64,000 bases of DNA, taken from the NCBI GenBank assembly GCA_944327245.1, contig CALVHD010000005.1, positions 1 to 64,000 on the forward strand, given 5' to 3'. Shown here piece by piece: positions 1-64,000 of the stretch. The stretch is from Candidatus Gastranaerophilales bacterium. Its GTDB lineage: Bacteria; Cyanobacteriota; Vampirovibrionia; Gastranaerophilales; Gastranaerophilaceae. Within the stretch, counting starts at the first letter, position 1; each line of letters begins with the position of its first letter. The notes below the pieces were generated by a model, which was not told the DNA's origin, made no database searches, and saw only the letters and a program-made list of their open reading frames with translations. Both the position numbers and the translations under genes were made by a program.

Positions 1-240
1 ATGAAAACCGGAGATATGGGAATTAATATAATATATTCCAACACGTATCTAAAAGGAAGAAAATTTGGTATAATTGACCTAGGTATTGAACTGGACAATA
101 TTGAGACCTTGAAGAAAGTTATTCAGGCAATTCAATCTATTTCGGATGTATATTCAGTAAGAAGACTGCAGCAAAAAGAAAATCTTAATCAGCCAAAACC
201 ATCCAAAAGAAAGAAAATACAAAAACACCCTAAACAATAA
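1..240 (+). CDS. C-terminal ACT domain of a Rel/SpoT-type (p)ppGpp synthetase/hydrolase, 5' end outside the window
   Basis: The reading frame is already open at base 1, so this is taken as the 3' end of a longer gene and the ATG at base 1 as an internal methionine. The 79 visible residues read like the last domain of long Rel/SpoT proteins: a beta-alpha-beta ACT module ending in the phrase DVYSVRR (residues 48-54), which matches the usual end of that domain. A basic tail of about 25 residues rich in Lys, Pro and Gln follows. Full Rel proteins make and degrade the alarmone (p)ppGpp, and this domain helps sense starvation at the ribosome. The stop codon is 15 bases before ribF, so the two may be cotranscribed. 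A free-standing ACT protein is the alternative. Confidence 0.7.
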   Translation: MKTGDMGINIIYSNTYLKGRKFGIIDLGIELDNIETLKKVIQAIQSISDVYSVRRLQQKENLNQPKPSKRKKIQKHPKQ

Positions 241-255
241 GGATTTTAATTTATA

Positions 256-1176
256 ATGCAGATATTGAGTGAAATAACTGAAAATAAGGGATTAGCAATT
301 GCACTCGGATACTTTGACGGTATTCATTTAGGTCATAGAAAAATTCTTTCAACACTAACTCAGCAAGCAAAAATGGAAGGATTAAAAACAGCTGTAGTTA
401 CTTTTGAAACAAATCCGGCTAATTATTTTAACAAAGAAAAAATTCCCGATATCCAAAATTTTAAAGACAAAGAACTAATACTAAAATCCTTAGGAATTGA
501 TTATCTTTACGAATTAAATTTTGAACTCTACAAAGATTTAAGTGCGCATGATTATCTAAAAAATGTTTTGGTTAAATATCTTGAACCAAAAATTATAGTT
601 GTTGGCTACAATCATACTTTTGGAAAAGACAGAACAGGCAATCCTTCTTTTTTAAAAGATTACGAATCAAACTATAATTATAAATGCATAGTTGTTCCTG
701 AATATAAATATAAAGACAAAGAAGAAGTAAGCTCAACAATAATAAGAAAAAGAATTAACTACGGACACTTGAATGCCGTTAAGGCTTTTTTGGGAAGATA
801 TTTTTCAGTTCGAAATTCCGTAATTAAAGGACAAAAAATAGCAAGAACTCTTGGATATCCAACCGCTAATATTGTCTGGCCCGACAGCATGATAAAACTG
901 CCCTATGGTGTATATTTCGGCTTTGTTCAAATTGATTCAAAAATGAACCCTGCATTAATTTCTTGGGGCAACAAACCGACTTTAACAAAAGGAGATGAAG
1001 AAATATTAGAAGCACACATTTATGATTTTGATGAAAATATATACGGCAAAATCATAAAAGTTATCTTTGTCAAAAAACTAAGAGATCAGGAAAATTTTGG
1101 CAACATCAGAGTGTTAATAACACAGCTGCAAAAAGACTACAAAGCTTTTGAAAAATGGGCAAGAATAATGAAATAA
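256..1176 (+). CDS. ribF: Bifunctional riboflavin kinase / FAD synthetase RibF
   Basis: RibF phosphorylates riboflavin to FMN and then adenylates FMN to FAD in the cytoplasm. The 306 residues have the normal two-domain length. The N-terminal nucleotidyltransferase domain shows GYFDGIHLGH (residues 18-27), GYNHTFGKDRTG (117-128) and SSTIIRKRI (159-167). The C-terminal riboflavin kinase domain begins near residue 180 and carries LGYPTAN (199-205), where the PTAN residues bind nucleotide and metal. The ATG at 256 gives the N-terminus expected for the family and has a GGAT sequence about 12 bases upstream. It follows the Rel-like gene by 15 bases. FAD and FMN are needed by several products in this window, including the ETF proteins. 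Confidence 0.93.
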   Translation: MQILSEITENKGLAIALGYFDGIHLGHRKILSTLTQQAKMEGLKTAVVTFETNPANYFNKEKIPDIQNFKDKELILKSLGIDYLYELNFELYKDLSAHDYLKNVLVKYLEPKIIVVGYNHTFGKDRTGNPSFLKDYESNYNYKCIVVPEYKYKDKEEVSSTIIRKRINYGHLNAVKAFLGRYFSVRNSVIKGQKIARTLGYPTANIVWPDSMIKLPYGVYFGFVQIDSKMNPALISWGNKPTLTKGDEEILEAHIYDFDENIYGKIIKVIFVKKLRDQENFGNIRVLITQLQKDYKAFEKWARIMK

Positions 1177-1362
1177 ATTTGGTTTATTTTATATTTCTTA
1201 AAATTTTGACAAATTTCATTTAAGAATATTGGCGATTATGATAGTATACAAATGCACCGGTTGGGTATATTGTTAAGAAATTGAAAAAACATATAAAAAA
1301 CTAGCAAAATTTTATTTTTTCATGTTTTTATTAATTTGTGTTTACAAGGAGAATGTGTCTTA

Positions 1363-2337
1363 ATGAAATTATCGCCAATAAGTGGCTCGTTAAATAATAA
1401 AAGTCAAGCAAACAACAATAATAAAAAATACAATTCAAATCAACCCTCTTTTAAAGGCGGAATAGATGCCTTAACAAGATTTTGGCAATTTGTTGATGAT
1501 GGCGGCCGCGCTCTGCAATTCACCGTAGAAGATATGACAGGAACAAACATTCCAAGAAGCATAAAAGGTGCTATGGCAGGCTATAAATATACAGGTAAAA
1601 TCAATGTTCCGGCTCTGCTTCAAGAAGCAATTAGAGAATTTTTAACAGGTCCTACTATGTGTGTTGCACCGGTTGCAATTTTAGCCACTGCAACCAAAAT
1701 GACAGGTAAAACCGCTAACACTCATATGGAAAACATTATAAACTTATCACACATAATGGAAAGTCTTCCTAAAGAAAATCTTTCAAAAGAAAATTTTGAA
1801 AATAAATTCTTTACAAATGCAGCTGCAGATTTGTTAAATCATTCAATCGGCAAAGAAGCGGATCCTGATTCAATTAGTCAATTAACCGAAGCAATTAAAA
1901 ACTATTCTAAATCAGACAAAAAAACCGGTTCTAAATTACTAGAAAATATGCAAGGATTATTTGAACAAATAGTTAAATCTCAAAAAGAAAGCTATAAAGA
2001 CACTGATTTCTTAGTAGCAAAATATTCTATTAACGGCACAAAAGAAGGTGCAACCAAATTTAAAAATTATATTGGATACATTACTTCTTATGCTAAAGAT
2101 TATGCTAAGAAAAATTCAAATTCAAATGGCACAGTCAAAATTACAAATGAAACAATTAACTCATTTAAAAAATCATGGCTTGGCAAACGCTTTATTACAG
2201 TTGCCTCAATGTTCTTTATTACAGGCATATTAATGTCGTTTATTCCGAAAATATACACTTGGGCCTCAGGCGGGGTTAACCCTAATGCTTCAGCTATTTA
2301 TAATGAAGCAAAGAAAAACGATAAGGAGGCTAAATAG
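1363..2337 (+). CDS. Unknown protein with N-terminal SFKG tag and C-terminal membrane segment
   Basis: Not recognised. The start is placed at ATG 1363 because AAGGAG lies at 1346-1351; a possible upstream TTG start at 1336 would put that ribosome site inside the gene. The 324-residue product has a low-complexity Asn/Lys-rich N-terminus (about residues 8-28) followed by PSFKGG (28-33). A middle stretch contains a short hydrophobic segment (GPTMCVAPVAIL). One convincing membrane helix lies near the C-terminus (TVASMFFITGILMSFIP). No cleavable signal peptide is visible. The stop codon overlaps the GTG start of the next gene by one base, so the pair is probably translationally coupled and the products may form one membrane complex. 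The opening MKLSPI and the FKG phrase recur in the repeat protein at 39629-41575. Confidence 0.75.
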   Translation: MKLSPISGSLNNKSQANNNNKKYNSNQPSFKGGIDALTRFWQFVDDGGRALQFTVEDMTGTNIPRSIKGAMAGYKYTGKINVPALLQEAIREFLTGPTMCVAPVAILATATKMTGKTANTHMENIINLSHIMESLPKENLSKENFENKFFTNAAADLLNHSIGKEADPDSISQLTEAIKNYSKSDKKTGSKLLENMQGLFEQIVKSQKESYKDTDFLVAKYSINGTKEGATKFKNYIGYITSYAKDYAKKNSNSNGTVKITNETINSFKKSWLGKRFITVASMFFITGILMSFIPKIYTWASGGVNPNASAIYNEAKKNDKEAK

Positions 2338-3473
2338 TGAATATACAGAAAATCGGACAAAATATAGCCTCATCAAATATAGCTAAATCAGCTATGAAAT
2401 CTGCAAATACTGCTTCAGAAAAACTTGGCGGCATAGTTGGTAATGCTCTTGAAAAATCAAAAAGCAAAGATGTTTTTTCTAAAATAGCAAACACTCTTGA
2501 ACCTACAGGAGCAAACAACGCATTTATCCCAATGGCAACATTAATGGTTGCAACAGTTATTGCGCCAAGGGTTCTAACAGCAGCAAAAAGAAATCCTGAC
2601 GACAAAGAAGCAACTAAAGACGAAATAACCGAAATCTTATTTAGAGATGTTCAAACAGTCCTTATTATTCTATTTGCGCTAAAATCCATAAATTCAATTG
2701 TTGCAGCAATAGCAAGCAAAAAATCAGGTTTACCTATGACAAATAAACCTTATCAAGAATTATTCCAAAATACCGACAAAGGTCTTAAAGGAATAAGCGA
2801 AAAAGCAAAAGAATTTATCAACAATCCAATAGACAAATTGAAAAAAATCGGCAGAAATATTCTTGATACGCTTCATCCGACTGATGGTGTCAGAGCATTA
2901 ACAAATGATGAATTTGTTTCAAAATATTCAGGCTATAGCAGTATAGAAGAAATTAACAAAATGTTTAATGAAATAAGTTCTCAAAAAGGCAATCCTGATA
3001 AAATATTCGATAAAATTATGAATATTTTAATCAACAACCAACAAAAAGCAATTGGGCAACAAAATGAACAAGTGCTGGCAAGAACTGCTAATAGAAATCA
3101 AGAAGCTCAAAAATTACTAGATGCTTTAATTGATGTTAAAAAGAAAGGACTAGCGAGCTTACAAGATGCTAAAAAACTAAACGAAGATGTTAAAAATCTG
3201 CTTATAGATTTCTTTAAAAATAATGAAAACAGGCTTGTGCTAGACGCCAAAGGTTTAAATGCATCACTTAGAACAGGTGCATTAGCATTTGAAGCAGCAT
3301 ATCTTGGCTTTGGTTTACCTGCACTTAACCAGCTAAGGCTTGAAAAGAAATATTTAAGCAACGAAAAGAAAAATAACGCGTCTACACCAAGAGCCCAAGG
3401 ACCAAATACTACTTTAAATTCTAAAACAGTTAAAGCAAACGAAGTTAAAATTTTTAATAAATTTATTAAATAA
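2337..3473 (+). CDS. Unknown membrane protein coupled to the upstream gene
   Basis: Not recognised. Translation starts at GTG 2337, whose first base is the last base of the preceding TAG stop. A strong AAGGAGG site at 2323-2329 supports this start. The 378-residue product has two hydrophobic stretches, about residues 58-80 (FIPMATLMVATVIAP) and 102-125 (VQTVLIILFALKSINSIV), which could form a hairpin in the membrane. The remainder is charged and helical, with coiled-coil-like Lys/Glu/Asn-rich segments, and the last 40 residues are low complexity. No signal peptide, enzyme motif or metal site is visible. The coupling suggests the product acts with the protein encoded at 1363-2337. A scaffold or envelope role is possible, but nothing in the sequence shows it. 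Confidence 0.72.
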   Translation: MNIQKIGQNIASSNIAKSAMKSANTASEKLGGIVGNALEKSKSKDVFSKIANTLEPTGANNAFIPMATLMVATVIAPRVLTAAKRNPDDKEATKDEITEILFRDVQTVLIILFALKSINSIVAAIASKKSGLPMTNKPYQELFQNTDKGLKGISEKAKEFINNPIDKLKKIGRNILDTLHPTDGVRALTNDEFVSKYSGYSSIEEINKMFNEISSQKGNPDKIFDKIMNILINNQQKAIGQQNEQVLARTANRNQEAQKLLDALIDVKKKGLASLQDAKKLNEDVKNLLIDFFKNNENRLVLDAKGLNASLRTGALAFEAAYLGFGLPALNQLRLEKKYLSNEKKNNASTPRAQGPNTTLNSKTVKANEVKIFNKFIK

Positions 3474-3540
3474 CATTATTTAACAATTTGTCCTTATAGA
3501 ATTTATGTATTAAAATGAAATTCTGTTTAAGGAGTTAAAA

Positions 3541-4161
3541 ATGATAGAAAATATATTAATTTCGCTTGCAAATTGGATTCAAGATGTTATTTTAAACCTT
3601 GGACCATGGGGGATTGCATTATTAATGGCAATTGAATCTTGTAATATTCCATTGCCCTCTGAAGCAATTTTACCTTTTGCAGGATATTTAGTTACAAAAG
3701 GAGCTTTTTCAATCCATACTGCAGCGTTTTTTGGTGCAATAGGTTGTGTTTTAGGCTCAATTCCATCATATTATCTTGGCTATTTTGGAGGAAGAAAATT
3801 TGTTGAAAAATATGGAAAATATTTTTTAATTTCAAAACGTGACCTTGAAATTGCAGATAAATGGGTAGAAAAATATGGCGATTGGTCATTTTTTATTTGC
3901 AGAATGCTTCCTGTAGTTAGAACTTTTATCTCGCTTCCTGCCGGCATTTTAAAAGCAAAGAAAAGATTTTTCTTTACATTTACCTTTTTAGGTTCATTAG
4001 TGTGGAGCTATTTATTAGTTTATATTGGAATAAAATTAGGTGAAAATACAGATAAACTAAAACATATTTGGCACAAGTTTGACGCATTAATAATTGTTAT
4101 TTGCGTTGTTTTAGGCATAATTTACATATACCATCACATAAAACATTTAAAAGAATCATAA
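3541..4161 (+). CDS. DedA-family (SNARE-associated/VTT) integral membrane protein
   Basis: DedA-family proteins are polytopic inner-membrane proteins needed for envelope homeostasis; several act in lipid-carrier (undecaprenyl phosphate or phospholipid) translocation. The 206 residues show the family landmarks: the acidic re-entrant motif ESCNIPLPSEAILPFAG, a GSIPSYYLGYFGGR glycine-rich turn, and the basic signature FFICRMLPVVRTFISLPAG with the two conserved arginines. Four to five hydrophobic segments are visible. The ATG follows TTAAGGAG by five bases. The gene converges on the MFS porter, and the two coding regions overlap by six bases at their stops with no hairpin terminator between them. 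The substrate cannot be read from sequence. Confidence 0.9.
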   Translation: MIENILISLANWIQDVILNLGPWGIALLMAIESCNIPLPSEAILPFAGYLVTKGAFSIHTAAFFGAIGCVLGSIPSYYLGYFGGRKFVEKYGKYFLISKRDLEIADKWVEKYGDWSFFICRMLPVVRTFISLPAGILKAKKRFFFTFTFLGSLVWSYLLVYIGIKLGENTDKLKHIWHKFDALIIVICVVLGIIYIYHHIKHLKES

Positions 4162-5484
4162 TTTAATTTTATTCATGCGATTTTCAATTTCTTCCAAACT
4201 GACATCTTTTGTTTCAGGGACAACATAATACACAAAAAACAAAGATATAACACAAATTATCGCAAAAATTAAAAATGTTATGCTTCCACCCAATTTATCC
4301 AACGAAATAGGAAATAATCCCGTTACAATAAAATTAAACACGAAATTTGAAACTATGCCGATGCTCATAGCAGCGCCCCTGTATTTAAGAGGAAAAATTT
4401 CAGCATTTAACAACAACGCCACAGGTCCTAATGACATTGAAAAAGACACAATATACAATGCGCTTGCTATCACAGCAAGATATTTTATAAAACCATAATC
4501 AAAAGCAAAACTAAAAGACAACAATAAAAGATTTATCAACATTCCGGTTAATCCGATATATAAAAGCGGTTTTCTGCCGATTTTATCCACAAGAGCAATT
4601 GCAACAAAAGTCATTAAAAAATTGATTAAACCAATAAAAATCGTCACAAATAAAACATCTTGATTGGATGAAAAACCAACCATTTTAAATATCGTGGGTG
4701 CATAATATATAATTGCATTTATACCTGTAGCAATTTGAGCAAACATAATCCCTATGCCAATTACAAAAGGAACCAATAAACGCTTTTCAAATTTTATTTT
4801 TTCATTATTTGAAAGAGTCTTTTTAATATTTTCAATTTCAAGGTCAACATTTTGATTTTTATCAATTTTTTCTAAAACAAATTTCGCTTTATCAATTTTA
4901 TTTTTTGCAACATACCATCTTGGAGTGTCTTTTAAAATTAACATTGCAAAAAATAAAACCACAGCAGGAGCTGCTCCCAATAAAAACATTATTCTCCAAG
5001 AGTGAACCAAATTGGCACAAAAGTAATTTACAAAATATGAAAATAAAATCCCTAATGTTATTGCTAATTGATGAAAAGAGACAATTTCGCCTCTTTTTTC
5101 TTTTGTAGAAATTTCACTTAAATATAAAGGTCCTGCAAAACTTACAACACCAACGGCACATCCTATAAACATTCTTGATAAAATTAATTCAACAATATTT
5201 CTTGAAAAACAACATAATACAGAGCCGACAATAAACACTCCCGCAGTCAAAAGCATGACTTTTCTTCTGCCGATTTTATCGATTAAAACGCCGTTTAATA
5301 AAGCGCCAATGACAGCTCCTATAGATACGGAACTAACCAATAATCCCGAATACAATGAATTCATTTCAAAGCTTTGACCGATATATAATAAAGCTCCTGA
5401 TATTACACCAGTATCAAAACCCGATAATAAACCGCCAAAGGAAGCCAATATTGCACAAATGTATAAATAAGCATATTTTTTCAT
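4156..5484 (-). CDS. MFS sugar porter (sugar/H+ symporter family)
   Basis: A 12-helix major facilitator of the sugar porter branch (relatives of XylE, AraE and GalP), importing a monosaccharide across the inner membrane. Family signatures appear in order: GFDTGVISGALLY in helix 1, DKIGRRK between helices 2 and 3, an RGEIVSFHQLAITLG segment, QIATGINAIIYYAPTIF in helix 7 (sugar-binding QxxxGxNxxxYY pattern), DKIGRKPLL between helices 8 and 9, PLKYRGAAMS, and the ending VPETKD. The 442-residue length is normal. Its start faces the oxoacid oxidoreductase operon across a 100-base divergent intergenic region. A TATAAT lies about 9 bases upstream of the ATG on the minus strand. The specific sugar is unknown. 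Confidence 0.92.
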   Translation of the reverse strand: MKKYAYLYICAILASFGGLLSGFDTGVISGALLYIGQSFEMNSLYSGLLVSSVSIGAVIGALLNGVLIDKIGRRKVMLLTAGVFIVGSVLCCFSRNIVELILSRMFIGCAVGVVSFAGPLYLSEISTKEKRGEIVSFHQLAITLGILFSYFVNYFCANLVHSWRIMFLLGAAPAVVLFFAMLILKDTPRWYVAKNKIDKAKFVLEKIDKNQNVDLEIENIKKTLSNNEKIKFEKRLLVPFVIGIGIMFAQIATGINAIIYYAPTIFKMVGFSSNQDVLFVTIFIGLINFLMTFVAIALVDKIGRKPLLYIGLTGMLINLLLLSFSFAFDYGFIKYLAVIASALYIVSFSMSLGPVALLLNAEIFPLKYRGAAMSIGIVSNFVFNFIVTGLFPISLDKLGGSITFLIFAIICVISLFFVYYVVPETKDVSLEEIENRMNKIKL

Positions 5485-5530
5485 ATATTCATTATAACAA
5501 GTTTTGTTAATAAATTCACTTTTTTATTTT

Positions 5531-5575
5531 TTGTGAGAGAATATATTTATAGGCTAATATTATTTTAAGGGAGAG
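5531..5575 (+). promoter_or_regulatory. Probable promoter and ribosome site for the oxoacid oxidoreductase operon
   Basis: TTGTGA at 5531-5536 and TAATAT at 5555-5560 are separated by 18 bases. A purine-rich ribosome site AAGGGAGAG (5567-5575) lies about ten bases before the ATG at 5585. This is the only intergenic space ahead of six closely packed genes. Confidence 0.4.
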
Positions 5576-5584
5576 TTTATAATC

Positions 5585-5794
5585 ATGTCATACATCAAAT
5601 TAGACCAAAACAAGTGCAAGTCTTGTTATTTGTGTATTGACGTATGTCCGCATAAACTTCTCAAAAAAAGCAGCCATATAGGCAGCACAGGTGAATTAAC
5701 AGTTGAATTTTCAGACACTGAAAACAAATGTATAGGCTGTGCTCAATGCGCAATAGTCTGTCCTGAAATAGCAATAGTGGAAGTAAACAGATAA
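5585..5794 (+). CDS. korD: 2-oxoacid:ferredoxin oxidoreductase delta subunit (2x[4Fe-4S] ferredoxin)
   Basis: This 69-residue protein is the ferredoxin-like electron-wire subunit of a four-subunit 2-oxoacid:ferredoxin oxidoreductase. Two complete [4Fe-4S] binding sets are visible: Cys 11, 14, 17 and 21, and Cys 49, 52, 55 and 59, each ending in CP. Electrons from oxidation of the 2-oxoacid pass from the beta subunit through these clusters to soluble ferredoxin. The stop codon of this gene overlaps the ATG of the alpha subunit by one base. Delta-first gene order is common for VOR/KOR-type enzymes. Confidence 0.9.
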   Translation: MSYIKLDQNKCKSCYLCIDVCPHKLLKKSSHIGSTGELTVEFSDTENKCIGCAQCAIVCPEIAIVEVNR

Positions 5795-6864
5795 TGGATG
5801 AAAAAGTTCTATTAAAAGGAAATATCGCAATAGCAAAAGCAGCACTCAATTGCGGATGCAGCTGCTATTTCGGCTACCCTATTACTCCTCAAACAGACAT
5901 CGGAGAATACCTGAGCCTTGAAATGCAGAAAAAAAACCTAGCCTATGTTTGCGCCGAATCTGAAATTGGTGCAATCAACATGGCGCTTGGAGCTGCTTCA
6001 AGCGGTGAAAAAGTAATGACTTCAAGTTCGTCCTGTGCTGTTGCGCTGATGCAAGAAGCGCTTTCATATGCATCATCAGATGAATTACCTATAGTTTTAG
6101 TTAATGTAATGAGGGCAGGTCCCGGACAAGGTTATATTTACCCATCACAGGGTGATTATAATCAGGCAACAATAGGAGGAGGAAACGGCGACTATAAAAC
6201 AATAGTACTTTCTCCAAGCAGCGTACAAGAATGCATTGATTTAACCTATAAATCTTTTTACTTGGCTCAAAAATATAAAAATCCAACCATACTTTTAGTT
6301 GACGGATTATTAGGGCAAATGGCAGAACCTGCAATTATCACAAAAAATCCATATCCCGATATTGATAATTCAAGCTGGATATTGGATGGTGCCAAAAATA
6401 GACCTTCAAGAAATATACACTCTCTTGAACCTGACCAAAATAAATTAAATCAACATATATTAAAACTTTATCAAAAATATCAACAAATTGAAAAAAACGA
6501 ACCTGTCTGGGAAGAATATCTATGCGAAGATGCCGATATTATCTTAACTGCATTCGGCACCATGGCAAGATCTATAAAAGCAGTATGTAACCATTTTAGA
6601 AAAACAAGAATTAAGATGGGTGTGTTCAGGCCTGTTACACTCTACCCATTCCCATACAAAAGATTAAGAGAACTGTCTGTTAAAGCAAGGTACTTTATTG
6701 ATATAGAAATGAATATGGGGCAAATGCTTAAAGATATAAGACTTGGAGTATTATCAAATGCCCAAATTTCATTTATAGGAAAACCTGTAGGAGACTGGTT
6801 GAGAAAAGAAGAAATAATAAGTGCCGTAAACAATATTATAAAGGAACAATATGCAAGTATATAG
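5794..6864 (+). CDS. vorB: 2-oxoacid:ferredoxin oxidoreductase alpha subunit, VorB-like
   Basis: The alpha subunit forms the active site together with the thiamine-diphosphate-binding beta subunit and binds coenzyme A. It starts with the family phrase VLLKGNIAIAKAA and carries the substrate-loop motif GYPITPQ (residues 27-33), then AESEIGAINM, MTSSSSC and NPTILLVDGLLGQMAEP. These phrases resemble proteins annotated as VorB (2-oxoisovalerate ferredoxin oxidoreductase) more than pyruvate or 2-oxoglutarate enzymes, but substrate choice cannot be settled by eye. At 356 residues it is a compact alpha subunit, with the ferredoxin domain supplied by the preceding gene. It overlaps the beta-subunit gene by 14 bases. 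Confidence 0.88.
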   Translation: MDEKVLLKGNIAIAKAALNCGCSCYFGYPITPQTDIGEYLSLEMQKKNLAYVCAESEIGAINMALGAASSGEKVMTSSSSCAVALMQEALSYASSDELPIVLVNVMRAGPGQGYIYPSQGDYNQATIGGGNGDYKTIVLSPSSVQECIDLTYKSFYLAQKYKNPTILLVDGLLGQMAEPAIITKNPYPDIDNSSWILDGAKNRPSRNIHSLEPDQNKLNQHILKLYQKYQQIEKNEPVWEEYLCEDADIILTAFGTMARSIKAVCNHFRKTRIKMGVFRPVTLYPFPYKRLRELSVKARYFIDIEMNMGQMLKDIRLGVLSNAQISFIGKPVGDWLRKEEIISAVNNIIKEQYASI

Positions 6865-7606
6865 CATTCCAAAATCCATAAAAAAAGATTCTAAATTCAC
6901 TTTCTGTAAAGGCTGCGACCATGGCGTTGCAATTAAAATTATTGCAGAAATCATTGATGAATTAAATTTAAAAGAAAATACAATTGCAATATCTTCATCA
7001 GGATGTTCTGTATTACTTTATAATTTTTTAGATGTCGATTGTCTTGAAGCTCCCCACGGCAGAGCATGTGCTGTTGCAACAGGAGTTAAACGAGCTCATA
7101 GAGCAAAAGGTCAAGACAAGTTTGTTTTTACCTATCAAGGAGATGGCGATTTTGCCTCAATTGGTCTTGGTGAGTCAATGCACAGCGCCCTAAGAGGCGA
7201 AAATATTACAGCTATTTGTATTAATAACACAAACTATGGTATGACAGGAGGACAAATGGGACCCACCTCAACCATGGGTCAATTGACAACAACAAGCCCT
7301 TTAGGCAGAAACAAAGAATACCATGGTTTTCCAATTAAAACAGCAGAGCAAATTGCGCTTTGTGAAGGCACACAATTTAGCGCAAGAGTTGCACTATACG
7401 ATGTTAAAAACATTCTTAAAGCCAAAAAAATAATAAAAAAAGCTTTTGAATGTCAACTTAAGGGAGGTGGTTTCAGCTTTGTTGAAATACTTTCATCCTG
7501 TCCTACAAATTGGAAATTATCCCCGCAAGATTCGCACAAAAAAATAGAAGAAGAATTGACAAAAATATACCCTTTGGAAATTTTTAAGGATACAACCAAT
7601 GATTAA
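6851..7606 (+). CDS. korB: 2-oxoacid:ferredoxin oxidoreductase beta subunit (thiamine diphosphate binding)
   Basis: The beta subunit binds thiamine diphosphate and the proximal [4Fe-4S] cluster. Visible motifs are CKGCDHG (Cys 19 and 22), a further conserved Cys at 52 in SSSGCS, EAPHGRA (67-72), the TPP/Mg motif GDGD (97-100) with NNTNYGMTGGQ (125-135), and a late Cys in SSCPTNW. All are intact, so the enzyme should be active. The length (251 residues) is typical of the short beta subunits. It overlaps the alpha gene by 14 bases and the gamma gene by 8 bases, implying coupled translation and equal stoichiometry. Confidence 0.92.
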   Translation: MQVYSIPKSIKKDSKFTFCKGCDHGVAIKIIAEIIDELNLKENTIAISSSGCSVLLYNFLDVDCLEAPHGRACAVATGVKRAHRAKGQDKFVFTYQGDGDFASIGLGESMHSALRGENITAICINNTNYGMTGGQMGPTSTMGQLTTTSPLGRNKEYHGFPIKTAEQIALCEGTQFSARVALYDVKNILKAKKIIKKAFECQLKGGGFSFVEILSSCPTNWKLSPQDSHKKIEEELTKIYPLEIFKDTTND

Positions 7607-8156
7607 AAACTTTATTATCTCAGGCTCAGGAGGACAAGGAATCCTTTCAATAGGAACAATATTAACCAATATATTCATGTTAGGAAATAAATTTGTAACA
7701 TATTGTCCTTGCTATGGCGCCGAAATGAGAGGTGGAGCAGTTCATTGCGAAGTAAATATGTCAGATGATGAATTATATACGCTACAAAACGAAAAAGCAG
7801 ATTTTGTCATTGCACTAAACCAAACTTCTTTTGATAAATTTATCTCGAAAGTAAAAGAAGGAGGAACAATAATAGTAAACTCTTCCATGGCAAAAATTGA
7901 AAAAACAAGAAATGATATAAAATATATCTTTGCGCCTTTTACTCAAGAAGCAATAAAACTTGGCAACATCAAGATTGCAAATTCGATTGCACTGGGAGTA
8001 TTATCAAAAATATTAGGAAATTTGACTATGGAAAATGTCAAAAAAGCATATGAAAAAATTCTTAAAGACAAAAAAGAATTAATTCAAAAAAATATAGATG
8101 CCTATCTTTTTGGCTATAATTACATTCAAGAAAAGGAACAAATACAATGTCAATAA
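7599..8156 (+). CDS. korC: 2-oxoacid:ferredoxin oxidoreductase gamma subunit
   Basis: The gamma subunit completes the four-subunit oxidoreductase and contributes to CoA binding and assembly. The start IISGSGGQGILSIG is the standard glycine-rich opening of the family, and CPCYGAEMRGGAVHCEV is the usual second signature. At 185 residues it has normal length. It overlaps the beta gene by 8 bases upstream and fabH by 10 bases downstream; the second overlap ties the oxidoreductase directly to fatty-acid initiation. Confidence 0.92.
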   Translation: MIKNFIISGSGGQGILSIGTILTNIFMLGNKFVTYCPCYGAEMRGGAVHCEVNMSDDELYTLQNEKADFVIALNQTSFDKFISKVKEGGTIIVNSSMAKIEKTRNDIKYIFAPFTQEAIKLGNIKIANSIALGVLSKILGNLTMENVKKAYEKILKDKKELIQKNIDAYLFGYNYIQEKEQIQCQ

Positions 8157-9142
8157 ATACAAAAATAGTTGCCATTGATTTTGAAGTAGCAAAAAACACA
8201 ATCACAAATGATGACTTAACAAAAATTTTAGATACTTCAGACGAATGGATAACAACAAGAACAGGAATTAAGGAAAGAAAAGTAATTTCAGGGGATGATA
8301 CTTCAACCACCTTGGGAATAGAAGCTTCAAAAAAAGCAATTAAAAGATGTAATTTCAATGTTGAAGAAATTGATTTAATTATAGCTGCAGCTTCAGCTCC
8401 CGAGGACGTTTATCCGTCTGTTTCTTGCTTAATTCAAGCAGCAATAGGCGCAAAAAATGCTGCTTGCTTTGATATCAAAGCAGCTTGCTCAGGTTTTATA
8501 TATGGATTAAATACAGCAAGAGCATTTATTAAATCAGGCCTATATAAAAATGTGCTTCTTGTTGCAACAGATGCAACAACAAAATTCACAGATTGGAACG
8601 ACAGATCAGTTTGTGTTCTTTTTGGTGATGGCGCCGGAGCTGCAATCTTAAGCGCAACAGAAGAAGATGATGATATCATAGGAGTTAATATGATATCAGA
8701 CGGAACTTGCGGAGATTATATAACTCTAACAACTCAAGGAATTAACTGTCCTTTAGTTGACAAAATTCAAACAGAAGTGAAACCTTTTATACAAATGAAA
8801 GGAAAAGATGTATACAAATTTGTCATGACAGAAATTCCGCCAAAATTAGAAGAATTACTTGAAGAAACAAATACAGATGTTAAAGATATAGATTATTTTG
8901 TACCACATCAATCAAACCAAAGAATGATTGATGCACTAGCTCAAAGACTAACTATTGATTCATCTAAAACAATTTCAAATATTGAAAAATACGGCAATAT
9001 GTCAGCTGCCTCTATTCCTGTAGCAATCAGAGAAGGAATAGACACAGGAAAAATTAAGCTGCCTGCAACAATAATGATTAGCGCTTTTGGTGCCGGAATG
9101 ACGGGTGCCAATGCAATTATTAAACTGGATAAAAATATATAA
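8147..9142 (+). CDS. fabH: 3-oxoacyl-ACP synthase III (KAS III), FabH
   Basis: FabH starts fatty-acid synthesis by condensing an acyl-CoA primer with malonyl-ACP. The catalytic triad is intact: Cys114 in KAACSGF, His254 in VPHQSN and Asn284 in GNMSAAS. The 331-residue length is standard. Other landmarks are the DEWITTRTGIKER segment (32-44) and the glycine-rich GDGAGAAIL. The coding region begins ten bases before the end of the gamma-subunit gene, so the acyl-CoA-producing enzyme and the acyl-CoA-using enzyme are translationally coupled. Whether FabH takes acetyl-CoA or branched primers cannot be read from the sequence. Confidence 0.95.
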   Translation: MSINTKIVAIDFEVAKNTITNDDLTKILDTSDEWITTRTGIKERKVISGDDTSTTLGIEASKKAIKRCNFNVEEIDLIIAAASAPEDVYPSVSCLIQAAIGAKNAACFDIKAACSGFIYGLNTARAFIKSGLYKNVLLVATDATTKFTDWNDRSVCVLFGDGAGAAILSATEEDDDIIGVNMISDGTCGDYITLTTQGINCPLVDKIQTEVKPFIQMKGKDVYKFVMTEIPPKLEELLEETNTDVKDIDYFVPHQSNQRMIDALAQRLTIDSSKTISNIEKYGNMSAASIPVAIREGIDTGKIKLPATIMISAFGAGMTGANAIIKLDKNI

Positions 9143-9157
9143 AGGAGAATATAAAGT

Positions 9158-10396
9158 ATGAAAAGACGAGTAGTAGTAACCGGCATGGGTTGCGTATCGC
9201 CTTTTGGCGTAGGTGTTGAAACCTTATGGGAAAACCTTAAAAAAGGTAACAGCGGAATAAGATATCTTACCCTGGATAAAGAAAAACATCTTGTACACAT
9301 AGGAGGTCAGGTTCCCGAATTTGATACTTCAGAATATGTTGATCCAAAAGATGCAAGACGCATGGATAAATTTATACTTTGTTCGGTTGTGGCTGCTTCA
9401 TTAGCAATGAAAGATTCCAAACTTGATTTAGAAAAAGAAGATTTAACAAGATTTGGCGTAATTGCAGGTTCTGCCGCAGGCGGTCTGGAAACCATTCAAA
9501 AAAATCATGAAGTAATGCAAGTTAGAGGTTATCACAAATGTTCTCCATTTATGGTGCCTATGATGATTACAAATATGGCAGCAGGAAAAATTTCAATTAA
9601 ATACGGCTTAAAAGGAATGTCAAAATCAGTTGTAACAGCTTGCGCTACTGGAGCTCATTCTGTTGGAGATGCCGCAAGAGCTATCCAATACGGAGATGCA
9701 GACATTATGATTGCAGGCGGAGCTGAAGCCGGCATTTGTGATTTAGGAATAGGTGCATTTACATCAGCAAAAACATTATCAAAAAACAATGAAAACCCTA
9801 AAAAGGCATCCAGACCTTATGATATCAACAGAGATGGCTTTGTAATGTCAGAAGGAGCAGGCATGCTTGTCTTAGAAGAAAGAGAACACGCAATTAAAAG
9901 AGGGGCAAAAATATATGCTGAATTAGCCGGATACGGTCAATCATCAGATGCTTATGACATGGTAGCACCTGATCCAAACGGTGCCGGTGCAATTTTAGCA
10001 ATGGAATTAGCCCTAAAAGATGCAAATCTTAAACCATCAGATATCGGTTATATAAATGCTCATGGCACTTCAACCCATGTGGGCGATATAGCTGAATCAA
10101 AAGCGATTGCAAAAGTTTTTGGCGATAAAGAACAAAATAAAGAGCTATTAGTTTCTTCAACAAAATCAATGACAGGTCATATGCTTGGCGGTGCAGGTTC
10201 AGTTGAAGCCATAATTGCAATTCTAGCATTAAACGAAGGCATTGTTCCTCCGACTATAAACATCGAAGAACAAGACCCTGAAGTTGCAAATCTGGATTTT
10301 GTAAAAGATACACCAAGAAAAAAAGATTTAAAAGCCGTACTTTCTAATTCATTTGGCTTTGGCGGATGTAATGCCGTATTAGTTTTTACAAAATAA
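9158..10396 (+). CDS. fabF: 3-oxoacyl-ACP synthase II (KAS II), FabF
   Basis: FabF carries out the elongating condensations of fatty-acid synthesis with acyl-ACP and malonyl-ACP. The thiolase-fold catalytic residues are present: Cys162 in TACATGAHS, His302 in NAHGTST, Lys336 in SSTKSMTGH and His341. The 412-residue length and the ending SNSFGFGGCNA are typical. An AAAGGAG site precedes the ATG, 15 bases after fabH. The usual companions fabD, fabG and acpP are not in this window. A strong terminator follows immediately. Confidence 0.95.
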   Translation: MKRRVVVTGMGCVSPFGVGVETLWENLKKGNSGIRYLTLDKEKHLVHIGGQVPEFDTSEYVDPKDARRMDKFILCSVVAASLAMKDSKLDLEKEDLTRFGVIAGSAAGGLETIQKNHEVMQVRGYHKCSPFMVPMMITNMAAGKISIKYGLKGMSKSVVTACATGAHSVGDAARAIQYGDADIMIAGGAEAGICDLGIGAFTSAKTLSKNNENPKKASRPYDINRDGFVMSEGAGMLVLEEREHAIKRGAKIYAELAGYGQSSDAYDMVAPDPNGAGAILAMELALKDANLKPSDIGYINAHGTSTHVGDIAESKAIAKVFGDKEQNKELLVSSTKSMTGHMLGGAGSVEAIIAILALNEGIVPPTINIEEQDPEVANLDFVKDTPRKKDLKAVLSNSFGFGGCNAVLVFTK

Positions 10397-10414
10397 ATAA
10401 GTAAATAAGTAAAT

Positions 10415-10449
10415 AAAAAATACTCGCTTAAATTAGCGAGTATTTTTTT
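10415..10449. terminator. Bidirectional intrinsic terminator between fabF and yggT
   Basis: The inverted repeat TACTCGCT (10421-10428) / AGCGAGTA (10435-10442) with a six-base loop is flanked by A6 on the left and T7 on the right, so it can stop transcription from both sides. It ends the fabF operon and overlaps the stop codon of yggT on the minus strand. A short tandem repeat of TAAGTAAA-like units precedes it (about 10395-10414). Confidence 0.9.
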
Positions 10450-10714
10450 ATAAACCTAAACTATATAAAAAGCCTACTATAATATTTCTCAATATCGACA
10501 AGCATATAAATGCAATAATAGGAGAAATATCAATCATACCAATGGGAGGAATTATCTTTCTAAAAGGAGCCAAAAAAATCTCACTAAAGGCTTTTAAAGA
10601 TTTAAAAGGTTCATTATACCATTTTATATTTGGAAACCAAGATAATAAAATTGTGATAAATAAAACTAATATTATTAATTCAAATATCTTTGCTACTGCA
10701 ACAGAAATACCCAT
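10448..10714 (-). CDS. YggT-family small membrane protein
   Basis: An 88-residue protein with two membrane helices separated by the family signature: ILLSWFPNI, then the amphipathic FSEIFLAPFRKIIPPIGMIDISPIIAF segment, which is the usual PxxxxFRxxxPxxGxxDxSP pattern. YggT proteins occur across bacteria and chloroplasts and have been linked to membrane organisation, osmotic stress and, in cyanobacteria and plastids, to thylakoid or division-site functions. The exact activity is unknown. The ATG overlaps the stop codon of mtnP by one base, so the two are cotranscribed. Confidence 0.85.
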   Translation of the reverse strand: MGISVAVAKIFELIILVLFITILLSWFPNIKWYNEPFKSLKAFSEIFLAPFRKIIPPIGMIDISPIIAFICLSILRNIIVGFLYSLGL

Positions 10715-11511
10715 TATTTACTCCAATTGGCAACATTATCACAATTACAAGTCTTGTTATCATCAATATTTTCAATAATTGAAAATAGAAGTTTTTGTAA
10801 TTTTACTATATTATCAGAAAAAACTTTCATAACTGCTTCATGAGAAACAGGCTCGCAATCTGCAACTAAACCTGCATCATAATCCGTAATTAAAGAAATA
10901 TTCAAAGGACACATATTTAGCTCTTTAACCAAATGTACTTCAGGATATTGAGTCATATTGATAACTTCCCAACCTTGTTTAGTTAAAAAAGCGCTCTCTG
11001 CTTTAGTGTTAAATCTTGGTCCTTGTATTACAACAACAGTGCCTTTTTCATGGATTGAATAACCTAAATCTTTAGCGCATTTTATAGCAACTTCTCTTAA
11101 CTGGGGACAATAAGGCTCAGCCCCTGAGATGTGTTGAATATCGGCATTATCGAAATAAGTATCTTTTCTTGAATGAGTTTTATCAACATATTGATCACAA
11201 AATACAATATCACCCGGTTTAACATGTTTTTGCAATGACCCCGCTGCGCAAGGAGAAATAACTCTTTTGCACCCAATTGATTTCATTGCCCAAACATTTG
11301 CTCTATAATTCACCTGATGCGGAGCAAGACTATGATTTCTGCCATGTCGAGGCATAAAGGCAACTTTTTTGCCCGCAATTTTACCTAGCATAAGCGCATC
11401 AGAAGTTTTACCATAAGGTGTATCAATAAATACTTCTTCAATATTATCTAAAAATTTATAAAACCCTGACCCGCCAAATATACCAATTTCAGCCAAATTT
11501 TTTATTTCCAT
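10714..11511 (-). CDS. mtnP: S-methyl-5'-thioadenosine phosphorylase
   Basis: Cleaves 5'-methylthioadenosine, a by-product of polyamine and related synthesis, with phosphate to adenine and methylthioribose-1-phosphate. Visible landmarks are the phosphate loop GIFGGSGFY, MPRHGRNH, NYRANVWAMKSIG, the SPCAAGSL turn, and the purine-site stretch NMTQYPEVHLVKELNMC followed by TDYDAG. The start is placed at the second methionine (MEIKN) because AAGGAT lies just upstream; starting six codons earlier at 11529 would overlap the pilin-like gene. The resulting 265 residues fit the family. A related 5'-methylthioinosine phosphorylase is the main alternative. Confidence 0.9.
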   Translation of the reverse strand: MEIKNLAEIGIFGGSGFYKFLDNIEEVFIDTPYGKTSDALMLGKIAGKKVAFMPRHGRNHSLAPHQVNYRANVWAMKSIGCKRVISPCAAGSLQKHVKPGDIVFCDQYVDKTHSRKDTYFDNADIQHISGAEPYCPQLREVAIKCAKDLGYSIHEKGTVVVIQGPRFNTKAESAFLTKQGWEVINMTQYPEVHLVKELNMCPLNISLITDYDAGLVADCEPVSHEAVMKVFSDNIVKLQKLLFSIIENIDDNKTCNCDNVANWSK

Positions 11512-11521
11512 ATTTATATCC

Positions 11522-12208
11522 TTAATCATCTTTTTGTACTGATTTTTTTATCCATTCATTTGCTCTGGGTCCGTTTAAAATTTTACCATCAGCCCTTATG
11601 CCGTATCCGAAAGGATCTTCCCCTTCATTTAGACCATCGACATCAACGCAAATAATTTTATAATTACTATCAAATCCATATTCATCTTCATATGTTGGAG
11701 CTGAGTTTGGAGCAGAAAAAATACGCTTATCATCACCGTTTTTATCTGCATAAGTTGTGCCCGGACTAGATTCGTACCATATTATATTATCAACAGTTAT
11801 AATATCTGCGTCATCATTCGTTTTCGGTTGAGTTTGCGCACATGCGGTATCTATAGGTGTTAAATCTGCATCTTTTAATTCATAATCAAAATATGCATAT
11901 GTGTTATTAATTGTTTCTCTGCAATTAACTTGTTTTGTCGAAACAATTTCAGCAAAAGTTGAGCAAAAATATTTTAAGGGAACTTCCGTACCATCCGGTT
12001 TTAAGCCAAGATCACCATCTTTATAATATTTGTCAGAGTTAACCATTTCTCTAATCACAGTGCCTAAAATCGTGTTTGCTTTTTTAAATTTTAAAGCATT
12101 TTCATCAGGCGCAGATTGAAAAGCAATCGGCAAAAGAATGGCAGTCAATATTCCTACAACAGACAAAACTATCATAATCTCAGCCAAAGTAAATGCTTTT
12201 TTATTCAT
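11522..12208 (-). CDS. Type IV prepilin-like protein (pseudopilin)
   Basis: The start at 12208 gives MNKKAFTLAE, a short basic leader followed directly by the FTLAE prepilin-peptidase site and a roughly 20-residue hydrophobic helix (IMIVLSVVGILTAILLPIAF). Pilins of type IV pili and type II secretion are cut before the Phe, methylated and assembled through this helix. The rest (about 195 residues) is an exported globular domain containing a Cys pair in the region of residues 75-90 and another Cys near 127. No other pilus gene is nearby. Orphan prepilin-like genes of this style are, to my knowledge, frequent in gut Melainabacteria. It sits 25 bases after a small unknown gene and 11 bases before mtnP. 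Confidence 0.85.
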   Translation of the reverse strand: MNKKAFTLAEIMIVLSVVGILTAILLPIAFQSAPDENALKFKKANTILGTVIREMVNSDKYYKDGDLGLKPDGTEVPLKYFCSTFAEIVSTKQVNCRETINNTYAYFDYELKDADLTPIDTACAQTQPKTNDDADIITVDNIIWYESSPGTTYADKNGDDKRIFSAPNSAPTYEDEYGFDSNYKIICVDVDGLNEGEDPFGYGIRADGKILNGPRANEWIKKSVQKDD

Positions 12209-12232
12209 AGTGCAACTCTTCAAATACACTTG

Positions 12233-12433
12233 TTAAATTAAACCGATTGTTCTTAGTTCTTGTGCAATATTATTATCAATCATGCTTGCATATGCCAAAT
12301 CAACACTTGCTACACCTGTATATGTATGTTTAAAACCATTTTGAAAGCTGTTTTTTCTTTCAAATTGTGTTTGCAATTTTTTCAAATTTCTTTGAGTAAA
12401 GTTGCTTTTAAACATTGCAGGCTGTATACGCAT
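12233..12433 (-). CDS. Small unknown protein, 66 residues
   Basis: Not recognised. The start is set at ATG 12433 (MRIQPAMFKSN) because a purine-rich AAGAGAGG lies five bases upstream and a good promoter sits just before it; the longer open frame up to 12511 would run through that promoter. The 66 residues are basic and polar in the first half (FTQRNLKKLQTQFERKNSF) and contain a GFKHTYTG phrase. No membrane helix or metal site is visible. It is the first gene of the transcript that continues into the prepilin-like gene. Confidence 0.5.
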   Translation of the reverse strand: MRIQPAMFKSNFTQRNLKKLQTQFERKNSFQNGFKHTYTGVASVDLAYASMIDNNIAQELRTIGLI

Positions 12434-12460
12434 TAGAACCTCTCTTAATATTACTAGTTT

Positions 12461-12489
12461 ATCATAACATGATTTAAGTCGATTGGCAA
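12461..12489 (-). promoter_or_regulatory. Sigma-70-type promoter for the small protein / prepilin / mtnP / yggT unit
   Basis: On the minus strand TTGCCA (12489-12484) is followed after exactly 17 bases by TATGAT (12466-12461). The ATG of the 66-residue gene is about 28 bases downstream of the -10. This separates the pilin-mtnP-yggT genes from the methyltransferase gene upstream. Confidence 0.6.
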
Positions 12490-12517
12490 TAAACAATTTA
12501 GCTAAATACAACTAAAT

Positions 12518-13279
12518 CTAATGATTAATTTTTGCAAAGGCAAATGCAACAGATGCACATATTGCAAGGTTAATTGACTCAACATTATTTTCCATAAATA
12601 CAGATAACTTTTCATCGCTCAACTCGGCAATTTTATCACTTATTCCATTTGCTTCAGAGCCAAAAGCAAGAATATATTTATCTTTAAACTTATATTTAAA
12701 TAAATCATTCTTTCCGTCAACAACAGTAGAAATTAATTTATGGGACTTTTTTAAATCTTTAATAAAACTAATATCTTTCAATGAAATTATCGGAATTTTA
12801 AATATATTTTGAGCAGTTGCCCTTATTGTTTTTGAGTTATATAAATCAACACAATCACCAAATAAAATAATTCCGTCCACTCCAAAAGCCACTGCGCTTC
12901 TAATGATTGTTCCCAAATTGCCTGCATCTTTGATATTTTCCAAAAGGGCAATTTTATCTAAACTATAAAAAATATTTCTGTCTTGCGATTTTTCTTTAAT
13001 AATTCCTGCAACTTCAGATGGACTTTTAGTAGTGGTAATTTTCTTTAAAATTTCATCAGTAACATATACAAGCTTTTTTGCTTTTACTTTATCTATTAAA
13101 TTATTATTCTTTTTTACAAAAAAATATTCAAAAACAATCCCATCGTTAATAAAACCTTCAATTGTTTTTTGTCCGTCCGCAAAAATCAATTGCTGAGACT
13201 TTCTATATCGAGGCTTTTGAAGCTTTAGCGCAAATTTAATTAAATCATTTTGTACACTTGTAATTTCAACTATTTCCAT
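12518..13279 (-). CDS. TrmH/SpoU-family RNA 2'-O-methyltransferase
   Basis: An S-adenosylmethionine-dependent ribose methyltransferase of the SPOUT class acting on rRNA or tRNA. The three class signatures are present in order: NLGTIIRSAVAFGVDG (motif 1, containing the catalytic Arg), AFGSEANGI (motif 2) and SINLAICASVAFAFA (motif 3 at the C-terminus). The N-terminal 100 residues match the substrate-binding domain of the 23S rRNA-methylating RlmB/TsnR-like branch (VQNDLIKFALKLQKPRYR, ending in an FADG phrase). The start at 13279 gives MEIVEITS and overlaps the stop of the aminopeptidase gene by one base. The target nucleotide cannot be assigned. Confidence 0.88.
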   Translation of the reverse strand: MEIVEITSVQNDLIKFALKLQKPRYRKSQQLIFADGQKTIEGFINDGIVFEYFFVKKNNNLIDKVKAKKLVYVTDEILKKITTTKSPSEVAGIIKEKSQDRNIFYSLDKIALLENIKDAGNLGTIIRSAVAFGVDGIILFGDCVDLYNSKTIRATAQNIFKIPIISLKDISFIKDLKKSHKLISTVVDGKNDLFKYKFKDKYILAFGSEANGISDKIAELSDEKLSVFMENNVESINLAICASVAFAFAKINH

Positions 13280-14901
13280 TAAGCTTCGTCCATAAAATCT
13301 TGCTGCCAATTTTTTACAAAAATTCTTTCATTTTCATCTAAAAGACTATAATCAATTAAAACCTCCTCAAAGGGAAATTTTGTTAAGGTATGTTTTTTAT
13401 AATTTAAATCACTATAGACACAATTTTCAATTCTTACGCCAAACTCAATATTTTCACTTTTGCTTTTGCCATATAGCCCCGGTTCTATTGAATGAGTTTG
13501 ATAAGGCTTAATTATATCAGACGAACTCATTGAGAGTCTGGGCGGATTTTGATGAACAGAAGTACCTATGCCATGACCTAATCCATGGTTAAAATAAAAA
13601 CCGTCTTTTTCAAAAGGAGCCAAAACCTTTCTTGCCATTAAGTCAAGATTTTTAGCTGATATTTCATTTGAAATATAACAAACAATAAAAGCTTTTAATA
13701 CATTAGTGTATATTTTTTTATAAATGGGCTTTGGATTATTTCCAAAATAAAATGTTCTTGTTATGTCAGTTGCATATCCGCCCTCAAAATATCCGCCGCA
13801 ATCAAGCAGCAACAAACTTTCATTTGTTAAAATTTTATTTTTGTCATAGCTGGAATAATGAATAGAAGCAGTATTCTCATTAATAGAAAGAATTGTTTTA
13901 AAAGAAGGCATCATAGCACCTTGGTTTGACAATTCATCTTCAAAAATTCTAACCAAGTCCAATTCGCTTAAACCTGTTTTTAATTGCTTTTTAAAATTGT
14001 ATATAGCTAAATCTGTTTTTCGTGAAGCATTGAGCATATGTTCAATTACACTTTTAGGTTTTATTGAAGAAATTACGGAAAGATTATTTTGCTTTAATTC
14101 TTTAACCTTTTTAATCGATAGAAAATTTTCAAGAGTAATTTCATTAATATTTACAAATATTTCCGAATTTATAGATTGAATAAACCCTGTAAAATCTTTC
14201 AATTTCATGAATTTCAAGCCTTCAATTTTTATATCTTTCGGAATTTTATCCAAAAATAAAATATAATCATTTGATATAAAATCAAGATATAAAATTGAAC
14301 GAAAATTAGAAGAATATTTCATCTGATAACTTCTTAAATTGGTTAAATAAGAAATTTCATCCAAATTAAAAACCAACATCTTATCTATATTTTGATTAGT
14401 GTTTTTTAACTTTTGAATTTTAAAATTAAAATCATTTTTCTCAATATCGGAACTTACCAAAAATAATTTCGCTTTATTGTTCAACTCTAAATTTTTAACA
14501 TATTTTTCATCTAAATTATACTTTCTTAAATCAAAATATTTATCTAAGTTCCAATATTCATTTAAAGAAATATCGCTTGGAACATGCATAATTGTATTTT
14601 TTTTATATTTCTTTTTAAATGCGTCTAAAAAAGTTTCACCTAAATTCATTTTATATATTGAGACATTTTTAAAAGCCTGTTTTTCAACTAAAATATGATA
14701 TCTTGTATCAACAAAAATAGTAATTTTTCCATTTTTTTCGATAATTGCTTCACCTTCCGTTCCTGAAAAATTAGTCAAAACATTTAAAGGTGAACCTATA
14801 TAATGGCTTTTAAAATATGAATCTTTTGATTTCAACAAAAGCACTTCATCATCTTTTAACAAATTTGTATAAAATTTTATTTGTTCTTTTAAATTACTCA
14901 T
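13279..14901 (-). CDS. pepP: Xaa-Pro aminopeptidase (M24B family)
   Basis: A dinuclear-metal peptidase that removes the N-terminal residue ahead of proline. The C-terminal pita-bread domain has all five metal ligands in their usual settings: Asp in LLLDCGG, Asp in ATDITRTF, His in LGHGIGTSVHQNPP, Glu in SIEPGLYG and Glu in GVRIENC. The N-terminal creatinase-like domain occupies about residues 1-280. At 540 residues it is somewhat longer than E. coli PepP (about 440) and closer to the long bacterial form. It is 12 bases after the YjbQ gene and overlaps the methyltransferase gene by one base. Confidence 0.9.
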   Translation of the reverse strand: MSNLKEQIKFYTNLLKDDEVLLLKSKDSYFKSHYIGSPLNVLTNFSGTEGEAIIEKNGKITIFVDTRYHILVEKQAFKNVSIYKMNLGETFLDAFKKKYKKNTIMHVPSDISLNEYWNLDKYFDLRKYNLDEKYVKNLELNNKAKLFLVSSDIEKNDFNFKIQKLKNTNQNIDKMLVFNLDEISYLTNLRSYQMKYSSNFRSILYLDFISNDYILFLDKIPKDIKIEGLKFMKLKDFTGFIQSINSEIFVNINEITLENFLSIKKVKELKQNNLSVISSIKPKSVIEHMLNASRKTDLAIYNFKKQLKTGLSELDLVRIFEDELSNQGAMMPSFKTILSINENTASIHYSSYDKNKILTNESLLLLDCGGYFEGGYATDITRTFYFGNNPKPIYKKIYTNVLKAFIVCYISNEISAKNLDLMARKVLAPFEKDGFYFNHGLGHGIGTSVHQNPPRLSMSSSDIIKPYQTHSIEPGLYGKSKSENIEFGVRIENCVYSDLNYKKHTLTKFPFEEVLIDYSLLDENERIFVKNWQQDFMDEA

Positions 14902-14913
14902 AGCACACTTCTT

Positions 14914-15330
14914 TTAATAAATGACCGAAACAACAACTTGCTTTGTACTTGATTTTACATCAAAATCAAGTACAACAATTTTTTGATCTTCACCCAATAT
15001 TATTTTTTTATTTTCGACTCCAAGGGTAATATTATTTCCCAGCATTGCCGCCCTAAGGTGTGCGTGTGCATTCCCCTCATGCCAAGATAAATCATGTTTA
15101 TAAACTTTATTTAAGGGTATAATATTTTCCATAACAGAAGAAAAATCATTTGCCAAACCAAATTCTTGCTCCAGCGTTATAACTGATGCAGTAGAGGAAA
15201 CTATCGAAACATTAACTACAGCATTATTCTGATTAACATTAGAAACAATATTTTGAACTTTTGAAGTTATATCTATCATATCTTCAAAACCATTTGATGA
15301 AATAGAAAATTTTTCAATTATAACGCCCAT
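14914..15330 (-). CDS. YjbQ-family protein (UPF0047, secondary thiamine-phosphate synthase-like)
   Basis: The family signature is clear: WHEGNAHAHLRAAMLG in the middle, which supplies the conserved Glu and two His of the putative active site, and the ending GEDQKIVVLDFD. Length (138 residues) is standard. Some members show weak thiamine-phosphate synthase activity in genetic tests, but the true role of the family is unsettled. The gene lies 18 bases after the pyrophosphatase-like gene and 12 bases before the aminopeptidase gene, in one minus-strand run. Confidence 0.88.
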   Translation of the reverse strand: MGVIIEKFSISSNGFEDMIDITSKVQNIVSNVNQNNAVVNVSIVSSTASVITLEQEFGLANDFSSVMENIIPLNKVYKHDLSWHEGNAHAHLRAAMLGNNITLGVENKKIILGEDQKIVVLDFDVKSSTKQVVVSVIY

Positions 15331-15348
15331 TTTAATCCCTTATAAATT

Positions 15349-17454
15349 TTATTTAAAAAACATTGGCGATAAAACAAACGCCAAAATTGCAAGAAATTTA
15401 ATTAATGAACTCAAACAAGGTGTAATTAAATCTTTTAAAAGCGAATATATGCTGTTATTTTGCTCTAATATACTGTATTGTGTTGAGATTGGCGCATTTA
15501 TGAATTCATCTTTAAAATATTTCTTTGCAGCCTTAGAAACTATTGCAGAATTTAATGATGAATATAATAAAACACTGCCGGACAAAATAGCACCAAAAAC
15601 AAACCCCATAAGCGCTTCTGTACCAAGCTTAAATGCAATAACCCAAAAAACCAGTACAACCATAGTTGTATAAAAAATTATCTGTATGGAAGATGTATTT
15701 GCAGCAGCACACACGCATTTCTCATAATCAGGGCGCATTTCATAACGCAAAATTTGAGGAAATCTTCTAAATTGATTTTTAACTTCCAAAATTAATCTTG
15801 AAGCAGTCTTGGATACTCCGCTTAAAATAAAAGAACAATACAAATAAGGTATAGAAGCACCAATAAACAAAGACGCTAAAACATAAGGATTTAAAATATC
15901 AACTTGTTCTAATTGAACATTTACGCTAAAAGCAATTAAAACGGATAATGCTGTTAAAATCGCTGTTGTAGTTAAGAAATTTTTACCTAAAGAAATAATA
16001 TAATATCCGATTTGTCCCAACATATCTCTATTTTTATCATATTCTGAAATTTCACCAATTTCATAGGTATTTGCAATAACGTCTATGTCATTAGAAACCA
16101 AAGCAAAAATATTAATACACATCATAATTCCAAAAGTCGAAATCATTCCCAATATTGCAATTGTAATAGCATAAATGCCAATCAAAGGCGCCTGCATACC
16201 ACCTGAGAGCAAAAATGAAGATATAATCGAAAACGCAATTATAATAACAGGCAAGAAAACGCCCATAAAACCTTCTTTTAAAGTTTGGACAATACAAGCA
16301 GACAAGCCTGCAATAGCAGAATTTGCAACATTTTTAACTGTTTTAAATTTTCCAAAAATATAGTTTGCATTTACAAAACAAACAATAAATCCTGCAAAAG
16401 AGCCGACAACAATAGCATAAAATAAACTTAAATCACCTAAAAACCAAGTTTTTATAACATAATAAGAAAAAATTGAAAACAGCACAATTGTACAAAAACC
16501 TGAAATAAAAAGTGCTCTTATAGGATTTTTAATTTTATTCATTTTAATAAACAAAATAACAATAATAGAAGCAAATACCCCGCTTGAAGCTATTATTAAA
16601 GGCAAAAATGCCCCCATTAAATTTAGTGCCATTGCACCTACAGCCATAGAAGCAACAATAACCGCACAAAAAGATAAAAACATATCCAAAGAAAGAGCAT
16701 TTACCTTAAATACACTTTTTGTAATACCCGATAAAAGCAAAAGCGGATTTCTTTTATCAAGCGCATCAATTTCACCTTCTAGTTGAGAAACTAATTCTAT
16801 TGCACCTGAGGCAGCCTTTTTTACAATTGAAGCCCCGACACTTGAAAATAAAACAACAATCGAAGCACCAAGAATAAATCCGTTGATAATCAAATAATCT
16901 TTATAAATATGATACAAAATAACTAAAGGCACTAACGCCAATCCGACAACAGCCATAGCAATTGCAACGCCGGAATTAAATGCTATTTTGTAAGCAGAAT
17001 TTATTGAAGCATTTTTCCCTTTAGAAATTTTAGCCGAAGCTCTTGTTGCAATAAAATTTGTAATAAAACCGCAAAAAATAGCAAAGAAAACTCCGACTAA
17101 ATAACATAAAACAAAAGATATGCCTAACGGTTTAAGTAAAATTACCGCAAGCAAAAATACAACAAAAAATAAAAACTTATTCTCTCTTTTAAAAAACAAA
17201 CTTACGCCATTATAGAAATATTTAATAATTTTATCTAAGGCAGCATATTTATAGTTGTTATATGAAATTTCACAAATTTTACAAGAAGACAATAATAACG
17301 CTAAAGAGCCTGACAAAAGCGCTACCCATTTTGATTTTGTAGAAGATAAATCAACAAAATATACCCCATAACTTACATATAAGGTTATAAACAAAAACAA
17401 CCACAATACCGTATACCAAAAAATAATCTTTATTTCTGTTTTATTTCTATCCAT
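15349..17454 (-). CDS. Proton-pyrophosphatase (HppA) homologue lacking catalytic residues
   Basis: A 701-residue polytopic membrane protein that aligns without gaps, from memory, to membrane-bound ion-pumping pyrophosphatases over several conserved blocks. The pyrophosphate/Mg motifs are destroyed. The block DVGADLVGKVE reads SGAIELVSQLE (residues 216-226) while KAA before it and RNP after it stay. DNVGDNVGD reads SGITKSVFK (242-250) while the later Asp of the ADLFE block stays. GNTTKA reads GYYIIS. GDTVGDPFKD near the C-terminus reads NNSIYSLLKD (666-675). The block EVKNQFRRFP with PDYEKCV is well kept. The frame is open and full length, so this is not a decaying pseudogene by appearance. 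It cannot plausibly hydrolyse pyrophosphate. A non-catalytic channel, sensor or scaffold role is inferred. Confidence 0.85.
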   Translation of the reverse strand: MDRNKTEIKIIFWYTVLWLFLFITLYVSYGVYFVDLSSTKSKWVALLSGSLALLLSSCKICEISYNNYKYAALDKIIKYFYNGVSLFFKRENKFLFFVVFLLAVILLKPLGISFVLCYLVGVFFAIFCGFITNFIATRASAKISKGKNASINSAYKIAFNSGVAIAMAVVGLALVPLVILYHIYKDYLIINGFILGASIVVLFSSVGASIVKKAASGAIELVSQLEGEIDALDKRNPLLLLSGITKSVFKVNALSLDMFLSFCAVIVASMAVGAMALNLMGAFLPLIIASSGVFASIIVILFIKMNKIKNPIRALFISGFCTIVLFSIFSYYVIKTWFLGDLSLFYAIVVGSFAGFIVCFVNANYIFGKFKTVKNVANSAIAGLSACIVQTLKEGFMGVFLPVIIIAFSIISSFLLSGGMQAPLIGIYAITIAILGMISTFGIMMCINIFALVSNDIDVIANTYEIGEISEYDKNRDMLGQIGYYIISLGKNFLTTTAILTALSVLIAFSVNVQLEQVDILNPYVLASLFIGASIPYLYCSFILSGVSKTASRLILEVKNQFRRFPQILRYEMRPDYEKCVCAAANTSSIQIIFYTTMVVLVFWVIAFKLGTEALMGFVFGAILSGSVLLYSSLNSAIVSKAAKKYFKDEFINAPISTQYSILEQNNSIYSLLKDLITPCLSSLIKFLAILAFVLSPMFFK

Positions 17455-17524
17455 CTACACTTCCATATAAAAACTAATCAGTACTCTACATATTATAAAT
17501 GAAAAATATTTTTTTACTGAAATA

Positions 17525-18298
17525 TTAAGGCTTCTTTACAAGAATGGATTTCTTTTCATCTAAAATATAAGCAATTATTGAATTAATTTCTTTTAATAAA
17601 TCTTTTGATGATGAAGATTTTCTTACGGCAACAGCATAATATTCCCGAGAATATGCCCTGTTTATAATTCTATAGTTACCGTTGTTTAAACCACTCAAAA
17701 TACAATCATCTCCAAATATCGCATCAATTTTACCCTGTTTTAAATATTTGAATGCCTCATAATAAGTTTTAGCACCTATTATATAAGCATTTGGAACAAC
17801 CAATCTAACAACTTTTTCACCCGTTGTTCCCATAACAACCCCTAATTTGCCTTGTTTATTAAAATAACTCAAACTATTGATTTTAGAATTTTTTGCAATC
17901 ATTATTTTTTGATTTGCAACAAAATAAGGCATAGAAAAATCAATAACAAGCTTTCTTTTATCATTAACACTTAAAGTTGCAACCAAAATATCTACTTCTT
18001 TAGAGTTTAATTTTTCAATTCTGTTTTGCGCATTTACACTTACATATTTGATATTTTGCGGAGATTCAAACCCAAAAATACCATCCGCTATGTATTGAGC
18101 AATTTGTACATCAATTCCTCTTAGCTCGGCATTCTTATAATAACCAAAAGGAGGTGAATCTGTTTTAACACCCGCAATTAAATATCCTCTGTTTTTAATG
18201 ACTTCTAAATCGGTAAGTCCGTCCTTTTTGTGTAAACAACCCGACAAAGAAAAAACAGAAAAAAGTAAAATTAATATTAAGAATATATACTTTTTCAT
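17525..18298 (-). CDS. Amino-acid-type ABC transporter substrate-binding lipoprotein (SBP family 3)
   Basis: The 257-residue protein begins with a lipoprotein signal peptide ending in LSGC (lipid-anchored Cys 21). It then shows the family 3 binding-protein opening: LEVIKNRGYLIAGVKTDSPPFGYY, split here as VIKNRGYLIAG and SPPFGYY, followed by LRGIDVQIAQYIAD. Such proteins capture polar amino acids in the periplasm for an ABC importer. No permease or ATPase gene is adjacent, so it is either an orphan receptor or works with a transporter encoded elsewhere. Its start is only 23 bases from the divergent yitT start; a TATGAT at 18315-18310 on the minus strand is a likely -10. Confidence 0.88.
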   Translation of the reverse strand: MKKYIFLILILLFSVFSLSGCLHKKDGLTDLEVIKNRGYLIAGVKTDSPPFGYYKNAELRGIDVQIAQYIADGIFGFESPQNIKYVSVNAQNRIEKLNSKEVDILVATLSVNDKRKLVIDFSMPYFVANQKIMIAKNSKINSLSYFNKQGKLGVVMGTTGEKVVRLVVPNAYIIGAKTYYEAFKYLKQGKIDAIFGDDCILSGLNNGNYRIINRAYSREYYAVAVRKSSSSKDLLKEINSIIAYILDEKKSILVKKP

Positions 18299-18321
18299 AA
18301 AAGTATTCTATCATAAAAAAT

Positions 18322-19152
18322 ATGAAAAACTTAATTATTAACATATTACTGTGCACATTTGGTGCATTTTTGGCAGCTTTTGCACTTGAGTGCTTTTTAG
18401 TACCCAACCAGATAATCGATGGCGGAATTGTCGGCATTTCAATAATGTCCAGCTATATTACAAAAATTAATTTAGGCGTTTTTCTGGTTGTCTTAAATAT
18501 ACCTTTTGTTCTGCTTGCATTAAATGAATTTGGCATGACATTTATATTTAAAGCATCATACAGCGTTTGTATGCTTGCTTTATTTGTCAATATAATGCAT
18601 AAGATTCCGCCAATAACAAACGATCTTCTTTTATCGGCATGTTTTGGAGGGGCAATACTTGGTATCGGCGTCGGAATTGTACTTAAAAATAACGCTTGTA
18701 TGGATGGAACTGAAATTTTAGCTATGAAAATTTCAAAAAAATATCCATATTCTGTCGGCGAAATTATTATGTTTATCAACGTTTTTATTTTTGCATGCGC
18801 AGGATTTTTGTTTGGATGGGAAGAAGCAATGTATTCAGCCCTTACATACGTTGTTGCATACAAAGCTATAGACATGATTGTTCAAGGATTAAGTGAAGAA
18901 AAATCAATAAGAATTATTTCAGATAAAGGCAAAATAATAGGTCAAGCTATAATACAAAATTTAGATAAAACAGTCACATACATAGACGCTCAAGGCGGCT
19001 ACAGTAAAAACCCAAAAACAATGGTTTATTGCATTGCACCTCGTATAGAACTTTATAAATTAAAAGAACTTGTCGTAAGCATTGATAAAGATGCTTTTAT
19101 AACCATTGAAAATGTTCACGAAGTATACGGCAAACGTTATAAAAAAAATTAA
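18322..19152 (+). CDS. YitT-family membrane protein (DUF161 plus C-terminal DUF2179)
   Basis: The 276 residues begin with five or six membrane helices of the YitT type, including the opening LLCTFGAFLAAFALECFL, the phrase PNQIIDGGIVGIS, and the second half-repeat GIGVGIVLKNNACMDGTEILA. A soluble C-terminal DUF2179 domain of about 80 residues follows, ending in ITIENVHEVYGKRYK. Function is unknown; some members influence export of small molecules or metabolite resistance. The gene is divergent from the solute-binding lipoprotein gene and is followed by a two-way terminator. Confidence 0.88.
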   Translation: MKNLIINILLCTFGAFLAAFALECFLVPNQIIDGGIVGISIMSSYITKINLGVFLVVLNIPFVLLALNEFGMTFIFKASYSVCMLALFVNIMHKIPPITNDLLLSACFGGAILGIGVGIVLKNNACMDGTEILAMKISKKYPYSVGEIIMFINVFIFACAGFLFGWEEAMYSALTYVVAYKAIDMIVQGLSEEKSIRIISDKGKIIGQAIIQNLDKTVTYIDAQGGYSKNPKTMVYCIAPRIELYKLKELVVSIDKDAFITIENVHEVYGKRYKKN

Positions 19153-19192
19153 AGTGGAATAAAAAAGATAGATAAAACCACTGTATTGTCAC

Positions 19193-19227
19193 AAAATACA
19201 CTTCCCCATTAACAAGAAGTGTATTTT
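19193..19227. terminator. Bidirectional terminator between yitT and the alpha/beta hydrolase-like gene
   Basis: The perfect 12-base inverted repeat AAAATACACTTC (19193-19204) / GAAGTGTATTTT (19216-19227) with an 11-base loop serves both convergent genes. The right arm overlaps the stop codon of the minus-strand gene. Confidence 0.85.
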
Positions 19228-19975
19228 AGTTATTTACAATAAAATTAACAATATCATTAGTACTTTGAGGGTTAACCTTCAAGAGCTGATTTCCGGGACC
19301 GCCAATCGGATAGGTAATAATAACCGGCTTAAAGACAGAATGAGTACTAAAAAGTATTTTGTCTGATTTAGATAAAATAAACATAAATTTTGTGTTTGTA
19401 AAACTTGCTATTTTAATCGGAATATAAAGACCCTTAAAATTCAACATTGGAGATATTATAACAAATTTTTCAGGCTTTTTTTTCATTGTGCTTCCGGCTA
19501 TAATACCGGCGCTTGCACCTATATCCGCCCCTACAAAAATAGTATCATTTGTGTTTATTTTAGGATAATTAGACTTAACATAAGCAATAGATTCAATTAC
19601 ATCATCGGGAAGTTTTTGCCAATCTAAAGATGTAAACTTAAATCTTGATTTTATTTTCAATTTTTCATTGTAAACACTTCTTGAATGGCCTCTTAAATCC
19701 ATTGCTAAAACATTATAGCCTCTGTTTCTTAATTCTTTAGCAATAGTTTGCCAGCTTAGAGCATTCAAAGAAAATGAATGCAGCATTACAACAAGCGGTT
19801 TAGTTGTAGGAGGTGTTGCAATATACAAATCTCCGACCAAAATATGCTTATCTTTTGTTACAAATTCTATCTTATGTTTTGTTTTTGGCTTCTTTTTCTT
19901 TGATGTTGCCGCATTAACAGAATTAAAAAAACACAGCAAACAAACCAATAAGCCAAAAATAATTACTTTTTTCAT
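19226..19975 (-). CDS. Exported alpha/beta-hydrolase-fold protein with altered catalytic residues
   Basis: The 249-residue product has a signal peptide (cleavage likely after residues NSVNA, about 22) and a lysine-rich linker. The body is an alpha/beta hydrolase: VVMLHSFSLNALSW at the oxyanion-loop position, MDLRGHSRS, and the nucleophile elbow VGADIGAS (148-155). The elbow normally reads GxSxG; here the nucleophile position is Asp151. The C-terminal GGPGNQLL has Asn where relatives in this group usually have the catalytic His. Ser-dependent esterase activity is therefore unlikely. Asp can act as nucleophile in dehalogenases and epoxide hydrolases, but those also keep the His. A binding or structural role in the periplasm is inferred. 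The 12 bases before the start carry no strong ribosome site. Confidence 0.78.
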   Translation of the reverse strand: MKKVIIFGLLVCLLCFFNSVNAATSKKKKPKTKHKIEFVTKDKHILVGDLYIATPPTTKPLVVMLHSFSLNALSWQTIAKELRNRGYNVLAMDLRGHSRSVYNEKLKIKSRFKFTSLDWQKLPDDVIESIAYVKSNYPKINTNDTIFVGADIGASAGIIAGSTMKKKPEKFVIISPMLNFKGLYIPIKIASFTNTKFMFILSKSDKILFSTHSVFKPVIITYPIGGPGNQLLKVNPQSTNDIVNFIVNN

Positions 19976-20089
19976 AATTTAATTTTAACAAATATGCTTA
20001 TTTTAATTCACAAATTTTAAAATTTTCAACCTTTTAGAGGAATTTACAAAAATACATCTAAAGCAAATTTTTCAGCTGACGAAAAAAGT

Positions 20090-20174
20090 AATATACAAAT
20101 TTGAAAAGGAGCTAAGACTCCTTCTCAAAACCTCCTCCCCAAGTCTAGTAGCCGCCTTATGACGGCTTTTTTTT
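20090..20174 (+). ncRNA. Candidate small RNA: hairpin, CU-rich single strand, intrinsic terminator
   Basis: An intrinsic terminator on the plus strand (20150-20174) has no plus-strand gene before it, so it must end a transcript that starts in the 197-base gap after 19976. Upstream lies a hairpin AAGGAG (20106-20111) / CTCCTT (20118-20123), and between the two is an unpaired-looking stretch with CCTCCTCCCC (20131-20140), which could pair with ribosome binding sites. An alternative pairing of CTAAGACT (20112-20119) with AGTCTAG (20142-20148) would open the first hairpin. No open frame of useful length is present. The 5' end and promoter were not located, so the start given is approximate. Confidence 0.5.
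20150..20174 (+). terminator. Orphan plus-strand intrinsic terminator
   Basis: AGCCGCC (20150-20156), loop TTAT, GACGGCT (20161-20167) with one C-A mismatch, followed by an unbroken T tract to 20174. The T tract is on the plus side only, so it does not serve the minus-strand etfA gene whose stop is at 20173. Confidence 0.75.
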
Positions 20175-21195
20175 ATTTTATATTAAAATAATTTAGTAAA
20201 TCATCAATAACTTTTTTTGCATCAGCAACTATTTTATAATCGGAATACTTAAATATTTCAGCATTTTCATCAGTATTAATCGCAACAATTGTTTTAGAAT
20301 TTTTCATTCCTTGTATATGCTGAATTGCCCCTGATACGCCAAAGGCAATATATAATTTTGCTTCAACGTTTGAGCCGGTTTGACCAATTTGATATTTCGA
20401 ATCCACCAAATTAAAATCTACAACTTTTCTGGTTGCGCCAAATTTTGAATCGGTAATTTTTGATAATTTTTTTAATTTGATAAAATACTCATCGCTTTTA
20501 TCGCCATATAAACCGTAACCGCCGCACAAAACCACATTAGCATTTGAAAAATCAACTGTATTTTCATTTTTATCAAGAATTGAGCGAACTAACTTTATTC
20601 TTTCTTCATAATATGAAGCAGGTATGTACTCAACAAATTCGCCGTTATCGGAATAAATAAACTCCTTTTTGAAAATATTCGGGCGAATTGTTGCACAAAA
20701 CGGAGCTTTTTTTGATAATATCGTCGCCATTAATTCAGAACCAAATGTAGGTCTTGTAGGAGCAAATAGAATTTCTTCATTTTTAATTATAAATTCTGCT
20801 TCCGTACAGTCAGCAACAAGTCCGGTATCCAATTGAGCAGTTACCCTTGGAGCAACAGACCTGCCCTTAAGAGTTGCAGGAAAAAGAATAACATCAGCAG
20901 GATTATTTTTATAATATTCCAAAAAGGCATTTGCATATATAGTTGAATAAAAAATATCAAATACACTGTCTTTTATTAAAACAACTCTGTCTGCTCCTGA
21001 TTTATATGTTTTTTTAATCTCATCGTCGACCAAATATGAAGCAATAAAAACTGCTTCTATTTGATAGTTTATATCTTGTTTTAATTTTTTTGCTTCTACT
21101 GCTAATTTTTTTGCCTTGCTTATAAGCTCAAAAGTAACATCATTAATTTGATTATTTTCTAAATTTAACTCACCATATACTGTTATTTTTTTCAT
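20173..21195 (-). CDS. etfA: Electron transfer flavoprotein alpha subunit
   Basis: EtfA binds the FAD of the heterodimeric electron transfer flavoprotein. The C-terminal FAD domain is well kept: GRSVAPRVTAQLDTGLVADC before it, APTRPTFGSELMA, then VVLCGGYGLYG, GATRKVVD, YQIGQTGSNVEAKLYIAFGVSGAIQH and ending with KIVADA. At 340 residues it has the normal length. The ATG overlaps the stop of etfB by four bases. No acyl-CoA dehydrogenase or ETF-quinone oxidoreductase gene is nearby, so its redox partner is not indicated by context. Confidence 0.92.
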   Translation of the reverse strand: MKKITVYGELNLENNQINDVTFELISKAKKLAVEAKKLKQDINYQIEAVFIASYLVDDEIKKTYKSGADRVVLIKDSVFDIFYSTIYANAFLEYYKNNPADVILFPATLKGRSVAPRVTAQLDTGLVADCTEAEFIIKNEEILFAPTRPTFGSELMATILSKKAPFCATIRPNIFKKEFIYSDNGEFVEYIPASYYEERIKLVRSILDKNENTVDFSNANVVLCGGYGLYGDKSDEYFIKLKKLSKITDSKFGATRKVVDFNLVDSKYQIGQTGSNVEAKLYIAFGVSGAIQHIQGMKNSKTIVAINTDENAEIFKYSDYKIVADAKKVIDDLLNYFNIK

Positions 21196-21971
21196 TTTTT
21201 ATCAACCTTTAATAAAAAATCTAAAATTCTTTTTGCATAATCTTCTTTAATTTCTTTTGTATCTTTAACAATTTCCGGCCTATAAGCTCTATATACCATA
21301 GTCGGAGAACCAATGACCCCTACTTCATCTTTATTTAAGCCGATATCTTGAAGATTATACACTTCAATTGGAATATTTTGTGCTCTTATATAATCATCAA
21401 TTTTAGGAATATAATTTTGCTCAACTTCATATTTAAGCGCAAGCAAACAGGGTGTTTTAATTTCAAATATGTTTATTGATGAATCTGCTTTTTGAGATAC
21501 TATTGCCATATTTTTATCCGCATTATGTATTTCAGACACATTGATAACTTCAGGAATTTTCAACAATTGAGCAATACTTAAAGGAACCTGCTGAGTATCA
21601 CCATCAATAGCCATCTGTCCCATTAAAATCAAATTAAAATCAGAACAATATTTCTTTATTGCACCGGATAATATTTTTGATGTTGCCAATGTATCAGACC
21701 CGACAAAAGCCTTATCTGAAAGCAAAATAGCCCTATCGGCACCTTTTGCAAGTGCATAACTTAAAACGTCCTGCGCCTGTTTTGGACCCATAGAAACAGC
21801 AACAATATTTGTATCTTTAAATTTATTCTTGATTTTTATAGCGGCATTAAGCGCATATTCATCATAAGGATTAATTTTAGAGAGCATATTATTTCTGTCT
21901 AAATTATTTTCCTTTGTCCATTTAATATCATCAACATCGGGAACTTGTTTAATGCAAACTATTATATTCAC
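21192..21971 (-). CDS. etfB: Electron transfer flavoprotein beta subunit
   Basis: EtfB forms the adenine-nucleotide-binding half of the ETF dimer. The opening IIVCIKQVPDVDDIKW, the phrase NPYDEYALNAAIKIK, the SMGPKQAQDVLSYALAKGADRAILL block and the GQMAIDGDTQQVPLSIA block are all family signatures. The 259-residue length is standard. The start codon directly abuts the stop of the isomerase gene upstream, giving an unusual isomerase-etfB-etfA transcript. Whether this ETF carries out electron bifurcation cannot be told by eye. Confidence 0.92.
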   Translation of the reverse strand: MNIIVCIKQVPDVDDIKWTKENNLDRNNMLSKINPYDEYALNAAIKIKNKFKDTNIVAVSMGPKQAQDVLSYALAKGADRAILLSDKAFVGSDTLATSKILSGAIKKYCSDFNLILMGQMAIDGDTQQVPLSIAQLLKIPEVINVSEIHNADKNMAIVSQKADSSINIFEIKTPCLLALKYEVEQNYIPKIDDYIRAQNIPIEVYNLQDIGLNKDEVGVIGSPTMVYRAYRPEIVKDTKEIKEDYAKRILDFLLKVDKK

Positions 21972-23027
21972 TTATATTAAGTCCTTATCATCCACTACTT
22001 TATTCAGCCCTTGCGGTTTATCAACATTTTTTTTCAACTTTAACGCCATTTTAAATGCAAGCATTTGAATTGTAATTATCAGCGCAAGAACTGTTGCTAT
22101 TTTTGATTGGCATTTTGGAAATTTTAACAAAATATCACAATCATAATCTTCATATTCGTCTGAAACAACAATAGATTTAACCTTATATGTTTTCAAAATT
22201 TTCTTTAATAAATTGCGCTCCAGATTAGTACAGTCACTTGTTAAAAATATTAACAGCACTTTAGTTTTATTTAATAGCGCAAAATGCCCATGAATAAATT
22301 CACCCAATGGATATGGACAAGTGTTAATGTAGCATGTTTCTTTGATTTTTAGCGCAGCCTCAAGAGCTAGCGGAAAATTTGTATTAAAACCGCAAATTGA
22401 AAAACCTTGTTGTTTAGATAAAAATTTTGATACAACATCAATATTTTCAATGTTTGCAATTGTATCTTCGATATTTTTTCTTACATATTTTATATTCTCA
22501 ATATGTGAACAAATATCAATTTGTTTATTTTGAGCAATTTTCAGCGCAATCAACCACAGCATAAAAACACTGGCTCCATATGTCTTTGTTGCAGCTATTG
22601 CTTTTTCGGAGCCTGCATTTATATTAAATTTAAAATCACATTCACTGTATAATTTAGAATTTTCATTGTTTGTTATACAAAGAGTTTTCAAACCGCAATC
22701 TTTAATTTTTTCCATAGCCAAAACCGTATCAACACTGTTTCCGGATTGACTTACAAAAATATATAACGCATCTTTATCAAAATTATTAAAGGATGAATGA
22801 GCAATTTCTGAAGCATACTCACAAGAAGCTTCAACATTGGAAATATTTTCAAAGAAATATTTACCGAGCATTGCCGCATTATATGATGAACCACTTGCTA
22901 TCAAAACAATTCTGTTGATATTCAAGGGAATATCCATTAAAACACAATAATTTAATATAAAACGATTAATTAAATTTTCTATTATTACAGCCTGAGAAGC
23001 TATTTCTATTTCCATCATATAACTCAT
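21972..23027 (-). CDS. GlmS-like isomerase-domain protein (two SIS domains, no glutaminase domain)
   Basis: Two sugar-isomerase (SIS) domains match the isomerase half of glucosamine-6-phosphate synthase: IASGSSYNAAMLGKYFFE, SQSGNSVDTVLAM, SEKAIAATKTYGAS, ALEAALKIKETCYIN, YPLGEFIHGHFAL and the C-terminal tail NVDKPQGLNKVV, which corresponds to the active-site tail of GlmS. The N-terminal glutaminase domain is absent, so it resembles glucosamine-6-phosphate deaminase (GlmD/NagB-II), AgaS or FrlB enzymes acting on amino sugar phosphates. The exact start among MNMSYMM is uncertain; 23027, 23018 and 23015 are possible, none with a ribosome site. The gene is divergent from hemW and shares a mirror-image -10 with it. 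Confidence 0.82.
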   Translation of the reverse strand: MSYMMEIEIASQAVIIENLINRFILNYCVLMDIPLNINRIVLIASGSSYNAAMLGKYFFENISNVEASCEYASEIAHSSFNNFDKDALYIFVSQSGNSVDTVLAMEKIKDCGLKTLCITNNENSKLYSECDFKFNINAGSEKAIAATKTYGASVFMLWLIALKIAQNKQIDICSHIENIKYVRKNIEDTIANIENIDVVSKFLSKQQGFSICGFNTNFPLALEAALKIKETCYINTCPYPLGEFIHGHFALLNKTKVLLIFLTSDCTNLERNLLKKILKTYKVKSIVVSDEYEDYDCDILLKFPKCQSKIATVLALIITIQMLAFKMALKLKKNVDKPQGLNKVVDDKDLI

Positions 23028-23033
23028 ATTCAT

Positions 23034-23041
23034 ATTATAAT
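23034..23041. promoter_or_regulatory. Mirror-image -10 element for divergent hemW and isomerase genes
   Basis: The octamer ATTATAAT reads TATAAT on both strands (plus 23036-23041, minus 23039-23034). The hemW start codon lies only six bases beyond the plus-strand -10, and neither gene has a ribosome site, so at least the hemW transcript would be leaderless or nearly so. This is an inference from sequence alone. Confidence 0.5.
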
Positions 23042-23047
23042 GTAAAA

Positions 23048-24136
23048 ATGATAAATTGTGTTTACATACATATTCCGTTTTGCGAAAAAAAATGCAAGTA
23101 TTGCTCCTTTTGCTCATTTAGGGCACTAAAAGCAAAAGACGAATATATTAATGCGCTTACAAAAGAGATTAAGTTTTTTTACAAAAATGAAAAATTAAAA
23201 ACAATCTACCTTGGAGGAGGAACTCCATCACTGTTGGATACAAAAGATATAAAAAATATTCTTAAAAATTTTAATTATAGTCCTGAAACTGAAATCACCA
23301 TTGAGATAAATCCGCACAACATAACCAAAGAAAAATTAAAAAACTACAAATCCCTCGGAATAAACAGAATTTCAGTAGGCATTCAGAGTTTTGATGATGA
23401 AATTTTGAAAATAATAGGAAGAAATCACACGACAAAAGAAGCTCTTGAAGTTATAGAAAACATCAAAAAAACAGATTTTAATAATTTTAGTATTGATTTA
23501 ATATATGGCCTGCCTAATCAAGATATGTCCAATTGGATAAATACCCTTAATATGGCAGTCAAATTAAATCCTGACCATATCTCCTTATATGGCTTAAAAA
23601 TTGAAAAAGGAAGCTATTTTTATAAATTTCTTCCAAAAAAACTTCCTGATGATGAAATGCAAGCAAAAATGTATGAAACTGCAATTAATAAGTTAAAAGA
23701 AAAATACATACATTATGAATTTTCAAATTTTGCAAAAGACGAAAATTATTTTTCAAAACATAACTGCGCTTATTGGGAATGTAAAAATTATTACGGCTTT
23801 GGTTTATCAGCAAGCGGATACATTGAAAATAAAAGATACACAAACACTTTTAATTTTAAAAATTACATTAAAAACCCGACAGAAAAAATTTATGAAATCT
23901 TATCAAAAGAAAATAAAATTGAAGAAGAAATTTTTCTTGGTTTAAGGCTGTCTAAAGGAATTGATTTTAATAAAATCAACTATAAATACAATATTAATTT
24001 ATATAATCTATATAAAAAAGAATTTGATAAATTTTTAGCCTTAAATCTGATGACAAGAACAAAAAATGGGGTTAAACTGACGCAAAGAGGTATTTTATTA
24101 TCAAACGAAATATTGTGTGAATTTATTAAAATTTAA
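23048..24136 (+). CDS. hemW: HemW-type radical SAM protein (coproporphyrinogen III oxidase-like, heme chaperone)
   Basis: The opening CVYIHIPFCEKKCKYCSFCSF, given here as IHIPFC and KKCKYCSFC, holds the radical SAM cluster Cys 12, 16 and 19 plus the extra Cys 22 typical of HemN/HemW. GGGTPSLL and the GIQSFDD phrase follow, and IDLIYGLPNQ is the family signature. HemW proteins bind and pass on heme rather than oxidising coproporphyrinogen, and this protein has the shorter HemW length (362 residues). No other heme gene is in the window. The ATG at 23048 has no ribosome site and sits six bases after a TATAAT, consistent with a leaderless mRNA. Confidence 0.9.
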   Translation: MINCVYIHIPFCEKKCKYCSFCSFRALKAKDEYINALTKEIKFFYKNEKLKTIYLGGGTPSLLDTKDIKNILKNFNYSPETEITIEINPHNITKEKLKNYKSLGINRISVGIQSFDDEILKIIGRNHTTKEALEVIENIKKTDFNNFSIDLIYGLPNQDMSNWINTLNMAVKLNPDHISLYGLKIEKGSYFYKFLPKKLPDDEMQAKMYETAINKLKEKYIHYEFSNFAKDENYFSKHNCAYWECKNYYGFGLSASGYIENKRYTNTFNFKNYIKNPTEKIYEILSKENKIEEEIFLGLRLSKGIDFNKINYKYNINLYNLYKKEFDKFLALNLMTRTKNGVKLTQRGILLSNEILCEFIKI

Positions 24137-24185
24137 ATTTATTTACAAAATTGCAAAACAAAAAACAAAAGCTTAAAATCTAATT

Positions 24186-24542
24186 ATGGAAAATAAAGAC
24201 TACAGCTACAAAAGATGGTACGACACAAAACCCTATACAGACAGGGTCTTGGATATATTAAAACAATTATCATTGCAATCGCATTATGATATCGCAAGAG
24301 AAGTTTTAAAAATCATCGAAACAATCAAAATAAATTCAAGAGAACTAACTCAATCAAGCCCTGTTAGTCTTGGGGTGGATAGAGTTGTGGGTTTATTTTC
24401 TCAAGGATATAAAAGAAGATGGTATGATAAAAATCTTCCGGTAGCCAGAATATTTAAAAGCGCCTCTTGCTTGCAAGATGAAGATTTTCAAAATATAATG
24501 CAAGGTATATATTGCAGTTTAAGTGAAGAAAATGGAAAATAA
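24186..24542 (+). CDS. Unknown 118-residue protein with two KRxWYD-like phrases
   Basis: Not recognised. The 118-residue soluble protein has a basic aromatic phrase near the start (YKRWYD, residues 8-13) that recurs in its C-terminal half (YKRRWYDKNLP). The middle is an amphipathic helix followed by the GVDRVVGLFSQG segment. No Cys cluster, membrane helix or signal peptide is visible. The ATG lies 50 bases after hemW, and the stop overlaps the next gene's start region by 11 bases, so the two small proteins are made together. Confidence 0.72.
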   Translation: MENKDYSYKRWYDTKPYTDRVLDILKQLSLQSHYDIAREVLKIIETIKINSRELTQSSPVSLGVDRVVGLFSQGYKRRWYDKNLPVARIFKSASCLQDEDFQNIMQGIYCSLSEENGK

Positions 24543-24846
24543 TCAAAAAATTGTTAAAGAAATGCAAGAAGTAGTCTATCAAATGAAATTAGATGATATT
24601 GAAGAAAATCCTGATAGCGAATTTGAATTGTTTACTTGCAGCTCTTGTGCTAAAGATATGCCTTTAGCAGGTTCTATTCAATATTCAAAATACAGACTAT
24701 GCAATGATTGTGTTTTGTTGTATGAGTTAGCTCTTAAATTAGATAAGGTTAAAAACATAGATGAGTTTATGGAAAAAACAGAAGACACAAGGCTTGAAAC
24801 CGTGTGTAATTTTATAAAGCAAGAAAGTTTAAAAGAAAATAATTAA
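24532..24846 (+). CDS. Small zinc-ribbon-like protein
   Basis: Not recognised as a named family. The start at ATG 24532 (MENNQK) overlaps the end of the previous gene by 11 bases; a GTG at 24523 would add three residues. The 104-residue product has four Cys at 36, 39, 57 and 60 in a CxxC...CxxC arrangement suited to one zinc ion (CSSC and CNDC), flanked by acidic helices. It lies two bases before dxr. Its small size, acidic character and zinc ribbon suggest a protein- or nucleic-acid-binding accessory protein, but this is a guess. Confidence 0.7.
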   Translation: MENNQKIVKEMQEVVYQMKLDDIEENPDSEFELFTCSSCAKDMPLAGSIQYSKYRLCNDCVLLYELALKLDKVKNIDEFMEKTEDTRLETVCNFIKQESLKENN

Positions 24847-24848
24847 TT

Positions 24849-25979
24849 ATGAAAAATATTGTATTACTCGGTTCAACCGGTTCAATCGGAACGCAGACAC
24901 TGGAAGTTGTTGAAAAATTACAAGACAAATTTAATATTATTGCACTTGCAGCGGGAAAAAATATTAAACTCTTAAAAGAACAAATAATAAAATTCAAACC
25001 AAAATATGTTAGCGTAGCTGATTTTGAAGATATGAAAAAGCTTGAAAAAGAATTTAACAATATAAAATTCTTTTTTGGTCAAGAAGGACTTTTTGAATTT
25101 GCAAATATAAAAGAATGCGATATTTTTGTTGTAGCCACAAACGGAATTGTTTCGGTTAAAGCAACAATTAAAGCAATTGAAAACAAAAAAACAATAGCTC
25201 TTGCCAACAAAGAAACTCTTGTGATGGCAGGTGATATCGTTATGAAAAAAGCAAAAGAAAACAATGTCCCTATAATCCCTATAGATTCAGAACACTCTGC
25301 AATTTTACAATGTCTGAATAAACAAGATAATCCTTTCGCTAAAAATCTTTGGATAACTGCTTCAGGCGGTCCGTTTTTAAATAATTCAAGAGAAGAAATG
25401 GCAAATTTTTCAGCAAAAGAAGCGCTTAAACACCCAAGATGGATGATGGGCAAAAAAATTACCATTGATTGCGCCACATTAGTAAATAAAGGACTTGAAG
25501 TTATTGAAGCACATCATTTGTACAACTTTAACTACGACAACATTAAAGTTGTAATTCACCCGCAAAGCATTGTTCATTCTTTTGTTGAATTTTGCGACGG
25601 CTCATTTTTGGCTCAAATGGGAGTTCCGTCTATGCACATACCTATCCAATATGCACTAAGCTATCCAAACAGATATGAAGGAATAAAAACCAACAGTTTT
25701 AACATATATAATAAAAAACTTGATTTTTTTGAGCCTGACTTTGAAAAATTCCCTCTTTTAAAATTAACTATAGATTGCGGAAAAAAAGGCGGACTCATGC
25801 CTGCAATTTTAAACGCCATAAATGAAGTTGCCGTATATAAATTTTTAAAGGGCGAAATTAATTTCCTTGATATTGAAAAAATTGTATTTAAAGAAATTGA
25901 AAATTCTAAAAATATCCTAAATCCAACCTTAGATGAAATTTTTGAAACAGATAAAAATATAAGACAAAAATATTTATAA
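24849..25979 (+). CDS. dxr: 1-deoxy-D-xylulose 5-phosphate reductoisomerase
   Basis: Converts deoxyxylulose phosphate to methylerythritol phosphate with NADPH, the committed step of the MEP isoprenoid pathway. The NADPH loop GSTGSIGTQT (residues 8-17), ATNGIVSVKATI, ANKETLVMAG, the metal and substrate residues in DSEHSA, TASGGPF, HPRWMMGKKITIDCATLVNKGLEVIEAH (read here as MGKKITID and NKGLEVIEAH) and VHPQSIVHSF are all present. At 376 residues the length is typical. The coding region overlaps the end of the convergent unknown gene by six bases with no terminator between. Confidence 0.95.
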   Translation: MKNIVLLGSTGSIGTQTLEVVEKLQDKFNIIALAAGKNIKLLKEQIIKFKPKYVSVADFEDMKKLEKEFNNIKFFFGQEGLFEFANIKECDIFVVATNGIVSVKATIKAIENKKTIALANKETLVMAGDIVMKKAKENNVPIIPIDSEHSAILQCLNKQDNPFAKNLWITASGGPFLNNSREEMANFSAKEALKHPRWMMGKKITIDCATLVNKGLEVIEAHHLYNFNYDNIKVVIHPQSIVHSFVEFCDGSFLAQMGVPSMHIPIQYALSYPNRYEGIKTNSFNIYNKKLDFFEPDFEKFPLLKLTIDCGKKGGLMPAILNAINEVAVYKFLKGEINFLDIEKIVFKEIENSKNILNPTLDEIFETDKNIRQKYL

Positions 25980-26927
25980 ACTTCCGCAAGCGGTCATTTG
26001 CCCGTTTATGCTGTTAAAAAAAGCATATTTAACAACCTTTGTCCTTAAACCTTGCAAAATAAAAGATTTAACAATTTTACCTGTTGTAGAATTATATTGC
26101 TGATATTTATTAGGCATAGAAAATGTATAAACTAAATTTTCAAGCATATATTCATTTTGAGTATCATATAGGGAATATTTTAGAGGAATTAATTTATCTT
26201 TAATTTCAGGTCTAAAATGTACAATTGATGTATCAAATAAAATCTCAGATTGTTTTTTAGTATCACTATATGATATATATCTTTCAATTTGACCGTCTTT
26301 ACTATATACAACTTCTTCTAAAAGACTATTATTCTTGTCTTTTCTTTGATATTTTTCTACTTGAGTTTTAAAATTACCTAAAATTCTATTTAATATATTT
26401 TCTTTTTTTATGTAAATTTCAAAATGACCATTTTCAAAAAAAGTAATTATTTTTACAATAAAACCGTTTACAAAATCAAACTTTAACAATAGAATGTCGT
26501 TAATATCAAACACTTCAATAGTACAGCGATTGCCTTCTTTACTAAGTTCAAACTTTTTGTCACTAACTTGCGGCAAAGTATTGTTATATAAATATCTCAT
26601 AAGCAAAGCCTGAGAATCTATTATGGCTGTATCTATTATATGAGTATATTTAGAGTTCTTTGAAATCCTGCATATGACATCTTTAATATCAGCATTTATT
26701 TTTGCATATCTTTGATTAAAATACTCTTGAATTTTACTGTTTTTTTGATTTTTTATATCTTCAAAAGGATTTGTTTTTTTATCATCTTTATTAAATGTAT
26801 CAACATCTTCATTTTTTTTGTTCTCGTTATTATTTTTATTTTGATTTTGATTGCGCGAAGCGTTGCCATATATACCATATGGCATTAATTCCGTTTTTGA
26901 ATTAATGTTTAAAATTTTATCAATCAT
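25974..26927 (-). CDS. Unknown 317-residue protein with Asn/Lys-rich N-terminal region
   Basis: Not recognised. After a short start (residues 1-25) comes a strongly low-complexity segment rich in Asn, Lys, Asp and Gln (about 26-70). Two-thirds of the protein is then a mixed alpha/beta body with many aromatic residues and repeated short beta-like phrases such as FDINDILLLKFDFVNG and FFENGHFEIYI, reminiscent of MORN/RHS-like or YD-type tracts but without a clear repeat. No signal peptide or membrane helix is visible. It stands alone on the minus strand between convergent dxr and secA. Base composition is like that of its neighbours. Confidence 0.7.
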   Translation of the reverse strand: MIDKILNINSKTELMPYGIYGNASRNQNQNKNNNENKKNEDVDTFNKDDKKTNPFEDIKNQKNSKIQEYFNQRYAKINADIKDVICRISKNSKYTHIIDTAIIDSQALLMRYLYNNTLPQVSDKKFELSKEGNRCTIEVFDINDILLLKFDFVNGFIVKIITFFENGHFEIYIKKENILNRILGNFKTQVEKYQRKDKNNSLLEEVVYSKDGQIERYISYSDTKKQSEILFDTSIVHFRPEIKDKLIPLKYSLYDTQNEYMLENLVYTFSMPNKYQQYNSTTGKIVKSFILQGLRTKVVKYAFFNSINGQMTACGSL

Positions 26928-26996
26928 TTACACACACAAAATATTAATAAACGTACTTTAATAAAACCGAAACAATAAAAAAATTGCCAAAAATCA

Positions 26997-29639
26997 TTAG
27001 CCTATTTCGTTTTGTTCTTCATAAACCTGTACGCCAAACTTCGCCCTGAATAGATGCTGCACGGTTTCAGATTGGATTTCAGCCATTAAAGAATTAAATA
27101 AATTGTATGCTTCTTTTTTATATTCAATTAACGGGTCTTTTTGTCCGTATGCAACAAGACCGATTGAATCTTTTAACATATCAATATTGCCTAAATGGTC
27201 AATCCATTTAGCATCAACTACCTGAAGCAATATATCTTTTTCGACATTACGTAAGATATTATCAGCAGTGTATGGCTCTTGTTTTACAAAGTCATTTCCG
27301 TAATATTTTGTCATAACCGCATTAAAGTCATTTATTGTATCAAGTTCAAATTGTTTATAAGATTCAAGAACTAAATCTTTGAGCTTTTGAGAAATTTCAT
27401 TTACTCTTAAATCTTTAATTTCTTCAACTTTAACTTTATCTTTTAATTGAGGGAATACACTGATAAACTCTTTGACAAACATAACTAAATCATCAAAAAC
27501 ATATTCCTGAGGTGACATATCTTTGCTTATGTATTGAGCAAGTATTCTATCAACCTCTTTTAACATCATAAATTTAATATCTTCTCTTAAATCTGTTGCA
27601 GCCAAAACTTTTCTTCTTTGATAATAGAATTTTTCCCTTTGAATATTCATAACATCATCATATTCAAGAACTGATTTTCTAATATCAAAATGATATGTTT
27701 CAACTTTCTTTTGGGCAGATTCAATTTGACGAGTTATAAGAGGATTTTCAATTGCCGTATCGTCATCTACATTTAACATTGTCATTAAATTTGCAATTCT
27801 CTCACCGCCAAAAATCCTCATAAGATCGTCTTCTAAAGATAAGAAAAATTTAGTTGACCCCGGGTCCCCCTGACGAGCAGCACGACCTCTTAATTGATTA
27901 TCTATTCTTCTTGATTCATGACGCTCTGTTCCGATTACATGCAAACCGCCAAGCTCGACAACTTTGTTGTGCTCTTTTTGGGTTATTGCTCTTGCTCTTT
28001 CAAGAGCCTCGTTTTTAAGCTGCTCATAATTAGGGCTGTCTTTGGTAATTCCTTTTTTATCAAGTTCTTCTTTTGCCAAATATTCGGCGTTTCCTCCAAG
28101 CAAAATATCGGTACCGCGACCTGCCATGTTGGTTGCAATTGTAACAGCGCCGACCCTGCCAGCTTGCGCTATAATATAGGCTTCTTTTTCATGGTGCTTT
28201 GCGTTCAAAACATTATGTTTAATGCCCATTTTCTTTAACAATCCTGATAAATATTCTGATTTTTCAATTGATATCGTGCCAACTAATGTAGGTCTGCCTA
28301 TTTTTGCCATTTGCGCAATTTCACGAGCAACATATTCGTATTTTTTTGCTTTTGTTTTGTAAATTACATCAGGAAAATTTATTCTTCTATCCGGCTTATT
28401 TGTAGGTATTTGAGTTACCTGAAGATTATAAATTTTTCCAAATTCTGCTTCTTCAGTCATAGCAGTACCTGTCATGCCGGATAATTTCGGATATAATCTG
28501 AATAAATTTTGGAATGTAATTGAAGCCAAAGTTTGAGTTTCATCTTGGATTTTAACCCCTTCTTTTGCTTCAATAGCTTGATGCAATCCGTCAGACCAGC
28601 GTCTGCCTTCCATGATACGACCGGTAAATTCATCAACAATCATAATTTGATTATTTTTTATAACATAATCAGTATCTTTTACAAAAAGCTCTTTTGCTTT
28701 TAGGGCTTGCAAAAGATGGTGAGCATATTGGGTTTTCATATCAAAAAGCTCATCAACATTCAGCAATTCCTCAGCTTTTAACACGCCCTCTTCGGTAAAA
28801 ATTATATTTTTATTTTTTTCATCAACTTCATAGTGTTTATTTTTTTCTAACAATGGCGCAATTTTTGCCATTAGTTGATAAGTCTGAGCTGATTTTTCAA
28901 GACGACCGGAAATAATTAAAGGAGTTCTTGCTTCATCAATTAAAATTGAATCAACTTCATCAATAATAGCGTAATTATAGGGTCTTTGAACAAGTGAATT
29001 AATATCAGACGCCATATTATCTCTTAAATAATCAAAGCCGAACTCGTTATTTGTTCCATATGTAATGTCGCAGTTATATGCCTGTTTTTTGTTTTCATAA
29101 CTGTTATATTCACCGCTTGACAATATAACGCCAACGGTTAAACCTAAAAACTCATAAATTTTTCCCATCCAATCTCTGTCACGTTTTGCAAGATAATCAT
29201 TAACAGTGATAACATGGACACCTTTTCCCGTAAGAGCATTTAAATAAGCAGGCAAGGTTGCAACTAAAGTTTTACCTTCACCTGTTCTCATTTCCGCTAT
29301 ATGACCATCATGGAGAAATATTCCGCCTATTAATTGAACATCAAAATGTCTTAAATTTAAAACTCTTTTTCCTGCTTCTCTGACTGTTGCAAAAGCATCA
29401 GGTAATATTTCATCAAGAGCTTGTTTTTCAAGAATTCTGTCTTGTTTAATATCTGATGAGGTGGGGCGTTTTGATAAAATTTCTCTAAATTCTTGTGTTT
29501 TAGCTTTTAATTGCTCATCAGTCAATTTAGAGTATTCTTCTTCAATTTCATTTATCCTATCAACGATAGGCATGATTTTATTGATTTTTCTAACATTAGG
29601 ATCTTTAAAAATTTTAAGTAAAATATCAATTAAAGCCAT
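26997..29639 (-). CDS. secA: Preprotein translocase ATPase SecA
   Basis: SecA drives protein export through SecYEG with ATP. The 880 residues include the first nucleotide-binding domain with MRTGEGKTLVAT (Walker A, 118-129) and IIDEVDSILIDEART, the preprotein cross-linking domain, and the second nucleotide fold with TIATNMAGRGTDILLGG and GRAARQGDPGS. The helical scaffold and wing domains follow, with the IDHLGNIDMLKDSIGL block. The C-terminus ends at VQVYEEQNEIG without the Cys-rich zinc domain seen in many proteobacterial SecA proteins, which other lineages also lack. The ATG is preceded by TTGAGGAG. It is divergent from ileS. Confidence 0.97.
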   Translation of the reverse strand: MALIDILLKIFKDPNVRKINKIMPIVDRINEIEEEYSKLTDEQLKAKTQEFREILSKRPTSSDIKQDRILEKQALDEILPDAFATVREAGKRVLNLRHFDVQLIGGIFLHDGHIAEMRTGEGKTLVATLPAYLNALTGKGVHVITVNDYLAKRDRDWMGKIYEFLGLTVGVILSSGEYNSYENKKQAYNCDITYGTNNEFGFDYLRDNMASDINSLVQRPYNYAIIDEVDSILIDEARTPLIISGRLEKSAQTYQLMAKIAPLLEKNKHYEVDEKNKNIIFTEEGVLKAEELLNVDELFDMKTQYAHHLLQALKAKELFVKDTDYVIKNNQIMIVDEFTGRIMEGRRWSDGLHQAIEAKEGVKIQDETQTLASITFQNLFRLYPKLSGMTGTAMTEEAEFGKIYNLQVTQIPTNKPDRRINFPDVIYKTKAKKYEYVAREIAQMAKIGRPTLVGTISIEKSEYLSGLLKKMGIKHNVLNAKHHEKEAYIIAQAGRVGAVTIATNMAGRGTDILLGGNAEYLAKEELDKKGITKDSPNYEQLKNEALERARAITQKEHNKVVELGGLHVIGTERHESRRIDNQLRGRAARQGDPGSTKFFLSLEDDLMRIFGGERIANLMTMLNVDDDTAIENPLITRQIESAQKKVETYHFDIRKSVLEYDDVMNIQREKFYYQRRKVLAATDLREDIKFMMLKEVDRILAQYISKDMSPQEYVFDDLVMFVKEFISVFPQLKDKVKVEEIKDLRVNEISQKLKDLVLESYKQFELDTINDFNAVMTKYYGNDFVKQEPYTADNILRNVEKDILLQVVDAKWIDHLGNIDMLKDSIGLVAYGQKDPLIEYKKEAYNLFNSLMAEIQSETVQHLFRAKFGVQVYEEQNEIG

Positions 29640-29789
29640 TAAATTCTCCTCAAGTCTTTAATAAGATTAATCCTATCACAAACAAAATAATAATTCATTA
29701 AGAAAGTAAGACAATTTATTATAAATTCACTTTATAAAACATTTTGTTGTATAATTTAATCATTCAATACTTACAATATAGAGGTTAAA

Positions 29790-32603
29790 ATGACAGAAGA
29801 AAAACAATTTAAAGATACCCTTAATCTTCCCAAAACTACTCTTGCAATGCGTGCAAACGCTGCAATTCGAGAAGTTGAAATTCAAAAATTTTGGAAAGAA
29901 AACAATATTTATGAAAAAATGCTTAAAAAAAACAATGGAAATAAAAGCTTTATTTTACATGACGGCCCTCCTTATCTAAGCTCAGATAAAATCCATATTG
30001 GGCATGCTTTAAATAAAATTTTAAAAGACATTGTTCTAAAATATAAAACTCAATTAGGATTTTATACTCCGTATGTACCTGGGTATGACGCCCATGGTCT
30101 TCCTATCGAAAACGCCGTTGTTAAAAACATTAAAGGTGGAAGAAGTGTTCTAACTCCACTAGAATTAAGACAAAAATGCAGAGAATTTGCTGCAAAAAAC
30201 CTAAAAGGACAAGAAGAAAACTTCAAACGTCTTGGCGTTTTAGGAGATTGGGAACATCCATATTTAACAATTGCGGCTGATTATGAAGCTCGTCAAGTTG
30301 AGCTATTTTGGCAAATGTACAAAAAGGGATATATTCAAAAAGGCTTAAAACCTGTTTACTGGTGTGCAAGCTGCGAAACAGCTTTAGCTGAAGCAGAAGT
30401 TGAATATAGTGATATTTCATCAGAATCCATTTATGTAAGATTTGAAATGAAAGATTATGAAAAACTTTATCAAAAAGCAAATATTACTTCATCAAACAAA
30501 CTATACTCAATAATTTGGACAACAACACCTTGGACAATTCCATCTAACCTTGGTATTTGTCTAAATGCAAGATATAACTATACAATTTTTGAATATCAAG
30601 AAAACAATTACTTTGTTGCAAGCGACCTTTTAGACACATTTTTAAAAGATGTTGAATGGGAAAACATTAAAAAACTGGGCGAATTAAAAGGTTCAGATTT
30701 TGAATATTTTAAAGCAAAACACCCTCTATATAATAAAGACTCTCTTTTGATTTTAGGTGAACACGTTACTTTGGACGCCGGTACAGGCTCAGTTCATACT
30801 GCTCCAGGTCATGGTCTTGAAGACTGGGAAGTTGGTCAAAAATACGGTCTTGAAACATTCTCTCCTTTTGATTCTAAAGGATGTTGGACAGATGAAGTGG
30901 AAGATTTAAAGGGTGTTCCTTATTATAAAGGCAATAAGATTGTAATTGACAGATTAAAAGAAAAAGGTGCATTAATCAAATCACAAGAAATTATGCACTC
31001 ATATCCTCACTGCTGGAGATGCAAAAATCCTGTAATGTACCGTTCTACTCCTCAATGGTTCGTAAAAGTTTCAATGTTTAAAGATAATGTCTTAGATAAC
31101 ATTAAAAAAGTAGACTGGTTCCCATCATCAGGCGAAAAAAGAATTTCAAACATGGTTGAAAACCGCTCAGAATGGTGTATTTCAAGGCAGCGCGCTTGGG
31201 GCGTACCTATTCCGATTTTATATTGCAAAAAATGCAAAAAACCAATCATCAACGACGAAACAATTAAATTAATCTCAGAAAAATTCAAAAATGAATCATC
31301 TGATGCTTGGGTAAAATATGAAGCTAAAGATTTCTTACCGGAAAACTACAAATGCGAATGCGGCTGTGATGAATTTGAAAAAGAAAATGACATCATGGAT
31401 GTATGGTTTGACTCAGGTGCTTCTTGGGATGCTGTTGTTAAAGCAAGAAAAGACGAATTTCAAACAGACGGCAGCCCTGTAATACCTGTTGATATGTACT
31501 TAGAAGGCTCAGATCAACACAGAGGCTGGTTCCAATCATCTTTATTAATTGCAAGCGCAACGGATAACACTGCCCCATACAAATCAGTTTTAACCCATGG
31601 GTTTGTACTTGACGGCGAAGGTCGAAAAATGTCTAAATCTTTAGGCAATATCGTTGCTCCGCAAGAAGTAATTAAAGTCTATGGTGCTGATGTATTAAGA
31701 CTTTGGGCGGCAAGCGTTGACTATAGAAATGACGTTAAAATCGGCGATAATCTAATCAAACAGCTTGTTGAAGTGTTCAAAAAAACAAGAAACACTATAA
31801 GATTTTTACTTGGAAATTTATACGATTTTGACCCTAAAAAAGATTATGTTGAATATGATAATCTTGAAGAAATTGATAAATTTGCCCTATCAAGACTTGC
31901 TCAATTAATTAAAAATGTTGATAGCGCATTTGAAACATATGAATTTTATAAATATTTCCAACACTTACAAAACTTTGCAAGCACTGATTTAAGTTCATTC
32001 TATCTTGATATTGTAAAAGACAGATTATACACTCAAGGTAAAAAATCTCTATCAAGAAGAGCATGTCAAACTGTTATGTATGAAATATTGCATACTTTAA
32101 TCAGTATTTTGGTTCCTGTTATGCCACATCAAGCAGAAGACATTTGGCAAAACATGCCTGAAAATCAAAAAGAATATAAATCAGCTCTTTTAACCCCTTG
32201 GGCAAAAGTTAAAGAGGAATGGATTAACGAAAGTCTTGATGAAGAATTTTCAAAACTCCTTAAAACAAGAGAGATTGTTTCAAAAGCAATTGAACCTCTT
32301 CGTTCATCAGATCCTAAAATTATCGGTTCATCTCTTGAAGCAGATATTATTATCGCCTCAAACGACAAAGAAAAAACTATGCTTTTAGACAAATATTCTA
32401 AACTTTTGGGTGATTTATATATTGTATCTCATGTGTACACTTCAAATGAAAATAATTCAGAAATCCTAAACGAATATTCTCAAGACGGCTACACCGTTAA
32501 AGTATTAAAAGCAAAAGGCGAAAAATGCGCTCGTTGCTGGAAATATAGAGAATTAAACGAAGATGGTATCTGTAAAGATTGTGATAATGCTATAAAGGAG
32601 TAA
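29790..32603 (+). CDS. ileS: Isoleucyl-tRNA synthetase
   Basis: Class I synthetase charging tRNA-Ile. HIGH is at residues 69-72 within [14 protein letters not shown] and KMSKS at 613-617. The editing domain (threonine-rich TTTPWTIP, and [12 protein letters not shown]) and the [14 protein letters not shown] block are present. The C-terminal zinc motif CARCWKYRE with a second pair CKDC is intact. The segment before HIGH reads [14 protein letters not shown], one residue longer than the common GPPYANGxxHIGH form. The 937-residue length is normal. AGAGG lies nine bases before the ATG. No T-box-like leader was seen in the 150-base gap. Confidence 0.97.
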
Positions 32604-32605
32604 AG

Positions 32606-33148
32606 ATGAAAGATTTAAAAGGAACTCAAACAGAAAAAAATTTATGGGCAGCATTTGCCGGCGAATCTCAAGCAAGAAACAAATACACTTATTATTCATC
32701 TAAAGCCAAGAAAGAAGGCTATGTTCAAATGGCACAAATTTTTGAAAATACTGCCAACAACGAAAAAGAACATGCAAAACTTTGGTTTAAAATTTTATCA
32801 GGCGGTTCTATTAAATCAACCGAAGAAAATCTAAAAGACTGCATTCAAGGTGAAAACTACGAACATACTTCAATGTATCCTGAGTTTGCCCGCATAGCAG
32901 ATGAAGAAGGCTTTAATGAAATAGCAAGACTATTTAGAGGTGTTGCAACAATAGAAAGCCATCATGAAGAACGCTATAAAAAACTTCTTGAAAATCTAAA
33001 AAACAATGAAGTTTTCAAAAAAGAGGAAAAACAAACTTGGGAGTGTGCTAACTGCGGATTTGTTTTAGGTGGCAAAGAAGCACCGGAGGTTTGCCCTGTT
33101 TGTGCTCACCCTAAGGCATACTTTTTTATTAAAGAAAATAATTTTTAA
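32606..33148 (+). CDS. Rubrerythrin
   Basis: A non-heme di-iron peroxidase that protects anaerobes from hydrogen peroxide. The N-terminal ferritin-like domain has the Glu/His ligands in [25 protein letters not shown] and [11 protein letters not shown]. The C-terminal rubredoxin domain has WECANCGF and [11 protein letters not shown], i.e. two CxxC pairs for one Fe. The 180-residue length is slightly short but complete. It begins two bases after the ileS stop with AAAGGAG overlapping the end of ileS, so oxidative defence and a housekeeping synthetase share a transcript. Confidence 0.93.
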
Positions 33149-33263
33149 AGCCTTATTAAAACAAATTCATAAGGCAAATATACATAACTTTTTATAATCA
33201 TATTAAAAAAATACAATCAAAAACCGGAAAAAAGAATCCAAAAAAGATTGAATACAATAAATT

Positions 33264-33301
33264 AATATAATCGATTTTAAAATTTTAAAATCGATTATAT
33301 T
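33264..33301. repeat. Perfect 38-bp AT-rich palindrome
   Basis: AATATAATCGATTTTAAAA (33264-33282) is followed immediately by its exact reverse complement (33283-33301), centred on AAAATTTT. It lies 116 bases after rubrerythrin and 53 bases before the transglycosylase gene. It could act as a weak bidirectional terminator, a cruciform or an operator. The rest of the 206-base gap shows no gene. Confidence 0.7.
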
Positions 33302-33354
33302 TTACAAAAATTTACAGGTTTGAGATATAACAGTAAATTAAGTAAAATTGAAAT

Positions 33355-35361
33355 ATGCAAAAATACTTAAATATAATTCTTGCCTCCCTATTGGCATTGG
33401 CAATATTAATATCATTTGCATTTTTTAAACTCCATCAGGAAAAAAAATGGCAAAAATTTTATTCTCAAGGAATGTCTTTTTATAATCAGCAAAAATATCA
33501 AGATGCATATTATAATTTTTCAAAGATAAGCCGTTTTTCAAAATTTTATGAGTTATCTTTATTAAAAGAATTTCAATGTGCAAATAATTTACAAGACAAA
33601 AAAACCGCACATAAAAAAATAAAAGAATTAATAAAACTCACCAAAAATAAAAACCTAAGACCCTATGTATTATATAACGAAGCAAATTTGAGCAATGAAC
33701 TAAAAACAAATTCTAAAAATCAACTTCAAAAAAAATATAATTATATTCAAAAAAACTATCCTGATAGTGATTTTGCAATTGCAAGCGGTTATAAACTTGC
33801 TCAAATTCTAAAAGAAACAAAACCTCTTCAAGCCAAAGAAAAATATATAGAATATCTTACTTATGCACCAAACGGCAAATTTGCACTCAATTCTCTTGAT
33901 GAAGTAATAAAGCTCAAAATAAACCTTTCAAAAGACGACTGGGATGTTATTTCATATGCATATCAACAAAACAACAAATACAATGAAGCAATAAAAGCTT
34001 ACGAAAATGCAAGTTTTTCTAAAAATTGGGCAAATATTGCCCAATGTTATAAAAAACTAAATCAATTTGAAAAAGAAAAACAAATTATTTTAAAAGGACT
34101 TGATTTAAAAGTAAGCGCAACAGAAGAAAAAGAAATCAGCAATCAAATAGACAGATTAATTTCAATAACTAATGCCAATAAAATTGCAACTTTGCAAGAT
34201 TTATACACAAAATATGCCGATTCATACATCCACCCAACTGTTGTGTATATGTTAGCAGAATCAAGCACTTCAATTCGTGCAATTAAACTTTATGAACTGA
34301 TAATGAATAAATATCCGACATCAATCTGGGCTTCAAATTCAATGTGGGAAGTATTCTGGTATAACTATCAACAAAAAAGATACAGAACTTGTGAACAACT
34401 CGCAAAAGCACATACCGAAATTTATTTTAATTCAATAGACGCCCCTCGAGTTGCATATTGGTACGGAAAAGCATTACTGAAAGAGAAAAAAACCAAACAA
34501 GCAAGGGATACTTTTTACTCTGTCATTAACAACTATCCTTTGAGTTATTATTCCTTTTTGTCAGCAAGACAGTTAAAAATGTCAAAAGCCAAAAAACTTA
34601 TAATCAAAAAACCGATTACAACATATAATATAAATTCCATAAATAAACAACTTTTTAAAGACGATTTCCTTCTAACACTAGCAAACAATAACGACTACAA
34701 CACAATTGAAGATTTAAAAATTAACAATGAATTTATTAAATCTTGGGTAGCCTATAAAAAAGAAAGCTATCCCAAGTCAATTAATCTTACAAAAAATGAA
34801 CTAATGGAAAAATATGTTATTGAACAAGATAAAAAAGATGAACAAAAAACTCAAAAGTTATCTTTTTCTGATTATAAATTAAAATTAATGTATCCTATAT
34901 TATTTGAAGACATTATTAATGACTACTCTAAAGATTATAAATTAAGCCCTTACTTATTTTTAAGCTTAATAAGAGAAGAGAGCCATTTTGATAAAAATGC
35001 ACAGAGTCCGGTTGGAGCAACAGGATTAAGTCAATTAATGATTTCAACCGCCAATTTTATTGAAAAAAAATCCATTTCAAAAGAAACGCTTTTAAATGAG
35101 TACGAAAATATAAAAATCGGCATGAAATATTTTCGTTATTTAACCGATTATTACAAAGGAAATGATTATCTTGCTATTTTAGCATATAATGCAGGACCCG
35201 GAAATATAGATAAATGGTTAAATAATCCTAACATTTCTTCAAACGAATTAGATGTTTTTATTGAAAACATACCATATTTAGAAACCAAAAATTATATTAA
35301 AAAAATACTCTCATCATATTGGGCGTATATAAATATTTATTCATATAAAATTAAAACATAA
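33355..35361 (+). CDS. Soluble lytic murein transglycosylase (SLT family)
   Basis: The 668-residue protein starts with a membrane/signal segment (about residues 5-26), continues with a long alpha-superhelical region of tetratricopeptide-like repeats (for example YNQQKYQDAYYNFSKIS, NNKYNEAIKAYENAS, LLKEKKTKQARDTFY), and ends in an SLT catalytic domain. The catalytic Glu542 lies in IREESHF, followed by GATGLSQLM and ILAYNAGPGNI. Such enzymes cleave peptidoglycan glycan strands to form 1,6-anhydro ends at the periplasmic side. The U-shaped superhelix plus C-terminal catalytic domain is the Slt70 layout. No lipobox Cys is visible, so it may be anchored by an uncleaved signal. Confidence 0.9.
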   Translation: MQKYLNIILASLLALAILISFAFFKLHQEKKWQKFYSQGMSFYNQQKYQDAYYNFSKISRFSKFYELSLLKEFQCANNLQDKKTAHKKIKELIKLTKNKNLRPYVLYNEANLSNELKTNSKNQLQKKYNYIQKNYPDSDFAIASGYKLAQILKETKPLQAKEKYIEYLTYAPNGKFALNSLDEVIKLKINLSKDDWDVISYAYQQNNKYNEAIKAYENASFSKNWANIAQCYKKLNQFEKEKQIILKGLDLKVSATEEKEISNQIDRLISITNANKIATLQDLYTKYADSYIHPTVVYMLAESSTSIRAIKLYELIMNKYPTSIWASNSMWEVFWYNYQQKRYRTCEQLAKAHTEIYFNSIDAPRVAYWYGKALLKEKKTKQARDTFYSVINNYPLSYYSFLSARQLKMSKAKKLIIKKPITTYNINSINKQLFKDDFLLTLANNNDYNTIEDLKINNEFIKSWVAYKKESYPKSINLTKNELMEKYVIEQDKKDEQKTQKLSFSDYKLKLMYPILFEDIINDYSKDYKLSPYLFLSLIREESHFDKNAQSPVGATGLSQLMISTANFIEKKSISKETLLNEYENIKIGMKYFRYLTDYYKGNDYLAILAYNAGPGNIDKWLNNPNISSNELDVFIENIPYLETKNYIKKILSSYWAYINIYSYKIKT

Positions 35362-35391
35362 AACCTGATAATATTATCAGGTTTTATGTTT
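35354..35391. terminator. Bidirectional terminator after the lytic transglycosylase gene
   Basis: AAACATAAAACCTGATAAT (35354-35372) and its perfect reverse complement (35373-35391) form a 38-base palindrome with the core CCTGATAATATTATCAGG. It overlaps the stop codon of the transglycosylase gene and lies between convergent genes. Confidence 0.8.
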
Positions 35392-35431
35392 ATATTCCCA
35401 CTTTATGCTTTATGTTTTATCGGTCAACAGT

Positions 35432-36574
35432 TTATTTTTTTTCTTCTGTTTTTTCTGATTTTTCTTCTTTAGTTTGTTCAGCTTTTGCTGTATCTTGCGC
35501 GGGTTGTTGAGCATTATCAAACTTAGCTATAGTTTCATTAGCTACAGCTTTTATAGCTTCATCGTTTGATTTTAAAGATTCGGCCAAAATTTGTTTTACA
35601 TTTTCCGCATCTTGAGGTTCAGCAACATATTGTAGAGCTTGAATTGCAGCAACCTTAACTTCAGGTCTAGAATCATTGTTGATTACATTAACGATTTCGT
35701 TAAATCCAACTAAATCATTTAAGCCTAACGGTGCAATTGGCTGCTCACCGTTTGCTTTTTGAGTTTCGATATATTGATTTAATTCATCTCTTTGAAGTTT
35801 TTGAATCATTGCTAATGTGTATAAAGCAAAGATTCTGTTTTTATTTGCTTTATCTCTTGGAGATAATTGTTCAGATAAAGCCTCTTCTTCAGGTGTTAAT
35901 TTTTCGCCTTTTGTTATTTTTTCCGCAACAGCAATTTGTTTATCTGTCGGGCCTTCAAGATTGCTTGTATCTTCTTTAATTACATCAACCAAAGCATTCA
36001 TGATTGGTTCAGAAACAACTTGTAGCGCAACCTTTGGATCATCTTGAGCATAAGAAGCTATCTTGTTAATTGCATCTGCTTTTTTATCAGCATCTGCATC
36101 TTTTAATTGTTGAACCAATTCATCTGTATTAATTGTTGCAGGAACCTCTTGAGGGGCTGCAGTTTCAACTTGAGGTTGAGCTTGTTGAACTTGCTCTTGA
36201 GTTTGTCCTTGAGGTTGTATTTGTTGAGCAGTCAGAGCTGCTTGAGGTTGGCTCATAACACTTTCAGGCATTGCTTGAGGAGCCGGAGCCACTAAATTTT
36301 GTGTCATATCAGCTTGTATCGGTTGTGCAACAGGTTGTTGTGCTACAGGATTTTGCATCGGCATGTATTGTTGATATGCATCCGGCATTGCCTGTTGTTG
36401 ATATGCTGATGTTTGAGGTATTTGATATAATGAATTTTGATAATTATATGGAGCAGTTTGAGCACCTGTTTGAGGTGTTGAACCATAAGCCGTCGGATTA
36501 TATATGTTAATGCTTACTGCGTTTGCTCCCCCCGCTTGCGGGTATAATTGTTGAGCATTTGTGGGTTGAATCAT
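35432..36574 (-). CDS. HEAT-like repeat protein with Gln/Pro-rich N-terminus and NAVSINIY tag
   Basis: The 380-residue protein has three parts. Residues 1-31 end in NAVSINIYNPTAYG (18-31), shared with the protein at 37111-37830. Residues 32-150 are strongly Gln/Ala/Pro-rich (runs such as AYQQQAMPDAYQQYM). From about 150 the sequence is helical with HEAT/armadillo-like units: VQQLKDADADKKADAINKIASY and DSRPEVKVAAIQALQYVAEPQ are typical. The tail is charged (KAEQTKEEKSEKTEEKK). There is no signal peptide or membrane helix. HEAT repeats bind protein partners; no enzyme motif is present. AAAAAGGAG precedes the ATG. The partner is unknown. Confidence 0.78.
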   Translation of the reverse strand: MIQPTNAQQLYPQAGGANAVSINIYNPTAYGSTPQTGAQTAPYNYQNSLYQIPQTSAYQQQAMPDAYQQYMPMQNPVAQQPVAQPIQADMTQNLVAPAPQAMPESVMSQPQAALTAQQIQPQGQTQEQVQQAQPQVETAAPQEVPATINTDELVQQLKDADADKKADAINKIASYAQDDPKVALQVVSEPIMNALVDVIKEDTSNLEGPTDKQIAVAEKITKGEKLTPEEEALSEQLSPRDKANKNRIFALYTLAMIQKLQRDELNQYIETQKANGEQPIAPLGLNDLVGFNEIVNVINNDSRPEVKVAAIQALQYVAEPQDAENVKQILAESLKSNDEAIKAVANETIAKFDNAQQPAQDTAKAEQTKEEKSEKTEEKK

Positions 36575-36676
36575 CTAGTTCTCCTTTTTGTGTAATCTCC
36601 ACACGTACCTTACAACACATGTGAATTTAATAAATTGCTATCAATTTTACTTTTCTTAACATTTTTTAAAATCATC

Positions 36677-37108
36677 TTACTTTAAATAATCTGTCCTTTC
36701 AAATATGCCCGAAGAATTTTTAATAAAATCCCATCCTTCCACTAGCGCCAATGCAACAGTGGAAACCGTAGAAACAACTTTATTTTTAGATAAAATCGCA
36801 CCTAGGCTAAATACAAAATTAGGAACATAACGGGCACCTGCAGAAACAAGACCTTTACAATAGCCTTTTATTCGACCGTATGTTTCATTTATACTGCCCA
36901 TAAAGTTGTTTTTTAGTAACCAATTTTTTCTTTGAGCATCTTTATATGAAACTCTTTCAGATTTTTGCGAACCCAGTGAAGTCTCAATAAAAGTATCTGC
37001 TGAGGATTTTGCATATTCATTGTTAGAAGCTAAAACAGCAGTCTTGTGCATATCTCTTAAACAAGAGAACAAACTTAAACCACCTGCTGTTTTTGATATT
37101 ATTGTCAT
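36677..37108 (-). CDS. Unknown 143-residue protein between the two HEAT-like genes
   Basis: Not recognised. The first 60 residues are polar with Cys15 and several Ser/Thr (FSCLRDMHKTAV). The last half contains two short amphipathic or hydrophobic segments (PNFVFSLGAILS and KVVSTVSTVALALVEGWDF) that could be membrane-associated. It starts two bases after the stop of the HEAT-like gene upstream, so the two are cotranscribed, and the 102-base gap before the second HEAT-like gene contains a possible ribosome site only. Confidence 0.65.
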   Translation of the reverse strand: MTIISKTAGGLSLFSCLRDMHKTAVLASNNEYAKSSADTFIETSLGSQKSERVSYKDAQRKNWLLKNNFMGSINETYGRIKGYCKGLVSAGARYVPNFVFSLGAILSKNKVVSTVSTVALALVEGWDFIKNSSGIFERTDYLK

Positions 37109-37110
37109 TT

Positions 37111-37830
37111 TTATTTACCTTGTTTTACTTCTATCGAATCAGGTGCGGACATTTTCAAAAGTATTTCTGAAATTAATGACTGTTCTTCACCTGTTTTATC
37201 TTTATTTTCACTTTGTAATTGTTTCAAAATTTGAACTGTTTCGTCATTACCAACACTATATCCTAATTGCATTGTTACTAAACCTAAAAATCTAACCGTT
37301 GAAGACGGATCTTTTAGAATTTTATTTAACAACGGAATTAAGCTTGGATTGTCTTTTCGATTTTCATCTTCTTTAAATCTTTGCATAACATCTTTGGCGG
37401 CAATTAAACGAACTTTAGGATTTGAATCATTTAAATAATTTTCCAAAGATTTAATATAATCATCCGTCAAAGGAACAATTGTCTTTGTTTCTTCATCTTT
37501 TTTATTGTCTTCATTCGTTTTTTCTGTTTCATTATTTGGAGTTTTGCCGACTAAATTTGTTGGATTTTGAGAGTTCAGAGAATTACTGTTTGGTAAAGTT
37601 GCATTTTGGTTAAACATATTATTATAATTTGCAGGATACAAAGGCAAATTTGGATTAATATTTTGACCATACATCGGATAATATCCCTGACTTTGAATTG
37701 GATTTGCAGCACAAGCCGCCCCTTGTCCGTATGCTTGAGGTGAATAAATATTTATACTGACTGCATTCGGTCCTTGATTAGGAACTTGAGTCGAACTTTG
37801 AGAAACAGAATTTAGCGGATATTGTTGCAT
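37111..37830 (-). CDS. HEAT-like repeat protein, paralogue sharing the NAVSINIY tag
   Basis: The 239-residue protein opens with a Gln/Ser-rich stretch and the tag NAVSINIYSPQAYG (residues 22-35), then an Asn/Pro/Tyr-rich linker to about residue 110. It then has a helical HEAT-like block: SLENYLNDSNPKVRLIAAKDVMQRF and LNKILKDPSSTVRFLGLVTMQL each carry the Pro-x-Val-Arg turn of HEAT repeats. It is shorter than the related gene at 35432-36574. A minus-strand TATAAT (37847-37842) lies 11 bases before the ATG. No signal peptide. A scaffold role is inferred from the repeats. Confidence 0.78.
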   Translation of the reverse strand: MQQYPLNSVSQSSTQVPNQGPNAVSINIYSPQAYGQGAACAANPIQSQGYYPMYGQNINPNLPLYPANYNNMFNQNATLPNSNSLNSQNPTNLVGKTPNNETEKTNEDNKKDEETKTIVPLTDDYIKSLENYLNDSNPKVRLIAAKDVMQRFKEDENRKDNPSLIPLLNKILKDPSSTVRFLGLVTMQLGYSVGNDETVQILKQLQSENKDKTGEEQSLISEILLKMSAPDSIEVKQGK

Positions 37831-37977
37831 AACATTTCCCTATTATACCTCACATAATATAAAAAACATTTTTATATAAAAAATTGCTCAAGGCTTTAAA
37901 AAATATTAAGAATAAATAAATCCAATAAATATATTTATGATAAAATTATATCAAAGTCAAAATTCCAAGGAGATAAA

Positions 37978-39420
<1,443 letters not shown>

Positions 39421-39432
<12 letters not shown>

Positions 39433-39449
39433 TTTGTTTGTTATATAAT
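39421..39449 (+). promoter_or_regulatory. Promoter for tRNA-Leu inside the end of gatB
   Basis: TTGGAA (39421-39426) and TATAAT (39444-39449) are separated by exactly 17 bases. The -35 hexamer is coding sequence of gatB. The predicted transcript has a leader of about 50 bases with a hairpin TTCTGT (39463-39468) / ACAGAA (39481-39486) before the tRNA. Confidence 0.65.
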
Positions 39450-39507
39450 TCCTTTGTTGATGTTCTGTAGCAATTTCGCAACAGAAGCAAATATGACAAT
39501 TAAATAT

Positions 39508-39593
39508 GCCGATGTGGCGAAATTGGTAGACGCACCAGACTCAAAATCTGGCGTGGTTCACCCCACGTGCCGGTTCGACTCCGGCCATCGGCA
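39508..39593 (+). tRNA. tRNA-Leu, anticodon CAA
   Basis: The acceptor stem pairs GCCGATG (39508-39514) with CATCGGC (39586-39592), with discriminator A at 39593. The anticodon arm is CCAGA, loop CTCAAAA, TCTGG, giving anticodon CAA, which reads UUG leucine codons. The long variable arm (CGTGG / CCACG) marks it as a class II tRNA, and the T arm is CCGGTTCGACTCCGG. The 3' CCA is not encoded. A terminator follows four bases later, so it is a single-gene transcript. Confidence 0.96.
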
Positions 39594-39596
39594 AAT

Positions 39597-39625
39597 AAAA
39601 AATCTCCCAACAAGGGAGATTTTTT
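39597..39625 (+). terminator. Terminator after tRNA-Leu
   Basis: AAAAAATCTCCC (39597-39608), loop AACAA, GGGAGATTTTTT (39614-39625). A perfect 12-bp stem flanked by A and T runs; it can also serve the minus-strand repeat-protein gene that ends at 39629. Confidence 0.92.
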
Positions 39626-39628
39626 ATA

Positions 39629-41575
39629 CTAACCAATAATTTCATTTAATTTTCTTAATGTATCATAAGAATAACAATCAACAGGCGTTTTACCATCAAC
39701 ATCTTTAACAGACATCCCTTTTTTAATTATTTCAGAAGCTTTTTCAAAACCGAAAATTTTAGTTAATCTGCTTAACTCATCAGCCCCATAATAAAACAAA
39801 GGTGTTCTGCCGTTATTATCTTTAACGTTTAGTCCTTCTTCAATTATTTCAGAGGCCTCTTTAACACCTAAAATTTGCGTCATAACATATAAATTAGCAT
39901 AGTTATAATAAAACAGAGGCGTTCTGCCGTTTATGTCTTTAATGTTCATTTGCACTTTTAATAATTCAGAAATATTTTTAGACCCCAAAATTTCAACCAA
40001 GTCACTTATTTGACTGCTTATATAATCAAATAAAGGAGTTCTGCCGTCTATATCTTGTACAAGCATACCTTTTCCGATTATTCCGGAAGCATTTTTGTGG
40101 CCTAGACTTTTACTAAGTCCTTTAAGCTTATCAGAATTATAATAAAACAAAGGAGTTCTGCCTTCATTATCTTGTACTGACATTCCCTTTTCAATTATTT
40201 TTGAAGCATTTTCTACTCCTAAAATGTCAACCAGTGCATTAAATTTATAATAATCATATTGAAACAAAGGAGTTGTGCCTTCATTATCTTGAGTAGACAA
40301 TCCTTTTTCTAATATTTCAGAAGTTTTTTCTACTCCGAAAATTTCCGCTAATTCTTTCAGCTCATTTGCTCCATACATAAACAATGGAGTTTTCCCTTCT
40401 TTATCTTGGACAGTCAAGGCTTTTTCAAATACTTCTTGAGCCTTTTGAGGTCCTAAAATTTGAGCTACTGTATAAATTTGATGAGAATTATAACTAAACA
40501 AAGGAGTTCTACCTTCGCTATCTTGAACAAATAATCCTTTTTCCAACATTTCTGAGGCTTTTTGAGTGCCTAAAATTTGAGCAGTTGTATAAATTTCATA
40601 AGAACCATAATTAAACAAAGGAGTTCTTCCTTTATTATCTTGAGTTAACATTCCTTTTTCCAATATTTCAGAAGTTTTTTGCTCACCTAAAATCTGAGCT
40701 AATGCACCAAGCTGTTTAGAATCATATTCAAATATCGGAGTTTTTCCTTCATTGTCTTGAATATAAATACCATTTTTAATTGCTTCGGATAATTTTTCTG
40801 ATCCCAATACTTCCGCTAAGGAAGAAAGCCTTCCGTAATAATAATCAAACAATACGGTTTTACCGTTATTATCCTGAATTGTCATGCTCTTTTTAACAAA
40901 ATCAAAAAACTTCTCCGGTCCCATAATTTCATTCAAAGCACTATATTCATTAAAATTATACCAAGAAGAAAACATGGGGGTTTCGCCGTCATTTTTTCTA
41001 ACAAACATCCCTTTTTCAATTACTTCAGGAGCTTTTTCGGGTCCTAAAATTTGTGCTAATTGCTTAAGTGCATATGAATCATAATTAAACAAAGGAGTTC
41101 TTCCATCTATATCTTGAACAAACAAACCTGTTTCAATTACTTCAGGAGCTTTTTGGGGTCCCAAAACTTTTGCAATTGCTTTAAGTCCTTCTGCACCATA
41201 TCCAAAAAGAGGAGTTCTTCCGTATACATTTTTCATTGACATTGCAATTTCTGCAACTTCAGGCTGCGGATTTTCATCTTGTAATTTTTGTACAATGTAT
41301 GAATCATTGTCATGGAAAAAAGTATTATAATTATAATTATCACCTACATCAAGCAATGGAGATTTTGAGGCTGCTATATACCTAACCAACTCATCATGCA
41401 AAACAGGTTCACTGCCCTTAAAAGCAATATTTGAAAATGCTCTTAGGGTGCTTAAAGGCACTTTTTGAAAATCAATATTTGACTTTATTGAGCTTGAAAC
41501 AAAATTGTTTTTTTGTACAGGCGAATTTTTTTTAACAGCTTTTCCGCTAAACAAATTAATAGGCGCTACTCTCAT
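39629..41575 (-). CDS. Tandem 39-residue ankyrin-like repeat protein
   Basis: The 648 residues comprise an N-terminal region of about 110 residues without signal peptide, opening MRVAPI and containing AFKG (51-54), followed by thirteen full copies and one partial copy of a 39-residue repeat. Each copy reads roughly GRTPLFxYxSxxLxxLAxILG, then a helix ending EKGMxVQDxx. GRTPLF resembles the GxTPLHxA start of ankyrin repeats, but His is absent and each unit has six extra residues (ankyrin has 33). The second helix, ILGxEKASEIIEKG, is strongly conserved. A solenoid for protein binding is expected; no catalytic domain is present. In this lineage such proteins could interact with host or envelope targets, but no export signal is visible. 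Confidence 0.82.
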   Translation of the reverse strand: MRVAPINLFSGKAVKKNSPVQKNNFVSSSIKSNIDFQKVPLSTLRAFSNIAFKGSEPVLHDELVRYIAASKSPLLDVGDNYNYNTFFHDNDSYIVQKLQDENPQPEVAEIAMSMKNVYGRTPLFGYGAEGLKAIAKVLGPQKAPEVIETGLFVQDIDGRTPLFNYDSYALKQLAQILGPEKAPEVIEKGMFVRKNDGETPMFSSWYNFNEYSALNEIMGPEKFFDFVKKSMTIQDNNGKTVLFDYYYGRLSSLAEVLGSEKLSEAIKNGIYIQDNEGKTPIFEYDSKQLGALAQILGEQKTSEILEKGMLTQDNKGRTPLFNYGSYEIYTTAQILGTQKASEMLEKGLFVQDSEGRTPLFSYNSHQIYTVAQILGPQKAQEVFEKALTVQDKEGKTPLFMYGANELKELAEIFGVEKTSEILEKGLSTQDNEGTTPLFQYDYYKFNALVDILGVENASKIIEKGMSVQDNEGRTPLFYYNSDKLKGLSKSLGHKNASGIIGKGMLVQDIDGRTPLFDYISSQISDLVEILGSKNISELLKVQMNIKDINGRTPLFYYNYANLYVMTQILGVKEASEIIEEGLNVKDNNGRTPLFYYGADELSRLTKIFGFEKASEIIKKGMSVKDVDGKTPVDCYSYDTLRKLNEIIG

Positions 41576-41651
41576 ATTTTCCTCTCATTACCAAGTTTAA
41601 TATTTCTAAAAAACATGTAAAAATTTCTTTTTGCCATATTTCATCTTTCGA

Positions 41652-44600
41652 CTACGGAAGATCCCAATTGAAACTTTTAATGTAATTATCCTTATTAATA
41701 TCCCCTTGAACCTTAGCTCTAAAATATCTGGGTTCTGGATTTTCTATTTCTATAGAAGGTATTTTTCTTAACTTTTCTATAGTTTCAGCGCTTCTATTTT
41801 TGTCTTTGCTTCCTGATAAATTTCCTATAAGCTGATTTATAGACACATTTCCAACTTTTCCAAGCGCATTTGAAATATTTTGAGATAATTTTCCATAAAT
41901 TCTTATGTCAGCATAATTCTCCAATATACTGTAATATCCGTCTAAGTACATGCTAAGATTTTTACCTTGAGAATATATTTGAAGATTTTTAATTTCGCCG
42001 CTATTTATGCTTAATTGTCCGTTGATGTGTTCAAACTCGCCTGTTTTGTAGGGAGTTAAGACTTCAATTAAATTATTCAATGAAAAACCTAAAAGTCCGT
42101 TTTTAAATAAATTTCCTGCTCTCAATAAATATTCCAAAGAACCCAATTTTGGCATTTTACCTTTATTGATTGAAAATTCAACTTCCGATTTAACGTTTTT
42201 GATATTATCGGGCGTATTTATATTCTTTGCACTTAGAACAATTGACCCGTTCATTTTACCAAATATTTGATTTTCTAAATTTAAAAATTGCTTAGCCAAA
42301 GTATTTGCATCGCAACCGTTCATATCAGCCCTAAGAGCTATTTTTGAAGTATTCATTCCATATCTGCCCTTAGCAGAAATTGAGCCGTTTGCAATATCTA
42401 AAACAATATTTTTTAAATGAAACTCATTATCGTAGTAATTAAAATCACCCTTTAAATTTTGTGCATTAATTTTTCCATATACAACATCTCTGATATTAAA
42501 ACTTCCGTCTTTAATAACAATATCTTCCGGTTTTATCAATAACTCTTGTTTTTTATTAATATCCGTTTTTTGAGATGGAACCATTAAATTATTTAATAAG
42601 TCTGCAATATCAATTTTTTGAGAAACTATATCAACATTATTAATAATATACGGCGGATCAAATTTATTTTGTGCTCTAACATTTAAAGTCAAATCACTTT
42701 CTTTGTTCTTTGCATTTATATTTGAATCAATAAAATCATTAGAAATATTTACCTTGATGTTATTAATCTGTGTATCATACAAAGGAATATCCAAATCTTG
42801 CAAGTTTGCTCTGCCTGTAACTTTTGGCTCTTTTGAATTACCGTTTAAACTAATATCACATTCAAAATTTCCCTGCTTTAACAAAGACTTCTTAAACACC
42901 AAATTCAAAATTCTAACATTAATTGGTGCAGAAGTTGAAATTCTTAGGTTGTTATAATATATATCATTATTTTTTGAAATTGCTTCCCCGTTAACTCTTA
43001 GAGCGGTAATAGGGTTTATTTTACCATTTTGGTTTTTAATATATTTAATTAATCTCAAATTCCTAATAGAAGCAATATTTTGATTTACTGCAATTTTTCC
43101 TGCAATCTCTCTATCATGGTTAATATCTCCAAGGTTTGCACCGCTGAATGAAATATCCGAGTTTCTTGGAATTTTAGCCGAAAAATCAATTTGATAATCA
43201 TTCATATCACCCCTGAAGCTTCCTTTTACGGGAACTTCTCCTGAAATTTTAACAGGATAGGTTAAATAAGGATTAATTATATTATCACAGGTTATTTCAT
43301 TTGCGATAGTAGAAAAATTAGCATTTAATTCTTTTTTGTTAAAAATGTCTTTTATTTGAGCATTAATAAATACAGGCATAGATTCATAATCAATATTCAG
43401 CGAATTTAATTTTAAATCATCGTTTTTTAAAATAATTTTGCCTGATTTTAGTTTGCTCGAATTTACCTTTATCTTTGGAATAATTTGATTTAATTTTTTG
43501 AGATTTATATTATTCAAATAAACGACCAAATCACCTTTTGGTGTTTTAGACATAATATTATCTATATAGCCTTTTATTTTTACACTGCCTTGAGCAATAA
43601 CAGCATCAAAATTTTCAAAAATTAATTTATTTTCTTTTATTTTAATTAATCCTGAATTAAATAAAATATTTCTGTTTTCTTGGCTGTTTAAACCGATAAT
43701 ATAGCCATTGTTTTTAATATTATCAAAATTAATATTGTTGATATCAATTAAACCGCTCGAATTAAGATTCATTTTTGAATAAAAATTAATTTCAGAAAGA
43801 TTTGAGATTAATTTATGAAAAGATTTATTTAAAAAGACAGCATTCTTAGCTTCGTTTAAAACATCTTTAAATGAAATTTTATTAGATATAATATTACTTT
43901 TAAATTCAATAATTCCATCTTTTTTGATTTTATCCAAAGATGTATTTGAGCTAAATTGCAGATTAAATTTTGAATTATTAATAAACAACTCAAAAATAGC
44001 AGACTGGCTTGAGCCAAAAGCAAGAGAACCACTGACATTTTTTGCGCCCAAACCGTTCTTTAAAATAATTTTGTTATTTTTCAGAACTAAATTTCCACTC
44101 AAAGCTAAAGAATTTATAAATTCTTTATTTTCATAATCATCAATTTTACCTTTAAGATTAATATTAGCACTCATTATTCCGCTTGTAGCAGCAATTTGCT
44201 TAACTAACGGCAGATAAGGCTTCGAAACAAGACTATTGCTAAATATCTTTATAATACTGCTTGTCTTTGCATTTGTAATTTTCGTGTTTAAATCTACTTC
44301 ACCTTTTGTGTTGCCTTTTCCGGACAAAAGAAAATCAGCACCATCCATCTTCCCTTTAATTTCTTTAAAAATCAAATCTCTGTCGCTGAAAACAAGCTTG
44401 CAATCTCCATTTGTCAACTTCGCTGCAAGTCCGTCAATCTTTGCTGATGCATTTCTGGCTTCAAAATTGCCAAAAATCTGAGCATCCTTAATTGTTCCTT
44501 GTGTTTTAATATCAATATTTCCGTAACCGGATATATCCATAATAGGAACAGGACCAATATTAAAACCAATTATCTGTTGAACCGGCACAAGATAAAGTTT

Positions 44601-46013
44601 TGCAAATGCTAAATCAATATTTTTTGTAGACTTAACTGAATATTTTCCATATAAAGAATCGTCAAGATTAGATATCCCATCCACAATTACATATTCATTT
44701 TGAGGAGTGTATACTCTTGTGTAAACTCTCATTTTATCTTTCATAAAAATAACATTCACATCATTTTGAATATATGACTTTGGATAATTTGGTATATGGA
44801 CATTTTCAGCCTTAAGATTTCCGACAATATCAACAGGCAAAAAACTCTTCAGTGTCATATTTCCGCTTAAAATTGCGTGGAAATTAGATTTTTTTAATGT
44901 TGGAATGCCTTTAGGGTTAAAATATATTAAATTATCAGGCAAAAAATATAAAAATCTGTTTAATTGCGTATTATTTAAAACTATATTTATATCGGGCTTA
45001 GGATTTTTAGAAAATACTTTTTCAACTTTACCTTTTGCTTTAACACTAAGCTCATCAGATACAATATTAAAATCAGAAAATTCCAATATATTGTTTTCGA
45101 TTTTAAACTTCGAATTAGCTATAAAATGCTGATATGGGGCAATTATTTTATTATTACTTAATACAAAGCTGGGTTTGTTAATTTTAATTTGAAAAATTTT
45201 ATTATAATCATCGTCTTTATTTGAACTGATATTCAAATCTAAACCGCCGTTAAAGCTATAAATATCTTTTGATATATATTTTTTTACAACATCATTAAAT
45301 ATATAAAGATTAACGTCGTTTAAGTTAATATTCAAATTGACATCTTTTGAATTTTTAAAAGGATATTTTGAATTAATATCCACGCTTAAATTTGCAACTT
45401 GCTCTTTTGAATTAATTAGTGTGGTTATTTTTCCTTTTTGCGAAAGTTTAAAAATCTTTTGTTTTTTTGATATATCAACATCTGTGTTAGACAAACATAA
45501 TTTTATATTACTTTTAATCTTATATTCATCAAAAAATGTAAGATTAATATTATTAATTTTTGAAACCAATCTGGTTAAATCAAAATCGGAATTTTTTAAC
45601 TTATCAAAATCTTTTATTTTAAGCGCACTTAATAAATCGATTTCCCCTTCTTTATTTCTCGATATATTTATTGCAATTTCTTCAACCGTCAAATCTTTTA
45701 TATTTATTTTTTTTACCAAAAGACCAAAAGGTTTAATTGTTATATTTGGATTTTTTATGGTCACAAACTTGGTTGAACGATTTAAATTATAAATATTTAT
45801 ACAATTTGCTTTATATGTTATATCTAATTTTGGGTTAAATGAAATATCTGATTTTTCTGTTTCTATCTTTAAGCCTGTATTTTTTTCAAAAATTCTTTCT
45901 AAATTATCGACAGAAATAAAATTTTTTATCAGAACAGCAATAAAAATTAAAAATAAAACCAATGCTGCAGATATATAATATTCTTTTTTGATTGTAAGTA
46001 ATTTTCTTAACAT
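41652..46013 (-). CDS. Giant AsmA-like protein (1453 residues)
   Basis: One N-terminal membrane helix (about residues 14-33) is followed by about 1400 residues of Asn/Lys/Ile-rich beta-strand sequence, as in AsmA/TamB/YhdP/YdbH proteins, which form long hydrophobic grooves spanning the periplasm for phospholipid transport to the outer membrane. The C-terminal AsmA-like domain includes a LEYLLRAGN phrase, GEFEHINGQLSINSGEI, QGKNLSMYLDGYYSIL and IYGKLS. These match in order the end of the protein at 50212-53586, so the two are paralogues. The gene is divergent from the exported-protein/TonB operon, with about 100 bases between starts. No terminator was seen at its 3' end. Confidence 0.82.
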   Translation of the reverse strand: MLRKLLTIKKEYYISAALVLFLIFIAVLIKNFISVDNLERIFEKNTGLKIETEKSDISFNPKLDITYKANCINIYNLNRSTKFVTIKNPNITIKPFGLLVKKINIKDLTVEEIAINISRNKEGEIDLLSALKIKDFDKLKNSDFDLTRLVSKINNINLTFFDEYKIKSNIKLCLSNTDVDISKKQKIFKLSQKGKITTLINSKEQVANLSVDINSKYPFKNSKDVNLNINLNDVNLYIFNDVVKKYISKDIYSFNGGLDLNISSNKDDDYNKIFQIKINKPSFVLSNNKIIAPYQHFIANSKFKIENNILEFSDFNIVSDELSVKAKGKVEKVFSKNPKPDINIVLNNTQLNRFLYFLPDNLIYFNPKGIPTLKKSNFHAILSGNMTLKSFLPVDIVGNLKAENVHIPNYPKSYIQNDVNVIFMKDKMRVYTRVYTPQNEYVIVDGISNLDDSLYGKYSVKSTKNIDLAFAKLYLVPVQQIIGFNIGPVPIMDISGYGNIDIKTQGTIKDAQIFGNFEARNASAKIDGLAAKLTNGDCKLVFSDRDLIFKEIKGKMDGADFLLSGKGNTKGEVDLNTKITNAKTSSIIKIFSNSLVSKPYLPLVKQIAATSGIMSANINLKGKIDDYENKEFINSLALSGNLVLKNNKIILKNGLGAKNVSGSLAFGSSQSAIFELFINNSKFNLQFSSNTSLDKIKKDGIIEFKSNIISNKISFKDVLNEAKNAVFLNKSFHKLISNLSEINFYSKMNLNSSGLIDINNINFDNIKNNGYIIGLNSQENRNILFNSGLIKIKENKLIFENFDAVIAQGSVKIKGYIDNIMSKTPKGDLVVYLNNINLKKLNQIIPKIKVNSSKLKSGKIILKNDDLKLNSLNIDYESMPVFINAQIKDIFNKKELNANFSTIANEITCDNIINPYLTYPVKISGEVPVKGSFRGDMNDYQIDFSAKIPRNSDISFSGANLGDINHDREIAGKIAVNQNIASIRNLRLIKYIKNQNGKINPITALRVNGEAISKNNDIYYNNLRISTSAPINVRILNLVFKKSLLKQGNFECDISLNGNSKEPKVTGRANLQDLDIPLYDTQINNIKVNISNDFIDSNINAKNKESDLTLNVRAQNKFDPPYIINNVDIVSQKIDIADLLNNLMVPSQKTDINKKQELLIKPEDIVIKDGSFNIRDVVYGKINAQNLKGDFNYYDNEFHLKNIVLDIANGSISAKGRYGMNTSKIALRADMNGCDANTLAKQFLNLENQIFGKMNGSIVLSAKNINTPDNIKNVKSEVEFSINKGKMPKLGSLEYLLRAGNLFKNGLLGFSLNNLIEVLTPYKTGEFEHINGQLSINSGEIKNLQIYSQGKNLSMYLDGYYSILENYADIRIYGKLSQNISNALGKVGNVSINQLIGNLSGSKDKNRSAETIEKLRKIPSIEIENPEPRYFRAKVQGDINKDNYIKSFNWDLP

Positions 46014-46114
46014 ATTTAGATTATAGTTTTTTTTGCAATAATTTGCTAAAAATTATTTAAAAATTCATATAATTGTAAGGTTGAAATTATAAAAAAATAC
46101 ATTAACATTGAATT

Positions 46115-46666
46115 ATGGCAAAAAAAATTTATTTAACAATTTTAATAATACTGTCAATTTTTGTAACAAGTTTGTATTGTTTTGCATACACGCCTTGTTT
46201 AAAAAAAGGAACTTTAATTAAAGTATACACAAAAGTACCTCTTACAACTAAAAATCTTGAAGAAGGCTCCAGAGTTTATTTTATTGCGCCGGCAGATGTT
46301 TGGATATTAGAAGATAAGGCTATTGAAAAAGGTGATATTTTTCTCGGATATGTAAGCATGTTAAAAATGCCGGTTTTAGGAGTTAATGCGGCGCTGAGTA
46401 TAAACATCGATTCCCTTGTTAAAAAAAACGGAGAAAAAAGACAGCTTAAAGGAAGAATTATTTTTTCCAACAGTGATGTTTTAGGAGGAACGCTCACAAA
46501 TCCGGCCTCATACAATACAACAATCCACCCGAGAAAAGTGTACGGAAATATATGGGGCGGCACACTGCAATATGTACCAAGCGGAGAGTATGAATTTGGT
46601 CAACATGTAAGAGTTGACGCAAGGGACTCAACTTTTGTAGAACTCGATGAAGATTTTTACATTTAA
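46115..46666 (+). CDS. Exported protein of unknown function, first of a pair
   Basis: The 183-residue product has a signal peptide (hydrophobic to about residue 23, cleavage near FAYTP). The mature part is beta-rich with the phrase LKKGTLIKVYTKVPLTT, a GSRVYFIAPADVWI strand pair, KGDIFLGYV and a hydrophobic segment. The order of a GT-type start, a GSxVxF strand and a KGxxxxGxV strand is similar to the following gene, suggesting two diverged copies of one fold. No lipobox is present. It is the first gene of the plus-strand operon leading to TonB. Confidence 0.65.
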   Translation: MAKKIYLTILIILSIFVTSLYCFAYTPCLKKGTLIKVYTKVPLTTKNLEEGSRVYFIAPADVWILEDKAIEKGDIFLGYVSMLKMPVLGVNAALSINIDSLVKKNGEKRQLKGRIIFSNSDVLGGTLTNPASYNTTIHPRKVYGNIWGGTLQYVPSGEYEFGQHVRVDARDSTFVELDEDFYI

Positions 46667-46673
46667 AAAAAAT

Positions 46674-46703
46674 TTGTCAAAAATAATTTTGATGTGATAA
46701 AAT
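46674..46703 (+). promoter_or_regulatory. Possible internal promoter before the second exported protein
   Basis: TTGTCA (46674-46679) and TAAAAT (46698-46703) with an 18-base spacer sit in the 64-base gap; a CGAGGAG ribosome site lies just before the ATG at 46731. Confidence 0.4.
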
Positions 46704-46730
46704 AACTATAGCTGTTTTGGCGAGGAGTAT

Positions 46731-47417
46731 ATGGTTAAAAAAACATTAACAGCAATTATTTTATCATTTATTATTACGCTATGTCCTATATATGGCGCAA
46801 CTAACTATAATTACACCTCATCAGATATGAAAGATAACTCCTCCAATCTGCAGGGATATGCTCTTTTTGTACCTGCAGGAATTACATGCAGCGCCGTTTT
46901 ATCAAATGAAATTAATTCATTGTCAGCTGTAGCAGGACAAACAATTAATCTTGTGCTGCCGACTGATTTTAAATATAATAACAAATTAATTGCTCCTTCA
47001 GGCAGCACAATAACAGGCAATATTGTTCAAACAAACAAAGCCGGATACGGGAACAGAAATGCAAAAATGTTAGTTAAATTTACAACCATAAGAACACCAT
47101 ACAACAACATAATTCCTATAAATGCCGTTATTGCAACAAATGACGGTTCGGGAATATTAAGAGGCGGAACCACACTGGATAGCGCAAAAGAATATGCTAA
47201 AGATACAGCAGTAGGAACTGCTTCAGGAGCAATTGCAGGAGTTGTAGCAGGTGCAATCAGAGGTGATGTAGGTCAAGGTGCCCTATATGGAGCAGCAATA
47301 GGCGGCACTATGGGTCTTATCAAAAGAACAGCAGACAAAGGAGAGGAAATAAGAATACCCGCAAACAGCGATATAAATATTTTATTTAATCAACCTATAA
47401 CACTAACAGCTCAATAA
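46731..47417 (+). CDS. Exported protein with a VirB10/TrbI-like beta domain and a glycine zipper
   Basis: A 228-residue product with a signal peptide (cleavage near YGA, about residue 23). The mature domain has VPAGITCSAVLSNEIN, a VAGQTINLVLPTDF strand pair, IAPSGSTITGNIV and a final strand set IPINAVIATND. This order of PAG, LP and PSGS phrases resembles the beta domain of VirB10/TrbI-like and related periplasmic proteins. The C-terminal half contains a glycine-zipper stretch (about residues 160-192, with repeated GxxxG such as GTASGAIAGVVAGAI), which often packs into membranes. It is followed by TonB and so probably acts in the outer envelope. The similarity is by eye only. Confidence 0.6.
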   Translation: MVKKTLTAIILSFIITLCPIYGATNYNYTSSDMKDNSSNLQGYALFVPAGITCSAVLSNEINSLSAVAGQTINLVLPTDFKYNNKLIAPSGSTITGNIVQTNKAGYGNRNAKMLVKFTTIRTPYNNIIPINAVIATNDGSGILRGGTTLDSAKEYAKDTAVGTASGAIAGVVAGAIRGDVGQGALYGAAIGGTMGLIKRTADKGEEIRIPANSDINILFNQPITLTAQ

Positions 47418-47483
47418 ATTAGCTCTTGTGGGTAATTTATAAAACTCATTTATAAATGATAATTTATCCTGGAAAATAAAATT

Positions 47484-48677
47484 ATGGCACAAATTAGAAA
47501 CAGATTCGATATACAAAATTCAATAACAGAAGATGAAACAACAGTAACAAAAAGATTACCAAATTTATTTAATGATGTTGATGAGCTAAAACCTGTAAAC
47601 GGTATATTAATTTCAATTGCAACACACGTTTTAATTGCGCTGTTATTAATGATTTTTAGTGCATTATACGGATTAGTTTTTCCGCATCTTCCTAAACCTG
47701 AACTTCCGAACAGGGACGTTGAATTTAAATTAGTGCAAAATGAATCAAAACCACCAATAAACAAAAATACAAAAATCAGGTCTGACAGAGATTCAAGGGC
47801 CGGAGGAAAACACGACCCAAAAAGAGCAGTATCAGAACCGAGCCCTATGGCTTCTAAGCCCGCAAAACAAGCAAAAGCTCAAACAAAACCCGCTGCTCCA
47901 AAGAAAACGGTTGTACAAAAACAACCTCAAAAAACCAAACCTGCACCGGTATCAAAACCGGTTGTAGCACAGTCAAAACCTGTTAATAAACCAACATTAT
48001 CAAAACCCGCGGCAATTAAACCGTCAATAAAACCAACATACAAACCAAGCAATGTTGTAAAACCGACAGCGCCTAAAATTGCAACTGCTCCAAAGAGTCC
48101 TTTTACAATAGCGGCGCCAAAAAGCTCTGCTCCTGTCGGCTCAACATATAAACCAAAAGGCTCTCCGGGCGGTTCATCCGGCGGCTCATCAGGAGGTTCA
48201 AGAAGTGGAGCACCTGCACCAAAATTTAGTTCAGGAGGCTCATCAGGAGGCTCATCAAAAGGTTCATCAGGAAGCTCAGGCTCAAGATATGCCTCAAGAG
48301 GCTCCTCAGGCGGATATGGTTCAGGAGGCAATCCCAGCCCCGGAAATCCAAACGGTGCACCCGGTATTGATGCCATAAGACAGCCAAATTGGGGTCCATA
48401 TATGAGAGATCTCGAACAAAGAATAAAAAGAAACTGGTCACCTCCAAAAGGAGACAGCTCAAAACGTGTTGTAATAACATTTACAATCGGCAGAGACGGT
48501 AGATTATTATCTAAAAAAATTACAAAATCGTCAGGAGTTCCACTTGCAGACAGAGCTGCAATGAGTGCAATAGAATTAACAGCACCATTTAGACCTCTGC
48601 CGCCTGAATTTAAAGGACAATCAGTGCCGATTGAGTTCACATTTGATTACAATGTATTAAACAGTGTTCTAAGATAG
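47484..48677 (+). CDS. TonB-family energy transducer
   Basis: The 397-residue protein has a cytoplasmic N-terminus, one membrane helix (about residues 40-65) with the Ser44-xxx-His48 motif that couples E. coli TonB to ExbB/ExbD, a long linker, and a C-terminal TonB/TolA-type domain. The linker (70-280) first is Lys/Pro/Ala-rich, then a Gly/Ser tract with repeated GGSSGGSS units. The C-terminal domain shows WGPYMRDLEQRIKRNWSPPKG, a VVITFTIGRDGRLL strand and PFRPLPPEF. It transmits proton-motive force across the periplasm. No TonB-dependent receptor or Pal/TolB gene is adjacent. The N-terminal ATG has a weak ribosome site. Confidence 0.85.
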   Translation: MAQIRNRFDIQNSITEDETTVTKRLPNLFNDVDELKPVNGILISIATHVLIALLLMIFSALYGLVFPHLPKPELPNRDVEFKLVQNESKPPINKNTKIRSDRDSRAGGKHDPKRAVSEPSPMASKPAKQAKAQTKPAAPKKTVVQKQPQKTKPAPVSKPVVAQSKPVNKPTLSKPAAIKPSIKPTYKPSNVVKPTAPKIATAPKSPFTIAAPKSSAPVGSTYKPKGSPGGSSGGSSGGSRSGAPAPKFSSGGSSGGSSKGSSGSSGSRYASRGSSGGYGSGGNPSPGNPNGAPGIDAIRQPNWGPYMRDLEQRIKRNWSPPKGDSSKRVVITFTIGRDGRLLSKKITKSSGVPLADRAAMSAIELTAPFRPLPPEFKGQSVPIEFTFDYNVLNSVLR

Positions 48678-48703
48678 TAAAATAGATAAATGAGGATAAA
48701 AAA

Positions 48704-49351
48704 ATGGATTTAATGTTAACAGCAATAGCACAAGATTGGGCAGTCTTAACCCCAATCTTTATATGCTCTATTTTAGTTGTATATGTTGCAATAAATAGAA
48801 TCATGTACTATAAGAAAAATGAAAGAAATATTTCAGAATTTATTCCAAGCCTGCAAAAAGCGCTGGTTAAAAATAACATTGGCGCAGCACAAAGAATTTC
48901 TGTTCAACTTGGCGGAATTATATCTGAAATGGTAGATGAAGCACTAAGAATTTATACAGAACAAAAAGCAGGTTTTTCAAGAGCCTATGATATTTCTTCA
49001 TCATTAGCCACAAGAAAACTGGAACGCCACTTAACAATTTTAGGTACTATAGGCGGTGTTGCGCCATTCCTTGGCTTGTTTGGTACAGTTGTCAGAATTT
49101 TATACACTTTCCAAGACTTAGCAACACAAGGCAATCAATCAGCAGCTGTTGCAACAGGTATTGCTTCAGCCCTTATTGCAACAGCACTTGGTCTTGGTGT
49201 TGCGATTGTCGCAGTTGTTTTATTTAACTATTTTCAAACAGTTGTTGCACGTTTTGAATCAGACTTTAAATTAATTAAACTTGTATTTTTAAGCTTTATA
49301 GATTCAGATGAAGAAGTAGCGGTTGATCAAAACAATTCAATTGCTCTATAG
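48704..49351 (+). CDS. ExbB/TolQ/MotA-family proton channel subunit
   Basis: The 215-residue protein has three membrane helices: one near residues 10-30, and a pair near 110-132 and 145-175. The family core motif is visible as LGTIGGVAPFLGLFGTVVRI followed by ATGIASALIATALGLGVAIVAVV, with the conserved Thr/Gly-rich helices that line the proton path. ExbB forms a pentamer around an ExbD dimer. It lies 26 bases after tonB and 11 bases before the first exbD. Confidence 0.93.
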   Translation: MDLMLTAIAQDWAVLTPIFICSILVVYVAINRIMYYKKNERNISEFIPSLQKALVKNNIGAAQRISVQLGGIISEMVDEALRIYTEQKAGFSRAYDISSSLATRKLERHLTILGTIGGVAPFLGLFGTVVRILYTFQDLATQGNQSAAVATGIASALIATALGLGVAIVAVVLFNYFQTVVARFESDFKLIKLVFLSFIDSDEEVAVDQNNSIAL

Positions 49352-49362
49352 TTGAGGACAAA

Positions 49363-49827
49363 ATGAATTTTAGCAGTACACAAGACGATGGCAAAAAAAA
49401 GACATTTAACGAGATAAACATCACGCCTTTAACAGATATTTTTCTTGTTTTATTGATAATTATGATGGTAATTGCACCAAGTTTTCAATCGGTAGACAAT
49501 AACATAAAAATGCCGGAAATTAATTCAGGATTATCTATTGAAAACGAAAAAGCAACTGTTTCAATTACTAAAGACGGATCTTTTTATGTCAACGAAACAA
49601 AAGTTTCACCTGATGATATAGAAAACTCTTTTAACAATATAATCTCAACACTAGAAAAAAAAGAGGTTGTAGTTAGAGCAGACAAAGAAACAAAAAGTTC
49701 TGAAATAATGAAAGTAATGAAAGCAGCTCAAAATGCAGGTTTTGAAAAACTTGTTGTAGCAGGTGAACCGCTAAGCAAAAAACAACAAAGAGATTTAAAA
49801 GAAAAAGCAGAACTTGGAGAAGAATAA
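49363..49827 (+). CDS. ExbD/TolR-family protein, copy 1
   Basis: The 154-residue protein has the ExbD start: a cytoplasmic NEINITPLTDIFLVLLIIMMVIAPSF segment, whose Asp in TPLTDIF is the proton-relay residue in the single membrane helix, then a periplasmic alpha/beta domain with the phrases ATVSITKDGSFYVNE and VVRADKETKSSEIMKVM. It starts with a 12-residue polar extension absent from copy 2. The stop overlaps the next ATG by one base. Both ExbD copies keep the relay Asp, so both could function. Confidence 0.92.
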   Translation: MNFSSTQDDGKKKTFNEINITPLTDIFLVLLIIMMVIAPSFQSVDNNIKMPEINSGLSIENEKATVSITKDGSFYVNETKVSPDDIENSFNNIISTLEKKEVVVRADKETKSSEIMKVMKAAQNAGFEKLVVAGEPLSKKQQRDLKEKAELGEE

Positions 49828-50210
49828 TGAAAAGACAAACCTTTAACGAAATAAACATAACTCCTTTAACTGATATTTTTCTTGTTCTTTTAATCTTGAT
49901 GATGGTTATAGCACCAATTTTAGACCAACAAGGTCTATCATTGGCGGTTCCAGAATATGTTGAAGAAAATCAGGTTCAAAAAGATAATAAAATTCTTGAA
50001 ATAACAGTTACTCCCGATAACAAATATTTGTTAAACGGTTCTGAAATTCAAGAAGCAAACTTGCTTAGCGCAATTAAAGAAGAGTCAAAAAACAAACCTG
50101 ACGGTCTGTTGATTCAAGCAAGCGGCGAATCTAACCATGAAAGCGTTGTAAGATTAATGGATAACGCCAGAAATGCAGGAGTTCAAAGCATTTCAATAGT
50201 AGAAATTTAA
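49827..50210 (+). CDS. ExbD/TolR-family protein, copy 2
   Basis: The 127-residue protein repeats the motif of copy 1 almost exactly (FNEINITPLTDIFLVLLILMM) and then diverges in the periplasmic domain (PDNKYLLNGSEI, ASGESNHESVVRLMDNARNAGV). A tandem pair of ExbD genes allows a heterodimer or alternative dimers inside the ExbB pentamer. The following AsmA-like gene starts one base after its stop. Confidence 0.92.
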   Translation: MKRQTFNEINITPLTDIFLVLLILMMVIAPILDQQGLSLAVPEYVEENQVQKDNKILEITVTPDNKYLLNGSEIQEANLLSAIKEESKNKPDGLLIQASGESNHESVVRLMDNARNAGVQSISIVEI

Positions 50211-50211
50211 A

Positions 50212-53200
50212 ATGATAATCTATTATAAAAAAAATACAATAAAGAAAATTAAATCCGTTTTATCTGAAATTAAATACAAAAGGAGTGTTAATCGCGCTCC
50301 CTTTTTTGCTTTTTTGAAATTACTCTTCCTGTCTTTTATAACTATTGTCGGAATAACATATTTAACATATTTATTTTTGCTTCCCAATTTTATTAATGAA
50401 AACAAAATAGAAGCCTACGTTAACAATTATTTAACCAAAAACACAAAGCTGATTTTAGATATCGAAGGCTTTAAAATGTATCCAAACTATAAATTTAACC
50501 TTGGACTAAAAGCAGATAAAATCAGCTTAAAATATTCAAAAAATAAAGATTTTCTAACTCTTGACAAACCTAATATCGAATTAAATCTTATTACTCTTCT
50601 GTTCAATTATATCGACTTAAATAAAATTAAAGCTCAAAAAATTACTCTCAACACAAATTTTACAAAAAACAAAAAATATAGTTGTTTTGATTATTTTAGT
50701 CCTGAAATTTTGGGAGATAAATATGATAATTCCAAATTTGAACTAAGAAATATTAAAATACTTGTAGATAAATTCGATTTAAATATATATGACGAAAATG
50801 TTAAGAAGAATTTCTATCTGAAAGCAAATGAAGTTAAATTGACATCATCCTATTTTAATAACAAAGGTCAACGCCCTTTTAACATAAAAGCAAAAGGATT
50901 TTCAGCTGCCGGCAATAACAAAATAGCAGACTTTAATTTAAACTTAAACTTCAAACTAAAACAAAAAACAATCAAACGCTACAGAAAAATTATTGAAAAA
51001 CTTAACTATAACCCGTTAATATATGCAGACAAATATAATTTTAAGGCATTTATTGGAGTTGATTTAAAAATTACGCCCCTAGATGAGCGATTAAACATTG
51101 ACGGCGAAGTAAATTTAAAAGATTATTCATTTAACATTGACAATATCCGCATTCCCAAAAACAATCTTCAACTCTTATTTAAAGGCGATAAAATAATTTC
51201 AAACTGTGATTTTAATTTAATAAAAAATCAATTTATAAAAATCAAATCCGTTACTTCGATTTCAAAAAATAAATTTATTGAATTAAAACTTAGCTCAAAC
51301 GACATTAACCTTAAAGAATTAAGTGTAATTATTAATGCATTCAATAGAATTTTAAACATTAATTTAAAATATGATGAAATTATTTTAAACGGTTTCGCAA
51401 ATGCCGATTTATACATTAAAAGCAATTTTAAAACTATCAATTCAAATGGTACTTTAAAAATTAAAGATGCCTCAATTGTTCACAAAAAAACAGGTTTTAA
51501 AATTAAAGACATAAACTCAAATGTCAATTTTGCAAACAATAAAATAAACATTTTAAACACTTATGCCTACATTAACAATTCAAAATTTTATTTAGACGGA
51601 TTAATTGATGAAAAAACAAATCTTAATTTAACACTGCATTCCGATTTAATAAACATAGCACAACTTTTAACTATACTAAAATCAACGCCTGTTTTATCAT
51701 CCGTGTTAAAAAATTTAGAAGATTGCGATTTTAAAGACGGATTTTTTAAAACTCAGGCCAGAATCAAAGGAAATTTAAAAAATCCCCTAATAGAAACAAA
51801 TTCAACAATAAAAAATCTAAAAATATATTTAAAACCTTATAAAACAAACATCTCGACAAATGAAGTTGTAATCAGCGCAAATCCTAAAAACAATAAACTT
51901 GATTTTATAGAAATACTTGCATCAAACAATAAAATCAAAAACCAAAACAACTTAATAATAATTCCAAAATTAAACCTAAAAATAAATGAAAACGACATAT
52001 TAATCGAACAATCCAAACTATATATAGATAAAATCTCAGCTGATTTTCAAGGAGCAATTAATTCCTACAAAACTAAAGAAGCCCAAATTAATTTATCATT
52101 AAACGGGCTAATTCCCCAGCATAACAAACTCATAATAATCAAAAACAAAGCTCCTCAATTAAAAACAAATATAACAATAAAAAAAGATATAATGGAAATT
52201 AAAAATCTTAACTTAATTTCAGATAACAAAAACATTATAGACATAAAAGGGATAATCTCTAAGTTATCCAAAAATCCTGAATTTAACAATCTTAAAATCA
52301 ATATACCGGAAAAAATTTCTTTAATTTTACCGCAATTAGACAACACCTCTCTGATTGCATCCGGCAAAATAGAGCTTTTGGGAAATATAAAAAAACCTGA
52401 TATTAATGCAGACTTAACAATCAACAATCTAAACTACAAGCCATATTATTTAAACATAAAAGATATGTTGTTAAACATTAAAAACTCAAAAGCATACATC
52501 AACATCATCAAAGGAAGATTAGTTGACTCTGATTTTGATTTAATTGCGGAAGGAAAATACAAAAACAACCTTATAGACATTGATTTTCTTAATATTCAAT
52601 CAAACTATATTAATCTTTCAGTATTGGAAAAATTAAACCAAAACACTCAGTCACTAAACACTATACCTATAAAAATCCAAAATTTAAAAGGCAATATAAT
52701 GGCTCTTGAAATGATGGATATATTATTTAATTCAATATATTTTGAAGGAAGTCTGGAAAACAATATTCTAAATCTTTCACACTATAGCGCAAATGTTTTT
52801 AACGGAAGTGCTTCAGGTTCAATTAATATCAATTTAAAAAACAATAAAATTAAAACACAAACAATTTTAAAAGAAATCAATGTAAGATTACTTTCAAATC
52901 AAATAAAGGAATTTTCCATTGCGGCCAGCGGAAAACTTAGTGCTCTTACAAATGTTGAATTTCAAGGATTTAACTATAGCTTAATCACAAAAACCCTAAA
53001 AGGATATATTAAATTTAATATTAATGATGGCGAATTATCCCAATTTGCCAAACTGGAAAGATATCTGCAAGCAGGAAATATTTTATCTCAAAGCATATTA
53101 AAACTTAGCTTAAACTCGGCTCTTTCTGCCGTTACAAAGCAAAATACAGGAGACTTTAAAACAATAGAAGGAACATTTAAAATTGATAATTCTTGGATAA

Positions 53201-53586
53201 ATATTCAATATATTAAAACACAAGGCACAAATATGAGCACATATCTTGAAGGCAGGGTTAATATGCTATCTAAATATTGTGCTGTAAAAGTATATGGCAA
53301 AATTCCAACTTCTATGGTTAACATTATGGGTAATATAGGCAGTTTCACAACAAATCAGATTGTAAACAAGATGTCTGATGATGCTAAAGAAATTATTAAA
53401 TCAATAACAATATCACCGATAGAAAAAATGCTCTCAACTAAAATTCCTGATGAATATATTGAAAAAATTCCGCCTCTGACTGTTTCAAATATGCCTACAA
53501 GAGAATTTATGGTTATAATAAACGGTCCTGTTGAACAGAAATCCTCTGTTAAATATTTCAAGTGGAACTTAAAAGAAACAAACTAA
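50212..53586 (+). CDS. AsmA-like protein (1124 residues) cotranscribed with tonB-exbBDD
   Basis: A single N-terminal membrane helix (about residues 38-62, FLSFITIVGITYLTYLFLL core) after a basic cytoplasmic tail anchors about 1060 residues of beta-rich sequence in the periplasm. The C-terminal domain (GDFKTIEGTFKIDNSWI, QGTNMSTYLEGRVNML, VYGKIPTSM, FKWNL end) aligns with the end of the larger protein at 41652-46013. AsmA-family proteins form hydrophobic bridges for lipids between membranes. It starts one base after the second ExbD stop, so it is surely part of the same transcript; this suggests that proton-motive-force machinery and the lipid-bridge protein function together. The actual cargo is unknown. 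Confidence 0.82.
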   Translation: MIIYYKKNTIKKIKSVLSEIKYKRSVNRAPFFAFLKLLFLSFITIVGITYLTYLFLLPNFINENKIEAYVNNYLTKNTKLILDIEGFKMYPNYKFNLGLKADKISLKYSKNKDFLTLDKPNIELNLITLLFNYIDLNKIKAQKITLNTNFTKNKKYSCFDYFSPEILGDKYDNSKFELRNIKILVDKFDLNIYDENVKKNFYLKANEVKLTSSYFNNKGQRPFNIKAKGFSAAGNNKIADFNLNLNFKLKQKTIKRYRKIIEKLNYNPLIYADKYNFKAFIGVDLKITPLDERLNIDGEVNLKDYSFNIDNIRIPKNNLQLLFKGDKIISNCDFNLIKNQFIKIKSVTSISKNKFIELKLSSNDINLKELSVIINAFNRILNINLKYDEIILNGFANADLYIKSNFKTINSNGTLKIKDASIVHKKTGFKIKDINSNVNFANNKINILNTYAYINNSKFYLDGLIDEKTNLNLTLHSDLINIAQLLTILKSTPVLSSVLKNLEDCDFKDGFFKTQARIKGNLKNPLIETNSTIKNLKIYLKPYKTNISTNEVVISANPKNNKLDFIEILASNNKIKNQNNLIIIPKLNLKINENDILIEQSKLYIDKISADFQGAINSYKTKEAQINLSLNGLIPQHNKLIIIKNKAPQLKTNITIKKDIMEIKNLNLISDNKNIIDIKGIISKLSKNPEFNNLKINIPEKISLILPQLDNTSLIASGKIELLGNIKKPDINADLTINNLNYKPYYLNIKDMLLNIKNSKAYINIIKGRLVDSDFDLIAEGKYKNNLIDIDFLNIQSNYINLSVLEKLNQNTQSLNTIPIKIQNLKGNIMALEMMDILFNSIYFEGSLENNILNLSHYSANVFNGSASGSININLKNNKIKTQTILKEINVRLLSNQIKEFSIAASGKLSALTNVEFQGFNYSLITKTLKGYIKFNINDGELSQFAKLERYLQAGNILSQSILKLSLNSALSAVTKQNTGDFKTIEGTFKIDNSWINIQYIKTQGTNMSTYLEGRVNMLSKYCAVKVYGKIPTSMVNIMGNIGSFTTNQIVNKMSDDAKEIIKSITISPIEKMLSTKIPDEYIEKIPPLTVSNMPTREFMVIINGPVEQKSSVKYFKWNLKETN

Positions 53587-53648
53587 AACATAAAAAAATA
53601 ATTAAGAAATTAAGGTTTTTTAATTTTTAGATATAAGATAATAGTATT

Positions 53649-54704
53649 ATGAAATACAAAGATTATTATGAAATACTTGGTGTTCAAAGAAACGCCTCAC
53701 AACAAGAAATTAAATCAGCATACAGAAAACTGGCCAGAAAATATCATCCGGATGTTAACAAAGCACCCGATGCACAAGCTAAGTTTAAAGATATAAATGA
53801 AGCTTATGAAGTTTTAGGTGATGACAACAAAAGGAAAAGATATGATCAATTGGGTTCAGCTTGGCAGCAAGGTGCAGATTTTACACCTCCACCGGAGTTT
53901 GAAGGCTTTAATTTTTCAAACTTTGGACAAGGCAGCTCACAAGCAGGCGGCTTTTCTGATTTCTTTTCTGCAATTTTTGGCGATATATTAAGCCAACAAC
54001 AAGGACAAACAAGGTCATATTCATCCGGTAATTTTGGCGGAGGTTTTTCTGGTTTTGGAGATTTTTCGCAATTTCAAAATTCAAGAACTTCAAGACAAAA
54101 TAGAACTTCTGAAACCAAAAAAGAAGAAAACCTTGATATAATACAAAATGTTATTTTAAATGTAGACGACTTAATTAATTGCCCAAAAAAATCAATTACA
54201 ATTACATTCTATCAGCCATGCCAAGTTTGCCATGGTTCAAAACAAGGTTTTTGCTCAAACTGTTCATCAACAGGCATTGAAAAAATAACTAAAAACCTAA
54301 CCTTTAAAGTACCGAAATTTGTTAAACAGGGTCAAAAAATAAGACTTAAAGGTGAAGGTAAAATTGGCAACTATGGTGCAAAAGGCGATGTTTACCTTGT
54401 AGTTAAAATTGAAGATAAAAACTATGAAATTGATGGCGAAAATTTAATAAAAGATGTAGAAATATTGCCTTATGAAGCTGTTTTAGGCTGCGAAACTCAA
54501 ATTGTTGCACCGTCGGGTAAATATAAAATTAAAATTCCACCTTTAACCTCTTCAGGCAAAAAACTAAGACTAAAAGGCATGGGATTAGCCAAAAAAGACG
54601 GAACAAAAGGAGATTTAGAAGCAAGAATTAAAATAAAAGTTCCAAACAATCTAACCCCTGAAGCCAAGGAATTATACGAAAAACTAAAAAAAATAAATTC
54701 ATAA
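53649..54704 (+). CDS. DnaJ-family co-chaperone with a single remaining zinc site
   Basis: The N-terminal J domain (residues 5-68) has the HPD tripeptide at 33-35 that stimulates DnaK ATPase. It is followed by a Gly/Phe/Ser-rich linker (70-150). The zinc domain has only four Cys: 191, 194, 202 and 205 (CQVCHG and CSNCSS), compared with eight in standard DnaJ, enough for one zinc. The C-terminal substrate-binding domains ([43 protein letters not shown]) are complete. It is therefore between DnaJ (two zinc sites) and CbpA (none). DnaK and GrpE genes are not in the window. Confidence 0.88.
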
Positions 54705-54731
54705 AAAGATGTGTTAACACATCTTTTTTTT
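54703..54731 (+). terminator. Terminator after the DnaJ-like gene
   Basis: AAAAAGATGTGTT (54703-54715) and AACACATCTTTTT (54716-54728) form a perfect stem ending in a T tract. It overlaps the stop codon. Confidence 0.88.
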
Positions 54732-54848
54732 ATGCTTTAATTTTATTATACTTTTGTCTATTATTAAAATAACGGATAAACTGTATAATAAAGTAGTAAG
54801 ACACTAGAATTAAAACTGTTTATTATACTGTCGAATATAGGAGTTAGC

Positions 54849-56081
54849 ATGAGTACTGAAATCAAATCTGCAACTAAAAAACTTTCTAAAACCAGATTTT
54901 GGATAATATTAATTCTCTGTATCATAGGAATGCTGCTCAGTATTGAATTGAGCTACATTTTCTATAAAACAAACTTCTTAAGCAATTTTGCTCCGAGTTT
55001 TTGTTCGATATCAAATTTAATTGATTGCGATGGAGTTGCTCAAACATCTTATGCGCTAACTTTTGGAGTGCCAAATGCTCTTTGGGGAATTGTTTTATAT
55101 TTATTATTTATCTTTTTATTATTTGTTGATAAAATTCAAGAAAAATTCAAAAACACAATTTTTGACGTATTTGAAAACCCAAGAAGCTATATTGCAACAA
55201 TAGGTTTAATATCTTTTTGTTTATCTATGGTTTTGGCAGGTATATCAATTTTTAAAATAGACAAAATTTGTGTACTTTGTTTTTGCGTTTATTTTGTCAA
55301 CTTTTTTATCGCCTTGACTGCTAACTCAAAAGGTTTATTTTATCAAGACATTAAAACCACAATCATAGATTTCATTAAAGGTGCTAAAAAATATTTCATT
55401 CTTTTTATAATTGTATTAATTGCTTTCATTGGAACTTTGGTCTTTATAGATAAATCAATGGTATTTTCACCAAAACTCAAAAAAGAAAAACAAATGAAGG
55501 AATTTTATGAAGCAAAAACAAATAAATATGCAATTAAAGGAAATGTTTTAGGAAAAGAAAATGCCCTTGTTAAAATAAACATCTATAGCGACTTTAATTG
55601 CCCTTTCTGTAAAATTGTAAACATAATGCTACATAAAGCAGCAAAAGATAAAAATGTCCTTGTTCAAGACATAAACTTCCCTCTGGATACGTCTTGTAAT
55701 CATAAAATAGGTTCAACTCTGGGAGGTCACGAAAATTCTTGTTTATATGCTAGATATGCAATAGCAGCAAAAAAACAAGGTCAATACTGGGGTGCTGCAA
55801 ATGTTCTTTTCTATAATAATCCATCAACTCCCGATGAAATAATTAAAGAATTTAAAAAAGCACATTTAAATCTTGATATAAATCAATTAAATTATGATGC
55901 AAACAGTCCTGATACTTATGCTCAATTAGAAAACGAAATAAATAAAGCAGCAAGTAAAGGAATAAATGGAACACCCGTTATTGAAATCGAAGGAATACAA
56001 TATCTGGGCGCTCTTCCTTATGATGATTTAATACAAAAAATTGATCTTGCTCATAAAAGAGCACTAATTGATAAAAGGTAA
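54849..56081 (+). CDS. VKOR-DsbA fusion: membrane quinone-linked thiol oxidase with thioredoxin-like domain
   Basis: A vitamin K epoxide reductase domain (residues 18-160, four to five helices) has the loop pair Cys52 and Cys60 (FCSISNLIDC) and the active-site pair Cys141/144 (CVLC). After another helix near 180-202 comes a DsbA/thioredoxin-like periplasmic domain with the CPFC site (251-254) and cis-proline in GINGTPV. It makes disulfide bonds in exported proteins and passes electrons to quinone. Cyanobacterial VKOR homologues are also fused to a thioredoxin-like domain, which fits the suggested lineage, although here the domain is DsbA-like with its own signal anchor. queH follows 12 bases later. 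Confidence 0.9.
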   Translation: MSTEIKSATKKLSKTRFWIILILCIIGMLLSIELSYIFYKTNFLSNFAPSFCSISNLIDCDGVAQTSYALTFGVPNALWGIVLYLLFIFLLFVDKIQEKFKNTIFDVFENPRSYIATIGLISFCLSMVLAGISIFKIDKICVLCFCVYFVNFFIALTANSKGLFYQDIKTTIIDFIKGAKKYFILFIIVLIAFIGTLVFIDKSMVFSPKLKKEKQMKEFYEAKTNKYAIKGNVLGKENALVKINIYSDFNCPFCKIVNIMLHKAAKDKNVLVQDINFPLDTSCNHKIGSTLGGHENSCLYARYAIAAKKQGQYWGAANVLFYNNPSTPDEIIKEFKKAHLNLDINQLNYDANSPDTYAQLENEINKAASKGINGTPVIEIEGIQYLGALPYDDLIQKIDLAHKRALIDKR

Positions 56082-56093
56082 TAATCTGAAGTA

Positions 56094-56633
56094 ATGAAAA
56101 AGATAATACTACATGCTTGTTGTGCGCCTTGCGCGTCATATCCGATAAAAAAACTGCTTTTGGATGGCTTCAAGCCTGTAGTATTTTTTTATAATCCAAA
56201 CATTTTTCCTTACAAAGAATATAAAATAAGAAAAGATGAACTTGAACAATATTGCAAAAAAAATAATATTGATTTTTTTGAAGAAAAATATGATATAAAA
56301 GAATTTTACAACAGCATTAAAGGGCTTGAAAAAGAGCCCGAAAAAGGTAAGCGATGTGCGGTTTGTTTTAATTTAAGATTAAAAAAAACAGCAGAATTTG
56401 CACTAAAAAATAATATTGAATATTTTACAACTACTTTAAGCGTTTCGCCTCATAAAAATTTTAATACTATTTTAGAGCAAGGAAAAATAATCGAACATCA
56501 AACAGGTGTTAAATTTTTAGAATACAACTTCAAAAAACAAGACGGTTTTAAAATTTCAAGACAAATAGCAAAAGAAAACAATATGTATTTCCAACAATAT
56601 TGCGGTTGCGAATTTTCAATAAGAAAAAATTAA
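56094..56633 (+). CDS. queH: Epoxyqueuosine reductase QueH
   Basis: QueH reduces epoxyqueuosine to queuosine in the tRNA wobble position and replaces the cobalamin-dependent QueG in many anaerobes. The opening LHACCAPCASYPI, NPNIFPYKEY, the RCAVCFNLRL cluster site, TTTLSVSPHKN and CGCEFS near the end are the family's conserved Cys and substrate residues. At 179 residues it has the usual length. It lies 12 bases after the VKOR gene. Other queuosine genes are not in the window. Confidence 0.92.
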   Translation: MKKIILHACCAPCASYPIKKLLLDGFKPVVFFYNPNIFPYKEYKIRKDELEQYCKKNNIDFFEEKYDIKEFYNSIKGLEKEPEKGKRCAVCFNLRLKKTAEFALKNNIEYFTTTLSVSPHKNFNTILEQGKIIEHQTGVKFLEYNFKKQDGFKISRQIAKENNMYFQQYCGCEFSIRKN

Positions 56634-56760
56634 ATGCACTTTTATTTTTTTAAATATAAAAAACTAATACAAAAATATGATTTAAATCTTTGTGCCTACG
56701 TATTTTACACGATTTTTTAAAAATTTCAAGTCTTTTGTAAAATTTTATTAAGCCGAAATC

Positions 56761-56788
56761 TTGACCCCTATTATTTAGCCAATATAAT
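56761..56788 (+). promoter_or_regulatory. Sigma-70-type promoter for rpoB-rpoC1-rpoC2
   Basis: TTGACC (56761-56766) and TATAAT (56783-56788) are separated by 16 bases. The predicted leader of about 130 bases contains a hairpin CAAAAAAG (56820-56827) / CTTTTTTG (56831-56838). It is followed by a TTAGAGG ribosome site before the ATG at 56924. The remaining 56634-56760 sequence shows no gene. Confidence 0.7.
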
Positions 56789-56923
56789 TAATAAAGTCTA
56801 ATAAAATGTTGCATTATGGCAAAAAAGCAGCTTTTTTGACATAAAAAGCTAAAAATCGGATAAGAAAGCCACTTTGCACTATTTTAGAATTAAATTGTAA
56901 TTACATATATTAGAGGTATTTAG

Positions 56924-59900
56924 ATGACAACAACTGAAAAAGCACGCCGTGTTACTCCTCAAGGCATTCCTGCGACACGCCTGGCGGATTTACCCGACTT
57001 GATTGAAGTGCAAAAAAAATCATTCGAGCAATTCTTAAAAGAAGGCTTAAAAGAGGAATTACTTTCATTCAGCCCCATTAAGGACTACACAGGCAGACTG
57101 GAATTACACTTCTTACCAAACTATACATTCGATAAACCAAAATATACAATTGAAGAAGCAAGAATACACGATGCAACTTATGCTAAACAACTTCGTGTAA
57201 TGATGCGTTTAGTTAACCGTGACAGCGGTGAAATTAAAGAACAAGAAGTTTATATCGGCGATATTCCTACAATGACAGATAAAGGTACTTTTATCGTAAA
57301 CGGTGCCGAACGTGTTATTGTATCTCAAATTGTACGTTCTCCCGGTATTTACTATAAAAAAGAAGTTTCTCCAACAGGTAAACGTCTATATAACGCAACA
57401 TTAATTCCTAACCGCGGAGCATGGTTAAAAATTGAAACAGATTCTAATGACCTTGTTTATGTAAAAATCGATAAAAACAGAAAAATTTTAGCTACAACTC
57501 TATTAAAAGCACTGGGTATTACCCCTGTTGAAATGGAAACATTGTTCACTCACTTTGATTTCTTAAAGAAAACGCTTGATAAAGATACAGCTCAAACAAC
57601 AGATGAAGCTTTAGTAGAAGTATATAAAAAATTAAGACCCGGCGATCCTGCTACTCCAGCCGGCGGTCGTTCAATCTTAGAAGCTCGTTTCTTTGATGAA
57701 AAGAAATATGATATCGGCAAAGTTGGCCGTTACAAATTAAATAAAAAATTAGGTTTAAACCTGCCTGAAACACAAAGAACAATTACAATTCAAGATATTG
57801 TTGCAGGTATTGAATATTTAATCAACCTAACTTATGATGAAGGCACTCTTGATGATATTGACCACTTAGGAAACAGAAGAATCCGCTCAGTTGGCGAATT
57901 GCTTCAAAACCAATTCAGAGTTGGTTTATCAAGAATTGAAAGAATAGTTAAAGAAAGAATGACTCTGCAAGATTCAGAAACTTTAACTCCTCTAAACCTT
58001 TTAAATACAAAGCCATTAGTTGCTTCATTGAAAGAATTCTTTGGTTCATCACAATTATCACAATTTATGGACCAAACAAATCCATTAGCTGAATTAACAC
58101 ACAAACGTCGTATTTCAGCTCTTGGACCCGGTGGTTTAATGAGAGAAAGAGCAGGATTTGCGGTTCGTGACATCCACCCTTCTCACTACGGTCGTTTATG
58201 TCCTGTTGAAACACCTGAAGGACCTAACGCAGGTTTGATTAACTCACTTGCAACTCACGCTAGAGTTAACGACTATGGCTTTATTGAAACACCATTCTTT
58301 GTTGTTAAAGATGGTCAAGTAACAGATGAAGTTCACTACCTGACAGCAGACGAAGATGAAAACTATCGTGTAGCTCCTGCTGATATTGAACTTACAAAAG
58401 ACAGAAAAATCAAAGACCCATATGTTCCTGTTCGTTATCGTTCAGAATTCACAATGGGTGAATCTACAAAAGTTGACTATGTTGGTGTTTCACCAATTCA
58501 AATTATATCAGTTGCAACATCTTTAATTCCGTTCATTGAACACGATGACGCTAACCGTGCTCTGATGGGTTCTAACATGCAACGTCAAGCAGTACCTCTT
58601 TTAGTTACTCAAAGACCGGTTGTTGGTACAGGTCTTGAAGGTCGTGTTGCAAAAGACTCAGGAATGGTTGCAGTTTCAACTGTTGATGGTGAAGTTGTAA
58701 AAGTTATGGGTGAAGAAATCCATATCAAAGACAATGAAGGCAACATTCACCAATATCAACTGTTAAAATATGTTCGTTCTAACCAAGATACTTGTATTAA
58801 CCAAAAACCGATTGTAAAAGAAGGTGATATGGTTAAAGCAGGCGACGTTATTGCTGATGGTGCTTCAACCAATATGGGTGAATTATCACTGGGTAAAAAC
58901 GTTCTTGTAGCATATATGCCTTGGGAAGGTTATAACTACGAAGATGCTATCTTAATTAATGAAAGATTAGTATATGATGATGTATTTACATCATTACACA
59001 TTGAAAAATTAGAAATTGACGCACGTCAAACAAAACTTGGACCTGAAGAAATAACTCGTGAAATTCCAAATGTTTCTGAAGATTCAATAAGACACTTGGA
59101 TGAACGCGGTATTGTAAGAATTGGTGCAAGAGTATATGCAGATGATGTTCTTGTTGGTAAAATCACTCCAAAAGGCGAATCAGAACATCCGCCGGAAGAA
59201 AAACTATTGAGAGCAATTTTTGCCGAAAAAGCACGTGACGTTAAAGATAATTCCCTAAGAGTTCCACACGGTGAAGGCGGCAGGGTAGTCGACGTTAAAG
59301 TATTCGACAGAGAAAAAGGCGATGAACTGCCTCCTGGCGCAAATACAGTTATTAGAGTTTATATTGCTCAAAAACGTAAGGTATCAGTTGGTGATAAATT
59401 ATCAGGTCGTCATGGTAACAAAGGTATCGTTTCAAGAATATTACCAAAAGAAGATATGCCATTTTTACCTGACGGAACTCCGATTGATATCGTGTTGAAT
59501 CCTCTGGGTGTTCCTTCACGTATGAACGTTGGTCAAACATACGAACACTTATTAGGTATGGCAGCATATCTAACAGGTAATCACTATGAATCTCCATTAT
59601 TTGATGAAATGTACGGAGCTAACCAATCAGAAATGAACACTAAAGCCGAACTTATTAAAGGTATAAAAGAAAAAGGCGTTGATTGGGTTAGAGAAGATGG
59701 TAAAGTAACACTATATGACGGAAGAACAGGTGAACCATTTGATGAACCTATTGCAGTTGGTATTTCATATATCCTAAAACTTGTTCACTTGGTTGATGAT
59801 AAAATCCACGCTCGTTCAACCGGTCCATACTCACTTGTTACTCAACAACCTCTTGGCGGTAAAGCGCAATTCGGTGGTCAAAGATTCGGTGAAATGGAAG

Positions 59901-60238
59901 TTTGGGCACTTGAAGCATATGGCGCAGCTTATACACTACAAGAAATGTTAACAATCAAGTCAGATGATGTTAACGGTAGATCAAGAGCTTATGAAGCTAT
60001 TGTTAAAGGCGACAACATACCAAGACCCGGTATTCCTGAGTCATTCAAGGTATTAGTTCGCGAACTTCAAAGTATTGGCTTAGATATTGCAGTATCTAAA
60101 AAAGGCGGAGAAGAAGTAGATTTAATGTCTGATACTGATGATTTAAGAAAATCAGCTCCAAAAAGAGTATTATCAGATATAGATTCCGAGCTTCTTAACA
60201 TCGGCTTTTTAGATACAAATATGAACTTTAAAGATTAA
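56924..60238 (+). CDS. rpoB: DNA-directed RNA polymerase subunit beta
   Basis: The 1104-residue beta subunit is complete and of cyanobacterial size. Clear landmarks include the opening [10 protein letters not shown] region, the rifampicin-pocket block [33 protein letters not shown] (read here as [17 protein letters not shown] and [11 protein letters not shown]), the [15 protein letters not shown] phrase, the catalytic-region ILPKEDMP and GRHGNKGI, and the C-terminal [24 protein letters not shown]. It contains the usual rifampicin-sensitive type residues at [12 protein letters not shown]. It has its own promoter rather than being fused to rplJL. Confidence 0.97.
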
Positions 60239-60272
60239 TTAAACTAAGATTAATAAAATCAAAGGAGAATAA

Positions 60273-61985
60273 ATGTCTACAAGTATTGATTATTTTGATT
60301 ATATAAGAATTTCAATAGCTTCGCCTGAAAGAATTCTGAAATGGTCATACGGGGAAGTTACAAAACCCGAAACAATTAACTATAGAACACTTAAACCTGA
60401 ACGTGACGGCTTGTTCTGTGAAAAAATCTTTGGGCCTACAAAGGACTGGGAATGTTTTTGCGGAAAATATAAAAGAGTTCGCCACAAAGGTATAATTTGT
60501 GAACGTTGCGGCGTTGAAGTTACAGATTCAAAAGTAAGACGCCACAGAATGGGTCACATCAAGCTTGCTGCCCCTGTTTCACATATATGGTTTTTAAAAG
60601 GTATTCCTTCATATCTGGGTTTATTGCTTGATATGACCCTAAAAGACCTTGAACAAGTAATTTATTTCAATAACTATGTCGTTGTTGACGGAGCAGACAG
60701 CCCGTTTAAAAAATTCCAACTTTTAACAGAAGAAGAATACGAAGACTTCATTATGGAAAATGAAGACACAAAATTAAAAGTTGGTATCGGCGCTGAAGTT
60801 ATCAAAGAATTACTTTCTGAAATTAAATTAGAAGATTTGGCAAATGATATCAGAGCAGAACTTGAAAATGCAGGCGGTTCTGTTCAAAAAAGAGCTAAAT
60901 TAATCAAAAGATTAAGATTAGTTGAATCATTAATAGATTCAGGAACCGAACCAACATGGTTTATTATGGATGTGCTGCCTGTTACACCTCCTGATTTAAG
61001 ACCGATGGTACAGCTAGACGGCGGACGTTTTGCAACATCAGACTTAAATGACTTATACAGACGTGTAATTAACAGAAATAATCGTCTTTTAAGATTACTG
61101 GAAATGGGAGCACCCGAAATTATCGTAAGAAACGAAAAACGTATGCTTCAAGAAGCGGTTGATGCTCTTATCGATAACGGAAGACGCGGAAGAACGGTAG
61201 TTGGTCCAAACTCAAGACCTTTGAAATCACTATCAAATATCATCGAAGGTAAACAAGGTCGTTTCAGACAAAACCTATTAGGTAAACGTGTTGACTATTC
61301 AGGTCGTTCAGTTATCGTTGTAGGTCCGCAATTACAATTAAATCAATGCGGTCTACCAAAAGAAATGGCTATTGAATTATTTAAACCATTTGTTGTTAAC
61401 AAATTAATCGAAAGAGGACTTGTTCAAAACATTAAATCAGCTAAAAAGAAAATTGAACGCTCCGAAGCCGTTGTTTGGGATATCTTAGAAGAAGTTGTAG
61501 ATGGACACCCTGTAATGCTAAACCGTGCTCCAACCCTGCACAGACTTGGTATTCAAGCATTTGAACCGGTATTAGTTGAAGGTAGAGCTATTCAACTTCA
61601 TCCGTTGGTATGTACAGCATTCAATGCCGACTTCGATGGCGACCAAATGGCTGTTCACGTACCACTATCAATTGAAGCTCAAGCAGAAGCAAGAATGCTT
61701 ATGTTAGCAACAAATAACATATTAGCTCCTGCAACAGGCAAACCGATTATCACACCTACACAAGATATGGTACTTGGTATGTACTATTTAACAATTATTA
61801 AGGATCCTTCAGCTCCTATTAAAGGATACTTCCATGACTTTACAGATGTTATGGCAGCACACGCAACCGGAGTATTGAAGCTTCACGATAAAGTAATTGT
61901 TAGAGATGAAAACAATAACAGAATAGAAACGACTCCGGGAAGAATTATCTTCAACGAAGCTGTTAGAAAATCTGTTTTATCGTAG
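60273..61985 (+). CDS. rpoC1: DNA-directed RNA polymerase subunit gamma (RpoC1, N-terminal part of split beta')
   Basis: RpoC1 is the N-terminal half of the beta' subunit, which is split into two proteins in Cyanobacteria and their relatives. The zinc ribbon ([13 protein letters not shown] with CERCGVEV) and the active-site motif NADFDGDQ (residues 451-458), whose three Asp bind catalytic Mg, are both in this half. The protein ends at residue 570 (RKSVLS), downstream of the active site, and rpoC2 starts 52 bases later. AAAGGAG precedes the ATG. Confidence 0.96.
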
Positions 61986-62037
61986 GAAATTCTTAATAAA
62001 TTAGTTAAAATTAAACAAAATGAGGTAAAAATAAAAA

Positions 62038-64000
62038 ATGACTACATTAGAACTCGAAAACTCAAAAAAGAAAAAACACGTAGAGTTTATTAATAAAGTT
62101 ATGAATAAGAAAGCTCTAAACCAGCTTTTATCTCAAGTTTATCTTGAATGGGGCGGTGCTAAGACAGCTGAGCTTGCAAATAACTTAAAAAATCTTGGCT
62201 ATAAATATGCAACAAAATCAGGAACAACAATTTCAATTCACGATTTGGATGTACCCAAAGCAAAAAAAGAACTTCTTCAAGAAGCTCAAGATGAAATTGC
62301 ACGTTCTACAAAAAGATATTTAAAAGGTGAAATCACAGAAGTTGAAAGATACACAAAAGTTATCGACACTTGGAGCGAAACAACAGCAAAATTAACAGAA
62401 AAAGTTGTTGAAAACTTTAACAAATTAAACCCTGTTTATATGATGGCATTCTCAGGTGCAAGAGGTAACTTATCTCAAGTATCTCAATTGGTTGGTATGC
62501 GTGGTTTGATGGCTGATGCGCAAGGTCAAATCATCGACTTGCCTATTAAATCAAACTTTAAAGAAGGTCTGTCTTGTACAGAATACGTTATTTCATCATA
62601 CGGCGCAAGAAAAGGTCTTGTTGATACAGCGCTTAAAACAGCAGACTCAGGATACTTAACAAGACGTCTTGTTGACGTAGCTCAAGATGTAATCATCAGA
62701 GAAGAAGACTGTCATACTGAAAAATTCATCAACTTGACAGCTATCACAGATGGTGAAGATGTTATTGTTCCATTAGAAGATAGATTACTAGGTAGAACAG
62801 TTGCTCAAGATATAGTTGATGCTGATGGTAACGTATTGGTTACAAAAAACACAACAGTAGACAGAGATGACTTAGAAAAAATCAAAACCGTAGGTTTAAA
62901 AGAAGTAAAAGTACGTTCTACTTTAACTTGTGAACTTGAATACGGAATTTGTCAAAAATGTTACGGCTGGTCAATGACAACTCAAAAACTTGTTGACATT
63001 GGTGAAGCAATCGGTATTATCGCCGCTCAATCAATCGGTGAACCCGGTACACAATTGACAATGAGAACATTCCACACAGGTGGTGTATTTAAAGGTTCAG
63101 GTGTAACTCGTCAAGCAAAAGCTACAATTGACGGTACTGTTAATACAGAAGTTCGAACTCGTGAACAAAGAACTCGTCATGGGGATATTGTACAAATCGC
63201 AATTAAAGAAGCCGATGTTGAAATTAAAGGCAAATCCGAAAGCGAAAAAGTGCACGTTCCAATAGGTGCTAAAGTTCTTGTTAAAAAAGGTGATACAGTT
63301 AAAGCAGGTGATGCTATTGCAGAATTTGAACCTGCTTCAAAAGGTGATGGTTCTCGTTTAACTGAAAAAGCCTTAAAAGATATTACATCTGATATTTCAG
63401 GTGAAGTTGTATTCCAAGACTTTGTCGCAGATGAAAGAAAAGACAGACAAGGTAATATTTCAAGAATTGCCAACAAACAAGGCATCGTTTGGGTATTGGG
63501 CGGAGATGTTTATGCTCTTCCTGCCGGCTCAAAAGTTCTTGTTAAAGACGGTCAAAAAATTAAAAAAGGCGAAAAATTAGCTGAAACATTGATTATTTCT
63601 GAACACGGCGGCGAAGTTAGAGTTGGCGACAATTTAGAAATTGAAGAAGTTAACTTCGAAGGTAAAAAAATCAAAAAAATTGTTTCAGGCAAAGAACTTA
63701 CAATTGTTATTGCTTCAATTCAGGCATCAAATGCTGTATTTGAACAAACTAAAAAAGAACAATTATGGACAGTTCCTGAAACAAATGAAAAATATATCGT
63801 TAAATCTCCGGTTGATACAACAGTTGAAAACGGTATGATAATAGCCGAACTTATTGATGATACTTGCAAAGTTGAATCTTCAGGTGAAATAAGATACAAC
63901 GGACTTGAAGTTGACGAAAACCAAGTTGTTATTAATCCTGGTCAATTAATCTTTATTCCTGAAGAAATTCATCAAATTTCAAAAGATTCATCTCTAAAAC
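62038..64000 (+). CDS. rpoC2: DNA-directed RNA polymerase subunit beta' (RpoC2), 3' end outside the window
   Basis: This frame opens at ATG 62038 after a GAGG site and continues past the window, so about 654 residues are seen. It corresponds to the C-terminal part of beta': the early [17 protein letters not shown] block, the bridge-helix-linked [20 protein letters not shown] segment, the Cys set [13 protein letters not shown], and the trigger-loop start [16 protein letters not shown]. After TGGVFKG the sequence departs from the bacterial trigger loop and enters a series of beta-rich modules ([17 protein letters not shown] and similar). These match the large insertion SI3 found at this place in Cyanobacteria; at least about 300 residues of it are in view and the trigger loop has not yet resumed at base 64000. 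Confidence 0.95.

Follow-up and report, generated by a model that had tools for sequence, protein, structure and literature searches.

A probably non-catalytic homologue of the membrane pyrophosphatases maintained by purifying selection in Candidatus Gastranaerophilales

In membrane pseudoenzymes such as the inactive rhomboids (iRhoms), the fold of a membrane enzyme has remained under selection after the loss of catalysis, and these proteins typically bind partners. The membrane pyrophosphatases (mPPases, HppA) are ion pumps, and their active site and ion path lie in the inner ring of helices. They form homodimers that function asymmetrically and meet at helices 10, 13, and 15, and A12.46 together with E6.53 marks the K+-dependent, Na+-type pumps (PMC10897367). 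In an early genome paper on the Melainabacteria, mPPases were counted as one of the sources of the membrane potential (PMC3787301). No published non-catalytic mPPase was found in the open-access papers searched (subscription papers lay outside the search), in agreement with an initial annotation of the DNA considered here, which knew of no described member of this kind.

The window, i.e., the whole stretch of 64,000 nucleotides that was analyzed (contig CALVHD010000005.1, from a Candidatus Gastranaerophilales bacterium, a member of the Melainabacteria, which are gut-dwelling relatives of the cyanobacteria), carries the following gene:

15349..17454, minus strand: pHPP, predicted non-catalytic membrane-pyrophosphatase (mPPase, HppA) homologue (Pfam, AlphaFold2, Foldseek, ligand count)

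The frame is uninterrupted over its 701 codons (701 aa). It matches the Pfam profile H_PPase (PF03030) with 307.9 bits over profile positions 2-644 of 645 and, in the PDB, the plant VrPPase and the Thermotoga TmPPase with E values of 1e-51 to 3e-49. An intact 701-residue frame homologous to mPPases, as initially reported, is thereby confirmed; the alignment had also been described as gap-free, yet it contains several short gaps along its full length. The best 36 Foldseek matches of the AlphaFold2 model in the PDB are all mPPases (TmPPase, TM 0.84), and the model scores well (mean pLDDT 87.5, pTM 0.91; input alignment of 24 rows, one of them a catalytic mPPase), but it is not fully independent evidence, since AlphaFold2 was trained on mPPases and a catalytic relative was in the alignment. 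The protein L106, at first taken for a relative, proved to be an ordinary catalytic mPPase; alignment A2, which contained it, was set aside, but L106 also entered the AlphaFold alignment. The predicted structure thus supports the mPPase fold claimed in the initial annotation, but not its count of 16 helices: because of an extra N-terminal helix, pHPP probably has 17, compared with 16 in VrPPase. Whole-length homology and fold (PF03030; PDB matches) both place pHPP in the family.

The active site was mapped in VrPPase numbering, and 11 acidic or Asn Mg ligands were scored. Three segments of the former site were delimited:

16684..16818, minus strand: former helix 5-6 substrate loop, residues 213-257; D253S, D257E, K261Q, D279S, D283K, D287K; K250 and D294 kept (VrPPase mapping)
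15982..16113, minus strand: former helix 11-12 motif, residues 448-491; D500N, D507N, D530G, N534Y; K541 kept (site mapping)
15397..15534, minus strand: former helix 15-16 motif, residues 641-686; D691K, D723N, D727S; K694, K695, K730, D731, and K742 kept (site mapping)

D731 is the only one of the 11 ligands retained; the other ten have become D253S, D257E, D279S, D283K, D287K, D507N, N534Y, D691K, D723N, and D727S. The replacement motifs first quoted for this protein (SGAIELVSQLE, SGITKSVFK, GYYIIS, and NNSIYSLLKD) are each exact. The loss of all pyrophosphate-binding residues, which was claimed along with them, stands for the acids and motifs (10/11 ligands gone) but is worded too strongly, because the four substrate lysines that were checked (K250, K541, K694, and K730) are all retained. 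The ion gate (R5.50, D6.50, E6.53/E6.57, and K16.50) is incomplete: R5.50 is replaced by S, E6.53 by L, and E6.57 by A, while D6.50 (D294) and K16.50 (K742) are still present.

A misalignment hiding the ligands was rejected on the strength of Asp counts, motif searches, and a catalytic control set. The inner-ring helices and catalytic loops of pHPP contain nine Asp residues, whereas catalytic orthologues have 16-18 there, and a search of the whole protein found no catalytic mPPase motif. The same procedure applied to other full-length mPPases of the phylum found an intact site in every one, which indicates that it creates no false degeneracy. That pHPP could still be a pyrophosphatase by means of other residues is extremely improbable: D731 and four lysines remain, but 10 of the 11 acidic or Asn ligands are gone and not found elsewhere in the protein, and the Asp, Asn, and Lys residues of the site are completely conserved in mPPases (PMC10897367). 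Judged from its sequence, pHPP almost certainly performs neither pyrophosphate (PPi) hydrolysis nor pumping.

The gene belongs to a conserved block, in the order YitT, SBP3, hppA, UPF0047, M24 peptidase, and SpoU methylase (synteny), whose other members in the window are:

18322..19152, plus strand: YitT family membrane protein gene, left border of the block (Pfam PF02588; synteny)
17525..18298, minus strand: family-3 solute-binding (SBP3) lipoprotein gene, directly upstream of pHPP, about 70 bp (Pfam PF00497; synteny)
14914..15330, minus strand: UPF0047 (YjbQ-like) gene, 18 bp downstream of pHPP (Pfam PF01894; synteny)
13279..14901, minus strand: M24 metallopeptidase gene (Pfam PF00557; synteny; neighbor-gene tree)
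12518..13309, minus strand: SpoU-type RNA methylase gene (Pfam PF00588; synteny)

In the sister genera g36 and g37, and in two species of g26, the hppA slot of this block is occupied by a catalytic hppA in which every residue is present. This enzyme has A12.46 and E6.53 and is K+-dependent and probably Na+-pumping. Because a catalytic orthologue occupies the same locus in these genera, pHPP is, by gene position and sequence, an orthologue of the K+-dependent pump that was inactivated in place. An origin as a duplicate of the cell's own K+-independent hppA was rejected by the tree, where the latter lies on a distant branch, and by synteny. Strict coupling of pHPP to UPF0047 or to SBP3 was likewise rejected, as each of these genes is found without pHPP and one pHPP carrier lacks UPF0047. 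The SBP3 gene (17525-18298) has no adjoining ABC permease gene and is a neighbor of hppA in both catalytic and inactive lineages; the dN/dS of UPF0047 (14914-15330) is 0.20, about twice that of the other locus genes measured.

Intact pHPP is present in 24 of the 28 genomes of the window genus (Candidatus Gastranaerophilales), all genomes compared being metagenome-assembled. Intact orthologues are therefore not missing from the close relatives: the 24 proteins are 692-714 aa long, share 25-85% identity, and have no internal stop. They keep from none to three of the 11 metal ligands; R5.50 is found in none of them and E6.53 in two. Searched for through the phylum, the degenerate form was found in two genera of one family only. 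Four species of the genus (L122, L123, L124, and L125) have a clean deletion of pHPP with the flanking genes in place, which suggests that the protein is dispensable in some species. The deletion point lies between SBP3 and either M24 or UPF0047, and three of the four also lack UPF0047.

Elsewhere in the window, two very large open reading frames have no Pfam match (41652-46013, 1453 aa; 50212-53586, 1124 aa), and positions 39629-41575 encode a 648-aa protein with ankyrin-repeat matches. Frames of 1457-1458 aa adjoin the YitT gene in genomes G145 and G164 (L122 and L125), and these are possibly homologous to the frame at 41652-46013.

Among five close orthologues, the dN/dS of pHPP is 0.06-0.15, with a median of 0.098 (NG86), compared with 0.10 for the neighboring M24 and SBP3 genes, 0.09 for the K+-independent catalytic hppA of the window genus, and 0.06 for the K+-dependent one of a sister genus; at a synonymous divergence of about 1, single values are rough, while the comparison between genes is even-handed. 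pHPP is thus kept by purifying selection like an ordinary gene, and a recent pseudogene or an assembly error was rejected by the 24 intact orthologues together with the low dN/dS. A functionless remnant in slow decay would agree with the rapid divergence over the long term (identities as low as 25% in the genus), with the four clean deletions, and with a dN/dS of 0.25 in a second inactive group described below. However, this reading is very improbable, and largely refuted already, in view of 24 intact frames of about 700 codons, a dN/dS of about 0.10 that equals that of neighboring genes, and conserved segments specific to the pHPP family. Descent from a catalytic enzyme (locus, trees), loss of the catalytic residues, and upkeep by purifying selection are all found in pHPP. 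The pseudoenzyme proposed in the initial annotation is accordingly supported by ligand loss, intact orthologues, a dN/dS of about 0.10, and the predicted fold.

Genus g26 contains the second inactive hppA group (L112-L114 and L163-L165), with open frames of 608-656 aa from which most of catalytic loops 5-6 and 15-16 has been deleted; its dN/dS is about 0.25. In the neighbor-gene tree of M24, the inactive species of g26 are interleaved with species whose copy is still catalytic, and the catalytic genus g36 is the sister group of the window genus. This arrangement favors at least two, perhaps three, independent losses of catalysis. A single loss, with transfer, behind both inactive groups would agree with the hppA tree, in which the two groups join, but they do so on long branches and the M24 tree mixes inactive with catalytic species, so that this history is less favored.

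Almost all genomes of the family also encode a K+-independent H+-PPase. It is absent from 14 of the 15 family genomes with a catalytic K+-dependent copy; the exception with both catalytic types, G326, has a contamination of about 3%. Among the 24 carriers of pHPP, the K+-independent enzyme is full in 22 and a fragment in one, and it occurs in five of the six carriers of the second inactive type. The genome that contains the window also has a separate catalytic hppA; this second gene, on contig 30 of G000, encodes about 810 aa with all catalytic residues. Soluble pyrophosphatases of families I and II were not found in 15 genomes, where one sub-threshold DHHA2 match of 52 residues was seen in G084, and the idea that a soluble enzyme made the mPPases redundant was rejected on the basis of this absence. 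The most parsimonious account would be that pyrophosphate removal passed to the K+-independent enzyme, leaving the resident pump free.

The presence of a full catalytic partner in 22 of the 24 carriers also bears on the hypothesis that pHPP is an inactive subunit, which would form a heterodimer with the K+-independent H+-PPase of the same cell and modulate it. mPPases are dimeric with linked subunits (PMC10897367), and of the helices of pHPP, helix 13 is one of the better conserved. However, the K+-dependent branch from which pHPP comes is far removed from the K+-independent enzyme, no special conservation is seen in helices 10 and 15, and four species of the genus, as well as most other genera, have the K+-independent enzyme alone. 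We therefore regard such a heterodimer as rather unlikely.

In G110 (L113; 97% complete), an inactive hppA is the only one found, and K+-independent hppA and soluble enzymes of families I and II were not found; there may be either an assembly gap or some other way of removing pyrophosphate. No hppA of any kind was found in G002 and G042 (genus g3; L128-L129), where the UPF0047-M24 part of the block is present. In another family of the same class, an otherwise canonical hppA (L181 and L190 of G587) has one in-frame stop, which may reflect a pseudogene, a sequencing error, or recoding.

Across the 24 orthologues, site acids are kept at 16% vs 62% for invariant acids outside the site (n = 3), and site lysines at 65% vs 33% for invariant lysines in the rest of the protein. 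In catalytic orthologues the site has a net charge of -8, compared with +1 to +7 in the pHPP family, where D691 has become K or R in 22 and D283 in 18 of the 24 members. The former acid positions outpace the average column in their rate of change, which would be expected after the loss of catalysis; K541, K694, K742, D294, and the K or R at 691 are still conserved. These features could be those of a metal-free anion sensor, in which the Mg5-PPi cage was rebuilt as a lysine-rich site that would bind pyrophosphate, phosphate, or another anion without hydrolysis and signal through the membrane. The preference for substrate lysines over acids, the turn to positive charge, and the four of four lysines in the window protein agree with this idea. 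On the other hand, the lysine positions as a set are not significantly above average columns (p 0.15), catalytic loop 11-12 is among the least conserved parts, the second group has lost most of its 5-6 and 15-16 loops, and the enrichment in lysine may come partly from an AT-rich genome; a sensor of this type is thus unlikely.

Conservation has also moved within the protein. The inner ring of catalytic mPPases (helices 5, 6, 11, 12, 15, and 16) far exceeds their outer ring in conservation (p 7e-25). The pHPP family has lost this advantage of the inner ring, and its conservation is slightly higher in the outer one (p 0.03). On these grounds it appears quite unlikely that pHPP conducts ions through the former path, as a channel or an uncoupled carrier independent of pyrophosphate, even though the buried D6.50/K16.50 pair is retained in 18 of the 24 pHPP members and in five of the six proteins of the second group: R5.50 has been lost, as has the gate Glu, and a buried salt bridge may be retained for folding alone. 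Of the three roles offered in the initial annotation, a plain channel is the least favored, because the inner ring, which forms the ion path, has lost its privileged conservation along with the Arg and Glu of the gate.

The conservation hot spots of pHPP are residues 24-49, 185-196, 519-530, and 553-577; loops 4-5 and 12-13 carry the conserved motifs KDY and DILNP. Two segments stand out, for which the side of the membrane is that expected from mPPase topology:

17260..17454, minus strand: extra N-terminal helix, periplasmic loop (VYFVDxTSTKSKW), and helix M1, residues 1-65 (conservation; AlphaFold2 helices)
15712..15798, minus strand: end of helix 13 and cytosolic loop 13-14 (QFRxFPQILRxEMRPDYEKCV), residues 553-581 (conserved in the degenerate family)

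Residues 1-65 form the most conserved region of pHPP, with a rank of 0.64-0.85 vs 0.12-0.23 in catalytic mPPases. Since a decaying protein would not be expected to gain family-specific conserved features, these hairpin and loop segments look like binding surfaces.

Strong selection despite the loss of the metal-binding residues suggests another job for pHPP in the membrane. We propose, with a probability of about 0.5, that it is a scaffold or regulatory subunit in the membrane, non-hydrolytic and acting through contacts with other proteins. Its starting point was a catalytic K+-dependent, probably Na+-pumping mPPase at the same locus, whose hydrolytic center and ion gate were dismantled in lineages that also possess a K+-independent H+-PPase. 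The predicted multi-helix fold has been retained under ordinary purifying selection, and the protein would act without pyrophosphate turnover: a partner would be bound by the N-terminal hairpin and the periplasmic loop within it, as well as by helix 13 and loop 13-14 on the cytosolic side. Against a scaffold stand the lack of any partner protein found, the deletion of pHPP in four species of the genus, and the continued conservation of former-site residues that a pure scaffold does not obviously need. A broader scheme is more tentative and, as a whole, somewhat doubtful: takeover by the H+-PPase may be a recurrent route, along which the metal cage of the Na+-type pump was lost independently in at least two lineages to give a non-hydrolytic membrane protein, receptor or scaffold, whose pocket is rich in lysine and whose conserved periplasmic hairpin is new.

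An inactive mPPase branch that is under selection and has evolved repeatedly would be the first pseudoenzyme of this pump family found so far. Since the locus contains a catalytic orthologue in some sister genera and an inactive one in others, the steps by which pump chemistry is lost become directly testable. There are also consequences for annotation: Pfam labels pHPP an H+ pyrophosphatase far above its cut-off, whereas the NCBIfam mPPase equivalog does not (367 bits, below the cut-off of 546; 940 for a catalytic orthologue). The pump inventory of these gut bacteria is therefore overcounted where annotation rests on the Pfam match, and the inference of membrane potential made for the Melainabacteria (PMC3787301) should not be extended to pHPP.

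Compared with known systems, pHPP is a relative of the mPPases by homology and fold and, by active site and gate, no functional member. With the K+-dependent mPPases of the sister genera and of Thermotoga maritima it has in common whole-length homology, the predicted fold, D6.50/K16.50, and the substrate lysines, and with those of the sister genera also the gene position. Unlike them, it lacks 10 of the 11 acidic or Asn Mg-PPi ligands, R5.50, and the gate Glu; its site charge has gone from -8 to about +4, and its conservation lies on outer helices and loops. The K+-independent H+-PPase of the same genome has the same superfamily and fold but differs in its distant branch, its length of about 810 aa, and its complete set of catalytic residues. 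The iRhoms belong to an unrelated family, and the ancestor of pHPP was a primary ion pump; in both cases, however, a membrane enzyme fold has been kept under selection without its catalytic residues.
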